The notes under the pieces were generated by a model. It did not search any database. It saw only the letters and a program-made list of their open reading frames with translations, and was not told where the DNA came from. Shown one piece after another: positions 1 through 64,000 of a DNA stretch of 64,000 nt. This DNA is from an uncultured bacterium. GTDB taxonomy: Bacteria; Bacillota; Clostridia; Lachnospirales; Lachnospiraceae. Where the stretch lies: positions 1 to 64,000 of the forward strand of contig CANPIC010000002.1 of the NCBI GenBank assembly GCA_947574055.1, written 5' to 3'. Numbering within the stretch: the stretch's first letter is position 1; each line of letters starts with the position of its first letter. Made by a program: the position numbers and the translations under genes.

Positions 1-149
1 TCTACTGGGACGGGGCGTGCAGTGCGGATAAGATACGGGAGTTTGCGCCCAAGGGGGTGAGAGGCTTTGTACTGGGCACGACCCTGCTCTTTGGGCAGAA
101 CGGGTCTTATGAGGAGACCTTGCATAATATACGGGAACTGAAATTCTGA
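1..149 (+). CDS. C-terminal fragment of an unidentified protein
   Basis: An open frame enters from the left edge (frame starting at base 3) and ends at a TGA at 147-149, giving the last 48 residues. The visible tail contains GVRGFVLGTTLLFG followed by a predicted helix ending RELKF. The glycine-rich strand-loop-helix pattern resembles the last beta-alpha unit of a phosphate-binding TIM barrel, but too little is present to name a family. No terminator-like hairpin is obvious just downstream. I do not assign a function. Confidence 0.6.
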   Translation, partial: YWDGACSADKIREFAPKGVRGFVLGTTLLFGQNGSYEETLHNIRELKF

Positions 150-351
150 TTGTATGCTTGTGCAAACTCGTCTTTCTGATCAATTCTGCGGTTTCTCATA
201 TACCAAAGAGTGAGCCGCCGGGATCGTATGTCTCTGCCAGAAGGTATTAAGGTATTTGCCTACATATTTGTTCAACTTGTATTCTGCTGCATGTAAGAGA
301 GATTCCTCGTTTATTCATTTCTGTCTTTGTCGTGCCCCATGGTAATGCATA

Positions 352-380
352 TTCCCATCCGCCATAAAATAGTGTATAAT
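352..380 (+). promoter_or_regulatory. Probable sigma-A promoter for the cytidylyltransferase gene
   Basis: A perfect -10 TATAAT (375-380) lies 17 bases after TTCCCA (352-357), a 4/6 match to the -35 consensus. It sits 48 bases before the ATG at 428, whose Shine-Dalgarno AAAAGGAG is at 413-420. The rest of the 278-base gap (150-427) shows no other recognisable feature. Confidence 0.6.
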
Positions 381-427
381 AGCAACAGAATCCATTTCTC
401 AAAACAAATCTCAAAAGGAGAACAGAG

Positions 428-1141
428 ATGATTACAGCACTGGTTTTGTCTGGCGGTACAGGTGCGCGTATGGGGGGAGATATCCCGAAACAATACAGGG
501 AGGTAAACGGACGGACGGTCCTGTCTTACTGCATCGAGCGGCTGTATACGCACCCGGGGATTGATGCGATACGGATTGTGGCTGCCAGGGACTGGCGGGA
601 TCAGATCGTGGAATGGCTGCACCGGGAAGGCTGGGATGAGAAGTTTGCGGGATTTTCTGAGCCCGGGGAGAACAGACAGCTTTCGATTTTTAACGGCCTT
701 ACGGATATCAGGGTCCATGGGCATGAGGATGACTATGTGTTTATTCATGACGCCGCCCGTCCGCTTTTGACAGAGCAGTTGATTTCGGCCTGTCTGCAAG
801 CTGTTACAGGTCATGACGGGGTGTTACCGGTACTGCGGATGAAAGATACTGTTTATGAGAGCCGGGACGGCAGAACCATTACCTCACTATTGGAGCGAAG
901 CAGCCTGTTTGCCGGACAGGCGCCGGAAGTGTTTCGGCTGGGCAGCTATTATGAAGCAAATAAGAGACTGCTGCCGGATGCAATCTTAAAAATCAATGGT
1001 TCTACGGAACCTGCCGTGATGGCAGGGCTGGATATGGTAATGATTCCCGGGGACGAGAACAACTTCAAGATCACGACCAAGGCCGATCTGGAACGGTTTG
1101 GCAGGATTGTGGAGCAGGGATTGAGACCGGAAATGCCATAA
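428..1141 (+). CDS. IspD/TarI-family nucleotidyltransferase (cytidylyltransferase)
   Basis: At 237 aa this is the usual length for the family. The N-terminal nucleotide-binding loop is SGGTGARMG (about residues 8-16) followed by IPKQY with the conserved lysine. HDAARP (107-112) is the metal/nucleotide site, and NNFKITT occurs near the C-terminus. The family transfers CMP from CTP to 2-C-methyl-erythritol-4-phosphate (IspD, isoprenoid synthesis) or to ribitol-5-phosphate (TarI, polyol-phosphate polymers). The sequence does not decide between these. GQAPEVF and NNFKITT fit both groups, and the next gene is a polyol-phosphate-type dehydrogenase rather than an isoprenoid gene, which argues for a polyol-phosphate substrate. 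A strong Shine-Dalgarno precedes the ATG, and the next gene follows after 68 bases, probably in the same transcript. Confidence 0.9.
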   Translation: MITALVLSGGTGARMGGDIPKQYREVNGRTVLSYCIERLYTHPGIDAIRIVAARDWRDQIVEWLHREGWDEKFAGFSEPGENRQLSIFNGLTDIRVHGHEDDYVFIHDAARPLLTEQLISACLQAVTGHDGVLPVLRMKDTVYESRDGRTITSLLERSSLFAGQAPEVFRLGSYYEANKRLLPDAILKINGSTEPAVMAGLDMVMIPGDENNFKITTKADLERFGRIVEQGLRPEMP

Positions 1142-1209
1142 GGGAAAGCACCAGCGTTATGACACTGTGGGTTTCAGATAATGAAAAACTGGAAGAGAGA
1201 GCATAAAAG

Positions 1210-2256
1210 ATGAAGGCATGGGTATTACATAATATAGGCAGTATCAGGCTGGAAGAGGCGAAGCGGCCCGAACCGGCGGAAGGGGAAGCACTGGTAAAGG
1301 TGGGGGCGGCAGGTATTTGCGGTTCCGATATACCAAGGATATATCAATCGGGTGCATATTTTTACCCGCTGATTCCCGGACATGAATTTTCCGGGACTGT
1401 GGCAGAGACAGGGCCCGGTGTGGACAGTTCGTGGGGGCAGGCACGGGTCGGCATTTTTCCGCTGATTCCCTGCCGCGATTGTCTGCCCTGCCGGAAAAGC
1501 CAGTACGAGATGTGCAGGCGTTACAGCTATCTGGGTTCCCGCCGGGACGGTGGGTTTGCACAGTATGTTTCTGTACCTGCCGATAATTTGCTGCGTTTGC
1601 CGGACAACGTCTCTTTTGAAGAGGCGGCCATGCTGGAGCCTATGGCCGTGGCAGTACATGCCATGCGCAGGCACAGGCCGGAGAAAACAGAGCGCGTAGT
1701 CATCTGCGGGATGGGTACCATCGGTTCTTTGTTGCTGCTGTTTTTACGGGAAGCAGGCGTGGAACATATTTTTGTCATCGGCAATAAAGATCTGCAGAGA
1801 CAGACTGCCCTGCAGACAGGTCTGCCCGCCGACTGCTACTGCGACAGCAGGACAGAAGACACCACAGCCTGGGTACTGGATCATACGGACGGTGCAGGCG
1901 CGGATCATTATTTTGAATGTGTGGGAAAAAACGAAACCATTGCGCAGGCCGTCACCCTGACAGCGCCGGGAGGCCGGATCACACTGGTAGGCAATCCTGC
2001 TTCGGATATCGGCCTGCCAAAGGATATTTACTGGAAGATCCTGCGCAACCAGCTTATCGTTTCCGGAACCTGGAATTCCTCCTTTACCCATGATCCGTCC
2101 GATGACTGGCATTATGTCCTGCAGCGACTGGCACAGAAAAAGATTACGCCGGCGCCACTGATTTCGCACAGATTTTCGCTGGATGAGGCGGAAACAGGAT
2201 TTTTGCTGATGCGTGATAAGAAAGAAGAATATGAGAAAATTATGATCGGACTTTGA
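1210..2256 (+). CDS. Zinc-dependent medium-chain dehydrogenase, galactitol-1-phosphate dehydrogenase (GatD)-like
   Basis: This 348-aa protein has the full medium-chain dehydrogenase layout. The catalytic zinc ligands are in GICGSD (Cys about 37) and GHE (58-59). A four-cysteine structural zinc lobe spans about residues 88-102 (C-x2-C-x2-C-x7-C). A Rossmann motif GMGTIG follows in the middle. Blocks such as CGSDIPRIYQSGAYFYP and LGSRRDGGFAQY closely match the GatD type, which oxidises polyol phosphates with NAD. The start ATG is preceded by GGAAGAGAGAG. The gene follows the cytidylyltransferase, so the pair may make or interconvert a sugar-alcohol phosphate and its CDP derivative. That pathway link is inference, and other polyol or threonine-type substrates remain possible. 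Confidence 0.85.
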   Translation: MKAWVLHNIGSIRLEEAKRPEPAEGEALVKVGAAGICGSDIPRIYQSGAYFYPLIPGHEFSGTVAETGPGVDSSWGQARVGIFPLIPCRDCLPCRKSQYEMCRRYSYLGSRRDGGFAQYVSVPADNLLRLPDNVSFEEAAMLEPMAVAVHAMRRHRPEKTERVVICGMGTIGSLLLLFLREAGVEHIFVIGNKDLQRQTALQTGLPADCYCDSRTEDTTAWVLDHTDGAGADHYFECVGKNETIAQAVTLTAPGGRITLVGNPASDIGLPKDIYWKILRNQLIVSGTWNSSFTHDPSDDWHYVLQRLAQKKITPAPLISHRFSLDEAETGFLLMRDKKEEYEKIMIGL

Positions 2257-2332
2257 GCGGTTATGATGCCTAATTCCATATACCCCTGCATACATATATA
2301 GGTAAGAAAAGTAAGGCGGGATAAGACGGAAT

Positions 2333-3133
2333 ATGGTAAAAGAATATAAGGTACTGGCCAGGATCGGACTGTTGTTTGTGATGATGTATATGATCGGGGC
2401 CGGTCTGGCAGGAGGTGTCAATGTCTGGAAAGAGACTTCTGCGATTGCCCATGAGACCAGAGACTGGGGCCTGGGGTTTGGTGAGAGCGGACAGAAGCCG
2501 ACCGGCAATACCAGTGCGGAGGAACTGGCGGAATATGATGCCTATTATGTGGGCGCCGCACAGGAAAAAGTGATCTATCTTACGTTTGATGCGGGATTTG
2601 AGAACGGAAATACACCGGCAATACTGGATGCCCTGAAAAAGCATCAGGTATCTGCCACTTTTTTTGTCGTGGGCAATTATCTGGAGACCAGTCCGGAACT
2701 GGTGAAGCGTATGGCGGCAGAAGGCCATACGGTGGGCAACCATTCTTATCATCACCCGGATATGACGGCCAAAAGTGATGCGGAATTTGAAGAGGAAATT
2801 CATCTGCTGGAAGAAAAATATAAAGAGATCACCGGCTGTGAACTGACAAAGTTTTACCGGCCGCCGCAGGGCAAATACAGCGCGGCTACGCTCAAACATG
2901 CCAAAGCCATGGGATACCGCACTTTCTTCTGGAGTCTGGCCTATGTGGACTGGCTGGAAAATGATCAGCCCACCAAAGAAGAAGCCTTTGATAAGCTCCT
3001 TGGCAGAATCCATCCGGGAGCTATCGTGCTCTTACATAGCACATCTGCCACAAACGGCCAGATATTGGATGAACTTCTGACCGAATGGGAGAAGATGGGA
3101 TATCGGGTGCGGCCACTGACGGAGATCTCATAA
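2333..3133 (+). CDS. pdaA: Polysaccharide deacetylase, PdaA-like (spore cortex muramic delta-lactam)
   Basis: This 266-aa protein has an N-terminal hydrophobic segment (about 8-28) and a NodB-type deacetylase domain. Visible motifs are TFDAGFENG (84-92, catalytic and metal aspartate region), HSYHHP (137-142, metal histidines), RPPQGKYS, and a late HPGAIVLLH. The signature DWGLGFG before the domain and VDW afterwards are the pattern of Bacillus PdaA. PdaA removes N-acetyl groups from muramic acid during delta-lactam formation in spore cortex peptidoglycan. The protein should act outside the membrane, in the forespore intermembrane space. The convergent neighbour is a germination protein, which supports a sporulation role. 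The start codon follows GGCGGGATAAGACGGAAT. Confidence 0.85.
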   Translation: MVKEYKVLARIGLLFVMMYMIGAGLAGGVNVWKETSAIAHETRDWGLGFGESGQKPTGNTSAEELAEYDAYYVGAAQEKVIYLTFDAGFENGNTPAILDALKKHQVSATFFVVGNYLETSPELVKRMAAEGHTVGNHSYHHPDMTAKSDAEFEEEIHLLEEKYKEITGCELTKFYRPPQGKYSAATLKHAKAMGYRTFFWSLAYVDWLENDQPTKEEAFDKLLGRIHPGAIVLLHSTSATNGQILDELLTEWEKMGYRVRPLTEIS

Positions 3134-3154
3134 AAGGGTGACGCTGCCTTTTTT
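3132..3154. terminator. Short bidirectional terminator between convergent genes
   Basis: AAAAGG (3132-3137) pairs with CCTTTT (3147-3152), with runs of T on the + side and A-rich sequence giving T on the - side. It lies exactly where the pdaA-like gene and the minus-strand germination gene meet. The stem is short (6 bp), so this is only a fair candidate. Confidence 0.4.
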
Positions 3155-4598
3155 ATTTCTTTCGTTCCCGTTTCCATACATGACTTGGCTGGGCCATATA
3201 GGTGGGTTTACGGCGCAGTAAGGTGGAGAGGGCTTCCCGGTTAAACGGATAAAGCGGCCAGAAAAAACTCTTTCCCGCGAAGGAAGGGGTGGTCAGCACG
3301 GAAAGCAGAACAAGAAGACAGCCGGCAAGAAATCCCCATAGTCCGAGCAATCCGGTCATAAGCAGCAGGAAGATACGATAGCAGCGCAGCCCCTCAGAAA
3401 AAGCGGTGCTGGACAGGGCAAGACTGGCCAGCATGGTCGCAGCCGCATAGAACATCACTTCCAGAGATACCCAGTGGAGGTCGATGGCTGCGTCACTGAG
3501 GATCAGGCCGCCTACGATGGAAAGGGCGCCCGAGTAGGAAGAGGGGCTGTGTGAGGCGGAGTACTGGAAGAGATCCAGGGCCAGTTCCGCGAAAAGGATG
3601 TAGATAAGCAGTCTGCCGCATCCCGGATGCTCAATGGGAAAGAGCGAGAGATTATCGGCCATGGCCGGGAAATAGGAACCCAGCAGCAGAAAGGCCGGGA
3701 GCAGCAGCAGACTGATAAAAACACAGAAAAAGCGCAGCAGGCGGCTATAACTGCCTACCAGGGGACTCTTATAGTAATCCTCCGGACTCTGGGTAAACTG
3801 GAAAATCGTGCTGGGAAGGATCAGGGCCAGCGGCGAATTGTCCACGAGCAGCAAGATATTGCCCTCCAGCAGGTAACTACAGGCCACATCCGGGCGCTGG
3901 GTCTGCTGGATGCTGGGCAGGGGATGATACCATCTTTTGGGGACAAGCAGTTCTTCCAGACTTTTGGCGCCCATGGTCAGAGAGGTTACATGCAGGCTGT
4001 CCAGTGTTTTATGGATCTGTTCCAGCAGCGCCTGGTCAACATAGCCGTCGATATAGGCGATCGCTATATCGGTACGACTGTCTGTTCCCACATGGCTGAC
4101 GGCGAATGTCAGGTGGGGATCACGGATTCTGCGGCGGATCAGGTTGGTATTGAACAGCATCGTCTCCACAAAGCCGTCGCGCGCGCCCATTGTGACACGT
4201 TCTGTTTCCGGCTCAGAGATACTTCTGGCAGGATAGGTGCGAGTATCGAGCAGGATAGCCTGGGCAAAACCGTCTACAAAGAGAACGGAAGGGCCGCTTA
4301 AAACATTGGAAATGATGCTGTCCCACTCATCTGTCAGTTCTGCCTGGGCATAACCGATTTTGGCTGCCATATAATGAGAAATGTCCTCAATGGAACGATT
4401 TTCCGTATAGACGGGATTTTGCAGATCGGAAAAGATTTCCTGCAATACCTCAGTCCGGCACATGCCGTTGATGCCCAGAAACCATGCCCGGGTCTTCCCC
4501 AGGTACAGATCTCTGAAAATCAGATCAAAACTTTTCCCCACAGGAAATATTTTATATGCCTGCTCCTTATTTTGGTCAAGAGAAGCGGATATTTTCAT
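3153..4598 (-). CDS. GerA-family spore germination membrane protein (SpoVAF/GerAA-like)
   Basis: The protein is 481 aa, the normal size for GerA A-subunits. The first 290 residues or so are soluble and include DGFVETMLFNTNLIRRRIRDP and YIDGYVD, hallmarks of this family. They are followed by RPDVACSYLLEG and ILPSTIFQF, then a membrane domain of several hydrophobic helices and a basic tail. GerA-type subunits sit in the spore inner membrane and form the germinant-gated ion release channel; SpoVAF works with the SpoVA dipicolinate channel. The stand-alone gene (no B or C subunit next to it) favours a SpoVAF-like role, as inference. The ATG at 4598 has AAAGGAT seven bases upstream on the minus strand. 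Confidence 0.85.
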   Translation of the reverse strand: MKISASLDQNKEQAYKIFPVGKSFDLIFRDLYLGKTRAWFLGINGMCRTEVLQEIFSDLQNPVYTENRSIEDISHYMAAKIGYAQAELTDEWDSIISNVLSGPSVLFVDGFAQAILLDTRTYPARSISEPETERVTMGARDGFVETMLFNTNLIRRRIRDPHLTFAVSHVGTDSRTDIAIAYIDGYVDQALLEQIHKTLDSLHVTSLTMGAKSLEELLVPKRWYHPLPSIQQTQRPDVACSYLLEGNILLLVDNSPLALILPSTIFQFTQSPEDYYKSPLVGSYSRLLRFFCVFISLLLLPAFLLLGSYFPAMADNLSLFPIEHPGCGRLLIYILFAELALDLFQYSASHSPSSYSGALSIVGGLILSDAAIDLHWVSLEVMFYAAATMLASLALSSTAFSEGLRCYRIFLLLMTGLLGLWGFLAGCLLVLLSVLTTPSFAGKSFFWPLYPFNREALSTLLRRKPTYMAQPSHVWKRERKK

Positions 4599-4794
4599 AG
4601 ACAGATCCTTTCTTTGGCTGTGGTCTTATGTCCGGCCGGTGACTGTATGGAAAGGAAAAGCCTACCCGCCGAAAATGATACATAGTGTCTGCCCAAAGTG
4701 CAGGTTTTATACAGAAAAGAGCAAGTATATGCAGGTTGCACAAAAAACAAAACTGTTTTCAGGGGGAAGCATAAAGAAATGCATAAAAAATATA

Positions 4795-4823
4795 TTGACA
4801 GAAATGGTTTGGGTTGGTATAAT
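4795..4823 (+). promoter_or_regulatory. Consensus sigma-A promoter of the PTS antiterminator gene
   Basis: TTGACA (4795-4800), a 17-base spacer, then TATAAT (4818-4823): both hexamers are perfect consensus. Transcription should start near 4830, just upstream of the RNA antiterminator at 4847. A promoter this strong followed by a terminator is the usual design of an antitermination-controlled operon. The 4599-5108 gap holds this promoter, the RAT and its terminator; 4932-5094 shows nothing else I recognise. Confidence 0.9.
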
Positions 4824-4846
4824 GGTACCAGTTGAACAGAATGTAT

Positions 4847-4873
4847 GGATTGTTACTGGAAACAGGCAAAACC
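4847..4873 (+). promoter_or_regulatory. Ribonucleic antiterminator (RAT) site of the BglG/LicT type
   Basis: The RNA reads GGATTGTTACTG, a short loop, then CAGGCAAAACC, close to the LicT/SacT-type RAT consensus. Binding of the antiterminator's CAT domain stabilises this hairpin. Its last six bases (AAAACC, 4868-4873) are also the first bases of the terminator stem, so the two structures cannot form together. The downstream gene encodes just such an RNA-binding antiterminator, implying autoregulation. Confidence 0.9.
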
Positions 4874-4931
4874 GGATTTTATAAATGGATCAGTAGATGG
4901 TCGTTTTGTAAAATTTGGTTTTTCTTTTTCT
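4868..4931 (+). terminator. Conditional terminator overlapping the RAT
   Basis: AAAACCGGATTTTA (4868-4881) can pair with TAAAATTTGGTTTT (4909-4922) over all 14 positions, two of them G-U, around a 27-base loop. It is followed by a T-rich run TTTCTTTTTC. The 5' arm contains the end of the RAT, so RAT formation disrupts the terminator. Confidence 0.88.
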
Positions 4932-5108
4932 ATTGTTGTACATTTAAAAATTTGTCTGATGAATTTATAGGGATCTGTATATACAGTGTGTTGGACAGGT
5001 AAGTGCGTCTGAGGGGAAGCAAAAAAATTCTTTTTCATAACGGAAATGCACGGATGCGAAAAGCACACTTTGTTTCTGGCGGCATGAGAGATTTGAAAGG
5101 GATAGAAA

Positions 5109-5945
5109 TTGTTAATCGAGCGAATTATAAACAATAATGTCATCAGTGCGTTGGATGAAGACGGCAAAGAGATTGTCGCCATGGGAAACGGCATCGGCTT
5201 TGGCAAAAAGAAAGGGCAGGAATGTGATGAAAGCCGAATCGACAAGATCTTTCGCATAGAGGATGAGGCAGCGCTGGGACGGTTCAGAGATCTGCTTGCC
5301 AAACTTCCGCTGGAATATATACAGGTATCCAATGACATTATTTCGTACGCGAAGAAAGAACTGAGCGTTTCGCTGAACCAGAATGTGTATATTACATTGA
5401 CCGATCATATCAGTTTTGCACTGGAGCGGTTTCAGAATAATATGAATTTTGCCAACGCCCTGCATAGCGAGATCAGAAGATTCTACCCGGCGGAGTATTC
5501 CGTAGGGATTCATGCTCTGCAGCTGATCGCAGAAAAGACCGGTGTCCTGCTTCCGGAAGATGAGGCTTCCACCATTGCCCTTCATCTGGTTAACGCGGAA
5601 TTGAATCTGCGCGTCAGAGATATATGGGCACTGACGGAGATTATGGGCAGGATTATGGAGCAGATAACGACATTTATGCCGATATTGAAGGCAGAGAGCC
5701 TGGAAATGGACTGGCTTTTGTCGGATCTGAAATTTATTTTGTGCAGAGTATTGACGTTAAAACCTCTGAAAGAAAATGGTGATCCTGCATTACTGGCCTT
5801 TATGCAGGACTGTTGCCCGGAACTGATCAGACTGGTGACAGACATTGCGGTACTTTTGCAGAAAGAGTATAACTGCCATATGACAAAAGAAGAGCAGCTA
5901 TACCTGGTGGTAAGCCTGAAACGAATCAAAGATTTGTATCAATAA
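5109..5945 (+). CDS. BglG/LicT-family transcriptional antiterminator (GlcT-like), PRD2 histidines absent
   Basis: This 278-aa protein has an RNA-binding CAT domain (about 1-57), PRD1 (about 65-170) and PRD2 (about 172-278). It starts at TTG (5109) with GAAAGGG seven bases upstream; MLIERIINNNVISA matches the family start, so the TTG is credible. PRD1 keeps His100 and His159, the sites phosphorylated by PTS EII proteins. In PRD2, the residues expected to be histidine are Asp (about 206, in LLSDLKF) and Ser269 (in YLVVSLKR). LicT-type proteins need HPr-dependent phosphorylation there, so control probably relies on PRD1 alone. The RAT/terminator upstream and the glucose-type PTS genes downstream indicate regulation of its own operon. 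Confidence 0.93.
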   Translation: MLIERIINNNVISALDEDGKEIVAMGNGIGFGKKKGQECDESRIDKIFRIEDEAALGRFRDLLAKLPLEYIQVSNDIISYAKKELSVSLNQNVYITLTDHISFALERFQNNMNFANALHSEIRRFYPAEYSVGIHALQLIAEKTGVLLPEDEASTIALHLVNAELNLRVRDIWALTEIMGRIMEQITTFMPILKAESLEMDWLLSDLKFILCRVLTLKPLKENGDPALLAFMQDCCPELIRLVTDIAVLLQKEYNCHMTKEEQLYLVVSLKRIKDLYQ

Positions 5946-5953
5946 AATCAAAT

Positions 5954-6157
5954 AACAGCATCAGCCCGTAAGGCGCATGGATAAAAATACGGACGCAAAG
6001 CGGACGGAATTTTATCCGGTGAAGGGGCGCATGGAGGGCGGATGCGGAACAAAACAGACTAACAGCATCAGCCCGTAAGGCGCATGGATAAAAATACGGA
6101 CGCAAAGCGGACGGAATTTTATCCGGTGAAGGGGCGCATGGAGGGCGGATGCGGAAC
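5954..6157 (+). repeat. Tandem 97-bp duplication forming the leader of crr (structured RNA candidate)
   Basis: Two copies (5954-6050 and 6061-6157) are identical over 97 bases, separated by 10 bases. Each can fold with an outer stem GCATC-A-GCCC / GGGC-G-GATGC carrying one A-G mismatch, and an inner stem GGATAAAA / TTTTATCC. Each is flanked by AACA on the left and GGAAC on the right. These flanks recur around the ptsH leader repeats and in the alcohol dehydrogenase leader at 32861. The copies contain an open frame that artificially extends crr upstream. Function is unknown: possibly a riboswitch, processing site or stabilising element. Confidence 0.85.
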
Positions 6158-6180
6158 TATAAATAGAGAGGAGAGAGAAA

Positions 6181-6665
6181 TGGGATTTTTAAGCGGGGTT
6201 TTCAAGAAAAAAGAAGTGGAGATTGCATCTCCTGCTTCCGGCAGATGCGTCAGCATCAAAGAAGTGCCTGATCCTACCTTCAGTGAAGAGATTCTGGGAA
6301 AAGGCGTGGCAGTCAGGCCGGCGGAAGGAAAGTTTTACGCACCGGCAGACGGCAAGATCAACACACTGTTTCCCACGAAGCATGCAATCGGCATCACCAC
6401 ACCGGAAGGCGTGGAGATACTGCTGCACGTAGGGCTGGATACGGTGAATCTGAAGGGCGAACATTTCACGGCGCATGTGGAGGAAGGCGCATCTGTGAAG
6501 AAAGGGGATCTTTTGCTGGAAGCTGATCTGCAGGCAATACAGGATGCGGGTTATCAGACAATCACACCGGTTCTGGTCTGCAACACCGGAGATTTTGCCG
6601 ATGTGATTCCTGCGGCAGAAGGAGATGTGGCTCCGGGTGACAATATACTTCGAATTAAATTATAG
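6181..6665 (+). CDS. crr: PTS glucose-type IIA component
   Basis: A 161-aa single-domain IIA-Glc. It passes phosphate from HPr to the IIB domain of the sugar permease. The phospho-acceptor histidine lies in EILLHVGLDTV and the accessory histidine in KHAIGI. The family glycine-rich motifs (SPASGR, GKGVAV) are present. I chose ATG 6181 because GGAGAGAG precedes it; the longer ORF (6084) merely translates the leader repeat. Enzyme I follows after 14 bases, so the two are cotranscribed. Confidence 0.95.
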
Positions 6666-6679
6666 GAAGGTCGGATGAT

Positions 6680-8299
6680 ATGGAAATTTTTCATGGAAAA
6701 AGCGTATTACAGGGAATTGCCATCGGCAGTCTGTATGTGATGGAAAAAAAGGAGAGTACCTGGACCAAGCATATGATTGACAATACCGATGAAGAGGTGG
6801 CAAGATTTCAGAAAGCCAGAGAACAGGCGATAGCCGAACTGGATGAACTGTATGAAGAGGCCCTTGACCAGGTCGGTGAAGAAAATGCCATGATCTTCGA
6901 TGTGCATAAGATGATGCTGGAAGATATGGATTATCTGGAAGCCATCGAGAATCTGATCCGGACAGAGAAAGTCAACGCAGAATATGCCGTGACGGTAACC
7001 GGAGAAGAGTTTTCTGCTATGTTTTCCGCTATGGAAGATGACTATATGAGAGCCAGAGCGGCAGATGTGCTGGATATTTCCGGCAGAGTGGTGAGAGTTT
7101 TGGAGGGAAGGGAAGAGCCGGGGCTCCATTCCAGAGAACCGGTGATTATTCTGGCGGATGATCTGACTCCCAGTGAGACCATTGCCATGGATAAGACAAA
7201 GATCCTGGCTTTTGTCACGAAACATGGCTCTGCCAATTCCCATACGGCGATTCTGGCCCGTTCCCTGAATATCCCGTCCCTTGTCAATACAGATGTGGAG
7301 ATTTCCAAGGAATATCACGGGAAAGAAGCTGTTGTGGATGGTGTGACCGGTACATTGTTCATTGAGCCGGATGCACCGACACTGGAAGCAAAACAGAAAG
7401 AACAGGTTCAGATCCGGGAGAAAAACGAGAAACTGAAACTTCTGATCGGACAGGATAATGTTACCAAAGACGGCAGGCGCATCAATCTGTATGCCAACAT
7501 GGGCAATGTGGAAGATGTGGAAAAGGTATTGGCAAACGATGCAGGCGGCATTGGCCTGTTCAGGAGCGAATTCCTTTACCTGGGCCGTGATACGTTCCCC
7601 ACGGAAGAAGAACAGTTTGAAGCGTATAAAGAAGTCGTTTCCCGGATGGGTGGTAAGAAGGTTATTATCCGTACACTGGATATCGGCGCTGACAAAAAAG
7701 CGGATTACTTCGGGCTGGATCCGGAGGAGAATCCCGCGCTGGGGTACAGGGCTATCCGTATCTGCCTGACACAGAGGGAAGTGTTCCGCACCCAGCTGCG
7801 TGCCATCTATAAGGCATCCGCCTTTGGCACTGTGTCCATTATGTTCCCGATGATTATTTCCGTCGAAGAGATCAGAAAGATCAAAGCCTTTGTGGAAGAG
7901 ATCAAGGCGGAACTGAAAGCGGAAGGGGTAGCCTTTGGAGAAGTGGAACTGGGTATTATGATCGAAACCCCTGCAGCAGCCCTTGTAAGCGGTGAACTGG
8001 CCAAAGAAGTGGAGTTCTTCAGCATCGGTACAAACGATCTGACCCAATATACACTTGCTATCGACAGACAGAACCAGAAGCTGGAAGAGTTTTATGATTC
8101 TCACCATCCGGCAGTGCTGAAACTGATCGAAATGACCATCCAGAACGGTCACAAAGAAGGCATCTGGGTAGGGATCTGCGGCGAACTGGCAGCAGATGAT
8201 ACCCTGACCGAAACCTTCCTGAATATGGGACTGGACGAATTGTCCGTGTCTCCCACCTACATTCTTAAACTTCGCGACAAAATCCGTAACATCGGCTGA
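6680..8299 (+). CDS. ptsI: PTS Enzyme I (phosphoenolpyruvate-protein phosphotransferase)
   Basis: This 539-aa soluble enzyme is slightly shorter than the usual 570 or so. It takes phosphate from phosphoenolpyruvate and gives it to HPr. The N-terminal HPr-binding helical domain is followed by the phosphohistidine loop GSANSHTAILARS. A C-terminal PEP-binding barrel contains GLFRSEFLY, RTLDIGADK, GIMIETPAA, FSIGTNDLTQY and GICGELA, all family signatures. It lies 14 bases after crr with GGAAGG before the start, in the order antiterminator-crr-ptsI-ptsH-IICB. Confidence 0.97.
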   Translation: MEIFHGKSVLQGIAIGSLYVMEKKESTWTKHMIDNTDEEVARFQKAREQAIAELDELYEEALDQVGEENAMIFDVHKMMLEDMDYLEAIENLIRTEKVNAEYAVTVTGEEFSAMFSAMEDDYMRARAADVLDISGRVVRVLEGREEPGLHSREPVIILADDLTPSETIAMDKTKILAFVTKHGSANSHTAILARSLNIPSLVNTDVEISKEYHGKEAVVDGVTGTLFIEPDAPTLEAKQKEQVQIREKNEKLKLLIGQDNVTKDGRRINLYANMGNVEDVEKVLANDAGGIGLFRSEFLYLGRDTFPTEEEQFEAYKEVVSRMGGKKVIIRTLDIGADKKADYFGLDPEENPALGYRAIRICLTQREVFRTQLRAIYKASAFGTVSIMFPMIISVEEIRKIKAFVEEIKAELKAEGVAFGEVELGIMIETPAAALVSGELAKEVEFFSIGTNDLTQYTLAIDRQNQKLEEFYDSHHPAVLKLIEMTIQNGHKEGIWVGICGELAADDTLTETFLNMGLDELSVSPTYILKLRDKIRNIG

Positions 8300-8331
8300 A
8301 AGTCGCAAAAAAGTAACCCCATAACCAAAAT

Positions 8332-8512
8332 CCGCAAGAGCGTCAGCCCAGGCAGCTGGGAAACAATCCGGTGGAAGAGGCACTGGGAGGACGAGTGCGG
8401 AACTTAAAACAGCAATCGTCAGGACAGTGCCTGGATTGGTTGACAGATGCAGCAGGCAGCTGGGAAACAATCCGGTGGAAGAGGCACTGGGAGGACGAGT
8501 GCGGAACTTAAA
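8332..8512 (+). repeat. Tandem leader repeats upstream of ptsH, related to the crr leader
   Basis: A 60-base unit is identical at 8349-8408 and 8453-8512 (period 104). The second copy closes with GCA-A-TCGTC (8412-8420) pairing with GACGA-G-TGC (8494-8502), again with a single A-G mismatch. The first closes with TCCGCA (8331-8336) / TGCGGA (8396-8401) and CGTC / GACG. Internal hairpins CCCAG/CTGGG and CCGGTG/CACTGG are visible in copy one. The tail GCGGAACTTAAA matches the crr and alcohol dehydrogenase leaders. The 232-base gap 8300-8531 is filled mainly by these elements. Confidence 0.8.
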
Positions 8513-8531
8513 TAAAAAGGAGAGATTAAAT

Positions 8532-8795
8532 ATGAAAACATTAGAGTATGTCATCACAGACCCGGTAGGACTGCACGCAAGACCGGCAGGTCTTTTTGTA
8601 AAAAAGGCAGCTTCCTATGAGAGCAGCATCACCGTGAAAAATATGGAAAACGGTAAGAGTGCGGATGCCAAACGTATTATGGCTGTTATGTCCCTGGGCG
8701 TAAAACAGGGCAATAAGATCGAACTGACCATGGAAGGCGGCGATGAAGAGACCGCCGAGACAGAATTGATGGCATTTCTGAAAGAAAACCTGTAA
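8532..8795 (+). CDS. ptsH: HPr phosphocarrier protein without regulatory serine
   Basis: This 87-aa protein has the catalytic histidine at residue 15 in GLHARPAG and carries phosphate from Enzyme I to IIA proteins. The region that normally reads K-S-I-M around regulatory Ser46 is AKRIMAVMSLGV here, with arginine at residue 48 in the serine position. It therefore should not be a substrate for HPr kinase, the signal used for CcpA-dependent catabolite repression in Firmicutes. ATG 8532 is chosen because AAAAGGAG lies at 8515-8522; the longer ORF (8427) translates the repeat. An A/T-rich stretch with a short T run follows the stop. Confidence 0.95.
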   Translation: MKTLEYVITDPVGLHARPAGLFVKKAASYESSITVKNMENGKSADAKRIMAVMSLGVKQGNKIELTMEGGDEETAETELMAFLKENL

Positions 8796-8864
8796 GAGGG
8801 TGATCTTTTTTTACAAAATATATATCTGGTAATGTAAAATTGCCATTTATATAGATGCAAGAAA

Positions 8865-8886
8865 CACTCTGTGCCAGGTCAGAGTG
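8865..8886 (+). other. Small leader hairpin upstream of the PTS IICB gene
   Basis: CACTCTG (8865-8871) pairs with CAGAGTG (8880-8886) around an 8-base loop, ending just before the ribosome-binding site AAAGGGG. It has no T run, so it is not a terminator. It could affect translation or mRNA stability; no function is assigned. Confidence 0.4.
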
Positions 8887-8908
8887 ATAAAAGAAAGGGG
8901 TAGTAATT

Positions 8909-10357
8909 ATGATGAAGTATTTGCAGAAGTTAGGTAAATCCCTGATGCTCCCGGTAGCCTGCTTACCTGTCTGTGGTATTCTTATGGGTATCGGATATGC
9001 TTTATCGCCGAACGCTATGCAGGGCGGCGACATCACAGGTTTTGCAGCGATTGTTGGTTTCTTCCTGATCAAAGCAGGGGGTGCTTTGATCGACAATATG
9101 TCATGGCTGTTTGCCATCGGCGTGGCATTTGGCATGTCCGATGACAATGACGGCGCTGCAGGTCTTGCAGGTCTTGTATCATGGCTGATGATCATCAACC
9201 TGCTGTCCTCCGGCGTAATCAGTACAATCACAGGCGGTGAAGCCGATGTGGCATTTGGCAAGATCCAGAACCAGTTTATTGGTATCCTTGCCGGTGTGAT
9301 CGGTTCCACATGCTATAACAAATTTAAGAGTACAAAACTTCCGGATGCACTTTCCTTCTTTTCCGGTAAGAGATGCGTTGCTATCATAACAGCAGTGGTA
9401 TCTATCGTGGTAGCGGGTGTTCTGTTCTTTGTATGGCCTGTTGTTTATTCTGGTCTGGTAGCTCTTGGCTCCGGCATCCAGGGTATGGGCGCAATCGGCT
9501 CCGGTATTTATGCTTTCCTGAACCGTCTGCTCATTCCGTTTGGTCTGCACCATGCACTGAACTCCGTATTCTGGTTTGACGCCATCGGCATCAATGACCT
9601 GGGTAACTTCTGGGGCAATACTGGTGTGGCAGGTGAGACCGGTATGTACATGGCAGGTTTCTTCCCGTCCATGATGTTTGGTCTTCCCGCGGCAGCACTG
9701 GCAGTTATTCACTGTTCCAAACCGGAAAGAAAAAAGACAACAGCAGGTATCATGGGCGCTGCAGCTCTCTGCGCATTTATCTGCGGCGTAACAGAGCCTT
9801 TTGAGTTCGCATTTATGTTCCTGGCTCCCGCTTTGTATGTTGTATATGCAGTCCTTTATGGTATTTTTGCAGGAATTTCCGTTGCACTGGGCTTCCGTGC
9901 AGGGTTCTCTTTCTCCGCAGGTTTGACTGACCTGATCTTCTCTTCCCAGCTTCCGCTGGCGCAGAAAGTATGGTTGATCATCCCTCTGGGAATCGCAGCA
10001 GCAGTTGTATTCTATGCAATGTTCCGTTTCACGATCACGAAATTTGATCTCAAGACACCAGGACGTGAAGATGACGATGCAGGCGATGATGAGATGAAAG
10101 CTGTTCTTGCAAACAATGATTTCACAAAGGTAGCACAGATCATTCTGGAAGGTCTTGGCGGAAAAGCCAATGTGTCCTCACTCGATAACTGTGTGACGAG
10201 ACTTCGTCTCGAAGTAAAAGATTATGTGGCGGTAGATGAAGCCAAAATCAAATCTGCAGGTGTTGCAGGCGTGATCCGGCCCAGCAAAAATGCCGTTCAG
10301 GTAATCGTGGGAACAAAAGTTCAGTTTGTAGCTGATGAAATGAAGAAAATGCTGTAA
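8909..10357 (+). CDS. PTS IICB permease, glucose/N-acetylglucosamine family
   Basis: A 482-aa permease: an N-terminal IIC membrane domain (about 1-385, roughly ten hydrophobic segments) and a C-terminal IIB domain (about 405-482). IIC carries NRLLIPFGLHHALN and GVTEPFEFAFMF, the sugar-binding signatures of the glucose superfamily. IIB carries the phosphocysteine in DNCVTRLRL. There is no fused IIA domain, fitting the separate crr gene upstream. GSGIYAFLNRLLIP and the lack of a glucose-specific signature leave glucose versus N-acetylglucosamine open; the NagE-like look slightly favours the latter. The Shine-Dalgarno AAAGGGG lies before ATG 8909, and a strong terminator follows. Confidence 0.93.
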   Translation: MMKYLQKLGKSLMLPVACLPVCGILMGIGYALSPNAMQGGDITGFAAIVGFFLIKAGGALIDNMSWLFAIGVAFGMSDDNDGAAGLAGLVSWLMIINLLSSGVISTITGGEADVAFGKIQNQFIGILAGVIGSTCYNKFKSTKLPDALSFFSGKRCVAIITAVVSIVVAGVLFFVWPVVYSGLVALGSGIQGMGAIGSGIYAFLNRLLIPFGLHHALNSVFWFDAIGINDLGNFWGNTGVAGETGMYMAGFFPSMMFGLPAAALAVIHCSKPERKKTTAGIMGAAALCAFICGVTEPFEFAFMFLAPALYVVYAVLYGIFAGISVALGFRAGFSFSAGLTDLIFSSQLPLAQKVWLIIPLGIAAAVVFYAMFRFTITKFDLKTPGREDDDAGDDEMKAVLANNDFTKVAQIILEGLGGKANVSSLDNCVTRLRLEVKDYVAVDEAKIKSAGVAGVIRPSKNAVQVIVGTKVQFVADEMKKML

Positions 10358-10392
10358 AATCTGAATTGGTAACAGAATTGAAAAACCTGGCA

Positions 10393-10423
10393 GGAGAGAG
10401 GGCAACCTCTCTCCTTATATTTT
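10393..10423 (+). terminator. Rho-independent terminator of the PTS cluster
   Basis: GGAGAGAGG (10393-10401) and CCTCTCTCC (10406-10414) form a perfect 9-bp stem with a GCAA tetraloop, followed by TTATATTTT. It ends the antiterminator-to-IICB cluster. Confidence 0.9.
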
Positions 10424-10500
10424 CAGGGAACCCTTGTGAAGCATCGGCAAACAGAGGTTCTTTTGGATCTGACTGCTATTGCCGGCCTATAAGTTTTGGC

Positions 10501-10529
10501 TTTCCAAAATATGCAATCTGGTGTATAAT
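10501..10529 (+). promoter_or_regulatory. Probable sigma-A promoter of the zinc-finger/polA operon
   Basis: TTTCCA (10501-10506), 17 bases, then a perfect TATAAT (10524-10529). The predicted start near 10536 falls within the hairpin described next. Confidence 0.65.
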
Positions 10530-10530
10530 C

Positions 10531-10568
10531 GTAACAGTTCAGGCAGGCAGATCTGCCGGAACTGTTAC
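10531..10568 (+). other. Long 5'-end hairpin in the polA operon leader
   Basis: GTAACAGTTC (10531-10540) pairs perfectly with GAACTGTTAC (10559-10568), and GGCAG pairs with CTGCC inside it, giving about 15 base pairs with one mismatch. It overlaps the predicted transcription start. No T run follows. It may be a 5' stabilising hairpin or, as DNA, an inverted-repeat operator. Confidence 0.6.
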
Positions 10569-10622
10569 ATATATTTTCGGAGAATATGACGCAGGAAACA
10601 CATGTATTTTGTGGGAGGCTGT

Positions 10623-10946
10623 ATGGATTGTAAGGAAACCCGGAAGAATATATATAAATTTATAGAGGACGGACTGGACGGAAAAGAACTGCAGAGTTTT
10701 ATGAGGCATGTCAGTGAATGTGGGGAATGTATGGAAGAACTTGCAATCCAGTATCTTGTAACAGAAGGGATGCAGCATCTGGAAACGGAGAGTGCTTTTG
10801 ACCTGCAAAACCAGTTGGATAAAAAGATGGAAAGAGCCAGGAAGAAGATCCGTGCCAGAAAGAGAGTTATATGGTTTATGTATTTTATTGAGACTCTGGC
10901 TATTTTGGCGGTGATTCTGATGACGGTATTGGTGATTATCAAATGA
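10623..10946 (+). CDS. Small anti-sigma-like zinc-finger membrane protein (zf-HC2 type)
   Basis: This 107-aa protein has an N-terminal zinc-finger of the anti-sigma type with H-x3-C-x2-C in HVSECGECM and an earlier cysteine (MDCKE). A charged helical linker rich in Lys/Arg follows, then one membrane helix near the C-terminus (about 82-105). The second ATG (10623) is chosen over 10602 because GGGAGG lies five bases before it. The stop overlaps the polA start (ATGA), so the two are translationally coupled. No ECF sigma gene is adjacent, so its partner is unknown. The family label rests on the short motif only. Confidence 0.75.
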   Translation: MDCKETRKNIYKFIEDGLDGKELQSFMRHVSECGECMEELAIQYLVTEGMQHLETESAFDLQNQLDKKMERARKKIRARKRVIWFMYFIETLAILAVILMTVLVIIK

Positions 10947-13585
10947 ATGAAAAAATTGTTTTGATTGACGGACACAGTATTCTGAACAGGGCCTTTTATG
11001 GCGTTCCCGTGCTGAGCAATGCCAGAGGACTTCATACCAATGGGATATTTGGCTTTTTGAATATTATGTTTCGTATCCTGGAAGAAGAAAAACCGCATTA
11101 TCTGACGGTGGCGTTTGATGTGGGTGCACCCACGTTCCGCCATGAGATGTATGAGGACTATAAAGGGACCAGAAAACCCATGCCGCAGGAACTGTATGAA
11201 CAGGTGCCGGTACTGAAAGAAGTATTACAGGCCATGGGGATACAGATCTGCGAGCAGGCAGGGCTGGAAGCAGACGATATCCTGGGGACGCTGGCCAGAC
11301 GCAGTGAGAACAAGGGACTGGAAGTGACACTGGTATCCGGGGACAGGGATCTTCTGCAGATTGCGTCGCAGCATATCCGTATCAGGATTCCCAAAACAAA
11401 AGGCGGCAGGACAGAGATTGAGAACTATTATGCGGAGGATGTCAAAGCCCGTTATGGTGTTACCCCACTGCAATTTATTGAACTGAAAGCACTGATGGGA
11501 GATGCCTCTGATAATATTCCGGGTGTTCCCAAAGTGGGGGAGAAGACGGCTATGGCGCTGATGGCGGCATATGGCTCCATAGACGCTATTTATGCTGCCT
11601 GTGAAGATCCGCAGGCGACGATTAAAAAATCTGTCCGCGAATCTCTTCTGGCCAACAGACACCTAGCCGATTTGAGCAGGGAACTGGCCACGATCCGCAC
11701 GGATGCAGAATTTTCTTTTACGTTTGAAGCGGCGCTGCTCCATGATCTCTATACGCCAAAGGCATATCAGTTATTTCAGGAACTGGAATTTAAGAACCTG
11801 CTGGGACGCTTTGACAGGCAGGAGTCAGAAGATACAAAAGAAGCCGCATTTCGCCTGATCACGGATCTGGCAGAGGCGCAAGCGGCATTCGATGCCTGCC
11901 GGCAGGCGGATAAAGCCGGTGTCTTTTTACTGAGTGACAAAGCGACAGGGATAGCGGGACTGGGACTGTGCTGGTCGGAAAACGACATATGTGTCATAAA
12001 ATGCCAGGGGTTTGTGACGGATGCGTATCTCAGCGACCAGCTTGGCGGATTACAGGGCCAGACGCAGTTATGTGGCTTTTTCCTGAAAGGAATTTATCCT
12101 TATTTCTTATCCGATGATGTGTCGCAGTGTTTTGATATTCAGCTTGCCGCTTATTTGCTCAACCCGCTGAAAAGTGATTATACCATAGATGATGTGGCCA
12201 GAGAGCATCTGGGACTGTCGATGCCGGCCTACGTGCAGTGCTTTGGCAAGAAGTCCATGGCAGAGGCGGCGGAAGATGAGCCCGGCTTTGTCTCCTATGG
12301 CTGCTATGGGGCTTATACGGCGAGGGCGGCTTCTTTCATTCTGGAGGAAAAACTCAGCGAGACCGATATGGCCCGGCTTTTTCATGAGATTGAGATGCCG
12401 CTTTCCTATGTACTCTATGATATGGAGCGGGAGGGCATCCGGGCGGAGGCGCAGGAATTGCACCGATATGGGGAAGCGCTGATCGGAAGGATTGCCCAGC
12501 TGGAGAAAAGTATTCATGAAAAGGCAGGGGAAGTATTTAATATCAATTCTCCCAAGCAGCTGGGGGAGATTTTATTCGGGAAACTGGGGATTCCCGGCGG
12601 AAAAAAGACCAAAACCGGCTATTCTACAGCTGCGGACATATTAGAGAAGCTGGCTCCGGCGTATCCGATTATCAATGAGATATTAGAATACAGAGGGCTT
12701 GCCAAACTGAAATCCACTTATGCAGACGGATTGTCCGCCTTTATCGGAGAGGACGGAAAGATACACACCAATTTCAACCAGACCATTACCGCTACGGGCC
12801 GCATCAGTTCCACAGAACCCAATCTGCAGAACATTCCCATGCGGATGGAGCTGGGACGGCTGATCCGGAAAGTATTCGTGCCGGGCGAGGGCCATATTTT
12901 TACAGATGCGGACTATTCTCAGATTGAACTGCGGATTCTGGCGCATATGTCGGGCGATGAACAACTGATCGAAGCCTACCGGATGGAGGAGGACATTCAC
13001 CGCATTACGGCGGCGAAAGTATTCCACACACCCTTTGAAGAAGTGACACCTCTGCAAAGGCGCAATGCAAAGGCGGTTAACTTTGGGATCGTATATGGGA
13101 TCAGTTCGTTTGGACTCAGTCAGGATCTGAGTATTTCCAAAAAAGAAGCGGAAGCCTATATCCAGGAATATTTTGCCACTTATCCGGGGGTCAAGGCGTT
13201 TCTGGACCGGATGGTGGAGCAGGCCAGGGAAAAAGGCTATGTCACGACCCTGTTTGGGCGCAGACGCCCGGTGCCGGAACTGTCCAGCGGCAATTTCATG
13301 CAGCGTTCCTTCGGGGAGCGGGTAGCAATGAATTCCCCTATCCAGGGAACGGCGGCAGATGTGATCAAAATTGCCATGATCCGGGTGTACAGGGCTTTAA
13401 AAGCGGCCGGCTGCCGGTCCAGGCTGATTTTGCAGGTGCATGATGAATTACTGATTGAGACAGCTGTGGAAGAGGCGGCGCAGGTAGAAAAGATTTTGCG
13501 CGAAGAGATGACGCATGCCGCGGAACTGGCGGTGACACTGGAAGTGGACCTTCATACCGGGACAGACTGGTATGAGGCAAAATAA
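10943..13585 (+). CDS. polA: DNA polymerase I
   Basis: This 880-aa enzyme does gap filling and Okazaki fragment maturation. Residues about 1-290 are the 5'-nuclease domain (IDGHSILNRAFYG, LEADDILGTLA, LVSGDRDLLQ, DASDNIPGVPKVGEKTA). The middle domain (about 300-460) is where the 3'-5' exonuclease should be, but the expected D-x-E motif is replaced by LSDKATGIAG, so proofreading is probably lost, as in Bacillus-type enzymes. The C-terminal polymerase domain has DADYSQIELR (motif A), RRNAKAVNFGIVYG (motif B) and VHDELLIE (motif C). It overlaps the preceding gene by 4 bases. Confidence 0.97.
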   Translation: MNEKIVLIDGHSILNRAFYGVPVLSNARGLHTNGIFGFLNIMFRILEEEKPHYLTVAFDVGAPTFRHEMYEDYKGTRKPMPQELYEQVPVLKEVLQAMGIQICEQAGLEADDILGTLARRSENKGLEVTLVSGDRDLLQIASQHIRIRIPKTKGGRTEIENYYAEDVKARYGVTPLQFIELKALMGDASDNIPGVPKVGEKTAMALMAAYGSIDAIYAACEDPQATIKKSVRESLLANRHLADLSRELATIRTDAEFSFTFEAALLHDLYTPKAYQLFQELEFKNLLGRFDRQESEDTKEAAFRLITDLAEAQAAFDACRQADKAGVFLLSDKATGIAGLGLCWSENDICVIKCQGFVTDAYLSDQLGGLQGQTQLCGFFLKGIYPYFLSDDVSQCFDIQLAAYLLNPLKSDYTIDDVAREHLGLSMPAYVQCFGKKSMAEAAEDEPGFVSYGCYGAYTARAASFILEEKLSETDMARLFHEIEMPLSYVLYDMEREGIRAEAQELHRYGEALIGRIAQLEKSIHEKAGEVFNINSPKQLGEILFGKLGIPGGKKTKTGYSTAADILEKLAPAYPIINEILEYRGLAKLKSTYADGLSAFIGEDGKIHTNFNQTITATGRISSTEPNLQNIPMRMELGRLIRKVFVPGEGHIFTDADYSQIELRILAHMSGDEQLIEAYRMEEDIHRITAAKVFHTPFEEVTPLQRRNAKAVNFGIVYGISSFGLSQDLSISKKEAEAYIQEYFATYPGVKAFLDRMVEQAREKGYVTTLFGRRRPVPELSSGNFMQRSFGERVAMNSPIQGTAADVIKIAMIRVYRALKAAGCRSRLILQVHDELLIETAVEEAAQVEKILREEMTHAAELAVTLEVDLHTGTDWYEAK

Positions 13586-13668
13586 GACAGCGGTATAAAT
13601 TTCTACGAGATAAGATGGGTATCAAAATGGCGCCGGCTATATGGAAGAAAGTACAGGGTGAGGGATAG

Positions 13669-14274
13669 ATGAAAATAATCGGCATAACCGGCGGAGTGGG
13701 CTCCGGAAAGACAGAACTGCTGCATTATCTGGAAAAAAATTATAAGTGCCGGATTTTGCTGGCGGACCGGGCGGCTCTTTTGTTACAGGAGCCGGGCGGC
13801 GTATGTCATAAGCAGGTGGTGGCTCTGCTGGGCCGGGAGATTTTACTGGCGGACGGCTCTATCGACCGGGCGGCCATGGCAGCCAGAATCTTTCGCGACA
13901 GGGCTCTTCTGGAAGCGGTAAATGCCATTGTCCATCCGGCTGTGAAAGAGTATATCCTGCTGCAGATCCGGCAGGAAGCACAGAAGAAAGAGGCCGGCTT
14001 CTTTTTTCTGGAGGCGGCCCTTCTGATTGAGGAGGGCTATGGACAGATCGTGGATGAGATGTGGTATGTCTATGCGGATGCGGATGTCCGCAGAAAGCGG
14101 CTGAAAGAGGGGCGTCAGTATACGGACAGCAAAATAGACAGCATTTTGCAGGCACAGCTTTCCGATGAGACATATCGGGCTCACTGCAATTTTGTCATTG
14201 ACAACAGCAGGGACATTACATATGCTTATGAGCAGATTGACAAAAAGATGGGGGAATATCTGTGGAAGAAGTAA
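13669..14274 (+). CDS. coaE: Dephospho-CoA kinase
   Basis: A 201-aa cytoplasmic enzyme that phosphorylates the ribose 3'-OH of dephospho-CoA, the last step of CoA synthesis. It has the P-loop GGVGSGKT (about 8-15), the lid-type basic stretch with VRRKRL, and FVIDNS near the end. The order polA-coaE is common in Firmicutes. The start is preceded by AGGGTGAGGG. The end overlaps the next gene by 13 bases. Confidence 0.93.
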   Translation: MKIIGITGGVGSGKTELLHYLEKNYKCRILLADRAALLLQEPGGVCHKQVVALLGREILLADGSIDRAAMAARIFRDRALLEAVNAIVHPAVKEYILLQIRQEAQKKEAGFFFLEAALLIEEGYGQIVDEMWYVYADADVRRKRLKEGRQYTDSKIDSILQAQLSDETYRAHCNFVIDNSRDITYAYEQIDKKMGEYLWKK

Positions 14275-16400
14275 AAAAATACCCGGGGAAGCTGGTATTC
14301 GGACTTGATATCGGAACAAGGAGTATCGTCGGGACGGTAGGATACAAAACGGGGGATCAGTTTTACGTGGTGGCGCAGCGCGTGCGGGAACACGAGACAA
14401 GAGCTATGCTGGACGGGCAGATTCACGATATTGGCAGAGTCAGTATGACAATATCTCAGGTAAAGAGCGAACTGGAAGCAACTGTCGGCACCCGGCTGAC
14501 CGATGTATGTATTGCCGCCGCCGGCCGCGTATTAAAGACTGTTACCATACATACGGAAACAGCCTTTGAAGAGGAAAAGGAAATCACGGAAGAGGATATC
14601 TATGCACTGGATTCCAAGGGGATCGAAGCCGCGTATGAAGAGTTTAACCGTGAAAATCACTCTGATGTCACCTTCTACTGCGTGGGATATTCCGTTGTCC
14701 GTTATTATATGAACAATTATGTCATTGGCAATCTGGAAAGCCATAAAGCCAGAATGATCGGGGTTGATCTGATCGCTACTTTTCTGCCCGAGGATGTGGT
14801 GGACGGCCTGTATAAAGCGGTGGGGCAGGCTGGCCTGGAAGTGGTCAATCTGACGCTGGAGCCGATTGCGGCCATACAGGTCGCCATCCCGGAGATGTAC
14901 CGGATGCTGAACATAGCCCTGGTGGATGTGGGCGCCGGTACATCCGATATTTCCATCACCCAGGGCGGCAGTATCGTGGCTTATGGGATGATTCCCATGG
15001 CGGGAGATGCCCTGACGGAAGCGGTGGCGCAGCATTGTCTGGTCGATTTTGTCACGGCAGAGCAGATCAAAAGGGAATGTGGCGAAAAGGAAACCATTGC
15101 CTATCGGGATATCATGGGACTGGATCAGACCGTAAAGCGGGACGAACTGCTGGAAGTGATGAAGCCGGCTGTTGAGTCGATGACAAAACAGGTAGCGGAT
15201 AAGATCAAAGAACTAAACGGTGAGAAGTCTGTCAGCGCTGTCTTTGTGGTGGGCGGCGGTGGCAAGATTCCCGGCTATACGGACAAACTGGCGGCAGAAC
15301 TTGGTATTCAGCCGGAGCGGGTGGCGCTGCGCGGCGAGGAAGTGATGCAGAAGATCCAATTTCTGGAAAAGGAGACAAAAAAAGACTCTCTGCTTGTGAC
15401 ACCCATCGGCATCTGTCTTTCCTTTTATGAACAGAGCAATTCTTTTGTCTTTGTCACTTTTAATAATAACAGGATCAAGCTGTATGATACATCCAGACTG
15501 GCAGTGGTGGATGCCGCCCTGCAGGCTGATTTTCCAAATGAGAGTCTCTTCCCCAGGCGTGGAGCGGCCCTGCATTTTATGGTGGACGGACATGCGCGTA
15601 TGATCCGGGGCCAGCTGGGGGAGGCGTCGGTGATCACGGTCAATGGCAGTCCGGCCGATATTCATACCCCCATTCATGCCAATGATATTATTCATGTACA
15701 GGAGTCCACAGCAGGGGCCGATGCGTCGATGGAGATCGGCCGGCTGCCGGAATACAATGCCATTATCCGGGTGGAAGTCAATGAGAAGAAGATCGACCTG
15801 CCCAAGTTTGCCTGTGTCAACGGCCAGCTGCAGTCCGCTTTTTATGATATCCGGGAAAACGACAGAATTGAGATGTTAAATTTTTATACCGTACGTCAGA
15901 TCGTCGAGTTTATGGATGTGATTCTTGATCAAAAGATGAACATTTATGTCAACAATAAACTGGCGGATCTGGAGACAAAAGTCTATGAAAATTTTTCTGT
16001 CATATGGACAATGGAGCAGTTGCAGCTCTCCGATGTGGAACAGTATGAAAACAGGTCAGCCATAGAAGCAGCTACTTATGCAGACCTGCCCGATGGCGCA
16101 GAGGAAAGCGAAGATCAGGCGGTACCGGGGCGGGAAGCGCCAGATGCCCGGGAAGATAGAAAAACCGCCGAAAAGACAGAAGACAAAGGGATTGCCATGG
16201 ATATTTTTGTCAATGGCATGCCGGTGACACTGCATGGAAAACAGTCCTATATCTTTGTCGATTTGTTTGACTTTTATGCCTTTGATCTGACGCCGCGTCC
16301 GGGGAAGCGGATTACGACAAAACGGAACAAAAGAGATGCACAGTATATGGAACCGCTTGCGGCCGGAGACATGATAGAGATATACTGGAGGGATAATTGA
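14262..16400 (+). CDS. Long FtsA-like actin-fold cell division protein with C-terminal extension
   Basis: At 712 aa this is far longer than typical FtsA (about 420). Residues about 10-390 carry the actin/FtsA fold: FGLDIGTRSIVGTVG (phosphate 1), ALVDVGAGTSDISI (phosphate 2), VFVVGGGGKIPGYTDKLA (adenosine). The remaining 320 residues contain repeated beta-rich stretches, an acidic linker (about 605-640) and a final domain ending IEIYWRDN, none of which I can name. Translation starts at GTG 14262, inside coaE, with GGGGG upstream. FtsA tethers FtsZ to the membrane; a clear C-terminal amphipathic helix is not evident, so the membrane or partner role may differ. Confidence 0.85.
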   Translation: MEEVKKYPGKLVFGLDIGTRSIVGTVGYKTGDQFYVVAQRVREHETRAMLDGQIHDIGRVSMTISQVKSELEATVGTRLTDVCIAAAGRVLKTVTIHTETAFEEEKEITEEDIYALDSKGIEAAYEEFNRENHSDVTFYCVGYSVVRYYMNNYVIGNLESHKARMIGVDLIATFLPEDVVDGLYKAVGQAGLEVVNLTLEPIAAIQVAIPEMYRMLNIALVDVGAGTSDISITQGGSIVAYGMIPMAGDALTEAVAQHCLVDFVTAEQIKRECGEKETIAYRDIMGLDQTVKRDELLEVMKPAVESMTKQVADKIKELNGEKSVSAVFVVGGGGKIPGYTDKLAAELGIQPERVALRGEEVMQKIQFLEKETKKDSLLVTPIGICLSFYEQSNSFVFVTFNNNRIKLYDTSRLAVVDAALQADFPNESLFPRRGAALHFMVDGHARMIRGQLGEASVITVNGSPADIHTPIHANDIIHVQESTAGADASMEIGRLPEYNAIIRVEVNEKKIDLPKFACVNGQLQSAFYDIRENDRIEMLNFYTVRQIVEFMDVILDQKMNIYVNNKLADLETKVYENFSVIWTMEQLQLSDVEQYENRSAIEAATYADLPDGAEESEDQAVPGREAPDAREDRKTAEKTEDKGIAMDIFVNGMPVTLHGKQSYIFVDLFDFYAFDLTPRPGKRITTKRNKRDAQYMEPLAAGDMIEIYWRDN

Positions 16401-16401
16401 G

Positions 16402-17199
16402 ATGAGAATGTGCAGCATCGCCAGCGGCAGCAGTGGTAACTGTGTCTATGTGGGTTCTGACGCCACGCATCTTTTGGTGGATACGGGAATCAGCAGAAAA
16501 CGGATTGAAGATGGACTAAAAGCACTGGATCTGTCCGTGCAGGACCTGGATGGTATCCTCATCACGCATGAACATTCCGATCATATCAGCGGGCTGGGCG
16601 TCTTGATCCGCAGACGGGAAATCCCCATTTATGCCACCAAGGGCACCATCCGCAAGATGCGTGCAATGGAATCTCTGCGGCACATACCGGCGGATCTGTT
16701 TCAGGAAGTGCGTGAAGAAGAACATTTTACGATCAAGGACGTGATGGTGGCGCCGATGCAGATTTCCCATGATGCGGCCCAGCCTGCGGCTTATCGTTTC
16801 CGACATGATAAAAAGTGGGTGGGTATCATCACGGATCTGGGCGTTTACAATGACGATACCGTGGAATGTATGCGGGGGATGGATGCCATACTTCTGGAAG
16901 CAAACCACGATGTAAGAATGTTGGAAACGGGGCCTTACCCCTACTATCTCAAACGCCGGATACTGGGTGAACGGGGGCATCTGTCCAACGAATTGTCAGG
17001 CCGATTTCTTTCCCGTATTTTGCACGATCAATTAAAAACGGTGATACTGGGACACCTCAGTAAGGAAAATAACCTGGCGGAACTGGCCTATGAGACGGTG
17101 CGCCTAGAGATTACCATGGCGGACAATGAGTTTAAGGGAACTGATTTTCCGATTATGGTGGCCAAGAGAAGCGAAGTGTCGGAGGTTGTTGCGATTTAA
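16402..17199 (+). CDS. walJ: MBL-fold metallohydrolase, WalJ/YycJ-like
   Basis: This 265-aa protein starts with the YycJ signature ASGSSGNCVYV. It carries the metal motif HEHSDH (about 53-58) and further ligands in SHDAAQP, ITDLG and ILGHLSKENN. YycJ/WalJ proteins are 5'-3' DNA exonucleases connected with cell-wall and replication control. The gene begins one base after the FtsA-like stop with GGAGGG upstream, so it is in the same operon as coaE and the FtsA-like gene. Confidence 0.9.
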   Translation: MRMCSIASGSSGNCVYVGSDATHLLVDTGISRKRIEDGLKALDLSVQDLDGILITHEHSDHISGLGVLIRRREIPIYATKGTIRKMRAMESLRHIPADLFQEVREEEHFTIKDVMVAPMQISHDAAQPAAYRFRHDKKWVGIITDLGVYNDDTVECMRGMDAILLEANHDVRMLETGPYPYYLKRRILGERGHLSNELSGRFLSRILHDQLKTVILGHLSKENNLAELAYETVRLEITMADNEFKGTDFPIMVAKRSEVSEVVAI

Positions 17200-17277
17200 A
17201 GGACAGCCAGGCGCAGAGCGGGAATCATAGCTGGAACTGGAATATAAATATGCGGAGCTGGAATAGGAGTTATTCAT

Positions 17278-17550
17278 ATGAAAAAGACGATCATAACGGT
17301 AGTGGGTAAGGATACGGTAGGAATTATTGCCGGGGTTTGCAGTTATCTGGCGGACAATGGGATTAATATTCTGGATATTTCGCAGACGATTGTCCAGGGG
17401 TATTTTAATATGATGATGGTTGTGGATACTTCCGGGGCGGTCAAGTCTCACAATGAGATGACAGATGAGTTAAAGAAGCTGGGTGAGAAGATCGGTGTGA
17501 TCATCCGCTGTCAGCGGGAAGAGATTTTTCAGAGTATGCACAGGATATAG
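17278..17550 (+). CDS. ACT-domain protein (UPF0237 type)
   Basis: A 90-aa protein that is a single ACT domain: ITVVGKDTVGIIAGVCSYLADNGINILDISQTI is the signature ligand-binding edge. These proteins are regulatory amino-acid or small-molecule sensors of unknown specificity. It is paired with the UPF0210 gene eleven bases downstream, a conserved arrangement. ATAGGAG precedes the ATG. Confidence 0.92.
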   Translation: MKKTIITVVGKDTVGIIAGVCSYLADNGINILDISQTIVQGYFNMMMVVDTSGAVKSHNEMTDELKKLGEKIGVIIRCQREEIFQSMHRI

Positions 17551-17561
17551 GGGGATAAGGT

Positions 17562-18926
17562 ATGCTGAACATATTTGAGGTGTCGGAAACCAACAAGATG
17601 ATTGAGAAGGAAAATCTGGATGTGCGTACGATCACTTTGGGGATTTCTCTGCTGGATTGTATCTCTGCTGATCTTGGGAACTGCAATCAGAACGTTTATG
17701 AAAAGATTACAAAGGCGGCAGAGCATCTGGTAGCCGTGGGGGAAGAAATCGAAAAAGAGTTCGGGATTCCCATTGTGAATAAGCGCATTTCAGTTACGCC
17801 GATGGCTCTGGTAGGCGCCAGTGCCTGCAGAGGGGCGGAAGACTTTGTGACGCTGGCGCATACGATGGACCGGGCGGCAAAGGCAGTGGGCGTCAATTTG
17901 ATCGGCGGGTATTCGGCACTTGTCTCTAAAGGTATGACACAGGCAGATGAATGGCTGATTCATTCTATCCCACAGGCTCTGGCAGAGACGGAGCGGGTAT
18001 GCAGTTCGGTAAATCTGGGCTCTACAAAGACAGGGATCAACATGGACGGCGTGCGTCTGATGGGGCAGATCATCAAAGAGACGGCGGAACTGACAAAGGA
18101 ACAGGACAGTGCGGCCTGCATGAAGCTGGTGGTATTTTGCAATGCGCCGGATGACAATCCTTTTATGGCAGGTGCCTTCCATGGCGTGACAGAGAGTGAT
18201 ATGGTCATCAATGTGGGGGTCAGCGGCCCGGGTGTGGTCAAGACAGCTCTGGAAAAGGTGCGGGGCGAGAGTTTTGAAGTGTTGTGTGAGACGATTAAGA
18301 AAACAGCTTTCAAAGTGACAAGGGTCGGACAGCTGGTGGCGCAGGAAGCGTCCCGGATGCTGGATATTCCGTTTGGGATTGTGGATCTGTCCCTTGCCCC
18401 CACGCCTGCCGTGGGTGACAGTGTGGCGGATATTTTGTGTGAGATCGGCCTGGAATATGCAGGTGCGCCGGGAACGACTGCCGCCCTGGCTCTTTTGAAC
18501 GACCAGGTGAAAAAGGGGGGTGTCATGGCATCTTCTTATGTGGGCGGCCTGAGCGGCGCCTTTATTCCGGTATCGGAAGATCAGGGGATGATTGATGCCG
18601 TCACTGCGGGCGCCCTGACTCTGGAAAAACTGGAGGCCATGACCTGCGTCTGCTCCGTGGGCCTTGATATGATCGCGATTCCGGGCAAAACGCCGGCGTC
18701 CACAATCTCGGGCATCATAGCGGATGAGATGGCTATCGGTATGGTCAATCAAAAGACAACGGCTGTCAGGGTGATTCCGGCCATTGGCAAAGACGTGGGA
18801 GAGCAGGTGGAGTTTGGCGGCCTGTTCGGCTATGCACCGGTTATGCCGGTGAACGGCTATTCCTGCGAAGCCTTTATCAACAGAAAGGGCAGGATACCGG
18901 CGCCCATACACAGTTTTAAAAATTAA
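17562..18926 (+). CDS. UPF0210/DUF711 (PFL-like) protein
   Basis: This 454-aa protein matches the UPF0210 family from its start ([13 protein letters not shown]), with [23 protein letters not shown], and a C-terminal [11 protein letters not shown]. The fold is related to glycyl-radical enzymes, but no radical-glycine motif is apparent. Its reaction is unknown. It is cotranscribed with the ACT protein, which may regulate it, by inference. GGGGGATAAGG precedes ATG 17562. Confidence 0.93.
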
Positions 18927-18983
18927 TGGCGAGTGTGAACAGTAACAAAAATATACATTCTTTGGCAATGTTATCTGTGCAAA

Positions 18984-19012
18984 TTGACAAGATGTGACGT
19001 ATATTGTACAAT
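18984..19012 (+). promoter_or_regulatory. Sigma-A promoter of the OPT-pepD operon
   Basis: TTGACA (18984-18989), 17 bases, TACAAT (19007-19012). Transcription should begin near 19019, which rules out the upstream TTG start (19004) in the ORF track and supports ATG 19043. Confidence 0.88.
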
Positions 19013-19042
19013 AGTACCACTATACGAAAGGTGGTAAAACAA

Positions 19043-20941
19043 ATGGAAAACAAAAATGAGTTCAAACCGTTTATTCCGGCGGACAGGGTAGTGCCGGAAC
19101 TGACGGTTACGTCCATCATCATCGGCGCTTTGCTGGCCGTGATGTTTGGCGGTGCCAATGCGTATCTGGGTCTGCGCGTGGGCATGACGGTGTCGGCGTC
19201 TATCCCGGCGGCAGTTATTTCCATGGGGATTATCCGTGTGATTTTGAAACGGGACTCCATTCTGGAAAATAATATGGTACAAACCATCGGCTCTGCGGGT
19301 GAATCGGTGGCAGCCGGCGCGATCTTTACCATGCCTGCCCTGTTTATGTGGGCGACAGAGTCCGGCAGTGCCAATCCTTCTTTGCTGGAGATCTCGCTGA
19401 TTGCGCTCTGCGGCGGCGTGCTGGGCGTATTGTTTATGATTCCTCTGCGTTCTGCGCTGATCGTGGAGGAGCATGGGAAGCTCCCTTACCCGGAAGGACA
19501 GGCATGTGCGGAAGTACTGCTGGCCGGAGAAGAAGGCGGTGCCAAAGCCGGTACGGTATTTGCTGGGCTGGGCATTGCCGCAGCTTATAAGTTCATTGCG
19601 GATGGTCTGAAGCTGTTCCCCAGTGAAGTGGATTTCGAAATCAAAAGCTATAAAGGAGCCGGTATCGGCATGGATGTGCTCCCGGCATTGGCAGGTGTGG
19701 GTTACATCTGCGGTCCCAAAGTATCTTCCTATCTGCTGGCCGGCGGAACGGTGGGCTGGTTTGTGCTGATGCCCCTGATTGTGCTGTTTGGCGGCGATAT
19801 GATACTGTATCCTGCCACGGCGCCGGTGAGCGAACTGGGCACCTGGGGGATCTGGGGCGGATTCATCCGCTACATCGGTGCGGGCGCAGTGGCGGCCGGC
19901 GGTATCCTTTCGCTGATCAAGTCTCTGCCCATGATCCTGCGCACCTTTAAGCAGGCCATGGCCGTATATGGCAAAAAGTCTGCACAGAACAACCGTCTGA
20001 GCAAAGACTTGCCGATGAATATCGTGATGATCATTGTCGGTGTGATTGCCATTGCCATGTGGCTGATCCCGGCGATTCCGGTCAATCTGATAGGCGCTAT
20101 CATTATTATCGTGTTCGGGTTTTTCTTTGCCACGGTATCTTCCAGAATGGTGGGTATCGTAGGCAGTTCCAACAATCCGGTCTCCGGTATGGCCATTGCC
20201 ACACTGCTGATCGCCACCATGCTTTTAAAGGCCAGCGGTAATATTGGGATGCCGGGTATGATCGCTGCCATCACAATCGGTTCCATTATCTGTATCATTG
20301 CAGCTATCGCAGGTGATACCTCACAGGATTTAAAGACCGGTTTTATCGTAGGCGCGACACCCGTAAAACAGCAGATGGGTGAGCTGATCGGTGTGGTTGT
20401 ATCTGCCATTGCCATCGGCGGTGTACTTTATCTTCTGAGTACGGCGTGGGGGTATGGTTCCCAGGAACTGCCCGCTCCGCAGGCGACGCTGATGAAGATG
20501 GTAGTAGAAGGTGTCATGGGCGGCGAACTGCCATGGGCCCTGATTTTCTGCGGTGCGTTTATTGCGATCGTGGTGGAGATCCTGCAGATACCGGTGCTGC
20601 CTTTTGCTGTAGGATTGTATCTGCCGATTCACCTGAGTACTCCTATCATGGTAGGTGGCCTGATCCGGCTGTATTATGATAAAAAGAAAATGGATTCCGA
20701 AGAGGACAGAAAGCAGATGGTAGAAAACGGCGTTTTGTATTCTTCCGGTCTGATCGCAGGCGAAGGCCTGGTGGGCATCCTGCTGGCAGTATTTGCCATC
20801 ATTCCGTTTGGCGCGGGCACGCTGGGAGATTTCCTTGGCACCTGCCTTGGCATCAATTTAGGCAACTGGGGGGGGCTGTTTGTTTTCGCTCTTTTGTGTG
20901 CCACAATCATACTTTTTATCAGGAAAAAGAAAAAAGCGTAA
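19043..20941 (+). CDS. OPT-family oligopeptide transporter
   Basis: A membrane protein of 632 aa with many hydrophobic helices. Family signatures include IIIGALLAVMFGGANAYLGLRVG at the N-terminus, KLPYPEGQACAEVLLAG, and GSSNNPVSGMAIATLL. OPT proteins import peptides or metal chelates, driven by ion gradients. AAAGGTGG is nine bases before ATG 19043. The following genes encode a PqqD-like protein and a dipeptidase, suggesting import followed by cleavage of small peptides. Confidence 0.95.
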   Translation: MENKNEFKPFIPADRVVPELTVTSIIIGALLAVMFGGANAYLGLRVGMTVSASIPAAVISMGIIRVILKRDSILENNMVQTIGSAGESVAAGAIFTMPALFMWATESGSANPSLLEISLIALCGGVLGVLFMIPLRSALIVEEHGKLPYPEGQACAEVLLAGEEGGAKAGTVFAGLGIAAAYKFIADGLKLFPSEVDFEIKSYKGAGIGMDVLPALAGVGYICGPKVSSYLLAGGTVGWFVLMPLIVLFGGDMILYPATAPVSELGTWGIWGGFIRYIGAGAVAAGGILSLIKSLPMILRTFKQAMAVYGKKSAQNNRLSKDLPMNIVMIIVGVIAIAMWLIPAIPVNLIGAIIIIVFGFFFATVSSRMVGIVGSSNNPVSGMAIATLLIATMLLKASGNIGMPGMIAAITIGSIICIIAAIAGDTSQDLKTGFIVGATPVKQQMGELIGVVVSAIAIGGVLYLLSTAWGYGSQELPAPQATLMKMVVEGVMGGELPWALIFCGAFIAIVVEILQIPVLPFAVGLYLPIHLSTPIMVGGLIRLYYDKKKMDSEEDRKQMVENGVLYSSGLIAGEGLVGILLAVFAIIPFGAGTLGDFLGTCLGINLGNWGGLFVFALLCATIILFIRKKKKA

Positions 20942-20951
20942 GCCCGGTAAT

Positions 20952-21311
20952 ATGTATATGAAAAAAAAGAAAGATAATTTTCTGGATTATATTCCCAAGC
21001 ATAACAGTCTGTTTCCCTTTGCGGAAAATGGAGACGGTAATGTGGAGATCATGAGAAAAAACCGGGGCCTGTTTAACCGGATTGCACAGATTTGTTTCAG
21101 GAAGCCGAAAGTGAGCAAGATTGAACTGGACAGGTTTGGCAGTTTTATCTGGCAACAGATTGACGGACAAAAAGATGTATATCAGATCGGCAGACTGGTA
21201 AAAGATAAGTTTGGGGAAGACGCAGAGCCGTTGTATGAGCGTCTGGCAAAGTTTCTTCATATATTGCGCAGCAATGATTTTATTGTATATGTAAATCTGC
21301 AGAAAAAGTGA
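20952..21311 (+). CDS. PqqD-like small protein
   Basis: A 119-aa protein (117 from the second ATG at 20958). Its middle part, from LFNRIAQICF through DRFGSFIWQQIDGQKDVYQIGRLVKDKFG, matches the PqqD winged-helix fold used to bind peptide substrates of radical SAM enzymes. No radical SAM enzyme or precursor peptide is nearby. It lies between a transporter and a dipeptidase, so it may act as a stand-alone peptide binder. No strong Shine-Dalgarno is visible, so it may be coupled to the OPT stop 10 bases before. Confidence 0.75.
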   Translation: MYMKKKKDNFLDYIPKHNSLFPFAENGDGNVEIMRKNRGLFNRIAQICFRKPKVSKIELDRFGSFIWQQIDGQKDVYQIGRLVKDKFGEDAEPLYERLAKFLHILRSNDFIVYVNLQKK

Positions 21312-21320
21312 GGCAAGGAC

Positions 21321-22766
21321 ATGGGCGTTTTATCAGATCTGGAACCTAAGAATGTGTTTGCATACTTCGAGGAAATATGCGGGATTCCGCATCCTTCCTA
21401 TCAGGAGAAGCAACTGAGTGACTATTGTGTGAAATTTGCCGAAAGCCGCGGGCTGGAGGTACACCAGGATTCTCTTGGAAATGTTATCATTATCAAGGAG
21501 GCCACAGCGGGCTATGAGTCGGTGGAGCCGCTGATTATCCAGGGACATCTGGATATGGTCTGTGAAAAGGAACCAGGCTGTGAGATCGACTTTGCAAAAG
21601 ACGGCCTGTGTCTGTATGTGGATGGAGATTATATCACTGCCCGGGGGACGACTCTGGGCGGTGATGACGGGATTGCCGTCGCTATGGCACTGGCTATTCT
21701 GGACAGTGACAGTCTGGAACATCCCCGCATGGAAATGGTCTTTACCGTCAGTGAGGAAGTGGGGATGGAAGGGGCATCGGCCATTGATCTGTCGATGTTA
21801 AAGGGCCATAAATTGCTGAACCTGGATTCCGAAGAAGAAGGGTATCTTCTGACAAGCTGTGCCGGGGGATGCCGGGCCAATATAGGCCTGCCTGCTGTCT
21901 ATGAAACAAAGCAGGGAAAGGGATATCATGTCTGTGTGAAAGGCCTGACCGGCGGACATTCCGGTGCGGAGATTGACAAGGGCCGGGCAAATGCCAATCT
22001 GGTACTGGGCCGACTCTTGCTGACGCTGGAAAAGGCGGTGCCTTATGGGATCGTGTCTATGGCCGGTGGCCTGAAAGACAATGCCATTCCCCGGGAATCC
22101 GCCGCATATCTGCTTGTGGATGAGGCAGAAGAAGAAAAGTTCAGGACACTGGTGTCGGAAACAGAGCGGGTGATTCGCACTGAATATGCGGTCACCGAAC
22201 CGGATCTGCATATTACGGCAGAAGCGGATGGCATGGCAGAGGCCAAAGTGCTGACGGCCGGGAGCCACAGGGCAGTGCTCACACTGCTTAACCTGCTGCC
22301 AAACGGAATCCAGTCCATGAGCGCCGATATCAAGGGTCTGGTGGAGACCTCGCTCAATCTGGGGATTCTGAAGTTAGGGGAGACGGAGCTGGAACTGCAC
22401 TATGCAGTCAGAAGTTCCGTGCAGACTGCGAAAGAATTTCTGGTGGAGAAGCTCCGCTGCCTGACGGAGATGCTGGGCGGCAGGCTGACTCTGGAGGGTG
22501 TGTATCCGGCATGGGAGTACAGAAAAGATTCCGTACTGCGGGATGATATGGTGCGGATCTACCAAGAGATGTTTGGGAAAGAGCCGGTGATTCAGGCAAT
22601 CCACGCGGGCCTGGAATGTGGGCTGCTGGCCGGCAAAATTGAAAATCTGGATGCGGTTTCCATCGGCCCGGATATGGTCGGCATCCATACGACAGAAGAG
22701 AAACTGAGCATATCTTCTACCAAAAGATTATGGGAATATGTGACAGAGATCATTAGACAGAAATAA
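21321..22766 (+). CDS. pepD: Aminoacyl-histidine dipeptidase (M20 family, PepD)
   Basis: This 481-aa cytosolic metallopeptidase cleaves dipeptides such as Xaa-His. Motifs are FEEICGIPHPSY at the start, IQGHLDMVCEK (metal His/Asp), TLGGDDGIAVAM (bridging aspartate), SEEVGMEGA (catalytic glutamates), LTGGHSGAEI in the lid domain and a C-terminal IHAGLECG. Length and motif order match PepD. It is the last gene of the OPT operon and is followed by a terminator. Confidence 0.95.
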   Translation: MGVLSDLEPKNVFAYFEEICGIPHPSYQEKQLSDYCVKFAESRGLEVHQDSLGNVIIIKEATAGYESVEPLIIQGHLDMVCEKEPGCEIDFAKDGLCLYVDGDYITARGTTLGGDDGIAVAMALAILDSDSLEHPRMEMVFTVSEEVGMEGASAIDLSMLKGHKLLNLDSEEEGYLLTSCAGGCRANIGLPAVYETKQGKGYHVCVKGLTGGHSGAEIDKGRANANLVLGRLLLTLEKAVPYGIVSMAGGLKDNAIPRESAAYLLVDEAEEEKFRTLVSETERVIRTEYAVTEPDLHITAEADGMAEAKVLTAGSHRAVLTLLNLLPNGIQSMSADIKGLVETSLNLGILKLGETELELHYAVRSSVQTAKEFLVEKLRCLTEMLGGRLTLEGVYPAWEYRKDSVLRDDMVRIYQEMFGKEPVIQAIHAGLECGLLAGKIENLDAVSIGPDMVGIHTTEEKLSISSTKRLWEYVTEIIRQK

Positions 22767-22801
22767 GATATGACTGATATCCGCAGGTAAAGCGGAAGTG
22801 A

Positions 22802-22845
22802 ACAGCTGACAGAGGCGCCGGAGAGCGTTCTGCCAGCTGTTTTTG
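22802..22845 (+). terminator. Terminator after pepD
   Basis: ACAGCTG-A-CAGA (22802-22813) pairs with TCTG-C-CAGCTGT (22829-22840) with one A-C mismatch, followed by TTTTTGT. Confidence 0.85.
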
Positions 22846-22903
22846 TCTGCTATGGTCTATATTCCCGCTATTTGCCAAAACAGCCAGATCAATAAAATAA
22901 GTC

Positions 22904-22932
22904 TTGACTTTTGATTCTTTTGATATTATCAT
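22904..22932 (+). promoter_or_regulatory. Promoter of the SPFH/NAD-kinase-like operon
   Basis: TTGACT (22904-22909), 17 bases, TATCAT (22927-22932): both hexamers match 5/6. It lies 49 bases before the SPFH start codon. Confidence 0.75.
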
Positions 22933-22980
22933 ATAAATATAAAGAACGATGATCAAGTACAGAAGGCAGGAGGAGAGGAT

Positions 22981-24000
22981 ATGGCAATCAGGTACAGAAA
23001 ATTTCAACCGACGGATTATGTGATCAAGGTAAGACAGGGCAGAGTCATTGAGGAAGGGCCGGGCCTTTCCTGTCTGTATAATACAATGACCACGAGTCTG
23101 ATGGTTTTACCGGCTACGGCTTTTGACAGTGGATTTGCGTTTGACGACATGATGACGGCAGATTTCCAGAAGATCAATGTGCAGGGAGATATTTCTTATA
23201 TCATAGCGGATTATGGCCGGGCTTCCCGGATGGTCAATTTTTCCTATGGAGACAGAGGCGGGGCATATGAAATGGTACTGAATGAAGCGCGGCTGCGGAT
23301 GGCAAAGCGCATTATGAGTCTGACTAAGGTATATACGGCCACCTACCTCAGTGCCAAAACGGTGAAGGAAGCCGTCAAATCTGCCAATGAACTGGCCGGA
23401 GCATTGCGGCAGGCGCTGCGGGCAGATGAGACAATCAAGGATTTTGGGCTGGAAATCCTGGCGGTTTCGATCCTTGGCATTATGCCGCAGCCGGATACAA
23501 GGAAAGCACTGGAGGCTGCCACGCGGGAAGAGATATTAAAACAGCAGGATGATGCGATTTATAAGAGGCGTAACGCAGCCATCGAGCAGGAACGGGCCAT
23601 TAAAGAGAATGAACTGAATACAGAGATTCGGATAGCGGAAAAGGCAAGAGAGAAAAAGGAAAGAGAGATGGAGACAAAGCGTATGCTGCAGGAGAAGCAG
23701 GCGCAGCTGGACGCAGGCAGGATCGAAAAGGAGATTGAACTGGAGGAGGAGCGGCGCAGGCTGGTGGATCTGCAGACAGAGAACGAGAGGAAAAAATCTG
23801 ATGCCAGAGCGTATGATTCGCAGGTACTGCTGCATACTCTGGCAGGAGTGGACGCGGAGATCGTCAAAGCACTCACAGTCAGTGGTATGGACAGCCGGGC
23901 CCTGATTGCCAAAGCATTTGCCGAAATCGGAGATAAAGCGGATAAGATAGGTGTGCTCAATGTATCACCGGATCTGCTGGAAACATTGTCCAGAGCATAG
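22981..24000 (+). CDS. SPFH-domain protein without membrane anchor
   Basis: A 339-aa protein. Residues about 15-190 fit an SPFH (stomatin/prohibitin) domain. A long charged coiled coil rich in Glu, Lys and Arg follows (about 185-275), then a short C-terminal helical part. There is no N-terminal hydrophobic segment, unlike most stomatins, so it is probably cytosolic or peripheral. SPFH proteins form large oligomeric cages on membranes. It is followed 19 bases later by a NAD-kinase-like gene, suggesting a joint function. AGGAGGAGAGG precedes the ATG. Confidence 0.85.
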   Translation: MAIRYRKFQPTDYVIKVRQGRVIEEGPGLSCLYNTMTTSLMVLPATAFDSGFAFDDMMTADFQKINVQGDISYIIADYGRASRMVNFSYGDRGGAYEMVLNEARLRMAKRIMSLTKVYTATYLSAKTVKEAVKSANELAGALRQALRADETIKDFGLEILAVSILGIMPQPDTRKALEAATREEILKQQDDAIYKRRNAAIEQERAIKENELNTEIRIAEKAREKKEREMETKRMLQEKQAQLDAGRIEKEIELEEERRRLVDLQTENERKKSDARAYDSQVLLHTLAGVDAEIVKALTVSGMDSRALIAKAFAEIGDKADKIGVLNVSPDLLETLSRA

Positions 24001-24019
24001 GAGAGAACGGAGGAAGGGT

Positions 24020-24964
24020 ATGAGGGATCGGGAGACGGAGAGAGGCCTGCATAAAATTGTACTCGTAACGAGAAAAACCAGACTGGCAGAACTGGTTGGC
24101 AGATACAATACATTGGAACAGGCCCGGTTTTATCTGGAACATCTGGGCGCGGACTTTTCTGATTATCAGAAAGAAGAGGAGAATTACAGACTGGCAGTGA
24201 AGACTGTTTTACAGACGGCTTTGCGTTTTGCACGGGTGCAGGAAATCGACCGGGAATTTGTCCCTGGTATGATCTTTGGCAAAGAGGATATCGTGATCGC
24301 TGTGGGGCAGGACGGTCTGGTGGCCAATGTGATGAAATACCTGGATGGCCAGCCCCTTATCGGTGTCAATCCGGATATCCGGCGATGGGACGGAGTATTG
24401 CTTCCTTTTGAGGCCGGCGCACTGGCAGCGCTTTTGCCCCGGGTGATAACCGGGGAGTATACGACAAGAGAAGTCACGATGGCAAAGGCCCGGACCGGAG
24501 ACGGCCAATGTATGCTGGCAGTGAATGATTTGTTCATTGGCTGCCGCTCCCATGCCTCTGCCCGTTATGATGTGATCTGGAACGATGACAGAGAGAAGCA
24601 GTCATCAAGCGGCATCCTTGTCTCCACAGGGCTGGGAGCCACGGGCTGGTATCGGTCTGTGATGGCGCAGGCGGGCCGGATGGCGGCTCTGTTTGGCCTG
24701 GGTCATATCAGTGAACGTGTGCCCGGCTGGGATGAGGATCAGCTGATCTTTGTGGTACGGGAGCCTTACCCGAGCCGGTCCACCCAGGCCGGGATCGTAT
24801 ATGGGAAGATCGGTGCCAAGGACAACTTTCAGGTCATTTCTCAAATGGCCCGGGGCGGTGTCGTCTTTTCCGATGGGATGGAACAGGATACTCTGGAGTT
24901 TCATGCAGGCAGCCGGGTCACTGTCAGCATCGCGGAAAGAAAAGGCAGACTGGTGACGGCATAA
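24020..24964 (+). CDS. NAD kinase-like protein paired with SPFH
   Basis: A 314-aa protein with the ATP-NAD kinase layout: GQDG (96-99) in place of the canonical GGDG, LIGVNPD, the NE/D-type motif VNDLFIG, and SSGILVSTGLGATGW in the sugar-binding region. The second glycine of GGDG is glutamine, so activity or specificity may be altered. ATG 24020 follows GGAGGAAGGG; the ORF track's earlier start overlaps the SPFH gene. The Lys/Arg-rich first 30 residues are unlike housekeeping NAD kinases. It could make NADP, or sense or modify nucleotides at an SPFH scaffold; that is inference. Confidence 0.8.
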   Translation: MRDRETERGLHKIVLVTRKTRLAELVGRYNTLEQARFYLEHLGADFSDYQKEEENYRLAVKTVLQTALRFARVQEIDREFVPGMIFGKEDIVIAVGQDGLVANVMKYLDGQPLIGVNPDIRRWDGVLLPFEAGALAALLPRVITGEYTTREVTMAKARTGDGQCMLAVNDLFIGCRSHASARYDVIWNDDREKQSSSGILVSTGLGATGWYRSVMAQAGRMAALFGLGHISERVPGWDEDQLIFVVREPYPSRSTQAGIVYGKIGAKDNFQVISQMARGGVVFSDGMEQDTLEFHAGSRVTVSIAERKGRLVTA

Positions 24965-25187
24965 GAAAGGGCCGGCGGGCGGCGCAGATACAGGATATAA
25001 AGGTTTTATGAAGATTTTCTTATTTCTCTTGCGCTTTGACGGGAAAAAGATTATGCTGTTTAGTAAATATTGGCAGACAGGGGAAATAAGGGGAAAGGAA
25101 CGACCATGGTGCAGGCGGATCATAAGAAGTTTTTGGCTGTATCATCAGAAAACAGGTCTGTATTTTATGTCTGCATGAGGGGGCTGG

Positions 25188-26120
25188 ATGATGGAACATT
25201 TTCATGGATATGAGATGTCAGAAGAAGAGAAAACCTGGTTTGAAACATATGATATCAATGGTTTTGACAGACCGTCCGTTGCCACTGATATGGCTGTTTT
25301 TTCCATTATGGGGATGGATTCCGGGAACGGGGGACGCACCAATCACCGGAAAGACCCTGAAAAGAGACTGAAGCTGTTGCTGATCCGCAGAGCTTCTTAT
25401 CCTTACAGAGATTGCTGGGCACTGCCGGGCGGTTTTTGCAGGAGAGGAGAGACTACAGCGGAGACGGCCAGCCGGGAATTACAGGAAGAGACCGGCGTGC
25501 GGGATGCTTATCTGCAGCCATTTGCCATTTTCAGCAAGGCAGGGCGTGATCCCCGGGGCTGGATTATCTCACATGCGTTTCTGACGCTGATTGACGGTGA
25601 AAAATATCAGGTTCATGAAGGGACGGATGCCTGGGAGGCTCAGTGGTTTTGCCTGGATATTGAGAAAGAGCAGACGGACCGGCTGGTAGATGCTTTTCAC
25701 GCCAGTGTTACGAACAGATATCATCTGCGTCTCTCCTGTACTGCGCATGAGGAACTCCAACTGACTGCACTGGTCAATGAGCGGAAAGAATTTGTCCGTT
25801 TTCATGAGAAAGCAGATTATGAGATTGTAAGCAGTGCAGGGCTCGCTTTTGACCATGCCCAGATTATTCTGCGTGCATTTCTGCATTTGCAGGATCAGGT
25901 GGAGAGTGGCGGAAAAATGGTCTTTGATCTGATGCCGGAGTATTTTACGCTGTCAGAACTGCAAAAGGCCTATGAATCCGTACTTGGCAGAGCACTTGTC
26001 GCGACCAATTTCCGCAGAAAGATTGCAGATTATGTGACCGAGACGGAGCAGGTTCTGGAAGGCGCGGGGCACAGACCGGCCAGACTGTTCCGCAGAAATC
26101 TGGAGGCATTTTACCGTTAA
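25188..26120 (+). CDS. NUDIX hydrolase with NrtR-like winged-helix C-terminus
   Basis: A 310-aa protein. The NUDIX domain has an intact box, GFCRRGETTAETASRELQEE, so catalysis is likely retained. The C-terminal part (about 215-310) contains FDLMPEYFTLSELQKAYESVLG and TNFRRKI, typical of the NrtR-type winged helix. NrtR proteins sense ADP-ribose or related NAD metabolites and control NAD genes. The start is ATG 25188 or 25191, both served by GAGGGGG. The SPFH/NAD-kinase-like pair lies upstream after a 223-base gap (24965-25187) in which I see no clear promoter or terminator. Confidence 0.88.
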   Translation: MMEHFHGYEMSEEEKTWFETYDINGFDRPSVATDMAVFSIMGMDSGNGGRTNHRKDPEKRLKLLLIRRASYPYRDCWALPGGFCRRGETTAETASRELQEETGVRDAYLQPFAIFSKAGRDPRGWIISHAFLTLIDGEKYQVHEGTDAWEAQWFCLDIEKEQTDRLVDAFHASVTNRYHLRLSCTAHEELQLTALVNERKEFVRFHEKADYEIVSSAGLAFDHAQIILRAFLHLQDQVESGGKMVFDLMPEYFTLSELQKAYESVLGRALVATNFRRKIADYVTETEQVLEGAGHRPARLFRRNLEAFYR

Positions 26121-26121
26121 G

Positions 26122-26814
26122 ATGACAGGCGGGAAAGGAAAAGAGCATGGCAGTGAAAGGGTCACTGGCAGAAGGGAGGAACTGGTTACGGGCAGGAAAA
26201 AGTATTTGCGCATGGCAGGGATGTTGTGCCTGGCTGCCTTTTTGGTGCTGTATCTTTTTTATGGCAGAGGCGGAAAAGGGATAAGGCTTTGTCCGGTCCG
26301 GGAAATCAGCCCTCAGGATGTGGTTTATTTTTGCCAGCAGGATGAGCGGTGGGCGAATGAGCATCTGGGCAGCGCCAGTGATACGATGGCATCCTCCGGC
26401 TGCCTTGTCTGTGCTCTGGCTTCGGGGCTGGATATGCAGGCCGCCGCGTCGGATTCTGACTTTTACATCACAGCAGGCGCATTGAATCAGGCTCTGTCCG
26501 AAGCGGGTGCCTATACGGAGGGCGGCGCCGTGATCTGGGACCGTATTTCCCTGGCAGTGCCGGGAACGGTGAGTTATGTGGCCGATGAGGTGGACAGAGA
26601 GGAGATCGACCGGTTTCTGGAGCAGGGGATCTGTCCGGCAGTCAGGGTACGCATCAAGGGGGTCGGCTCCTGGCACTGGGTATTGCTGATTGGTGCCGAT
26701 CAGGATGGATATCTTTGTATGGACCCCATGTCGTCTGCAGAACAGCCGGTTTCTCTGCGCGCGTTCGGAAACCGGGTGTATGCTATGCGTGCCGTCTATT
26801 TTATGGATAACTAA
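26122..26814 (+). CDS. Membrane-anchored C39-like cysteine peptidase domain protein
   Basis: A 230-aa protein with a basic N-terminus, one membrane helix (about 31-48) and an extracellular domain of the C39-like type. The likely active residues are the glutamine in CQQDERW, the cysteine in ASSGCLV, and the histidine in SWHWVLLIG, with MDPM supplying the third residue. These domains process or bind peptides at the cell surface. The gene starts one base after the NUDIX stop but lacks a good Shine-Dalgarno there; GGAAAGGAAAAGAGC lies just downstream, so the true start may be a later codon. A terminator follows. Confidence 0.75.
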   Translation: MTGGKGKEHGSERVTGRREELVTGRKKYLRMAGMLCLAAFLVLYLFYGRGGKGIRLCPVREISPQDVVYFCQQDERWANEHLGSASDTMASSGCLVCALASGLDMQAAASDSDFYITAGALNQALSEAGAYTEGGAVIWDRISLAVPGTVSYVADEVDREEIDRFLEQGICPAVRVRIKGVGSWHWVLLIGADQDGYLCMDPMSSAEQPVSLRAFGNRVYAMRAVYFMDN

Positions 26815-26825
26815 AACTGTTTGTG

Positions 26826-26852
26826 GCAGCCTGTGACAGGGCTGCTTTTTGT
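26826..26852 (+). terminator. Terminator after the C39-like gene
   Basis: GCAGCC (26826-26831) pairs with GGCTGC (26840-26845), 8-base loop, followed by TTTTTGTTTT. Confidence 0.8.
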
Positions 26853-26871
26853 TTTCTTCTGCTGTACATGA

Positions 26872-26900
26872 TTGCCTAAATGCCACCGGGATGATATGAT
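26872..26900 (+). promoter_or_regulatory. Promoter of the NSS symporter gene
   Basis: TTGCCT (26872-26877), 17 bases, TATGAT (26895-26900). The upstream alternative start in the ORF track is the -35 box itself, so the gene starts at 26935. Confidence 0.8.
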
Positions 26901-26934
26901 AGAGCAATATAATGATGCAAAGGAGGTCAATGAA

Positions 26935-28332
26935 ATGAAAGATGACGGAAATACGGCCAATCATCCGCACGAGGGAAAGACGCGCAGCAGCTTTTCCGGA
27001 AAGCTGGGCTATGTCCTGGCGGTGGCCGGATCAGCGGTGGGGCTTGGTAATATCTGGCGTTTTCCCTATCTGGCGGCGAAATATGGCGGGGGTATATTTT
27101 TGCTGGTGTATCTGGTTTTGATGCTGACGTTCGGTTATGCCCTGATCGTATCAGAAACTGCCCTGGGGAGGATGACAAAGCGCAGTCCGGTAGGGGCTTT
27201 TCAGACGTTTGGCAAAGGGCTGCCTTTTCGGCTGGGAGGCTGGATCAATGCGGTGATTCCCATGCTGATCGTACCATATTACAGCGTAATCGGAGGCTGG
27301 GTGACAAAGTATCTGTTTGAGTATCTGCGGGGAAGTACACAGTCTCTGGCATCGGATGACTATTTTTCCGGCTTTATTGCAGATGGGATGGGGGCCGGAT
27401 TCTGGTTCCTGATCTTTGCCCTGATGGTGGTGGCTGTTTTGTTTGGCGGAGTAAAACAGGGCGTGGAACGGGTTTCCAAGGTGATGATGCCGCTGCTGGT
27501 ATTGCTGGCTGTGTTCGTAGCCGGGTATTCCATGACCAGACCAGGGGCATGGGAAGGCGTGAAATATTTCCTGGTTCCCAATGTGGAGAATTTTTCCTGG
27601 ATGACAGTGGTTGCTGCCATGGGGCAGATGTTTTATTCTCTGTCTATTGCCATGGGTATCCTCTATACGTATGGTTCCTATATTAAAAAAGAAGTGGATA
27701 TCGAGAAATCCACCACGCAGGTGGAACTCTTTGATACGGCTATCGCCATGCTGGCCGGTCTGATGATCATCCCGGCGGTTTTTGCTTTTTCTGGCGGTGA
27801 TCCCAATACCCTGAAGGCAGGTCCCTCGCTGATGTTTATTACCATTCCCAAAGTATTTGCAAGTATGGGATTTGGCACTGGGGCCGGTGTGATGTTTTTC
27901 CTGCTGGTACTGCTTGCGGCACTGACAAGCGCCATCTCCCTGGCGGAATCCGGTGTTTCCACGTTTGAGGACCAGCTGGGGCTTAACCGCAGTCGCTCCG
28001 TGTTGTTGATGGGAGCTGTCATTGTTGTGTTTGGCCTGGCTTCCGCCCTGGGCTTTGGTGTGCTTGACTTTGTTACGATCCTGGGCATGTCCATTCTGGA
28101 CTTCTTTGATTTTATGACCAATTCCCTGATGATGCCCGTTGCGGCTCTGGCTACCTGTTTTCTGATTACCCGTGTGGTAGGGCTTGACAAAATCGCCGGC
28201 GAAGTGGAGCAGTCTTCGGCTTTTAAACGCAAAAAAATGTACAACCTGTTTATGAAATACCTGGCGCCTGTCTGTATTGCGGTCATTTTGCTTAGTTCTG
28301 TTGCCAATGTGCTGGGATGGATTTCCATGTGA
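26935..28332 (+). CDS. Sodium-dependent neurotransmitter:sodium symporter (NSS) family transporter
   Basis: A 465-aa membrane protein. The first helix carries the Na+/substrate signature GSAVGLGNIWRFPYLAAKYGGG. Helices 1-2, a conserved ALGRMTKRSPVGAF loop and helices 6-8 follow in LeuT order; the length suggests 11 helices, as is common in bacterial homologues. It probably imports an amino acid with Na+; the substrate cannot be read from the sequence. ATG 26935 has AAAGGAGG upstream. It forms a single-gene unit. Confidence 0.93.
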   Translation: MKDDGNTANHPHEGKTRSSFSGKLGYVLAVAGSAVGLGNIWRFPYLAAKYGGGIFLLVYLVLMLTFGYALIVSETALGRMTKRSPVGAFQTFGKGLPFRLGGWINAVIPMLIVPYYSVIGGWVTKYLFEYLRGSTQSLASDDYFSGFIADGMGAGFWFLIFALMVVAVLFGGVKQGVERVSKVMMPLLVLLAVFVAGYSMTRPGAWEGVKYFLVPNVENFSWMTVVAAMGQMFYSLSIAMGILYTYGSYIKKEVDIEKSTTQVELFDTAIAMLAGLMIIPAVFAFSGGDPNTLKAGPSLMFITIPKVFASMGFGTGAGVMFFLLVLLAALTSAISLAESGVSTFEDQLGLNRSRSVLLMGAVIVVFGLASALGFGVLDFVTILGMSILDFFDFMTNSLMMPVAALATCFLITRVVGLDKIAGEVEQSSAFKRKKMYNLFMKYLAPVCIAVILLSSVANVLGWISM

Positions 28333-28392
28333 CAAACATCGGCCATGAAAGCGGTCCTGTTCCTTCTATTTTAAGAAACTGTACAGAAAATA

Positions 28393-28421
28393 TTGGTATT
28401 TTGTGCAAAGAGTTGTATAAT
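28393..28421 (+). promoter_or_regulatory. Promoter of the Hsp90-like operon
   Basis: TTGGTA (28393-28398), 17 bases, then perfect TATAAT (28416-28421). Transcription should begin near 28428. No heat-shock CIRCE-type inverted repeat is visible. Confidence 0.75.
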
Positions 28422-28525
28422 ATCCATAAGCAGCAAGAGTAAGTCAGATTGTAGCAACATAAAAGTGGACTAAAATGAGCCCGAACGGGAGAGATGGGGA
28501 TCGGCAGCTGAGGAGGATTCCGCCC

Positions 28526-30382
28526 ATGGGCAGGGAAATGAGGGGAAGAAGGATGAAAGATTATCGTTTTCAGGTGAATTTAGGCGGTATGATCGAGATA
28601 TTGTCAGATCATTTATACAGCAGCCCTGATGTCTATATAAGGGAATTGTTGCAAAATGGTGTGGATGCCATAACCGGGCGTATGATTCGGGAAAAAGAGG
28701 AGAAAGAAGCAGGGCGGCAGGCTTCGGAAATTGCGGGCAGGATTGTTTTGGAGATTGAGGAGGGCAGACAGCTTATTTTTTCCGATAACGGCCAGGGGTT
28801 AACGGAGGAGGAGATTCACCAGTTTCTGGCGATTATCGGTGAGTCCTCCAAGCGTAATCCGGCTGACGGGCGGATACGGACAGACTATATCGGACGGTTC
28901 GGGATCGGTCTTTTATCCTGTTTCATGGTGTCAGATCATATCCGGATGCTGACCAGATCTGCCGGTAAAGAGGCACCGGTTCTTGAATGGCAGGGCAGAC
29001 CCGATGGGACATATACAATCCGCCGGATGGAACAGGAGCAGGTCGGCAAAGGGGATATGGCTTTCGGGACGCAGGTCATTCTCTCGGCAAAGCCGGGCAG
29101 GGAAGACTATTTCACGGAGAAGGTTATCCGCAGGCTGCTCACCTACTATGGGATGCTGCTGCCGTTTCCGATTCTTGTCCGTGTGCATGGAAAAGAAGAG
29201 CAGATCAACCCTATTTATCTGCCCTGGGACGGCAGAGAGACGAATAAACAGGAACTGATGCTGTTTGGGCAGATGATGTTTGAAGAGCAGTTTATGGATT
29301 GTGTTCCCCTGCGCAGTGAGTCGGGAAATGTATCCGGCGTGGCCTATATTATCAAATATCCGGTTTTACCATCGGCAAAGGGGAGTCACCGTATCTATCT
29401 GAAAAATATGCTGTTGACGGAAAAGGGTGACAATCTGATCCCTGACTGGGCAGTGTTTACCAAATGCATCATCAATGCCACTGATCTGCGTCCCACGGCT
29501 TCCAGAGAAGGGTTTTATGTGGACGAAGTGCTGGAGAGCGCCAGGGACGCCATTGAAGATGCCTTGATAGACTATATTGCAGGGATCGCGGAGGATGAGA
29601 GAGAAGTCTTTGACCACTTTTTCCATATCCACAAACTCACCCTGATGTCACTTGCGCTGGCCGCACCCAAACTGTTTGGGATACTGGTGGATTACTGTGA
29701 GTTTGAGACAACACGGGGACTGCAGACCGGCTATGATCTGCGGACCTGCGCAGAGCCGCTTGTCTATGCGCCCACGGAAGCAAAATATAAGCAGCTTTCC
29801 CAGCTTTTCTTTGCCCAGGATAAGATGCTGATCAATGTATCCTATGTACATTCGCTGGAACTTCTCATGCGACTGGGACAACTCTACGGTCTGGAAGTAC
29901 ATCCGGTCGATGACTGGAGCGTGGAAGATCTGATGGAAGATCTGACACCGGATGATCAGGACGACAGTTTCGCCTTTCAGAAAGCGGCCAACCGGATCTT
30001 AAAGGCCTATGACTGCCGGGCGGAACTGAAATATTTTTCGCCGTATAATCAGCCCACTTTTTATCTGATGGATGAAAAAATACTGCTCAAGCGCCAGATT
30101 GAGGCTTCCCGTTCGCAGGCGGACTCCATGTTCTTTCAGATGCTGGATGCCTTTACGGCGGAGATTCCCGGCGATACGGCGGCAGTGCTGTATTTTAATT
30201 ACAACAATCCTCTTGTAAAGAAACTGACAGAGAGGGAGGCGGAAGCGGATCTGAAGATACTGGTGGAGATTTTGTATGTACAGGCCCTGCAGATCGGTGG
30301 TTTTACGCTGCATAACAACGAACTGGGAATGTTGAACCGCAATATTCTGACACTGATGGAAAGGGGCCTTTCCGATGAATGA
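28526..30382 (+). CDS. Hsp90-family ATPase (HtpG-like, divergent)
   Basis: A 618-aa protein (609 from ATG 28553). The GHKL ATPase domain is intact: YIRELLQNGVDA (catalytic Glu40, Asn44, Asp47), FSDNGQGLTEEE and IGRFGIGLLSCF. The middle domain has the catalytic loop TASREGF. The C-terminal third (about 380 onward) shows little of the usual HtpG sequence, though the total length is normal. I prefer ATG 28526 because AGGAGG lies nine bases upstream; 28553 is weaker. The stop overlaps the next gene by 8 bases (ATGAATGA). The two following paralogous helical proteins are likely partners, by inference. Confidence 0.9.
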   Translation: MGREMRGRRMKDYRFQVNLGGMIEILSDHLYSSPDVYIRELLQNGVDAITGRMIREKEEKEAGRQASEIAGRIVLEIEEGRQLIFSDNGQGLTEEEIHQFLAIIGESSKRNPADGRIRTDYIGRFGIGLLSCFMVSDHIRMLTRSAGKEAPVLEWQGRPDGTYTIRRMEQEQVGKGDMAFGTQVILSAKPGREDYFTEKVIRRLLTYYGMLLPFPILVRVHGKEEQINPIYLPWDGRETNKQELMLFGQMMFEEQFMDCVPLRSESGNVSGVAYIIKYPVLPSAKGSHRIYLKNMLLTEKGDNLIPDWAVFTKCIINATDLRPTASREGFYVDEVLESARDAIEDALIDYIAGIAEDEREVFDHFFHIHKLTLMSLALAAPKLFGILVDYCEFETTRGLQTGYDLRTCAEPLVYAPTEAKYKQLSQLFFAQDKMLINVSYVHSLELLMRLGQLYGLEVHPVDDWSVEDLMEDLTPDDQDDSFAFQKAANRILKAYDCRAELKYFSPYNQPTFYLMDEKILLKRQIEASRSQADSMFFQMLDAFTAEIPGDTAAVLYFNYNNPLVKKLTEREAEADLKILVEILYVQALQIGGFTLHNNELGMLNRNILTLMERGLSDE

Positions 30383-31499
30383 GAAATATACGGCAGATGG
30401 CTACTTCCCGGAAGAGATAAAAAGAGCCTTCGAGGCGCTGGAACACGGAAACGCCAAAATAGCGGCAATTCGCAGTGCCATAGAAGCGGCAGATGCCAGC
30501 GACGACACGCCTTTCCGGATCTATTTCCGGCTGGAATTGTGCCGGGAATCCTGTTTCTACGGCGACTGTATGGATATGATGGTGATCTTTCCCCAGGTGC
30601 TGGCCATTGCAGACCGGTATCCCGATACACCGGCTACCTGTTATGAGCCCGGTTATCTGGACGCTATGGATCATGTGTTATGGGTGTATAAGTGGATCCT
30701 GGAAGAGTGCTGCAATTTTTACCAGGTTCCCATGGCAGACTGTTTGAAGTTTTTTGAAGACTTTAGACGGCGTAGCCTGGCATATGGATACAATCTGCGC
30801 CCTTACTATTATTATCTGTATCTTTTTTATGAAAAAATCGATCCGGTGAAGTCACGGGAAGCCTTTCATATGTTTGAACAGATTCCCCGGGATGATAACT
30901 GCGACTGCAGGGCTTGTGAACGTAATACCATCATTGATTTCTATCTGCAGCAGGGACAGATGGAACGGGCAAAGGAATTGTCGGCGGAGATTGAGAACTT
31001 TGACCTGACCTGCGGACATGACAAAAAGGAGGCCTGGCTGCGGTTAAAACGCCATTATATGCAGCATTATCTGGGGCGACGGGAATTTGAGGAAGCAGAA
31101 ACCTACTGCCATATTCTGGAGCGCCAGCGGATGAAGGATACGGAATTTCAGAGATGGGATGATTTCCTGTACTGCTATGCCTACCTGAACATGGGAAAAG
31201 CGCTGCGGATTTACAAAGCGCACTGGAAGGAATGGCTGGAAGAGAGACATCCTTCGACCATTTTTTCTGTCAATAGAAATATCACCTGTTTTTTTAAGAA
31301 ATTGCAGCAGGAGAGAAAACAGGCGACGATCAAACTTTCCCTTGATCCGGCCTTTCCTCTGTATGAGGAGAGCGGACAGTACAGCATTGCCAGTCTGTAC
31401 CGGTTTTATTATAAGCGGGCCAGGGAGGTGGCGGAGCGTTTTGATGAAAGAAACGGCTCGCATTATTATTGCAATCAGTTGACAGAAGTATTGTCATAA
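30375..31499 (+). CDS. Helical-repeat (TPR-like) protein of unknown function, paralogue A
   Basis: A 374-aa predicted soluble, mostly helical protein with no signal peptide or membrane segment. Repeated helix pairs such as MERAKELSAEIENF and FEEAETYCHILERQ look like tetratricopeptide units. A cysteine cluster, NCDCRACERN (about residues 178-187), and a later TCGHD could bind metal or support a disulfide. The start overlaps the Hsp90-like gene by eight bases, so translation is coupled. It closely resembles the next gene (identical blocks TPFRIYFRLELC, ADRYPDTP, FYGD), indicating a tandem duplication. No named family is recognised. Confidence 0.85.
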   Translation: MNEKYTADGYFPEEIKRAFEALEHGNAKIAAIRSAIEAADASDDTPFRIYFRLELCRESCFYGDCMDMMVIFPQVLAIADRYPDTPATCYEPGYLDAMDHVLWVYKWILEECCNFYQVPMADCLKFFEDFRRRSLAYGYNLRPYYYYLYLFYEKIDPVKSREAFHMFEQIPRDDNCDCRACERNTIIDFYLQQGQMERAKELSAEIENFDLTCGHDKKEAWLRLKRHYMQHYLGRREFEEAETYCHILERQRMKDTEFQRWDDFLYCYAYLNMGKALRIYKAHWKEWLEERHPSTIFSVNRNITCFFKKLQQERKQATIKLSLDPAFPLYEESGQYSIASLYRFYYKRAREVAERFDERNGSHYYCNQLTEVLS

Positions 31500-31583
31500 A
31501 CAGGCAGGGTGCTTTGTATCTGCAGGAGGCTTTTCCGTACGGAGTACCGGCCGGGCGTATTTGAGAAAGGAGCCGGATTAACC

Positions 31584-32726
31584 ATGAAAGACCAACAGGG
31601 AGAGCGTCTTTACGAACCGGAAAAACTCAAACAGCTTTGTGATCGTGCAGAGCACGGGATCGCCAGAAGGGAAGCGCTTCGTGAGGCCATTGCCCAGGCG
31701 GATGCCCACAACGACACTCCCTTTCGCATCTATTTTCGACTGGAACTGTGTCAGGAGTCCAATTTTTATGGGGACAGTTTGGATATGATGGTGATTTTTC
31801 CCGAGGCGCTGGCCATCGCCGACCGTTATCCGGATACGCCCTGTACGAGATATAATAACAGGATTTTTCAAAACTGTATGGGCCATATTTTATGGGTTTA
31901 TAAATGGATTCTGAGCTGCTGTGATGAATTTTATCAGATTCCGATGGCGGTCTGTGAGAAATTTTTTGAGGATTTCAAACGGCGCAGTCTGGCTTACGGA
32001 TTCAATCTGCGCGCCTATTATCTGTACCGTTATTATTTTTATAATTCCATGGATCTGGAAGAGGAGGCGAGAGCAGCATTTTATGCGTATGAAAGTCTGC
32101 CCAGGGACAGCAACTGCGACTGCAAAGCCTGTGAGCGTAACGTCAGTGTCAATTTCTACCTGGATATGGATGATTGGGAAAAGGCGAAAGAACTGGCGGC
32201 GGATATCGAGAATCATTCTCTTCGCTGCGGACATGACCGGATGGCGGCCTGGCTGCGCCTCCAGCGCCATTATATGAATTATTATCTGAGCTCGCAGCGG
32301 CGCAATTTTGCTGAAGGGGAGAAATACTGCAAACTGATCGAGCGCCATATGATCAGCGCCATCGAGTATCAGGAATGGGACAGCTTCGTATACTGCTATG
32401 CGCATACGAATCTAGGCAAAGCTCTGCAAATATATAAGAATCACTGGAAAGACTGGGAAAAGGAACGCAATCCCTCCAGCGAATACTATAGCTGTAAAAA
32501 TATCATGCGTTTTTTTAAGAAGCTGGGTGAAGTGAGGAAAAGTAAGACCGTGAAATTGCAGATGGAGCCTTCTTTTCCTCTGTATCAGAAAAATGGTCAG
32601 TATGAAATCAACGGCCTGTACCAGTATTATTATAACAGAGCCAGAAAGGTTGCGGAACTTTTTGATGCCCGCAATGGCACGGATTGCTTCTGTCACTGGC
32701 TGGAAAGAGCCGCGGAGGAAGGGTGA
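31584..32726 (+). CDS. Helical-repeat (TPR-like) protein of unknown function, paralogue B
   Basis: A 380-aa protein, paralogous to the preceding gene over nearly its whole length. Shared blocks are TPFRIYFRLELC, DMMVIFP, FKRRSLAYG, NCDCKACERN, CGHD and the ending RKVAELFDARNG. ATG 31584 is used, with GAAAGGAG 11 bases upstream; the ORF track's earlier start (31509) has no ribosome-binding site and lies outside the region shared with the paralogue. It is the last gene of the Hsp90-like unit. Keeping two copies suggests a heteromeric complex or two client specificities, as inference. Confidence 0.85.
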   Translation: MKDQQGERLYEPEKLKQLCDRAEHGIARREALREAIAQADAHNDTPFRIYFRLELCQESNFYGDSLDMMVIFPEALAIADRYPDTPCTRYNNRIFQNCMGHILWVYKWILSCCDEFYQIPMAVCEKFFEDFKRRSLAYGFNLRAYYLYRYYFYNSMDLEEEARAAFYAYESLPRDSNCDCKACERNVSVNFYLDMDDWEKAKELAADIENHSLRCGHDRMAAWLRLQRHYMNYYLSSQRRNFAEGEKYCKLIERHMISAIEYQEWDSFVYCYAHTNLGKALQIYKNHWKDWEKERNPSSEYYSCKNIMRFFKKLGEVRKSKTVKLQMEPSFPLYQKNGQYEINGLYQYYYNRARKVAELFDARNGTDCFCHWLERAAEEG

Positions 32727-32833
32727 GCCGGTTTTGACCGGGGGACCTGCCGGGGATGCCCTGGCCTGCCTGTTGACGATTACGAAAATTTTTCTAAAAA
32801 ATGTCGAAAAGAAATCATTTTTTCGCTCCGGCA

Positions 32834-32842
32834 TGATATAAT
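32834..32842 (+). promoter_or_regulatory. Extended -10 promoter of the alcohol dehydrogenase gene
   Basis: TGATATAAT is a perfect extended -10 element; no good -35 lies at 17 bases, as is usual for this type. Transcription should begin near 32849, just before the leader hairpin at 32865. Confidence 0.7.
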
Positions 32843-32860
32843 GAAAGACATCAACATACA

Positions 32861-32903
32861 AACAGCATCCTTTCTATCTTCGGGAAGAAAGATGCGGAAC
32901 TTA
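32861..32903 (+). ncRNA. Leader hairpin with the AACAGC...GCGGAACTTA flanks
   Basis: The stem GCATC (32865-32869) / GATGC (32891-32895), a bulged C, then TTTCT / AGAAA, is capped by a C-TTCG-G tetraloop. The flanks AACA (left) and GGAACTTA (right) are identical to those of the crr and ptsH leader elements. This is a much shorter member of the same apparent motif, sitting in the 5' leader of the dehydrogenase gene. Confidence 0.65.
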
Positions 32904-32925
32904 TAAGCAGGAGGTATACATAAAT

Positions 32926-34143
32926 ATGGCAAGATTTACATTACCGCGTGACCTGTACCACGGCAAAGGTGCACTGGAAGCACTGAAATCCTTTCAGGGC
33001 AAAAAGGCAATGATCTGTGTGGGTGGCGGTTCCATGAAACGGTTCGGTTTTCTGGACCGTGCAAAGGAGTATCTGCAGGAAGCCGGAATGGAAGTGGAAC
33101 TCTTTGAAGGCATCGAGCCCGATCCGTCTGTCGAGACAGTTATGAAAGGCGCCGAGGCGATGGCCAAATTTGAACCGGACTGGATTGTTGCCATGGGAGG
33201 CGGTTCTCCCATCGACGCGGCAAAAGCCATGTGGATCAAATACGAGTATCCGGAGATTACATTTGAGGATATGTGTAAAGTATTCGGTATCCCCAGCCTG
33301 AGAAAGAAAGCACATTTCTGTGCGATCTCCTCTACTTCGGGCACGGCTACCGAGGTGACGGCCTTTTCTATCATTACCGATTATCAGAAAGGGATCAAAT
33401 ATCCCATCGCTGATTTTGAGATTACGCCAGATGTGGCGATCGTTGACCCGGATCTGGCGCAGACCATGCCACAGAAGCTGGTGGCACATACCGGTATGGA
33501 TGCCATGACACATTCTGTGGAGGCCTATGTTTCCACAGCCAACTGTGATTTTACAGACCCGCTTGCGTTACATTCCATTAAGATGATTCAGAATGATCTG
33601 GTGGCTTCCTATAACGGAGATACCGAAAAACGTTCTTCCATGCACAATGCGCAGTGTCTGGCAGGTATGGCATTTTCCAATGCACTGCTGGGAATCGTTC
33701 ATTCAATGGCGCACAAGACAGGGGCCGCTTTTGCGGACTATGGCGCACATATCATACATGGAGCAGCCAATGCCATGTATCTGCCCAAGGTTATCGCTTT
33801 TAATGCCAAGGATGAGACTGCATGCAAACGTTATGGCGAGATTGCAGACTTTATGGGGCTGGGTGGAAATACTCCCGAAGAGAAGGTAGATCTGCTGATC
33901 GGCTATCTGCGGAAGATGAATGATGATCTGAATATTCCGCACTGTATCGCACATTATGGCACTGACAGCTATCCCGCAGAGCAGGGGTTTGTGCCGGAAG
34001 AGGTATTTTTGGAGAGGCTTCCCGAGATCGCAGCCAATGCGATCGGAGATGCATGTACCGGTTCCAATCCCCGCCAGCCGAGTCAGGAGGAGATGGAGAA
34101 GCTGCTGAAATGCTGCTATTATGACACAGAAGTAGATTTCTGA
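32926..34143 (+). CDS. Iron-containing alcohol dehydrogenase
   Basis: A 405-aa protein of the group III alcohol dehydrogenases. The N-terminal nucleotide domain has GGGSPIDAAKAMW and the C-terminal domain has the metal ligands: aspartate in VDPDLA, GMDAMTHSVEAYV (histidine), GIVHSMAHKTGA, and HGAANAMYLP (histidine). It resembles the dehydrogenase half of AdhE and the butanol dehydrogenases, reducing aldehydes with NAD(P)H in fermentation. AGGAGG lies ten bases before the ATG. The gene is a single unit with its own promoter and a strong terminator. Confidence 0.93.
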   Translation: MARFTLPRDLYHGKGALEALKSFQGKKAMICVGGGSMKRFGFLDRAKEYLQEAGMEVELFEGIEPDPSVETVMKGAEAMAKFEPDWIVAMGGGSPIDAAKAMWIKYEYPEITFEDMCKVFGIPSLRKKAHFCAISSTSGTATEVTAFSIITDYQKGIKYPIADFEITPDVAIVDPDLAQTMPQKLVAHTGMDAMTHSVEAYVSTANCDFTDPLALHSIKMIQNDLVASYNGDTEKRSSMHNAQCLAGMAFSNALLGIVHSMAHKTGAAFADYGAHIIHGAANAMYLPKVIAFNAKDETACKRYGEIADFMGLGGNTPEEKVDLLIGYLRKMNDDLNIPHCIAHYGTDSYPAEQGFVPEEVFLERLPEIAANAIGDACTGSNPRQPSQEEMEKLLKCCYYDTEVDF

Positions 34144-34216
34144 CAGAGATCGAAAATAGGGGTATGTAACCGGAGGGCCGACGGGACACAGGCCGCCGTT
34201 TGACAGATATGCCGTG

Positions 34217-34270
34217 GGGCAGGAGTCAGTCTGGAGCGCAGAGCGCAGACAGATTCCTGCCCTTTTTTGA
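34217..34270 (+). terminator. Long terminator of the alcohol dehydrogenase gene
   Basis: GGGCAGGAGTCAGTCTG (34217-34233) pairs with CAGACAGATTCCTGCCC (34246-34262) across 17 positions, with one mismatch and one G-U, followed by TTTTTT. The minus strand lacks a T run, so it is one-directional. Confidence 0.9.
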
Positions 34271-34272
34271 TG

Positions 34273-35613
34273 TCAGAAATGGTCCGCCGGCAGAGATATG
34301 GTAAAGACAGCGCCGCCGCCGGGGGCATCTGTCACCTGGATGGTGCCATGATGGGCCTCGATGATCTCTCTGGCTATGGCAAGTCCCAGTCCGAAATGTG
34401 CTTTGTCATGATGGGAACGTTCGCTCCGGTAAAAGCGGTCAAATATTTTTTCTTTTTCGGCATCGGGGACCCCGGGGCCGCTGTCGGAGACAGAGAGGGC
34501 GAAGCGGCTTTGGCCGCCATGTTCCCGGCGGTATTGAAGCATGACGATTATGTTACCGCCCGCCGGTGTATAGCTGACGGCATTGTGCAGAAGGATGTTT
34601 ACTGCCTGTCTGATGCGTTCTTTGTCACACTGGCACTGCGGCAGTGTCTGCGCCGGCAAAATAGGGCGTAGCCGGATGTCCTTTGTCCGGGCCATATGTT
34701 CATACGTTTCACAGGTATCGAGAATGAGGGTATCCAGTTCCACCGGCGCTTTTCGCAGGGAAAGGCGACCGGCGTCCCGGCTGACAAGGGTCAGCATATC
34801 GCCCAGCAGAGAAGACATATGTATGGCTTCCTCCCTGACTGTTTCCAGTTCCGCTGCAAGCGAAGCAAAGGAGCGGACCGGACCGGTATTTGCGCCGCTG
34901 CTTATGTGAAGTTTTTCCAGCATCGCTTCTGTGCAGGATAAGATAACGGCCAGCGGTGTGCGCAGTTCATGAGAGGCATCGGCCAGGAAACGGCGCTGCC
35001 GGATACGGTTTTCTTCAATGGGGAAGAGCAGCTTTCCGGTAAAAAACCAGGCAAATGCCCAGAGTCCCAGAAGCGCCGGCAGGATAATGGACAAAAAGAG
35101 GATACGCTGCTGTACGAGTGAGGATCTGAGGCCGGAAAGCGGCAGCATAAGAAGCATTTCCAGCGTGGCTTCTTTCTTTGTCACTTCTATTACAAAACAG
35201 TGGAAAGATTCTTTTCCGGGCACGACAAAGTCCCGGTATAAGCATTGCCGGGAAAGGGGATGTTTCGTAAAAGACAGCTTGTTTTTCTGATAGTATTGCC
35301 AGGCCGTCTCCAGGGAAGCGGTAGCTTCTTGCGTATGGGAGAGGCGATTGTACAAAAACGGACTGCCGTTGTCAAAGACAGCGATCAGGCCATTCTCCTT
35401 TTTTTCCAGTCCGGCCAGCCAGGCGGCAGTAAGAGACTGCTGTCCGCCAAGGCCGGAGGCGATCAATGTGATATCATTTTGCCAGGAGATGATTTTGCTC
35501 TGTAACAGATTCTGTTCGGATACATAGAGGTATCCCAGTGTCATACAGACCAGGATCAGGGTGCTGATACCGCCCCAGAGCAGAGTCAGCCGCAGTCGTA
35601 CCTTTTTAAACAT
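34273..35613 (-). CDS. Sensor histidine kinase
   Basis: A 446-aa two-helix membrane kinase. The N-terminal helix (about 9-30) and a second near 170-192 bracket an extracellular sensor of about 135 residues; the HAMP-like linker is very short. The phosphorylated histidine is His215 in FLADASHELRTPL, followed by the N box HNAVSYTP and the glycine boxes SDSGPGVPD and GLGLAIA. It overlaps the upstream response-regulator gene by eight bases, so the two are coupled. Signal unknown. The divergent lipoprotein/permease operon is its likely target. Confidence 0.93.
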   Translation of the reverse strand: MFKKVRLRLTLLWGGISTLILVCMTLGYLYVSEQNLLQSKIISWQNDITLIASGLGGQQSLTAAWLAGLEKKENGLIAVFDNGSPFLYNRLSHTQEATASLETAWQYYQKNKLSFTKHPLSRQCLYRDFVVPGKESFHCFVIEVTKKEATLEMLLMLPLSGLRSSLVQQRILFLSIILPALLGLWAFAWFFTGKLLFPIEENRIRQRRFLADASHELRTPLAVILSCTEAMLEKLHISSGANTGPVRSFASLAAELETVREEAIHMSSLLGDMLTLVSRDAGRLSLRKAPVELDTLILDTCETYEHMARTKDIRLRPILPAQTLPQCQCDKERIRQAVNILLHNAVSYTPAGGNIIVMLQYRREHGGQSRFALSVSDSGPGVPDAEKEKIFDRFYRSERSHHDKAHFGLGLAIAREIIEAHHGTIQVTDAPGGGAVFTISLPADHF

Positions 35614-36313
35614 CTCTTTGCTCCTTTTCTTTTCCCACGCTGTCTCCTGTCAGCATATAGCCGATCCCCCGGATGGTTTTAAGCAGTATGGCACTGCCGC
35701 TTGCCTGCAGACGCCTTCGCAGGAAATGGATGTAATTATCCAGATTGCCTTCTTCCACATCACTGTCAGGTCCCCAGACTTTTAGCAGGAGAGTGGAGCG
35801 TGACAGGATCTGTCCGGGATTGCGGAGGAAGATTTCCAGCAGTGTGCTTTCCCTGTTGGAGAGCGTACAGGAGCCGGCCGGTCCTGTCAGGAGCCCGTTT
35901 TCCCTGTCATAACGGATATCCTGTACCTGCAGGACGGCAGACATTTGCAGCGCAGGAGAACGCCTTGTGACGCAGCAAATGCGCGCTAACAACTCTTCAA
36001 AGGCAAACGGCTTTACCAGATAATCGTCGGCTCCCAGATTCAGCCCGGTCACCTTGTCCTTCAGGGAACCCAGTGCAGTGATCATAATGACCGGTGTGGC
36101 AATGCCCTTATCCCGCAGGCATTTGAGGACAGCAGGGCCGGACAGCAGAGGAAGCATGGAGTCCAGCAGTATGATATCGTGGATATTCTGCTCTGCGTAA
36201 TAAAGAGCTTCTTCCCCGTCCATGCAGGAATCCACATCAAATCCCTTTTCCGTAAGACGACTGCTGAGTGAATGATTCAGATTTTTATTATCTTCTGCAA
36301 GTAAGATGCGCAT
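35606..36313 (-). CDS. OmpR-family response regulator
   Basis: A 235-aa regulator. The receiver domain (1-115) has the acidic pocket AEDN, phospho-acceptor Asp51 in LLDSMLP, and Lys101 in VKPF. The C-terminal winged-helix domain (about 130-225) has LSNRESTLLEIF and NYIHFLRRRL. OmpR-type dimers bind direct repeats at about 10-11 base spacing, and such repeats sit at its own promoter and at the divergent operon. GAAAGGGG lies before the ATG on the minus strand. Confidence 0.95.
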   Translation of the reverse strand: MRILLAEDNKNLNHSLSSRLTEKGFDVDSCMDGEEALYYAEQNIHDIILLDSMLPLLSGPAVLKCLRDKGIATPVIMITALGSLKDKVTGLNLGADDYLVKPFAFEELLARICCVTRRSPALQMSAVLQVQDIRYDRENGLLTGPAGSCTLSNRESTLLEIFLRNPGQILSRSTLLLKVWGPDSDVEEGNLDNYIHFLRRRLQASGSAILLKTIRGIGYMLTGDSVGKEKEQRDV

Positions 36314-36351
36314 GGTGATACCCCTTTCAAAGGCATTTTATTACCCTTATT

Positions 36352-36385
36352 ATTTTAGCACAAAATTCTCTAAACAGTCTCTAAA
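36352..36385 (-). promoter_or_regulatory. Operator/promoter of the two-component genes
   Basis: On the minus strand, TTTAGAGA occurs twice, starting at 36385 and 36374 (11-base spacing). A -10 TAAAAT (36357-36352) starts 17 bases after the beginning of the second repeat. This is the layout of an OmpR-type activator site overlapping the -35 region, indicating autoregulation. The exact mirror occurs on the other side of the intergenic gap. Confidence 0.85.
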
Positions 36386-36433
36386 TGCTGTGCAATCAGA
36401 TGCCTGCCAATAAAAAGGGGCGTTTGTGTGAGT

Positions 36434-36467
36434 TTTAGAGGTTATTTAGAGACTGTCGTGGTAGAGT
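36434..36467 (+). promoter_or_regulatory. Operator/promoter of the lipoprotein-permease operon
   Basis: TTTAGAG occurs at 36434 and 36445 (11-base spacing) and is followed by a -10-like TAGAGT (36462-36467) that starts 17 bases after the second repeat, the same geometry as the divergent promoter. The matching sequence and spacing imply control by the adjacent response regulator. Confidence 0.85.
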
Positions 36468-36543
36468 AAAGGAAAACAGTCAGTTGTATGACGCCGGATA
36501 GCATGGGGATGGGCCGGTAAGAGATCAGGAAAGGAGATTGGAT

Positions 36544-38883
36544 ATGAGAAAGAACAGGGCAGGGAGACGGATTTTGGCACTGCTTCTGGCATTGCTGCTC
36601 GCTCTGGCCGTGACGGCCTGTGGAGGGACGGCGGCAAAAATCGAAGAAGGCGGGGCGGCGCAGGCCACACCACCAGATAGCGGGGAAGAGGGAGATAAGA
36701 CTGCAGAGGCAGAGGGACAAAACGCGCAGGGGCGATACAGAGAAGAAACGGTATGGGAGATGAAACTGGCAGACAATGCACAGGCGGGGCTCTCTGATGA
36801 GGGCGACTTTGTCTTTCTGAATTGTCCTACCAGTCAGATCCTCGTGTCCGGGGACGGCGGGTATACATGGGAAAATCGGGCGGATGAAGCCTTTACAGCT
36901 TTTACGGAGGAAAATTATGCGGTGGCCGCTGCATGCTCCGGTGATGGCAGGATAGCCATGGTTACCATGCATAGAGAGGCAGAGGATGGTGAGGAATGCA
37001 CATACCGGCTGTATCTGTATGATACAGACCGGACCGTACGGGAAATTCCTTTCACACCTCCGGAGCCAGGCAGCAGGCCCGCCGCTCTGCTCTTTGACGA
37101 GAGTGGCCGGCTGTATGTAAGCACAAGTGGCAGTTACGCCGTTTTTGAGGTTTCCGTTACGGATGGCAGTGCCAGGAAGCTGGCTGATGTTCCCGGTATG
37201 GTGCAGACAATGGACTGCACGGGCAGCACGCTTATGTGGGCCACAGGTTCTACGGTATATTTCTATGATTTGGAGACGGGGAGCCTGACAGAAGATCCGA
37301 TGCTGAATGATTTTATCAGGGAAACTTATGGCAATATGGAATGGTTTGGCGGCGGTTTTCACGCTCTGCCTTTTCTGGGCGGGGACGATGTGGTATACCT
37401 TGCGGGGGAGCAGGGACTGCACCGCCATGTGATCGGGGGCAGCACGATGGAACAGCTGATCGAAGGCTCTCTTTCTTCGTTTGGCGATCCTTCTCATAGC
37501 ATTATGGCCATGCAAAGAAACGGAGAATCCGGCTTTCTGGCCCTGTTTGGCGACGGCAAAATTGTCATGTTTACTTACGATGCATCCGCGGCCTGCGTAC
37601 CGGCTGGTGAAGTGACTGTCTACAGCCTGTATGCGGATGATAACATCAAACAGACGATATCCACATTCCAGGCGGCCTGGCCAGATCTGTATGTGCATTA
37701 TGAGGTGGGTATGGAAGAAAGCGGAGTGACCAGGGAAGATGCACTGAAAAAGCTAAACACCAGACTGCTGGCCGGGGAAGGGCCTGATGTGCTGATTCTG
37801 GATGGTATGGATATTGCGGCGTATGCAGAAAAAGGCGTTCTGGCCGATCTGTCCGGTCTTGCAGAGGAGATCGGGCAAAAGGAGGGCCTGTTTGAGAACC
37901 TGCTACAACCTTTTTATCAGGGAGAGCGTCTTTGCGCTTTGCCGGCCGGATTTGGGATACCGGTGATCGCCGGCCGCGCGGACTGTATCAGTGGAGTCTG
38001 TGATTACGAGACTTTTGCCGATCTGGTGACGGCAGCAAGAGAAGAGAACCCACAGACTGATCTGCTCAGTGTCTGTTCCGGGAGCGGGATGATCAGACGT
38101 CTGCTCCCTGTCTGCGCACCGTCCTGGAAAACCGCAGATGGCAGTACGGATCTGCAACGGATCAGAGAATTTCTGGAACAGACAAAACGGATCTATGATG
38201 CCCAGATGAATGGCACGCCGCAGACAATGATCGAGATGTATCGCCAGGGTATGGAAAAGAGCGGTGAGTTTAGCGAAGAGAGTCTTTATTTTAAAGGCCT
38301 TTCCCTGAATAACTATTATTTAGGGGAGTGTAGTTTCGGGTTTGGGGAGATGCTTTGGCGTGACAATTATCTGGAGCTGCTTTCCGCACCGGGCATCAAA
38401 GGATTAGAAGATACGATCTGGCAGGAGATGGAAGGACAGAGTGACCATGTGTATCATCCCCTGACCATAGCCGCTGTCAATAGCGGTGCTCAGAACCCGG
38501 ACGGTGCCAAAGAACTACTGCGCACGATGAGCAGTCAGGCAGTCCAGGATGTACTGCCGGTCGGATTCCCCATCAACAGAAAGGCTCTGGCCGCACAGTT
38601 TGCGTATGAGGAAAGCAGTCTGGGCGAAGATGGCGGCCTGCAATATATCGGGATGTCCACACCGGATGGCATCTATTTTGAACACACAATCTACCCTGCA
38701 TCCCCGCAAGCGGTCAGGGATCTGGAAAAACGGATCGAAGGATTGAATACTCCTTATCTTTGCGACGCTGTACTGGAGCAGGCAGTGACACAGCAGGGGG
38801 CGAGGTATCTGAGCGGGGAACTGGATTTGGAAACAGCCATCAAGGCTATTGACAGCGCCGTATCGATTTATATGGCTGAGTAG
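36544..38883 (+). CDS. Large lipoprotein: propeller-like N-terminal region plus ABC-type solute-binding domain
   Basis: A 779-aa lipoprotein with a signal peptide ending at AVTAC (Cys26). The first 350 residues or so carry beta-strand repeats with an Asp-box, SGDGGYTW (102-109), and further blade-like segments (DESGRLYVSTSG, TLMWATGSTVYFYD). This suggests a propeller-type sensor or binding domain. From about 360 to the end it resembles a sugar-type solute-binding protein, with FQAAWPDLYVHYEV, AGEGPDVLILDGMD and VGFPINRKA. That pairing is unusual. It starts at ATG 36544 with AAGGAG seven bases upstream and heads the operon controlled by the neighbouring two-component system. Confidence 0.8.
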   Translation: MRKNRAGRRILALLLALLLALAVTACGGTAAKIEEGGAAQATPPDSGEEGDKTAEAEGQNAQGRYREETVWEMKLADNAQAGLSDEGDFVFLNCPTSQILVSGDGGYTWENRADEAFTAFTEENYAVAAACSGDGRIAMVTMHREAEDGEECTYRLYLYDTDRTVREIPFTPPEPGSRPAALLFDESGRLYVSTSGSYAVFEVSVTDGSARKLADVPGMVQTMDCTGSTLMWATGSTVYFYDLETGSLTEDPMLNDFIRETYGNMEWFGGGFHALPFLGGDDVVYLAGEQGLHRHVIGGSTMEQLIEGSLSSFGDPSHSIMAMQRNGESGFLALFGDGKIVMFTYDASAACVPAGEVTVYSLYADDNIKQTISTFQAAWPDLYVHYEVGMEESGVTREDALKKLNTRLLAGEGPDVLILDGMDIAAYAEKGVLADLSGLAEEIGQKEGLFENLLQPFYQGERLCALPAGFGIPVIAGRADCISGVCDYETFADLVTAAREENPQTDLLSVCSGSGMIRRLLPVCAPSWKTADGSTDLQRIREFLEQTKRIYDAQMNGTPQTMIEMYRQGMEKSGEFSEESLYFKGLSLNNYYLGECSFGFGEMLWRDNYLELLSAPGIKGLEDTIWQEMEGQSDHVYHPLTIAAVNSGAQNPDGAKELLRTMSSQAVQDVLPVGFPINRKALAAQFAYEESSLGEDGGLQYIGMSTPDGIYFEHTIYPASPQAVRDLEKRIEGLNTPYLCDAVLEQAVTQQGARYLSGELDLETAIKAIDSAVSIYMAE

Positions 38884-38884
38884 T

Positions 38885-39661
38885 ATGCGCGGAAGAAAAA
38901 GGAAAGAAAGCCGATATTTTCTGGGATTTCTTGTCAGCAGTCTCACAGGGGTGGCAGTCTTTGTCCTGCTCCCCTTCGGGGATGTGGTAAGAAGATCATT
39001 TCTGACAGTAATGTCAGGAGAATACGTAGGACTGAACAATTACAGGGCTGTCCTGCATAACCAGGCCTTTCGACTGGCAGTGAAAAATACCATATGTTTC
39101 TCAGTTACGGCCATTGTGCTGGTAACGGGGCTGGGGCTGGCGGCAGCGCTCCTGCTCAGCAGGCTGCAAAGGATCCGTCTGATCAAGAGCCTGTATCTTT
39201 TTCCACTGGCGATCCCTGCGGCGGCAGTGGTGATTGTCTGGCATATGTTCTTTTATCGCAGGGATTTTGGCAGCCTGACAGCCGCTTATCTGTGGAAATA
39301 CAGTGGCTATACCATTGTGCTGTGGCTGGCGGGCATTGCCGCCATTTCGCGACAACTGACAGAAGCGGCCAGGGTGGACGGTGCGGACAGGCTGCAGGTC
39401 TTTTTGTTTGTGGAACTTCCCTGTCTGCGGGGCAGCCTGTATACGATTATCATTCTTTCTTTTTTAAATTCCCTGAAGATATACAGGGAGGTGTATCTGG
39501 CAGCCGGTGCCTATCCGGGAGAAGATATTTATATGCTGCAGCATCTTTTCCATAACTGGTATGTCAGTCTGGAATTTGACAAAATGGCGGCGGCAACCGT
39601 ACTCACGGCGGGGGCATTGCTTGGTGCCTTACTGTTTTTTCCGGCTCTGTGGCGGAAATAA
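38885..39661 (+). CDS. ABC transporter permease (MalF/UgpA-like)
   Basis: A 258-aa protein with about six membrane helices and the cytoplasmic EAA loop EAARVDGADRLQVFLFVELP. It would form the import channel with the next permease. ATG 38885 is one base after the lipoprotein stop, so translation is probably coupled; no strong Shine-Dalgarno is seen. No ATP-binding subunit is encoded in this cluster, so a shared ATPase elsewhere would be needed. Confidence 0.85.
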   Translation: MRGRKRKESRYFLGFLVSSLTGVAVFVLLPFGDVVRRSFLTVMSGEYVGLNNYRAVLHNQAFRLAVKNTICFSVTAIVLVTGLGLAAALLLSRLQRIRLIKSLYLFPLAIPAAAVVIVWHMFFYRRDFGSLTAAYLWKYSGYTIVLWLAGIAAISRQLTEAARVDGADRLQVFLFVELPCLRGSLYTIIILSFLNSLKIYREVYLAAGAYPGEDIYMLQHLFHNWYVSLEFDKMAAATVLTAGALLGALLFFPALWRK

Positions 39662-39696
39662 AGGTGGGTTGGCGTCGTCTGACGGGGATACGAGCG

Positions 39697-40569
39697 ATGA
39701 GGAAGCTAGGAAAAAAAGGGAGGGGCTTGCTGTACAGAGTGTTGGTGCGGTTTGTTTTTACGATTCTGGGTGTCCTGCTCTGTCTGCCTGTTTGTTTCAT
39801 GATAACGGGCTCTGTCATGGGGGAGGATGATCTGTTTGCGTATCTTTTACCGGTGTTTGAAGACAGGACGGGATTTGCAGGCTGGAAGCTGATTCCCACA
39901 TATCCTACGTTTGTGCATTACAAACGGCTGTTATTGTATGCGCCGGAGTTTTTTGTGCTGTTTTGGAATGTGGTCAAACTGACCGTGCTGATTCTGGCGG
40001 GACAGATGGCAGTGGGGGTACCGGCAGCCTGGGCGTTTGCCGTCTACCGTGTGCGGGGCAGAAGATTTTTGTTTGCGGTCTATGTGGTGCTGATGTTGCT
40101 GCCATTCCAGGTGACTATGCTTTCGTCTTATCTGTCGCTGAGCCGACTGTCGCTGCTCAATACCCATTGGGCTGTCATACTCCCGGCTGTGTTTCATACC
40201 TTTCCGGTCTTTGTCATCTATGGGGGATTCCGGGATATCCCACGTTCCCTGATCGAAGCGGCCAGAATCGACGGTGCGGGCGAGGGCAGGATTTTTGTCA
40301 CGCTCGGGCTGGGTCTTGGCAGGAGTGGCATGATGTCTGCGCTGGTGCTGGGATTTTTAGATTACTGGAATATGTTGGAACAGCCCTATGCGTTTTTGGA
40401 AGACCGTTCTTTATGGCCATTGTCACTGTATCTGCCGGAGATTGCATGGCAGGAGGCGGGGTTTGCCTTTGCCGCTTCCCTGGTGATGCTGCTTCCCGCC
40501 GGCTTCGTGTTTGCTATGGGACAGGATTATCTTGAACAGGGAATTGTCTATTCCGGTATCAAAGGCTGA
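39697..40569 (+). CDS. ABC transporter permease (MalG-like)
   Basis: A 290-aa membrane protein with about six helices and the EAA loop EAARIDGAGEGRIFVTLGL. It should pair with the preceding permease. ATG 39697 is preferred for its GGGG-containing upstream sequence; a GTG at 39649 overlapping the previous gene is possible. It ends 40 bases before the adaptor gene. Confidence 0.85.
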   Translation: MRKLGKKGRGLLYRVLVRFVFTILGVLLCLPVCFMITGSVMGEDDLFAYLLPVFEDRTGFAGWKLIPTYPTFVHYKRLLLYAPEFFVLFWNVVKLTVLILAGQMAVGVPAAWAFAVYRVRGRRFLFAVYVVLMLLPFQVTMLSSYLSLSRLSLLNTHWAVILPAVFHTFPVFVIYGGFRDIPRSLIEAARIDGAGEGRIFVTLGLGLGRSGMMSALVLGFLDYWNMLEQPYAFLEDRSLWPLSLYLPEIAWQEAGFAFAASLVMLLPAGFVFAMGQDYLEQGIVYSGIKG

Positions 40570-40609
40570 CCGCAAAAGACCGGGCTGACAGGGGAGGTAT
40601 CTGGATAAA

Positions 40610-42298
40610 ATGGAAAGAGGAGAAAATACGGCCCAGTGGCAGAAGATGGGCAGATGGGGGATCTGTCTGCTGCTGTTTCTGGCATTTATGTGGATCTGTA
40701 CGATACTCTCTAAGAGCATCTATGTGTCTGCACTGCCGCGGGTACAGGCGCAGACGATGGAGGAAAAATTCATCGAACATATAATAGAGGTGCAGGGAAT
40801 CATTGAGGCCGGGGGCAACCGGGCCGTGCATACACTGCCGGGACTGCGTGTGGAGAGCCTCTGTGTACAGGAGGGGGAACGGGTGGAGAGCGGCAGTCTG
40901 CTTTTGACCATTGACCTTGGTGACCTGGCATCCCTGATTGAAACAAAGGAAGCCCAACTGACAAGGCAGAGGCTTGACCTGTCAGACAGACAGGCCCGGC
41001 AGCTGCGCGGTTCTCTGGAGCGGGAAGTGGCGGTTCTCTGGGCTACGGAAGATTATGAGGCGGCGGACCGGGACGCCGCTTTGGCGGTGCAGCGTGCCCG
41101 GGAAGCACTGGAACGGGCCGAAAAAGATCTGGAAGCACATCTGGCGCAGGAAGTGCCCAGAACGGATGACAGTGAGCGGGAAGAGGCGTGGGACGCCTAT
41201 CATGACTGGAAGGATAAGAGATATGATATGGAAGATAAGATCAGAGAGAAGGAGCGGGAAATCGCATCTCTGACGGCAGACTGGAAAGAACTTGATGAAA
41301 AGATCAGGCAGGCGGAGGCGGAAGGGGCAGAGCAGGGGATGCAGGAGACGGAAGGATCCGCACAGGAGCAGGCCCGTGATGAAGCGGAGCGTGCGCTGAA
41401 GCAGGCCGAAAAAGAACTGCAAAGTCTGCAGGACAGACATACGCAGCACGAAAGGGCTGCTGTTGAAAGGCCGGACTATACCACAGAAGAAGCAGAATAT
41501 GACAACTGGCAGGCAAAAAAGGAAGAATTGGAAGATGCCCTGCGGGAAGCCAAAGAGGCACTGGAAGATGCAGACTGTGCCAGGGAACATATCCTCAGGG
41601 AGAAAATGCGGGAGATTGCCTCCGCGCAGCTTGAACCGGTACCCGACTCCGGGATCACAGTCTGCGAACTGGAAATCCAACTTCTGGAAAAAGAACTGCA
41701 TGACCTGTATGCGCTGCGCGAAGCAGGGGGAAAGATATGGGCCGAAAACGGCGGTTTTGTATCCCAAATACAAATACAGACAGGAGAGCGCACCGGGGAC
41801 AGTGCGGCTCTGCTGCTGACAGATGAGAACAGACCCTGTCAGTTTACAGGCAGCATAACGAAAGAAGAGGGCAGATATTTGCATCGCGGCGACAGGGTGG
41901 AACTGAAACTCGGCACTGCCAGACTGGAAGTCACTGCCGATTATCTGACAGAAAATGCATCCGGGGGATATGATATCGTCTGCCGTCTGCCGGAGGGGGT
42001 GGGGTATCCGGGCATGGGTGGTACCATCCGCAGGGCTGTACAGGGAGAAGCGTATCAGACTGTCATACCAGTGGAAGCTGTTGTCACCGAAAAGGAGTCC
42101 TGCTATGTCTATACCCTGCATGAAAAGAGCGGTATTCTCGGTCCGGAGCTATATGTGGAAAAGATAAAAGTACGGGTGCTTGATCAGAATGAAACATTCG
42201 CGGCCCTTGTGCCGGGCAGTCTCAGCGCGGACACCAGGATTGTCACCTTTACCTCCAAAGAACTCAAACAAGGGGAGACTGTGCGCGAGGGAAAGTGA
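40610..42298 (+). CDS. HlyD-like membrane adaptor with long coiled coil
   Basis: A 562-aa protein with one N-terminal membrane helix (about 16-36). A lipoyl-like half follows (GLRVESLCVQEGERVESGSLLLTID). A long coiled coil rich in Glu, Lys and Ala (about 105-320) comes next, and then the second half, with GGFVSQIQIQTGERTGDSAALLL, and a beta-barrel domain. This is the layout of membrane-fusion adaptors of efflux pumps. No cognate ATPase or permease of the MacB type is adjacent; the upstream genes are importer-like permeases, so its role here is unclear. GGGGAGG lies 11 bases before the ATG. Confidence 0.8.
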   Translation: MERGENTAQWQKMGRWGICLLLFLAFMWICTILSKSIYVSALPRVQAQTMEEKFIEHIIEVQGIIEAGGNRAVHTLPGLRVESLCVQEGERVESGSLLLTIDLGDLASLIETKEAQLTRQRLDLSDRQARQLRGSLEREVAVLWATEDYEAADRDAALAVQRAREALERAEKDLEAHLAQEVPRTDDSEREEAWDAYHDWKDKRYDMEDKIREKEREIASLTADWKELDEKIRQAEAEGAEQGMQETEGSAQEQARDEAERALKQAEKELQSLQDRHTQHERAAVERPDYTTEEAEYDNWQAKKEELEDALREAKEALEDADCAREHILREKMREIASAQLEPVPDSGITVCELEIQLLEKELHDLYALREAGGKIWAENGGFVSQIQIQTGERTGDSAALLLTDENRPCQFTGSITKEEGRYLHRGDRVELKLGTARLEVTADYLTENASGGYDIVCRLPEGVGYPGMGGTIRRAVQGEAYQTVIPVEAVVTEKESCYVYTLHEKSGILGPELYVEKIKVRVLDQNETFAALVPGSLSADTRIVTFTSKELKQGETVREGK

Positions 42299-42342
42299 AA
42301 TGTACGCGGCACACAGAGAGAAGAATCTGTCCGAAAAAGAAC

Positions 42343-42371
42343 TTGTGTTCGTATATCGGATATGGTATGAT
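42343..42371 (+). promoter_or_regulatory. Promoter of the unknown 185-aa protein gene
   Basis: TTGTGT (42343-42348), 17 bases, TATGAT (42366-42371). It lies 52 bases before ATG 42424. Confidence 0.6.
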
Positions 42372-42423
42372 GGCTGTACAGACACAGGATCAGTTATATG
42401 TTGGGAAGAGGAGGCAGATAAGA

Positions 42424-42981
42424 ATGGGATTATTTTTACAGACAGCAGTGATACCGGATTGTACGGAGACAATGGCGAGAGAAGCTCTGGAGCGGGTGGC
42501 CCGTCGGCAGCCGTCAAATGAATGTGACATGGAACTGCATCCGGATGCGTGCAGATTTGCGGTGCATGGCACGGGCGTGAGTATCCTGTTTGAAGAAGAC
42601 TTTGCCGGCTTTGAGGATATAGCAGGTACCCTGTCGACGGAGACAGGCCGTCCGGTGCTGCTTTTGTATATTTATGATGGAGATTTCTGGGGGTATTTCC
42701 TTTGTGATAAGGGCGAGGTCGTGGATGCCTTCAGTCCCATGCCGGATTACTTTGACGAAATATCGGAGGAAATGCAGGAGCAGATGAAGGGAAACGCCGC
42801 GCTGATTGCACAATATTTCCATGTCGAGGTATCTTCCATTGACAGATACCTGATCTTCTGGACGGAGGATGTATTTGAGGAAGAGGAAAAGAAAGCCTAC
42901 GAAGACGATGAATTTGTCATTGGAGAGGACTGGCAGATGGCAGATTTCATGAGAAAACTGGGATATCCTTATGAATGGTGA
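42424..42981 (+). CDS. Small acidic protein of unknown function
   Basis: A 185-aa protein, strongly acidic towards the C-terminus (EEEEKKAYEDDE). It has no signal peptide or membrane segment. A middle region, PVLLLYIYDGDFWGYFLCDKGEVVDAFSPMPDYF, reads as a compact alpha/beta domain, perhaps an immunity-like or regulatory domain; I do not recognise it. ATG 42424 has AGAGGAGG nine bases upstream and its own promoter, so the gene is expressed separately from the neighbouring adaptor operon. Another start further upstream (42295) overlaps the adaptor gene and looks wrong. Confidence 0.75.
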   Translation: MGLFLQTAVIPDCTETMAREALERVARRQPSNECDMELHPDACRFAVHGTGVSILFEEDFAGFEDIAGTLSTETGRPVLLLYIYDGDFWGYFLCDKGEVVDAFSPMPDYFDEISEEMQEQMKGNAALIAQYFHVEVSSIDRYLIFWTEDVFEEEEKKAYEDDEFVIGEDWQMADFMRKLGYPYEW

Positions 42982-43027
42982 CAGTGACAGACAAAGACCG
43001 GTGCTGTGCACGTAAGCGGTTCCGATA

Positions 43028-43056
43028 TTGTATTTCCTTTCCGGATCATGTATAAT
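43028..43056 (+). promoter_or_regulatory. Promoter of the VanW-family gene
   Basis: TTGTAT (43028-43033), 17 bases, perfect TATAAT (43051-43056). Confidence 0.75.
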
Positions 43057-43122
43057 TATAAAGACATGTCTAATTTGCAGAGGGAATGTCCAATTACAGG
43101 AACAGGAGAGGGGATCAGGATC

Positions 43123-44316
43123 ATGACAGAAATACACGGTTACGGCAGGAGGACACGGAGAGCCGCGGGCACGGCTGCGGCGACAGCACTTTTAACGGCG
43201 CTGTTGTGCAGTATGCCGCTGACGGCGCATGCCGAAGAAGTACCTTACGGTGTACCCTATGGAACGACGATCGGAGAATTAAAAGCGGCAATCCCGGCGC
43301 AGCGTCTGATCATAAAGGTACAGGGATATACATTTGAGAAGATGATGGCAGAACTGGGAGAGACTGCCGTCGTGGTACAGGATAACGGGGACGGTACGAG
43401 ACTGTGTCATATTCCTGATACGTCGCAGCTGGATTCTTTTGTGGCAGATATCAATGCGGCTCTGGCAGGAGTGCCGACAGAGGACGGGGCATTTTATTAT
43501 TATGATACAGCCACCAATTCCATACAGACGTATCCCGGGGTGTCCTATTATCAGATCAATGCGGCGGGAAAAGAGCGTATTTATGTGACTCTGCTGCAGA
43601 TCCTGGCAGGCAGTGGCATCGAGGATCAGACGGTGGAGCTGGGAGAAGCAGATGTGGAACTGACAAACGGTGAGATACCACAAGAAATTGCGCTGAACAA
43701 ATATTCCCTGGAAGGAAGCTGTACCACCAGTTTCCGGGGCAGTTCTTCCAACCGGATTCAGAATATCCGGGTGGCTTCCGGCAACCTCAATCAGACTGTA
43801 CTCTATCCCGGGGAAGTGATCTCCATGAACCGGGCGTTTCTGCCCAGAACATATGCCAACGGTTACCGGGAAGCGGGTGCCTATTCAGGTGGTAAAGTGG
43901 TTCCGGCGATAGGCGGCGGCATCTGTCAGGTCAGTTCCACGGTGTACAATGCGGTGATGAACAGCGGCCTCACCGTGCTGGAGCGGCATGCGCACAGTAT
44001 GCCGGTCAGCTACCTGCCGCTTGGGATGGACGCGGCGATCGCCAGTGGCAGCAAAGATCTGAGAGTACGCAATGACTATCCGTTCCCTGTCTTGTTTGAG
44101 GCCTATACGGAAGGAAAGAATCTGACGGTCAATGTCTATACCAACGAGCTTATGACGGCAGGCACATCCTACAGGCTGCATGCGGTGAGAAAAGGCGGAC
44201 TGGCCGCAGCTGCTTATCTCGAAGTGACAGTAGACGGTGTGGTGACTGAGGACAGGTCTCTGGGAACTTCCAGGTACAGCCCCATGCGTAAAGACAACGG
44301 TGCGGAAGAAGACTGA
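43123..44316 (+). CDS. VanW-family secreted protein
   Basis: A 397-aa protein with a signal peptide ending near THAEE-like LTAHAEE, then about 180 residues of a peptidoglycan-binding-like region and the VanW domain. The domain has GEVISMNRAFLPRTYANGY, GGGICQVSSTVYNAVM and SYLPLGMDAAIASGSKDLRV. VanW proteins occur with vancomycin-resistance genes and in clostridial surface proteins; their reaction is unknown. No van genes are adjacent. ATG 43123 follows AGGAGAGGGG. Confidence 0.9.
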   Translation: MTEIHGYGRRTRRAAGTAAATALLTALLCSMPLTAHAEEVPYGVPYGTTIGELKAAIPAQRLIIKVQGYTFEKMMAELGETAVVVQDNGDGTRLCHIPDTSQLDSFVADINAALAGVPTEDGAFYYYDTATNSIQTYPGVSYYQINAAGKERIYVTLLQILAGSGIEDQTVELGEADVELTNGEIPQEIALNKYSLEGSCTTSFRGSSSNRIQNIRVASGNLNQTVLYPGEVISMNRAFLPRTYANGYREAGAYSGGKVVPAIGGGICQVSSTVYNAVMNSGLTVLERHAHSMPVSYLPLGMDAAIASGSKDLRVRNDYPFPVLFEAYTEGKNLTVNVYTNELMTAGTSYRLHAVRKGGLAAAAYLEVTVDGVVTEDRSLGTSRYSPMRKDNGAEED

Positions 44317-44360
44317 AAAAAGGAGTCATAACCATTTGCTGCGCCTGCATATATTGCAGT

Positions 44361-44684
44361 ATGATCAGGAAGAATAAGCGCAATCACAACAACAGAGCCG
44401 TCAGAGACGGAGTAAATGAGCCTGTTACCAGAAAAGAACAGGTGGTGGATTCTCTGAAGCTCCCAAAAGATCTGCTTTTGGGAGCTTCTATTGTCACACT
44501 GACAGGAAACAGAGAAGCCTGGATCGAAAATTATAAAGGCATCATAGAATACTGCGATACGTTTGTACTTTTGCAGGGCAAGACCTGTCAGATCTGTATT
44601 TCAGGCAAGGGGCTGTCCATTGATTATTATACCAATGAGGATATGAAGATCAGCGGATGCATTGAATGTGTGAAATATGAATGA
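44361..44684 (+). CDS. yqfC: Sporulation protein YqfC
   Basis: This 107-aa protein has the YqfC core LPKDLLLGASIVTLTGN and WIENYKGIIEYCD, just before yqfD as in other Firmicutes. It is a forespore-side sporulation protein of unclear mechanism. The annotated ATG has no Shine-Dalgarno; AGGAG (44321-44325) instead lies eight bases before an in-frame ATT at 44334, so the true start may be unusual. Confidence 0.9.
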   Translation: MIRKNKRNHNNRAVRDGVNEPVTRKEQVVDSLKLPKDLLLGASIVTLTGNREAWIENYKGIIEYCDTFVLLQGKTCQICISGKGLSIDYYTNEDMKISGCIECVKYE

Positions 44685-44699
44685 CGGGAGGCTGCTGCA

Positions 44700-45944
44700 A
44701 TGGAAAAGACCGTTCATTATCTGCGGGGATATGTGAGGATAAAGGTGTGGGGATACTCTCCGGAGCGCTTTATCAATCTGTGCGGAAATCGGGACATTCT
44801 TTTATGGGATATCGAAAATCACGGAACCTGTTATACGATGTGCATCAGTATCCGGGGATTTCTCAGTCTGAAACCAATCACACGAAAAACAAAGACAAGG
44901 GTAGCCATTTTGCAAAGATATGGCCTGCCCTTTTTTGTTCCCCGGATGAAAAAACGCAGCATCTTTGTGATTGGCCTTTTGGGATGTCTGCTCTTTCTCC
45001 ACGGTATGTCACGCTACGTATGGGCGATTGAGATTACGGGTAACAGCAGCCTGACTACGGATGTGTTGATGGATTTTCTGGAGGAGGGAGGGATCGCCTG
45101 CGGCAGCAGAAAGAAAGATCTGGATATAGATGCGCTGGAAAAGGCGATCCGGCGGGAATTTGACGTAGTCACATGGACTTCGGCCCGTCTGGACGGGACA
45201 AAACTTGTCATCCAGATTAAGGAAAACAGCCGGGAGATACCGGAGACAGAAGAGACGGCGGAGCAGGGTATGGATCTGGAGGCCACAAAAAGCGGCCGCA
45301 TCGTGAGAATGGTTACAAGAAGCGGTGTCCCTTTGGTCGGTGTGGAGGATGAGGTGGAGGCAGGGGAGACCCTTGTCAGTGGTGCGGTGCCAGTATATGG
45401 AGAGGACGCTGCCATTAAGGATTATCTTTTCTGCCGTGCGGATGCCGACATTTATCTGGAGTGCGGATACCAGTATAAAGAGAAACTGCCTGTCGCCTAT
45501 CAGAGCAAGGTTTACACCGGCAGGGAGCACAGGATCCCCTACCTCAGAATCGGGGACCGGGAACTGCATTTTAATGTCAGGAACACGGAATTTTCCAGAA
45601 GCGACTGTGTGGTCAATGAGAACCGTCTGCAGCTGCTGAAGGATTTTTATCTGCCCGTTACGTATGGCGATTATTGTTACCGGGAATATACATTGTCAGA
45701 AAAAACATATACCAAAGAAGAAGCAAAGCGTATCTGTGAGGAAAAGCTGGAGCGTCTTATGAAAACTTTAGAGGAAAAAGGGGTAGAAATTATCCGAAAA
45801 GATGTTAAAATAGTAAAAGATTCTAAATATTATGTACTACAGGCTGATTTTACGGTAGTGGAAAAGACAGGGACACTTGTCAGTACAAAAACCGAGAGCC
45901 CGCATGAGGAAAACGGGTTGCAGGCGACAAAGGAGCAGCAATAG
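44700..45944 (+). CDS. yqfD: Sporulation protein YqfD
   Basis: A 414-aa protein: an N-terminal cytoplasmic region (about 1-75), a membrane segment (about 85-103, FVIGLLGCLLFLHG), and a large C-terminal extracytoplasmic part. Sporulation proteins of this family work with YqfC, directly upstream. The start follows GGGAGGC. PhoH follows without a gap. Confidence 0.93.
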   Translation: MEKTVHYLRGYVRIKVWGYSPERFINLCGNRDILLWDIENHGTCYTMCISIRGFLSLKPITRKTKTRVAILQRYGLPFFVPRMKKRSIFVIGLLGCLLFLHGMSRYVWAIEITGNSSLTTDVLMDFLEEGGIACGSRKKDLDIDALEKAIRREFDVVTWTSARLDGTKLVIQIKENSREIPETEETAEQGMDLEATKSGRIVRMVTRSGVPLVGVEDEVEAGETLVSGAVPVYGEDAAIKDYLFCRADADIYLECGYQYKEKLPVAYQSKVYTGREHRIPYLRIGDRELHFNVRNTEFSRSDCVVNENRLQLLKDFYLPVTYGDYCYREYTLSEKTYTKEEAKRICEEKLERLMKTLEEKGVEIIRKDVKIVKDSKYYVLQADFTVVEKTGTLVSTKTESPHEENGLQATKEQQ

Positions 45945-46967
45945 ATGGATGAATTTACGATCAGGCTGTCGCTTCCGGCAGAGCATATGCAGAATGTGTT
46001 CGGAGAATATGACAGCTATGTCAGAAAAATAGAAAAAGAACTGTCAGTTACCATTGTCAACCGGGACGACGGCATCAAGATCACAGGCCGGGAAGCGGAT
46101 GTCAATCAGGCAAGAAGCGTGCTGGAAAACCTTACCGCATTATCGAGGCGCGGAAATATCATACAGGAGCAGAATGTGGATTATACACTGGAGATGAGTT
46201 ATGCGCACCGGGAAGATGCGCTGGTGGAAATGGATGGTGAAGTGATCTGCCATACCACAGGCGGGAAACCGGTCAAGCCAAAGACACTGGGGCAGAAACA
46301 GTATGTGGACGCCATCAGAGACCATATGATTACGTTTGGCCTGGGGCCTGCCGGGACGGGAAAGACTTATCTGGCCATGGCGATGGCCATCACGGCATTT
46401 AAGAATGATCAGGTGGGACGGATCATTCTGACACGTCCTGCCATAGAAGCCGGGGAGAAGCTGGGATTTCTGCCCGGTGATCTGCAGAGCAAGGTAGATC
46501 CGTATCTGCGTCCCCTTTACGACGCCCTGTATCAGATTATGGGCGCGGAGAGTTTTGCCAGAAATACGGAAAAGGGGCTGATTGAGGTAGCGCCCCTGGC
46601 CTATATGCGGGGACGCACGCTGGATAACGCCTATATCATATTGGATGAGGCACAAAACACCACACCTGCCCAGATGAAGATGTTTCTGACGCGGATCGGA
46701 TTCGGGTCCAAGGTGGTTGTGACAGGAGATGCAACGCAGAAAGATCTCTCACCGGATGCACAGTCCGGTCTGGATGTGGCACTGCGGGTGCTTGGCAGTG
46801 TGGAGGATATCGCGTTTTGTCATCTGACAAGCAGCGATGTGGTGCGCCATCCGCTTGTGCAGAAGATTGTCAAGGCTTACGAGGCATATGAGTCAAAAGC
46901 CGCCCTGCGTCAGAAAAACAAAGGACAGAAGATGCGTCATGCAAAAGAGTATGGAAACAGAAGATAA
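45945..46967 (+). CDS. phoH: PhoH-family ATPase
   Basis: A 340-aa cytoplasmic protein. Its N-terminal KH-like RNA-binding region (about 1-80) is followed by the P-loop GPAGTGKTYLAMAM (about 131), Walker B-like IILDEAQNTTPAQ, and arginine-finger region GDATQKDLS. It is linked to RNA metabolism next to ybeY in most Firmicutes. It starts immediately after yqfD and overlaps the next gene by 29 bases. Confidence 0.95.
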   Translation: MDEFTIRLSLPAEHMQNVFGEYDSYVRKIEKELSVTIVNRDDGIKITGREADVNQARSVLENLTALSRRGNIIQEQNVDYTLEMSYAHREDALVEMDGEVICHTTGGKPVKPKTLGQKQYVDAIRDHMITFGLGPAGTGKTYLAMAMAITAFKNDQVGRIILTRPAIEAGEKLGFLPGDLQSKVDPYLRPLYDALYQIMGAESFARNTEKGLIEVAPLAYMRGRTLDNAYIILDEAQNTTPAQMKMFLTRIGFGSKVVVTGDATQKDLSPDAQSGLDVALRVLGSVEDIAFCHLTSSDVVRHPLVQKIVKAYEAYESKAALRQKNKGQKMRHAKEYGNRR

Positions 46968-48495
46968 GGGAACGGAAAAAAACGAAAGCAGGCAGATCCA
47001 AAGCGGACAAGAGGCGGCAAAAGAGATTATAACAAAGAAGACAGCCGCACAAACCGCCGCTGCGGTCCTGTGGGCGTTGATGCTTGTTCTGCTGCCCGGG
47101 TTTCTTATGGCAGGGTGCGGCTATTATTACAGCATACCCGTGCAGGAACTGCTCCGCAATCTGGTTATGCTGGAGGCGGGGATATGCAATCTTGCATTTG
47201 CGTGGTTTTTTTGTGAACAAAACGGCACGCTGGATTATGACAACAGCTGCCATCGCGGGCGTTTTCTTTTGTTTTTCACCGCCGGGATGCTGCTGTGCTG
47301 TCTGCTCCCTTATTTCCCGCATCAGGCCTGGCCGCTGCTGCCCTTTGCGGTGGCATTGTCACTGGCAGGTAATGTGTTTCTTGGCCTGTTTGCCTATGGA
47401 ATTTTGGTCATGTCTGCCGTCTTTGTCGCGGGCAGTTCCGTAACTGTCTTTTTCCTTTATTTTATCTGCGGCGGCGTAGCGGCCTTGTTGTTTATGCGGC
47501 CGGAAGCGGCCCGCAGAACCGGGATTCCCGTGCTGACGACACTGCTTTATTTTTTTGCGGCGCAAACGGTATCTGCTGCCCTTTTTGACAGCGGTGGGCT
47601 GTCTGGTGAGACATTTGTCCTGCCGGGTATCAATCTGTTTGTGACAGCGCTGTTGCTGTTTTTGGTAGTTCGCAGTTTTCGCACTTCCTTCGGGAAACAA
47701 GCCGGAAATGAACAGATCATTCAATGCGATGGGGCCGGACAGCAGGCAGAGGAGGCGCAAGTGGAAGAGCAGGCAGAGGAGCCGCGTAATGATCCGGCTG
47801 TCTGGATTGAGGAGATGGAACGGCGCCAGCAAATGATCTGTCTGGAAGAGGAGGACGAAACACCCGGGGATGGCGGCGAAGAGCAGGCAGACATCGTTTC
47901 GGGCGGCGCGCAAAAGGCGGCGCGATATGCTGCGACAGTCCGGGAACTGACAATAACAGACGGCAGGGATGGGGAAAGGAATCTAAGGATGAGTTTTTAT
48001 GTGGAAAATGATACGGAAGTGGAATTTCCCTTTTCCGTGGAAGAGATTGTGGAAGTGATCACAAAGGAGATACTGACCAGCGAGGCCTGTCCCTATGAGA
48101 CACATGTCAATGTCCTGTTGACGGACAATGAAGGGATCAGACAGTACAACAGGGATTACCGGGAAATCGACCGCCCTACGGACGTGCTCTCTTTTCCCAA
48201 TCTGGATTTTGAGACCCCCGGTGATTTTTCCGAGGCGCAAAAGCACAAGGCGTTGTATTTCGATATGGACACCGGGAAACTGATGCTGGGAGATATTATC
48301 ATTTCTGTGGACAAGGTAAAAGAGCAGGCACAGGCTTTTGGCCATTCCGAAAAAAGGGAATTTGCTTTTCTTGTGGCCCATAGTATGCTACACTTATGTG
48401 GATATGACCATATGGAAAAAGAGGAGGCTGCCGTTATGAAGCAAAAACAGATAACGGCTCTGATCAAGATCGGCATTACAAGAGATTACAGATAG
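46939..48495 (+). CDS. ybeY: Seven-helix membrane domain fused to endoribonuclease YbeY
   Basis: A 518-aa protein. The N-terminal part has about seven hydrophobic helices (about 38-246) and an acidic, Gln/Glu-rich linker (about 255-345). It ends in a full YbeY domain (351-518) with the metal motif HSMLHLCGYDH. YbeY is a ribosome-maturation RNase. The membrane part resembles the seven-helix region of PgpH, the gene normally between phoH and ybeY, but no HD domain is present. An internal ATG at 47989 (residue 351) has AAAGGA eight bases upstream and would give a normal stand-alone YbeY. I chose start 46939 (GTC-ATG within phoH); 46951 is possible. Confidence 0.88.
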   Translation: MQKSMETEDKGTEKNESRQIQSGQEAAKEIITKKTAAQTAAAVLWALMLVLLPGFLMAGCGYYYSIPVQELLRNLVMLEAGICNLAFAWFFCEQNGTLDYDNSCHRGRFLLFFTAGMLLCCLLPYFPHQAWPLLPFAVALSLAGNVFLGLFAYGILVMSAVFVAGSSVTVFFLYFICGGVAALLFMRPEAARRTGIPVLTTLLYFFAAQTVSAALFDSGGLSGETFVLPGINLFVTALLLFLVVRSFRTSFGKQAGNEQIIQCDGAGQQAEEAQVEEQAEEPRNDPAVWIEEMERRQQMICLEEEDETPGDGGEEQADIVSGGAQKAARYAATVRELTITDGRDGERNLRMSFYVENDTEVEFPFSVEEIVEVITKEILTSEACPYETHVNVLLTDNEGIRQYNRDYREIDRPTDVLSFPNLDFETPGDFSEAQKHKALYFDMDTGKLMLGDIIISVDKVKEQAQAFGHSEKREFAFLVAHSMLHLCGYDHMEKEEAAVMKQKQITALIKIGITRDYR

Positions 48496-48507
48496 GATTC
48501 GGTACTT

Positions 48508-50163
48508 ATGGATAAACGCAGAAACAGCAGAAAACAGAGGAATCTGATCGCGCAGGGAGGCATGATGGCAGGCATGACACTCCTTGTAAATGCCTGTCTT
48601 GTGCTGCGCCGGATTCCCCTGACCGTAATCTGGAGTGATGAAGGAAACGGTATTTACAGTGCTGCGTATGGGCTCTTTACCTTATGCTGGCTGCTCTGTT
48701 CCTACTGTCTGCCCATGACATTGCCCGGCCTGCTGCGGCCAGGCATCCGAAAAGGACACTACCGGGGAACGGGCCGTATGCTGCGCATTGCTTTTTTGTA
48801 TGCCGGGATTCTGGGAGGCGGCCTGGGGGCATTTTTATTTCTCGGTAGTGATTTGCTGACCCGCTATGTGTTGTCTGAACCGCTTGCCATGCTGCCGCTG
48901 ATGATTATGGCGCCGGCTCTGTTTTTTATGGCGCTTTGCGGCGTCTTTCGGGGATTCTTTCTCAGCAATGGAGCCGGCTTTCCGGTCATGATCTCCTGGC
49001 TGATCGAACAGGCAGCTGCCTTGGCCGGCGGTCTTGTGCTGACCCATATACAGAGAGACTATGGCATCATGGTGGGGGAACTTTTGCAAAATGATGCGTT
49101 TGAGAATGTATTTGCCGTCATGGGATTTGCCGGCGGGATTCTGGCCGGTGCATTGCTTTCGTTTTTGTTTTTGCTCTGTATCTATCTCTTGTCCCATGGA
49201 TACTACGGAAAGAAGGGGCGTAAGAGCACGGCAGAGCGGAAAGAGGGATTTCCGCGGATGCTGGGCCGGTTTCTGGTCACGCTGCTGCCTGTCTTTTTTT
49301 ATGGATTTTTGACAAGAGGATATGTCGCGGTACAACAGATCTGTTTCCGCCTGTTTGCGCAGGATAATATGGCAGCGGCAGCCATCACCAGACAGTGGGG
49401 CGTGTATGAGGGAAAGTATAAGGTATTTACCATGATTCCGCTTATCCTGGCCGCCGCCATGGGAATGACACTCTATGGCAGGGTATCTTCCCTGCGGCGC
49501 AAAGAGGAATGGGCCCATATCCGTGATCTGACACGGACTGCGCTGAAGGCGGCTATGGTTATTGTCATTCCGTTGTCCGTGATGGCAGGTACCCTGGCTG
49601 TTCCCATCCTGGAAGCCCTTTTTCCCGGGCAGGATACAAAGACCGGCTCGATGTTGCTTCTTTATGGCTTTGTGACGGCGATTTTCCTTTCCGCTGCCTG
49701 CCTGCTGGCGCAGGCACTGCTGGGACTGGAAGAGACATTGCTCGTTCTGTCATGCGGGGCCGGTGCTTTTGCCGTTCATGTGGTGTCCCTGTATGTTTTG
49801 CTTAAAATTCTGCTGCTTGATATATCCGGTGTACTCTATGCGGATATTATCTATGCTTTCTGCCTGCTGCTTCTGACAGGCAGCGCTGCCCGCAGGAAAT
49901 GCGGGTTCCGTTACAGCCTGCTGCGCAGTATGGCGGCGCCCCTGGCAGCATCCGGTGTGATGGGGGTTATCTTATACTTTCTGGCCAAAGCCCTGGCCGA
50001 AGTCGTGGCACCGGTCATCCTGGCGTCTGTTCTGGCAGTGGCAGGCGTGGTGATTTATACTATCCTTTTGCTGCTGCTGCGCGGTGTGTCAGAGAAAGAA
50101 CTAAGGCTCGCGCCCGGCGGCACTTTGCTCCTGGCAGCCGGGAAGGCGATGCGGATGCTGTAA
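48508..50163 (+). CDS. SpoVB/MurJ-like polysaccharide flippase
   Basis: A 551-aa protein with about 14 hydrophobic segments. Resemblance to SpoVB, a lipid-linked precursor flippase for spore cortex, rests on length, helix pattern, and segments such as SDEGNGIYSAAYGLFTLCW and GVFRGFFLSNG. It may equally be a more general oligosaccharide exporter. It starts 12 bases after ybeY and is followed by a possible BofC-like gene. Confidence 0.8.
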   Translation: MDKRRNSRKQRNLIAQGGMMAGMTLLVNACLVLRRIPLTVIWSDEGNGIYSAAYGLFTLCWLLCSYCLPMTLPGLLRPGIRKGHYRGTGRMLRIAFLYAGILGGGLGAFLFLGSDLLTRYVLSEPLAMLPLMIMAPALFFMALCGVFRGFFLSNGAGFPVMISWLIEQAAALAGGLVLTHIQRDYGIMVGELLQNDAFENVFAVMGFAGGILAGALLSFLFLLCIYLLSHGYYGKKGRKSTAERKEGFPRMLGRFLVTLLPVFFYGFLTRGYVAVQQICFRLFAQDNMAAAAITRQWGVYEGKYKVFTMIPLILAAAMGMTLYGRVSSLRRKEEWAHIRDLTRTALKAAMVIVIPLSVMAGTLAVPILEALFPGQDTKTGSMLLLYGFVTAIFLSAACLLAQALLGLEETLLVLSCGAGAFAVHVVSLYVLLKILLLDISGVLYADIIYAFCLLLLTGSAARRKCGFRYSLLRSMAAPLAASGVMGVILYFLAKALAEVVAPVILASVLAVAGVVIYTILLLLLRGVSEKELRLAPGGTLLLAAGKAMRML

Positions 50164-50241
50164 AGACGGCAACAGAAAATACATGCGGGTGTAAGAATAA
50201 AAGTCAAAAATAAGCTGATACTAAGATAAAAGGAGTATGTC

Positions 50242-50907
50242 ATGAAATTTATCGGTAGAGTCAGCTTATTTTGTATCATAGGGCTGCTTGGCTTTGCGGC
50301 AGGTATCGCTTCTAATTCCGTATATATGCACCTGTTTTATCCAAACTGGGGGGAAAGCCGGGAATTTGAGCCTTATTCACAGGAATTTAAAGACGGCACG
50401 CTGCCCGGGGAAGAGGCGGATAGCGGCGACAGTCTGCTCACGGACAGCAGGAATCCGGATATTATTACCTGCGATACCGTATTTTCCATTGAGGAATATG
50501 ACAGGAATACGGACAGTACGGCCGAGCATGAGGAGGCGATTCCGGGCAAATATATCGGCATGGACCGGCCCGGATTCATCGACGCCATGGCGGCTTATGA
50601 ACTTTCTCCGCCGCTGGAAGAACAGCAGCGGGGGCTGATCTCTGTAGAAGTGTTGGCTTTTTCCGCAGAACGGGTACGGATACGGAAAAATTATCAGATG
50701 ATTGAAGAACCGGCGCAGGAACTCTTTTATCTGGTGGCAGAAAATCATTATATTACCGTATACCGGGAGGATATGCAGAGTGTCTATCTGTATACGGATA
50801 TCTGTGTGGAGAATCTGCCGGTCTATCTGCAGGAAGAGATCATACAGCGGAAACTGATCAGCGGGGAAAGCACCCTGTATCACTTTTTGGAATCTTATTC
50901 CAGTTAA
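50242..50907 (+). CDS. Membrane-anchored protein of unknown function (possibly BofC-like)
   Basis: A 221-aa protein with an N-terminal membrane helix (about 6-25), then an extracytoplasmic region. The last 80 residues (YLVAENHYITVYREDMQSVYLYTDI, YLQEEIIQRKLISGESTLYHFLESY) resemble the C-terminal domain of BofC, the sporulation sigma-K checkpoint inhibitor. This is a weak match, made by eye. ATAAAAGGAG precedes ATG 50242. Confidence 0.6.
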   Translation: MKFIGRVSLFCIIGLLGFAAGIASNSVYMHLFYPNWGESREFEPYSQEFKDGTLPGEEADSGDSLLTDSRNPDIITCDTVFSIEEYDRNTDSTAEHEEAIPGKYIGMDRPGFIDAMAAYELSPPLEEQQRGLISVEVLAFSAERVRIRKNYQMIEEPAQELFYLVAENHYITVYREDMQSVYLYTDICVENLPVYLQEEIIQRKLISGESTLYHFLESYSS

Positions 50908-50937
50908 GAGATGCAGACATAAGAGAAGGAAGCACAT

Positions 50938-52203
50938 ATGAAGATAGGAATCATCGGCGGCGGTGCGTCAGGCATGGCCGCCGCGATTACAGCCTCTTCC
51001 CTGGGGGCGGCTGTTACCATACTGGAAAAAAAGGAACGGGTGGGCAGCAAGATTCTGGCTACCGGCAACGGTAAGTGTAATCTCTCCAATCAGCAAATAG
51101 GGCCGGATTGTTATCATAGTGAAGACCCTTCCCTTATCGCTTCTATACTGGAACGGTTTTCCGTGCGGGAGGTACTGGATTTTTTTCAGGCCCTCGGTCT
51201 GATGGTGCGAGTGAGAAACGGGGGGTTTTATCCGGCCTGCGAGCAGGCGTCTGCAGTTTTGGATGTGCTGCGTTTTGCCCTGGCGCGCGGCGGGATTGCT
51301 GTGGAGACCGGTTGCCTGGCCGTTCATGCGGCCTGTCAGCAGGGAACGTTTTTGGTACATACGGAAGGGATGGCCGGGAAACGGGTTTTTTCCTTTGACA
51401 GACTGATCCTTGCCTGTGGAAGCAGTGCCGGACTGGGCACGAAGGAGGCAGATAACGGCCTGAAACTGGCGGGAGAGTTCTCCCTGAAGCGGATTCCTTT
51501 TTCCCCGGCGCTGGTACAGCTCTGTTGCCGGGAAACCTGCTGCCGGGCTATGGCCGGTGTGCGTTGTCAGGCAGAGGTGACACTGCGGGCGGCGGGAACG
51601 GACTACCGGGAGCAGGGAGAAGTGCAGATGACAGACTATGGCATTTCCGGGATACCGGTCTTTCAGATCAGCCGCCACGCCTCCGCTGCGCTGAAGCAGC
51701 AGCGGGAACTTGCCGTTTTTCTGGATTTTCTGCCCGGGATGGAAACCGGCAGCTGGCAGGAACTGCTAAAAGACAGAGTCAGAACGCTGGGGCAGGAATC
51801 GGCGGAGCGGTTTTTTACGGGCACGGTGCACAAAAAGATAATAGCCGTGATTCTCAAAGAATGTGGGATCTCTCCCGGTGAGATCATCAGGCATATACCA
51901 CAGGAAAAACTGACCGCCGCAGGGGAGAAGATAAAGCACTTTCCGCTTACCGTGACAGGAACGAATCCTTTTTCCAAAGCGCAGGTCTGTGCCGGCGGTG
52001 TGCGTCTGAGCGAGGTGACGGGCAATCTGGAGGCAAAAGGGTGTAAGGGCCTGTATATCACCGGCGAACTGCTGGATGCGGACGGCAGATGCGGCGGCTA
52101 CAATCTGCACTGGGCATGGGCTACCGGTGTACTGGCCGGCCGGGCAGCGGCTGAGGAAAGGCCGGCTCGTCAGGCAGGCCGGGAGCGGTTTCACCGCCCG
52201 TAA
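50938..52203 (+). CDS. HI0933/YhiN-type flavoprotein (aminoacetone oxidase family)
   Basis: A 421-aa flavin enzyme. The FAD site is IIGGGASGMAAAI at the N-terminus; TGNGKCNLSNQ is the family signature; the C-terminal FAD motif is LYITGELLDADGRCGGYNL. Substrate unknown. It precedes a second flavoprotein gene, unlike it in sequence. Confidence 0.93.
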   Translation: MKIGIIGGGASGMAAAITASSLGAAVTILEKKERVGSKILATGNGKCNLSNQQIGPDCYHSEDPSLIASILERFSVREVLDFFQALGLMVRVRNGGFYPACEQASAVLDVLRFALARGGIAVETGCLAVHAACQQGTFLVHTEGMAGKRVFSFDRLILACGSSAGLGTKEADNGLKLAGEFSLKRIPFSPALVQLCCRETCCRAMAGVRCQAEVTLRAAGTDYREQGEVQMTDYGISGIPVFQISRHASAALKQQRELAVFLDFLPGMETGSWQELLKDRVRTLGQESAERFFTGTVHKKIIAVILKECGISPGEIIRHIPQEKLTAAGEKIKHFPLTVTGTNPFSKAQVCAGGVRLSEVTGNLEAKGCKGLYITGELLDADGRCGGYNLHWAWATGVLAGRAAAEERPARQAGRERFHRP

Positions 52204-52234
52204 TGATGCACAGAGAAGTGACGGAGAAAACACC

Positions 52235-53947
52235 ATGATAAGGATACAGCAGCTGACATTACAGACAGAACATACCAGAGGGGAACTGGAAGCGCGGATC
52301 AGGCGGGAACTGCGGATCGGGCCAGGGGAGTCTATTTCCTGGGAGATCAGAAGACGTTCCCTTGATGCAAGGAAGAAGCCGAAGCTGATGTTTAGCTATA
52401 CGATAGATGTCAGTGCAAGTGCCCGGCTGGAACGCAAAATATGTGACCGCGCCGATGGCAGGCGGGTGTCTCTGGTAAAAGAACAGGTGTATTCTTTTCC
52501 GGAGGCGGGCAATCATATACTGAATCATCCGCCGGTGATCATCGGAACCGGGCCGGCGGGCCTGTTCTGCGGCCTTATGCTGGCCAGATATGGATATCAG
52601 CCCATCCTTCTGGAACAGGGGATGGATGTGGACCGCCGGTGCAGAGATGTAGAGACATTCTGGAAGAGCGGACAGCTGCATCCATATTCCAATGTACAGT
52701 TCGGAGAAGGCGGTGCCGGTACCTTTTCCGATGGCAAACTCAATACGCTGGTCAGGGACAGCGAGGGACGCAACCGGGAAGTGCTGCGGCTCTTTGTGGA
52801 AGCGGGGGCGGATCCGTCTATCCTCTATGACAGCAAGCCTCATATCGGGACGGATAAACTGGTAGAGATCGTAAAAACGATCAGAAAACAGATCGAAGCC
52901 TGCGGCGGTGTCGTGCGGTTTGGAGCCAAAGTCACAGGGTTTGTGAGAGAACAAAACAAGATAACGGGCGTTATCATAAATGAAACGGAGCAGCTACCGT
53001 GTGAGGCGGCAGTGCTGGCGATCGGTCACAGTGCCAGAGATACCTTTCAGACTCTGTATGAGCAGAATCTGCAGATGGAAGCCAAGGAATTTGCCGTGGG
53101 CCTGCGCGTGGAGCATAGCCAGGAGGCTATTAATCTGTCTCAGTACGGAAAGGCCGACCCCGGCTCCCTGGGAGCCGCTTCTTATAAGGTGACGGCAAAA
53201 GCAGCAGATGGCAGAGGGGTATATTCTTTTTGCATGTGCCCTGGCGGCTATGTCGTCAATGCCTCTTCGGAGGAAGGGCATCTGGCAATTAACGGGATGA
53301 GTTACAGCGGCCGTTCCGGTACCCATGCCAACAGTGCCATTGTCGTAACGGTGAAAAAGAGTGACTTCCCCTCAGACCATCCTCTGGCCGGCATTGCCTT
53401 TCAGCGGCAGATAGAAGAAGCGGCCTGGCAGGCGGGAAACGGAAAGATTCCAGTGCAGAGGCTGGGAGATTTCCGGGATGTCTTTACCAGGCGGACAAAT
53501 AGCGGTGTCCGCGTCTCACGGACAGAGGATTGCAATATTTCCTGCAAAAGGACAGAAAGCAGCGATATAACAGCAGCGGGAAAGGCTGGCAGCCTCACAC
53601 CATCTGTCAAGGGGGCATATGTGGCAGCAGATCTCACGCAAATCCTGCCCGAAAAAATAACGACTGCTTTTTTAGAGGGGATGGAGCAGTTTTCCCGGAT
53701 GATAAAAGGCTTTGCTGACAGAGATACCCTGTTGTCGGCAGTGGAAAGCCGCACCTCATCGCCGGTGAGGATTCTGCGGGATGCGTCTTTCCAGAGCAGT
53801 CTGAGAGGGCTCTATCCCTGCGGCGAGGGAGCGGGCTATGCGGGGGGCATCACTTCCGCCGCTATGGACGGTATGCGCACTGCGGAAGCGATCCGCACAT
53901 GTTACAGGCCATTGGCTGAGAAGAAGGAGAGGAATATAGAAGCATGA
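52235..53947 (+). CDS. FAD-dependent dehydrogenase of the COG2509 type
   Basis: A 570-aa protein with an N-terminal ferredoxin-like fold (about 1-85), then an FAD site VIIGTGPAGLFCGLMLA and family motifs SNVQFGEGGAGTFSDGKLNT and CPGGYVVNASSEEG. The C-terminal FAD motif is GEGAGYAGGITSAAMDGM. Substrate unknown. The start is ATG 52235, preceded by ACGGAG; the longer ORF overlaps the previous gene. Its stop overlaps proB by four bases. Confidence 0.92.
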   Translation: MIRIQQLTLQTEHTRGELEARIRRELRIGPGESISWEIRRRSLDARKKPKLMFSYTIDVSASARLERKICDRADGRRVSLVKEQVYSFPEAGNHILNHPPVIIGTGPAGLFCGLMLARYGYQPILLEQGMDVDRRCRDVETFWKSGQLHPYSNVQFGEGGAGTFSDGKLNTLVRDSEGRNREVLRLFVEAGADPSILYDSKPHIGTDKLVEIVKTIRKQIEACGGVVRFGAKVTGFVREQNKITGVIINETEQLPCEAAVLAIGHSARDTFQTLYEQNLQMEAKEFAVGLRVEHSQEAINLSQYGKADPGSLGAASYKVTAKAADGRGVYSFCMCPGGYVVNASSEEGHLAINGMSYSGRSGTHANSAIVVTVKKSDFPSDHPLAGIAFQRQIEEAAWQAGNGKIPVQRLGDFRDVFTRRTNSGVRVSRTEDCNISCKRTESSDITAAGKAGSLTPSVKGAYVAADLTQILPEKITTAFLEGMEQFSRMIKGFADRDTLLSAVESRTSSPVRILRDASFQSSLRGLYPCGEGAGYAGGITSAAMDGMRTAEAIRTCYRPLAEKKERNIEA

Positions 53948-54807
53948 AAGAGAATATCAGAGCACGTCTGAAAGATAAAAAAAGGATTGTCGTCAAAATC
54001 GGCTCTTCTTCCTTGCAGCATCCGGAAACCGGGGATCTGGATTACATCCGTATGGAAGTGCTGATCCGGGAATTGTGTGATCTGCGCAACCAGGGAAAGG
54101 ATGTGGTGCTGGTCAGTTCCGGTGCCATTGCCGCCGGACGCAAAGCCGTACATATCAGGGATATCAACAAAGAGCACGGGGAAAATCATATAGCGGTCAA
54201 GCAGGCATGTGCCGCTATCGGACAGGCCAGGCTGATGATGACCTATCAGAAGATATTTGCGGAATACAATCAGGTGACGGCCCAGATCCTGATGACAAAG
54301 AATACCATTGTCGATCATCTCAACCGTTACAATGCGCACAATACCTTTTCCGAACTGCTGAAAATGGGTGTGATCCCCATTGTAAATGAAAATGATACCA
54401 TAGCCACATACGAGATTGAAATCGGCGATAACGATACCCTTTCCGCGGTAGTGGCGGCACTGATCGGTGCTGACCTGCTTATCCTGCTGTCCGATATCGA
54501 CGGCCTGTATACGGATGATCCGCGAAAAAACGAACAGGCACGGTTTATCGATACCGTGGAGCATATCGACGATGATCTGATGCGTATGGGCAAAGAGAGT
54601 ACCGGCAGCAGCGTAGGCACCGGCGGTATGAATACAAAACTGATCGCAGCCCGTATCGCCACGAGTATGGGGGCAGACATGGTGATTGCAGACAGCGAGG
54701 ATATCCGTATTATCCACCGCATTATGGATGGCCGCAACCTCGGTACTTTTTTCTGCGCGGACCGGAATGAAAAATTTGACCTGCTTGATTTTATTGCCGA
54801 TTATTAA
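53944..54807 (+). CDS. proB: Glutamate 5-kinase, short form
   Basis: A 287-aa kinase, the first step of proline synthesis. Motifs: VVKIGSSSL, VLVSSGAIAAGRK, IPIVNENDT, GDNDTLSAVVAAL, LLSDIDGLYTDDP, and GTGGMNTKL. The C-terminal PUA domain found in many ProB proteins is absent; proline feedback may still occur at the kinase domain. The proA gene lies downstream, after the MTHFS gene. Confidence 0.96.
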   Translation: MKENIRARLKDKKRIVVKIGSSSLQHPETGDLDYIRMEVLIRELCDLRNQGKDVVLVSSGAIAAGRKAVHIRDINKEHGENHIAVKQACAAIGQARLMMTYQKIFAEYNQVTAQILMTKNTIVDHLNRYNAHNTFSELLKMGVIPIVNENDTIATYEIEIGDNDTLSAVVAALIGADLLILLSDIDGLYTDDPRKNEQARFIDTVEHIDDDLMRMGKESTGSSVGTGGMNTKLIAARIATSMGADMVIADSEDIRIIHRIMDGRNLGTFFCADRNEKFDLLDFIADY

Positions 54808-54874
54808 AATAGATCTGTATGTTGGATTGGTCACAGATACGATGTCCGGCGGCCGGGACTTGGGAGGGATTTTT

Positions 54875-55435
54875 TTGCATAGGGATAAGAGAACACTGCG
54901 CAGGGAGGTGCTGGCAGTCAGGGATACACTTGCCGGGGAGATCCGGGCAGAGAAGAGTGCTTCTATCCGGAGCCGGTTACAGGCCCATCCGGCCTATTTA
55001 CAGGCAGATTGTGTGTTCTGCTATGCCAGTTATGGATCAGAAGTGGAGACACTCCCCTTTCTTGCACAATGCCGCAAGGATAAAAAGACGGTTTGCTGCC
55101 CCCGGGTCAGGGGCAAAGAGATGGAATTTTACCGGATCGACAGCCTTTCGGATCTGCAAGCCGGTTTTCACGGCATTCCGGAACCGCCGGCACGTGCCGG
55201 ATACCTGCACCGCCCCTGCAAGGGGACACTGATGGTGATGCCGGGCGTGGTTTTTGACAGAGACAGGCACCGCATCGGATACGGCGGCGGCTACTATGAC
55301 AGATATTTGCAGGAAGGGCAGGGGATTGCTACCATAGCCCTGGCGTTTTCCTGTCAGATCAGAGAAACGATTCCCGCCGATCCTCACGACATCCGGCCGC
55401 AAAGCATACTGACAGAAGATGAAACAATCATATGA
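54875..55435 (+). CDS. 5-formyltetrahydrofolate cyclo-ligase
   Basis: A 186-aa enzyme that converts 5-formyl-THF to 5,10-methenyl-THF using ATP. The signature GYGGGYYDRYL is present, plus KRTLRREVLAVRD at the start and MPGVVFDRDRHRIG. I chose TTG 54875, with GGGAGGG six bases upstream, because it begins the family homology; the ORF track start at 54686 lies inside proB. Confidence 0.9.
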   Translation: MHRDKRTLRREVLAVRDTLAGEIRAEKSASIRSRLQAHPAYLQADCVFCYASYGSEVETLPFLAQCRKDKKTVCCPRVRGKEMEFYRIDSLSDLQAGFHGIPEPPARAGYLHRPCKGTLMVMPGVVFDRDRHRIGYGGGYYDRYLQEGQGIATIALAFSCQIRETIPADPHDIRPQSILTEDETII

Positions 55436-55460
55436 CAGAAACATATAAAACGAAACGCTA

Positions 55461-55512
55461 GCAACCCGCAAAGCGCCCGAACGGGACACGGACCGGGGCT
55501 GTTGCGCAACTG
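55461..55512 (+). other. Leader hairpin candidate upstream of proA
   Basis: GCAAC (55461-55465) pairs with GTTGC (55501-55505) and encloses CCC-GAAC-GGG. The 3' flank GCAACTGG resembles, but does not match, the GGAACTTA flank of the crr, ptsH and dehydrogenase leaders. It sits in the 94-base gap before proA. Confidence 0.35.
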
Positions 55513-55529
55513 GAATAGGAGCCAAAAAC

Positions 55530-56777
55530 ATGACAAATCTGGATGAAATGGGAAAAAAGGCGGTCACAGCCAAATACATAGTACAGACGCTGTCCGCGGA
55601 AGAAAAAAATGCGGCACTGTCTGCGGCGGCAGACGGACTTTTGGCAGATACGGCGGCAATTCTGGCCGCCAACGAAAAAGACATGCAGGCCGGTCGGGAG
55701 AACGGTATGCATGAGGGACTGCTGGACCGGCTGAAGCTGGACGGGGCCAGGATCGAAGCGATGGCCCTGGGGCTGCGGCAGGTTGCGGACCTGCCCGATC
55801 CGGTGGGTAAGGTTCTGGAAGCATGGGAGCGTCCAAACGGGCTGCGCCTGCAAAAAGTGTCTGTTCCGCTGGGGGTGATCGGTATCATCTATGAATCCCG
55901 TCCCAATGTAACAGCGGATGCCTTTGCACTTTGTTTTAAGGCAGGAAATGCGGCGATCCTCAAAGGGGGAAGCGATGCGATTCATTCCAATATGGCTATC
56001 GCAGCTTCTTTGCGCAAATCACTGAAAAAAAACGGGCTGCCGGAAGATGCGGTACAGCTGATAGAAGACACGGACCGGGAGACAACGGCCGCCTTTATGA
56101 AATGCAGGGAATATATAGATGTTCTGATCCCGCGTGGGAGCGCCGGGCTGATCCGTGCCACAGTGGAAAACAGTACCATCCCCATCATCGAAACGGGAAC
56201 CGGCAACTGCCATATTTTTATTGATGAAACTGCCGATCTGACTGATGCAGTCAATATTGTGGTCAACGCCAAAACCCAGCGTATCGGCGTATGCAATGCC
56301 TGTGAGTCGCTGGTAATCCATGAAAAGATAGCGGCTGCCTTCCTGCCGGCATTAAAGGAAGGCCTGGCACGGGTACATGAAGTGGAAATCCGGGGAGACC
56401 GGCAGGTGTGCCAGATCCTCCCGGAAGTAAAACATGCCGCAGAGGAGGATTATGGTACAGAGTATCTGGACTATATTCTGTCCGCGGTGACTGTAAAAAA
56501 TATAGAAGAAGCGATTGCCCATATCAATCGCTACAGCACCCATCATTCCGATGCCATCCTGACACAGGATAACAGCCATGCGCAGCGGTTTACACAGGCC
56601 ATTGATTCCGCCTGCGTCTATGTCAATGCCTCCACCCGCTTTACGGACGGTTTTGAGTTTGGGTTTGGTGCGGAAATCGGCATCAGTACACAGAAACTGC
56701 ATGCAAGAGGTCCGATGGGGCTGCCCCAGCTGACCACCTATAAATATATCGTGGAGGGAAACGGACAGGTGAGATAA
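55530..56777 (+). CDS. proA: Glutamate-5-semialdehyde dehydrogenase
   Basis: A 415-aa enzyme that reduces glutamyl-5-phosphate to the semialdehyde, second step of proline synthesis. Motifs include PLGVIGIIYESRPNVTADA, LKGGSDAIHSN, the catalytic cysteine in GVCNACESLV, and the C-terminal GAEIGISTQKLHARGPMGL. ATAGGAG precedes the ATG. Its substrate is made by proB two genes upstream. Confidence 0.97.
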   Translation: MTNLDEMGKKAVTAKYIVQTLSAEEKNAALSAAADGLLADTAAILAANEKDMQAGRENGMHEGLLDRLKLDGARIEAMALGLRQVADLPDPVGKVLEAWERPNGLRLQKVSVPLGVIGIIYESRPNVTADAFALCFKAGNAAILKGGSDAIHSNMAIAASLRKSLKKNGLPEDAVQLIEDTDRETTAAFMKCREYIDVLIPRGSAGLIRATVENSTIPIIETGTGNCHIFIDETADLTDAVNIVVNAKTQRIGVCNACESLVIHEKIAAAFLPALKEGLARVHEVEIRGDRQVCQILPEVKHAAEEDYGTEYLDYILSAVTVKNIEEAIAHINRYSTHHSDAILTQDNSHAQRFTQAIDSACVYVNASTRFTDGFEFGFGAEIGISTQKLHARGPMGLPQLTTYKYIVEGNGQVR

Positions 56778-56866
56778 CTGTGAAAGCAAATAGTAGCCCT
56801 GCCGATTTTTGATGACGATGGAGCAGTTTTGCGTTATATGACAGAAAGGGAGAAAAGTCAAAAGAA

Positions 56867-58321
56867 ATGTATCAGGAAATTGAGTTAGATAAAATAGACA
56901 TTCATGCAGAGCCGCCCACAGAGGAACCGGCCAGGCAATATTACTTCATGGCGAAATGCAGGCAGATTGTGCAGGCGGAAAGAGAACGCCTTGGCCGTCC
57001 ACTATATGCGTGTATACAGACATTCGGCTGTCAGATGAATGCAAGGGATTCGGAAAAACTGATCGGTATCCTGCTGGCGATAGGATATGAAGAAGCGGAG
57101 GAAGAAGGGGCAGATTTTGTCATTTACAATACCTGTACCGTCAGAGACAATGCCAATCAGAGGGTGTATGGGCGCCTGGGTGTGCTCCATGGATATAAGC
57201 GCAGAAGGCCGGGAATGAAGATCGCGCTCTGCGGCTGCATGATGCAGGAAGCATCTGTGATCGAAAAAATACGCAGAAGTTATCCTTTTGTGGATCTTGT
57301 GTTCGGGACACATAATCTGTTTCAATTTGCGGAACTTTTCTATACATGCCTTGTTTCCGAGCGAATGGTCGTTGCTATCTGGCAGGAGACGGATGCGGTA
57401 GTGGAGGACCTGCCCAGTGAGCGAAAGTATGCCTTTAAATCAGGCATCAATATTATGTTTGGCTGCAACAATTTCTGCAGTTATTGCATTGTTCCTTATG
57501 TGAGAGGGCGGGAGCGGAGCCGGGAAGCAGAGGATATCCTGCGGGAGATTGCAGCGCTTGCCCGGGACGGTGTCTCAGAGATCATGCTGCTGGGACAGAA
57601 TGTCAATTCCTATGGAAAGAATCTGCGCCAGCCCCTTTCCTTTGCCGGGCTTTTAGAAAAAGTGGAAGAGATCGAAGGCATCCGGCGTATCCGCTTTATG
57701 ACTTCGCATCCCAAGGATCTTTCGGATGATCTGATCCGGGTGATGAAACAGTCGGACAAGATCTGCCGCCATCTGCATCTGCCTTTGCAGTCCGGTTCCA
57801 CAAAGATATTAACGGCCATGAACCGGCGTTATACAAAGGAGCAGTATCTTTCCCTGGTGGATAAGATTCGCCGGGAGATACCGGACATTTCGATCACAAC
57901 TGATATTATTGTAGGATTCCCCGGGGAGACACCGGAGGACGTGTCAGAAACCATTGATGTGATTCAAAAGGCCGGTTTTGACAACGCCTTTACCTTTATT
58001 TATTCCAAACGTACCGGGACTCCGGCCGCCGCGATGGCGGAGCAGATTCCGCAGGAGCAGGTAAAAGCACAGTTTGACCGGGTGCTGCACACCGTTCAGG
58101 AGACGGCGAAGCAGCAGGCGGGTCGTTTGCTGGGAAGGACAGAGGAGGTGCTGGTGGAAGAGGTCAATGCGCATGATGAGAGCCTGATGACAGGCCGGCT
58201 GTCCTGTAATACGCTGGTGCATTTTCCCGGCGGCAAAGAGCTGCTGGGGCAATATGTCAGCGTGCGGCTGGATGAGTGCCGGGGTTTTTACTATATGGGA
58301 AAACAGGTGTACGGACCGTAA
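56867..58321 (+). CDS. miaB: tRNA-2-methylthio-N6-dimethylallyladenosine synthase
   Basis: A 484-aa radical SAM enzyme. The N-terminal UPF0004 domain binds a cluster (FGCQMNARDS, NTCTVRDNA, CGCMMQ). The radical SAM motif is CNNFCSYC, followed by VRGRERSR, and a C-terminal TRAM domain (about 415-480) binds RNA. It methylthiolates i6A37 in tRNAs, the product of miaA, which lies further downstream. AAAGGGAG precedes the ATG. Confidence 0.97.
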   Translation: MYQEIELDKIDIHAEPPTEEPARQYYFMAKCRQIVQAERERLGRPLYACIQTFGCQMNARDSEKLIGILLAIGYEEAEEEGADFVIYNTCTVRDNANQRVYGRLGVLHGYKRRRPGMKIALCGCMMQEASVIEKIRRSYPFVDLVFGTHNLFQFAELFYTCLVSERMVVAIWQETDAVVEDLPSERKYAFKSGINIMFGCNNFCSYCIVPYVRGRERSREAEDILREIAALARDGVSEIMLLGQNVNSYGKNLRQPLSFAGLLEKVEEIEGIRRIRFMTSHPKDLSDDLIRVMKQSDKICRHLHLPLQSGSTKILTAMNRRYTKEQYLSLVDKIRREIPDISITTDIIVGFPGETPEDVSETIDVIQKAGFDNAFTFIYSKRTGTPAAAMAEQIPQEQVKAQFDRVLHTVQETAKQQAGRLLGRTEEVLVEEVNAHDESLMTGRLSCNTLVHFPGGKELLGQYVSVRLDECRGFYYMGKQVYGP

Positions 58322-58359
58322 AAATTAGGATTCAGTGTTTACCATGACAGGAGGGAAGC

Positions 58360-61017
58360 ATGGCAGAATTAACGCCAATGATGCAGCAGTACATAGAGAC
58401 AAAGAAGCAATATCAGGACTGTATTTTATTTTACAGACTGGGCGATTTTTATGAGATGTTTTATGAGGATGCCCTGACCGCATCCAAAGCGCTGGAAATC
58501 ACACTGACCGGAAAAAGCTGCGGACAGGAAGAAAAGGCGCCCATGTGCGGTGTACCTTATCATGCAGTGGAAAGCTATCTGAATAAACTGGTTTCCATGG
58601 GATATAAGGTGGCCATCTGTGAACAGGTGGAAGACCCCAAACAAACAAGAGGAATTATCCGCCGGGAGGTGGTGCGCATTGTCACCCCCGGCACCAATTT
58701 AAACATTCAGGCGCTCGATGACGGCAAAAACAATTACCTGATGAGCATTGTCTGGTCTCCGGGCCGCATCGGTGTCTCCATTGCCGATGTGACTACCGGC
58801 GATTATTTCCTGACCGAGATCGAAGACGGGAAAAAACTGATTGATGAGATCAATAAATATATGCCCTCCGAAATCATCTGCAACGATGCCTTTCTTGTGA
58901 GCAGTGTGGATACGGAGGATTTGAAAAACCGTCTGGGCATTACCATCTATGCGCTGGAGCCGGTTTATTTTGATGAGACAAACTGCCGCATATGCCTGCA
59001 AAAGCATTTCCATGTGGGCGCCCTTACCGGGCTGGGGATTGAAGACTTCCCCAATGGCATGATCGCGGCGGGCAGCCTTTTGCAGTACCTGTATGAAAAT
59101 CAGAAAACTTCACTGGAGCATTTTACCCATCTCTATCCCTATCTGACCAGCCGTTATATGCTGCTTGACAGTTCCACCAGACGGAATCTGGAACTGACGG
59201 AGACCCTGCGGGAGAAGCAAAAAAAAGGCTCTCTTTTATGGGTGCTGGATAAGACACGCACGGCGATGGGAGCCCGTATGCTGCGTACCTTTCTGGAACA
59301 GCCCCTGATTGATAAAAAGGGTATTGAGAGGCGGCTGGATGCTGTGGAGGCACTCTTTACCAATGCCATTGTGCGCGATGAAATCCGGGAATATCTCCGC
59401 TCCATCTACGATCTGGAACGACTCCTGGGCAAGGTCAGCTACCGGACGGCCAATCCGCGGGATTTTCTGGCGCTGCAGAGCTCTCTGTCCATGCTGCCCC
59501 ATATCAGGACGGTGATGGAGGAACTGGAACCGGATGCGCTGAAAAAAATCCGGGAAGAGATTGATGACCTGCAGGATATCAGTGAACTGATTGCCAGATC
59601 CATCGTGGAAGAGCCGCCGCTTTCCATCCGCGAAGGGGGCATCATCAAGGAGGGCTTTGACACCGATATTGATGAACTGCGCCGCGCCAGAACGGAAGGA
59701 AAGACCTGGCTGGCACAGCTGGAAGAAGAGGACAGGGCACGGACCGGCATCAAAAATCTGCGGATCAAATATAACAAAGTATTTGGTTATTATTTCGAAG
59801 TGACAAATTCTTACCAGAGTCTGGTGCCGGATGACTATATCAGGAAACAGACTCTGGCCAATGCCGAACGCTATACCACACCCCGTCTAAAAGAGCTGGA
59901 AGATATGATACTGCATGCGGAAGATAAGCTCAATACACTGGAGTATGATGCATTCTGCCGGATTCGGGAAGCGATCGCGCTGCAGATCGAGCGGATTCAG
60001 CGGACGGCCAAGGCCGTGGCCCGTCTGGATGTCTTTGCCTCACTGGCTCTGACGGCGGAACAAAACCGTTATGTCCGTCCGTCTCTGAATGAAAAGGGGA
60101 TTATTGATATCCGGGACGGCCGTCATCCGGTGGTGGAGCAGATGATACGTCATGATATGTTTATTGCCAATGACACTTACCTGGACAATAAGCGCCGCTG
60201 CATTTCCGTGATTACCGGCCCCAACATGGCCGGCAAATCCACCTATATGCGTCAGAGTGCCCTGATCGTGCTGCTGGCACAGATCGGTTCCTTTGTGCCG
60301 GCGGGAAAAGCGGATATCGGTATCGTGGACCGGATCTTTACAAGAGTGGGCGCCTCTGATGATCTGGCCAGCGGACAGAGTACCTTTATGGTGGAAATGA
60401 ATGAGGTAGCCAATATTTTGCGCAATGCCACCAAAAACAGCCTGCTGATCCTGGATGAGATCGGGCGCGGGACTTCCACGTTCGACGGCCTGTCCATCGC
60501 CTGGGCGGTGATCGAACATATCAGCAATAAAAAATTGCTGGGGGCCAAGACCCTGTTTGCCACCCACTATCATGAACTGACCGAACTGGAAGGCAAGATG
60601 AACAATGTCAACAATTACTGCATAGCTGTCAAGGAAAAAGGGGACGATATCGTATTCCTGCGCAAGATTATCAAAGGCGGCGCAGACAGAAGCTATGGGA
60701 TCCAGGTGGCGCGGCTGGCAGGGGTGCCGGATATCATCATCGACCGGGCCAAGGAGATCGCGGAACAGCTCAGTCATAATGATATCACGGAAAAGGTACA
60801 GCATATTGCGGCAGGTACGCCGGAAGAAAAGAAAAAAAGTGCCCATTATGACGAAGTGGATCTGACGCAGATGTCACTTTTTGAGACTGTCAGAGATGAG
60901 GATGTGTTAAGCGAACTCAAATCCATTGATATCAGCAATCTGACACCACTGGATGCACTTAACACACTCTACCGGCTGCAGAATCAGTTAAATAACAGGT
61001 GGCAGGGAAATGTGTAA
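58360..61017 (+). CDS. mutS: DNA mismatch repair protein MutS
   Basis: An 885-aa mismatch-recognition ATPase. The N-terminal mismatch domain has the Phe-x-Glu motif in FYEMF (about residue 30). The connector, lever and clamp regions follow. The ATPase has GPNMAGKSTYMRQ (Walker A), LLILDEIGRGTSTFDG (Walker B) and ATHYHEL. The C-terminus ends near a MutL-interaction region. It is cotranscribed with mutL, which begins immediately after. Confidence 0.97.
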   Translation: MAELTPMMQQYIETKKQYQDCILFYRLGDFYEMFYEDALTASKALEITLTGKSCGQEEKAPMCGVPYHAVESYLNKLVSMGYKVAICEQVEDPKQTRGIIRREVVRIVTPGTNLNIQALDDGKNNYLMSIVWSPGRIGVSIADVTTGDYFLTEIEDGKKLIDEINKYMPSEIICNDAFLVSSVDTEDLKNRLGITIYALEPVYFDETNCRICLQKHFHVGALTGLGIEDFPNGMIAAGSLLQYLYENQKTSLEHFTHLYPYLTSRYMLLDSSTRRNLELTETLREKQKKGSLLWVLDKTRTAMGARMLRTFLEQPLIDKKGIERRLDAVEALFTNAIVRDEIREYLRSIYDLERLLGKVSYRTANPRDFLALQSSLSMLPHIRTVMEELEPDALKKIREEIDDLQDISELIARSIVEEPPLSIREGGIIKEGFDTDIDELRRARTEGKTWLAQLEEEDRARTGIKNLRIKYNKVFGYYFEVTNSYQSLVPDDYIRKQTLANAERYTTPRLKELEDMILHAEDKLNTLEYDAFCRIREAIALQIERIQRTAKAVARLDVFASLALTAEQNRYVRPSLNEKGIIDIRDGRHPVVEQMIRHDMFIANDTYLDNKRRCISVITGPNMAGKSTYMRQSALIVLLAQIGSFVPAGKADIGIVDRIFTRVGASDDLASGQSTFMVEMNEVANILRNATKNSLLILDEIGRGTSTFDGLSIAWAVIEHISNKKLLGAKTLFATHYHELTELEGKMNNVNNYCIAVKEKGDDIVFLRKIIKGGADRSYGIQVARLAGVPDIIIDRAKEIAEQLSHNDITEKVQHIAAGTPEEKKKSAHYDEVDLTQMSLFETVRDEDVLSELKSIDISNLTPLDALNTLYRLQNQLNNRWQGNV

Positions 61018-61047
61018 ATGTCCGGAAAGAAAGGAACAGGAAGCAAG

Positions 61048-62943
61048 ATGGAAATACGGATACTGGATGAAATCACCATAGACCGGATCGCTGCAGGGGA
61101 AGTGGTGGACCGGCCGGCCAGTGTGGTAAAAGAACTGGTGGAAAATGCCCTGGATTCGGGCACCGATGCTGTGACTGTGGAAGTCCGGGACGGTGGTATC
61201 TCCCTGATCCGCGTGACTGATAACGGTCAGGGGATTGCAAAAGACCAGGTCGCGAAAGCCTTTCTGCGCCATGCTACAAGCAAGATCCGTTCAGCGCTGG
61301 ATCTGCAGCAGCTCCATTCCCTCGGGTTTCGCGGAGAGGCGCTGTCCAGCATCTGCGCCGTGGCCCAGGTGGAGATGATCACAAAGGTAAAGGATGTACT
61401 CACAGGCGTACGTTACGTGATCGAAGGTGGTACGCAAAAAGAGCAGGAGGAGATCGGCGCCCCGGAAGGGACTACCATACTGGTGCGCAATCTCTTTTAC
61501 AATGTGCCCGCCCGCAGAAAATTTCTGAAAACGGGACAGACAGAAGGCGGCTATATCACCGATCTGATGGAACACCTGGCACTGTCCCATCCGGAAGTAT
61601 CCTTTAAATATGTGGCAGGGGGACAGGTCAGATTCCATACGGCCGGAGACGGCAATTTAAAAGAAGTCATCTATCGCATCTATGGCAAAGATATCGTAAG
61701 GGAACTGCTGTGGCTGGAAAGAGAAGAGGGTGGCCGCAGACTCACCGGCCTGATCGGCACTCCGGTGATCGGCCGGGCCAGCCGCAGCTTTGAAACCTGT
61801 TTTGTCAATGGCCGGTTCGTCAAAAGCCCGGTGATTGCCAGAGCCGCAGAAGAGGCCTACAAGCCATGGCTGATGCAGCATAAATTTCCTTTTTTTGTCC
61901 TTCATATGCAGCTGGAACCGGACGGGCTGGATGTCAATGTGCATCCGTCCAAAATGGAAATCCGCTTTCATAAAGAAAAGGAGATATCCGACTTTATTTA
62001 TGAAGCTGTCAAGGCTGTCCTGGCAGAAACGGAAATGCTGAAAGAGATCCGTCTGTCCCCCGCGGCCTCTCCCAGGGAGAACGTACAACAGTCCGTGCCC
62101 GAACCCTTTGAAGTACAGGCCCGCAGGCAGCAGGCAGAGAGCGGCAAGGGCCCTGTATCTGCTTTTGATCAGATTCCTGCGCCTGCCCCTTCCCTGGCCG
62201 CGGAAGAGCCCGTTTTCGGGCGTCTGCTTGGCGGAAAGGAGATGCCGGGCCATACGGATGCAGGCAGCAGGGGTTCCAATATTATCAAAAAGGATGCCCA
62301 TATCCTTGTGGAAAAACCGGTGCAGATGAATTTCTTTGAGGAAAAACTCCTGTCCCGTGATCTGCGGGAGGAATACCGGATTCTGGGACAGGTATTTGAT
62401 ACGTACTGGATTGTTGCCGTGCGGGATAAAATGCTGTTTATCGACCAGCATGCCGCCCATGAAAAGGTGAAATACGAACGGTTGTTGAAGCGGATTCGTG
62501 AAAAAGATGTCCTGTCCCAGCAGGTCAGTCCGCCCGTTATCCTGACCATGAGCGGCAGGGAGGAGAGTGTCTATCTGGAATATGAAGGATATTTCCGGGA
62601 TATGGGGTTTGAGATCGAGCCTTTTGGCGCCTCCTCCTATGCTGTGCGCAGTGTCCCCATGGATCTGTCCGGATATCCGGCGGGCGAGCTTTTGCCGCGC
62701 ATGCTGGACGAACTGGCAGACGGCCCGCTGCGGGGAGCACCGGAGATCATTGCGCAAAAGCTGGCTTCCATGGCCTGTAAGGCCGCAGTCAAAGGCAGGC
62801 AGGCCATGAACCGTAAAGAGGCCGAGAGTCTGATCGATGAGCTTTTGACACTGGAAAATCCCTACCACTGTCCGCATGGACGGCCTACCATCATCACCAT
62901 GAGCCAGTACGAACTGGAGAAAAAGTTTAACAGAATTTTGTAA
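61048..62943 (+). CDS. mutL: DNA mismatch repair protein MutL
   Basis: A 631-aa protein with a GHKL ATPase domain: IAAGEVVDRPASVVKELVENALD, DNGQGI, and LGFRGEALSSI. A variable linker (about 335-435) follows, then a C-terminal domain with the endonuclease motif DQHAAHEKVKYERL, so it is probably an MutL of the nicking type. I prefer ATG 61048 (GGAACAGGAAG upstream, and family start LDEITIDRIAAGE); 61018 would overlap the mutS stop region and add 10 residues. Confidence 0.95.
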   Translation: MEIRILDEITIDRIAAGEVVDRPASVVKELVENALDSGTDAVTVEVRDGGISLIRVTDNGQGIAKDQVAKAFLRHATSKIRSALDLQQLHSLGFRGEALSSICAVAQVEMITKVKDVLTGVRYVIEGGTQKEQEEIGAPEGTTILVRNLFYNVPARRKFLKTGQTEGGYITDLMEHLALSHPEVSFKYVAGGQVRFHTAGDGNLKEVIYRIYGKDIVRELLWLEREEGGRRLTGLIGTPVIGRASRSFETCFVNGRFVKSPVIARAAEEAYKPWLMQHKFPFFVLHMQLEPDGLDVNVHPSKMEIRFHKEKEISDFIYEAVKAVLAETEMLKEIRLSPAASPRENVQQSVPEPFEVQARRQQAESGKGPVSAFDQIPAPAPSLAAEEPVFGRLLGGKEMPGHTDAGSRGSNIIKKDAHILVEKPVQMNFFEEKLLSRDLREEYRILGQVFDTYWIVAVRDKMLFIDQHAAHEKVKYERLLKRIREKDVLSQQVSPPVILTMSGREESVYLEYEGYFRDMGFEIEPFGASSYAVRSVPMDLSGYPAGELLPRMLDELADGPLRGAPEIIAQKLASMACKAAVKGRQAMNRKEAESLIDELLTLENPYHCPHGRPTIITMSQYELEKKFNRIL

Positions 62944-62965
62944 AGCAAGAAAGGGTATGTATGTT

Positions 62966-63925
62966 ATGAAACAAAAACCGCCACTGCTTATCCTGACAGG
63001 GCCTACCGCTGCCGGCAAAACCAGACTTTCCGTCACACTTGCAAGGCAGATCGGCGGAGAAATCATCTCCGCTGATTCCATGCAGGTATATCGGCATATG
63101 GATATTGGTTCGGCCAAGATCAGGCCGGAAGAGATGCAGGGGGTGCCGCATTATATGATTGATATCGCAGATCCCCGGGAACCTTTTCATATCGTCCTGT
63201 TTCAGCAGTATGCGCGCCGGTTTATGCAGGATATCTACAGCCGGGGCCATATTCCCATCCTGGCAGGGGGCACCGGGTTTTACATTCAGGCGGTATTATA
63301 TGATATTGATTTTACACAGGAAGAGGGCGATCCGGGGTATCGGACGCAGCTGGAAGCGCTCTGCGCGCAAAAGGGTGAGGCATATCTCCACGATATGCTC
63401 AGAGCGTGTGATCCGGCATCGGCCGTGGCCATTCATCCTCATAACCGCAAGAGAGTCATCCGGGCGCTGGAGTATTACCGGCTGACCGGCAAACCGATTT
63501 CCGACCATAATGCCAGCATGCGGGCGAGGGAAAGCAGCTATAACGCATGTTATTTTGTGCTGACTGATGACAGAGCACGCCTTTATGAGCGGATCGACCA
63601 GCGGGTGGAAGAAATGATGGAAGAGGGCCTGGTGGAAGAGGTGCGCAGGCTCAAAGAGATGGGATGCCGGCAGGAGATGGTATCCATGCAGGGGCTGGGG
63701 TATCAGCAGATACTGCGGTATCTTTGCGGTGAGATGACGCTGGAAGAGGCCGTTCGTCTGATCAAACGGGATACCCGCCACTTTGCAAAACGCCAACTCA
63801 CCTGGTTTCGGCGGGAGAAGGATGTGATCTGGCTGGAACAAAACCGCTTCGGTTATGATCAGGAAAAGATACTGTCTTATATCAAAGAAAAAATGCAGGA
63901 GAAAGGAATGGCAGGAGAGAGATGA
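62966..63925 (+). CDS. miaA: tRNA dimethylallyltransferase
   Basis: A 319-aa enzyme that adds a dimethylallyl group to A37 of tRNAs reading UNN codons, the substrate for MiaB. Motifs: P-loop GPTAAGKT, ISADSMQVYRHMDIGSAK, GGTGFYIQAVLYDIDF, and RDTRHFAKRQLTWFRR. ATG 62966 is used because AAGAAAGGG lies 10 bases upstream; 62957 is too close. It overlaps the next gene by four bases. Confidence 0.97.
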   Translation: MKQKPPLLILTGPTAAGKTRLSVTLARQIGGEIISADSMQVYRHMDIGSAKIRPEEMQGVPHYMIDIADPREPFHIVLFQQYARRFMQDIYSRGHIPILAGGTGFYIQAVLYDIDFTQEEGDPGYRTQLEALCAQKGEAYLHDMLRACDPASAVAIHPHNRKRVIRALEYYRLTGKPISDHNASMRARESSYNACYFVLTDDRARLYERIDQRVEEMMEEGLVEEVRRLKEMGCRQEMVSMQGLGYQQILRYLCGEMTLEEAVRLIKRDTRHFAKRQLTWFRREKDVIWLEQNRFGYDQEKILSYIKEKMQEKGMAGER

Positions 63926-64000
63926 ATACGGAAAAGAAGAGGCCGGCAGGAGAGGATCTGGATGCCATGCAGCGCCGGATGTATGAAGCCATGGGTATCA
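63922..64000 (+). CDS. N-terminal fragment of a protein cut by the window edge
   Basis: 26 codons run to the window end: MNTEKKRPAGEDLDAMQRRMYEAMG and beyond. The ATG overlaps the miaA stop (ATGA), so the gene is coupled to miaA; AGGAGAG precedes it. A methionine gamma-lyase-like (aluminium-resistance) protein often follows miaA in Firmicutes, but the fragment is too short to confirm. Confidence 0.55.
   Translation, partial: MNTEKKRPAGEDLDAMQRRMYEAMGI

Follow-up and report, generated by a model that had tools for sequence, protein, structure and literature searches.

The analyzed window (64,000 nucleotides), from a gut bacterium, contains three intact genes lying one after another on the + strand, which encode an Hsp90-family ATPase (P0001, NCBIfam NF010683; 28553..30382, 609 aa), a TPR/PPR-type helical-repeat protein (partner A; 30375..31499, 374 aa) and a paralogue of the latter (partner B; 31584..32726, 380 aa). 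The start of P0001 is best placed at 28553 (MKDYRFQVNL, preceded by GGGGAAGAAGG) rather than at 28475, because relatives share an MKDYRFQVNL-like beginning and a strong Shine-Dalgarno-like stretch is present upstream. The end of the Hsp90 gene, including its stop codon, and the start of the partner A gene overlap by 8 bases on the + strand (30375..30382, ATGAATGA), exactly as proposed in a preliminary description of this DNA, and relatives repeatedly show such overlaps, of 4 or 8 bases. The same description assigned the trio its own promoter and no heat-shock operator. Upstream of the Hsp90 gene, the best sigma-70-like promoter of the region (TTGGTA-17-TATAAT; 28393..28421, + strand) has 10 of 12 matches; this is weak evidence for a dedicated promoter, since the region holds 11 promoter-like sites and chance alone would give 6.7. 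A search of the window for the CIRCE operator with up to 3 mismatches allowed returned nothing, so that the second statement holds for CIRCE. The trio is surrounded by ordinary chromosomal genes, with a Band-7 protein, a NUDIX regulator and an SNF-type symporter encoded upstream, and an iron alcohol dehydrogenase, a histidine kinase and a response regulator encoded downstream.

P0001 is a complete NF010683 Hsp90 ATPase and not an HtpG. It scored 579 bits against the NF010683 profile over residues 3-607 (curated cut-off 455), whereas the score against the HtpG profile NF003555 was 179.9 bits (176 bits in the genome search), below the cut-off of 371. Solved HtpG, TRAP1 and Hsp82 proteins were matched by phmmer (E~1e-25), and the ATP/catalytic residues E31, N35, D78 and R318 are intact in P0001 and invariant across 54 relatives and 29 HtpG proteins. 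HtpG, the canonical bacterial Hsp90, shares the fold and catalytic residues of P0001, but 68 positions conserved within the NF010683 set are different in HtpG. The predicted model of P0001 (pLDDT 86) matches full-length Hsp90 structures with TM-scores of ~0.65 over ~650 alignment columns, and the protein has the Hsp90 N-M-C architecture together with the ATPase residues. Thus, the intact Hsp90-type ATPase of the preliminary description was confirmed, while the C-terminal third that it called divergent is so in sequence compared with HtpG but has an Hsp90-like predicted fold. P0001 is the sole full-length Hsp90 found in the window genome (88% complete), in which no canonical HtpG above the cut-off was found either. 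NF010683 (PRK14083, 'HSP90 family protein'), of which P0001 is a clear member with a nearly full-length match, is already a named NCBI family, and its model record, as shown, covers the Hsp90 alone with no mention of a partner. The earlier suggestion of a new system may thus be narrowed to the partner and the pairing, since these alone look new.

The two partners are 58% identical over 364 aa (E=2e-150), which bears out their earlier description as tandem paralogues. Neither of them matched a Pfam or NCBIfam family; Pfam TPR profiles gave sub-threshold matches for partner A and none for partner B, and homologues in Listeria and Streptomyces pass TPR_8 and TPR_12, respectively. The AlphaFold model of partner A, based on 67 homologues (the alignments for structure modeling were built without sequences from annotated records), has a pLDDT of 94.3, a pTM of 0.90 and 17 helices. 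Its best Foldseek matches are PPR, TPR, NprR, MalT and APC/C solenoids, with a probability of ~1 and no E below 0.001, so that the partners are predicted to be all-alpha TPR/PPR-type solenoids of paired helices, in agreement with the TPR-like nature that had been ascribed to them. A family of unrelated function, which would have spoken against the proposal, was not found for the partners in Pfam, NCBIfam or PADLOC searches; weak Pfam matches to ArgoMid and Csm6-HEPN were dropped as they are below the cut-off and inconsistent between the paralogues. Among PHROG clusters of unknown function, both partners matched phrog_34905 (E 5e-16) and P0001 matched phrog_32952 (E 4e-97). These clusters are virus-derived, but P0002 has no phage record in INPHARED and no match in PLSDB, and P0001 is unmatched in IMG/VR (close-relative patterns); a phage origin was therefore rejected.

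The partner family is characterized by a signature comprising (S)DCxACE, a further cysteine ~32 residues on (often CAExPH) and FDxRNG near the end. In partner A, the alignment of 67 homologues places the CDCRAC motif (C176, C178, C181) at 30900..30917 and the CGH motif with the third conserved cysteine (C213, H215) at 31011..31019, both on the + strand; in partner B, the corresponding CDCKAC and CGH motifs are located at 32115..32132 and 32226..32234 of the same strand. C178 and C181 are both present in 57 of the 67 aligned homologues and both absent in the other 10, and C213 is kept in all 57 rows having the pair, whereas 7 of the 10 rows without it also lack C213. This all-or-none pattern suggests that the three cysteines form one joint site, either metal or redox. 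TPR regulators of the RRNPP/MalT type bind ligands. It might accordingly be asked whether the pair is a regulatory or sensory module, in which the solenoid would bind a peptide, a small molecule or a metal and switch the Hsp90 ATPase (or the reverse), serving as a stress or redox switch via the cysteine triad. The cysteines behaving as one unit across the family, as well as NprR and MalT domain III among the Foldseek matches, point in this direction. However, the matches to TPR/PPR solenoids are of similar quality across many functions (TM-scores mostly 0.2-0.6), and profile searches of the window proteins revealed neither a DNA-binding nor a catalytic output domain. This reading is possible, albeit less supported, and we consider it rather improbable.

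To examine the conservation of the gene neighborhood, the Hsp90 alignment was scanned over 84,980 species genomes, and the best 80 of at least 578 loci, ranked by similarity to P0001, were taken, a set that is biased toward NF010683. Four of them are cut by contig ends and were left out, resulting in 76 evaluable NF010683 loci. The partner gene lies immediately downstream of the Hsp90 gene in 68 of these, typically with junctions overlapping by 8, 4 or 1 bases. It is upstream in one locus (L100) and convergent within 400 bases in another (L138), and in the remaining six (L065, L075, L092, L101, L104 and L114) it is found elsewhere in the genome; all 76 loci thus have a partner gene somewhere in the genome, one of which is broken. 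The broken copy belongs to L092, where the partner (G723:C1:1585510-1586365) contains stop codons and is separated from the Hsp90 gene by ~9 kb that include a recombinase-like gene, which makes this locus a decaying pair. Loci with a confirmed partner occur in Bacillota, Planctomycetota, Myxococcota and Acidobacteriota, and annotated records add the pair in Streptomyces (with a 1033-aa partner), Listeria (two tandem partners) and Paenibacillus. This brings the pairing to at least five phyla (Bacillota, Actinomycetota, Myxococcota, Planctomycetota and Acidobacteriota). By contrast, 29 HtpG loci from the same order all lack a partner within at most 1.5 kb on each side (less at contig ends). With dense bacterial genes, neighbors are common, and the two genes could have come together by chance or operon convenience with no functional relation; nevertheless, the cross-phylum linkage, the identical presence patterns given below and the clean HtpG control already refute this for the linkage, and we regard it as extremely improbable. 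Even close relatives of the window locus have different flanking genes, and no third gene family recurs beside the pair across phyla. A third conserved operon member was accordingly rejected, and the unit appears to be the pair. A phosphorylase-like gene follows the pair in L066 (11956-13341), and the same phosphorylase-like gene abuts the Hsp90 gene in L065 (5035-6342), whose partner is elsewhere in the genome. An apparent partner-symporter fusion in L059 is an artefact caused by an N in the stop codon, through which the ORF caller reads. No literature on the Hsp90-partner pairing was found in open-access papers, which is weak as a sign of absence.

The survey of neighbors proposed in the preliminary description thus came out in its favor, and near-perfect co-occurrence of the two families was also observed. 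Among 399 Bacillota genomes, the Hsp90 is present in 6 and the partner in exactly those 6, five of which belong to one family and are not independent. In 68 Myxococcota genomes, both were found in the same 11 and always adjacent, and one further genome (G775) has an intact partner (L157, 4514-5692) with no NF010683 Hsp90 found; this orphan could show what the partner does alone. Of 14 named control genomes, only Corynebacterium glutamicum and Deinobacterium chartae exceed the NF010683 cut-off, and these are also the only two matching phrog_34905, a result that refers to gene presence. In addition, an Actinomyces oris replicon (L142, 4199-8916) encodes a 1011-aa partner near a YbjN-domain gene, with no Hsp90 in ~6 kb. 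The Hsp90 and partner trees are correlated (Mantel r=0.87, uncorrected for species history), which may reflect shared species history only, and sequence change is faster in the partner than in the Hsp90 (e.g., 74% vs 82% identity in G007).

The strongest rival explanation is that the TPR protein is a dedicated client, i.e., the Hsp90 would fold or keep active a fast-evolving partner, which would do the real job (such as ligand or protein binding via its solenoid). Tight linkage and co-occurrence are equally expected of a chaperone-client pair, and the faster evolution of the partner and its gain of extra domains agree with this. On the other hand, the Hsp90 seems at least as dependent, since a partner gene accompanies it in every evaluable locus genome, and one intact partner persists without an Hsp90 (in G775). 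Moreover, a TPR solenoid generally serves as a stable scaffold for binding other proteins. Overall, we consider a client role for the partner unlikely, though the most probable of the alternatives.

Two or three partners are present in 12 of the 68 loci, indicating that the duplication seen in the window happened repeatedly; it is lineage-specific, and most relatives carry one partner. Several Oscillospiraceae-type loci have an additional partner copy of about 700-790 aa. Two of these long partners were examined and carry a C-terminal DUF4026 domain (L074, 6519-8789; L130, 12881-15247), accompanied by DUF2314 in L130, while the C-terminal part of other copies of 690-790 aa has no domain assignment. 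A similar gene order was observed in Xanthomonas, Salmonella and Pseudomonas records (L047, L048 and L050), in which an Hsp90-like gene is directly followed by a gene for a 764-774 aa helical/TPR-like protein, in which a CxxC stretch is conserved and the C-terminal domain is distinct. Unlike the window partners, these proteins are missed by the partner profile; a profile comparison between the window partner and the proteobacterial long protein aligned the CxxC region with a probability of 2%, so homology of the 764-aa protein to the window family was not established. A Nonomuraea homologue (L141) has no adjoining Hsp90 gene.

The extended partners raise the question of whether the Hsp90 and its partner might form a sensor or immunity complex of a conflict module (anti-phage or toxin-immunity), as DUF2314 has been described as an immunity-type domain (PMC3482391). 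In Listeria, a SUKH protein is encoded after the pair, and signals of selection were reported for lmo0941, a gene whose function is unknown (PMC6901971). We take lmo0941 to be the first Listeria partner by gene order, since lmo0942 adjoins fri (PMC3534079), as the Hsp90 gene does in the Listeria record. A cyanobacterial relative could be added to these hints: a Pseudanabaena plasmid (L051, 7932-10565) encodes an 877-aa Hsp90-like protein whose C-terminus weakly matches CAP12/TIR and whose gene adjoins a TIR gene and a TPR gene, which makes a defence use of an Hsp90 possible there. Nevertheless, the neighbors in the window are ordinary chromosomal genes and no defence gene recurs beside the pair. 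PADLOC returned nothing significant for the partners and generic matches for P0001, which reflect only the ATPase domain shared with TmtA and a restriction enzyme, and assignment of the locus to a defence system was rejected. A conflict role is possible but less supported, and we hold it to be quite improbable.

Taken together, the intact Hsp90 with its catalytic residues, the TPR/PPR-type partner, the linkage and co-occurrence of the two genes and the joint behavior of the cysteines are best accommodated by a two-component chaperone module consisting of an NF010683 Hsp90 and a dedicated TPR adaptor or co-chaperone, a reading that we favor with moderate confidence. In such a module, the Hsp90 dimer would be bound by its TPR-solenoid partner, which would bring or hold a restricted set of clients or tune the Hsp90 ATPase, and the start/stop overlap would couple the translation of the two genes. 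The three-cysteine site of the partner would probably hold a structural metal and possibly serve as a redox switch. The duplicated genes in the window probably provide two adaptors with different client or ligand preferences for one Hsp90; repeated duplication and the DUF4026/DUF2314 C-terminal extension fit an adaptor with diversifying specificity. Several observations count against an adaptor module, including the partners without an Hsp90 in G775 and Actinomyces oris, the variable Hsp90 tails with no obvious docking motif, the lack of any natural Hsp90-partner fusion among the scanned loci, and the faster evolution of the partner, which a client could show as well.

The contrast between a lone bacterial Hsp90 and a TPR-assisted eukaryotic Hsp90 is standard in the field. 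Co-chaperones are reported to be missing so far for bacterial Hsp90 (PMC7926864) and for E. coli HtpG (PMC4428384), whereas eukaryotic TPR co-chaperones dock on the conserved C-terminal MEEVD of Hsp90 (PMC13107436). The window partner resembles Hop/Sti1, FKBP51/52, PP5 and Cpr6 in being a TPR-type solenoid associated with an Hsp90, an analogy of how they might work; it differs from these MEEVD-docking proteins in having its own signature (the cysteines, DCxAC and FDxRNG). In addition, P0001 ends in ...SDE, overlapping the start codon of partner A, and the tails of 80 relatives vary. An MEEVD-like tail on the NF010683 Hsp90 was therefore rejected and, contrary to what the eukaryotic parallel in the preliminary description might imply, docking must differ from that in eukaryotes. 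Bacteria are held to have no dedicated Hsp90 helper, and the partner is a strong candidate for one. There is about an even chance, in our judgment, that it represents the first dedicated family of bacterial Hsp90 co-chaperones, a TPR solenoid with a cysteine site that occurs in at least five phyla, docks without MEEVD and originated separately from the eukaryotic Hsp90-TPR system. A second bacterial Hsp90 family, one that has attracted little notice and whose TPR partner is close to obligatory, would make the question of bacterial Hsp90 co-chaperones directly testable with two purified proteins. It would also provide a name and a lead for an unannotated protein family in Listeria, Streptomyces, Paenibacillus, myxobacteria, planctomycetes and gut Clostridia.
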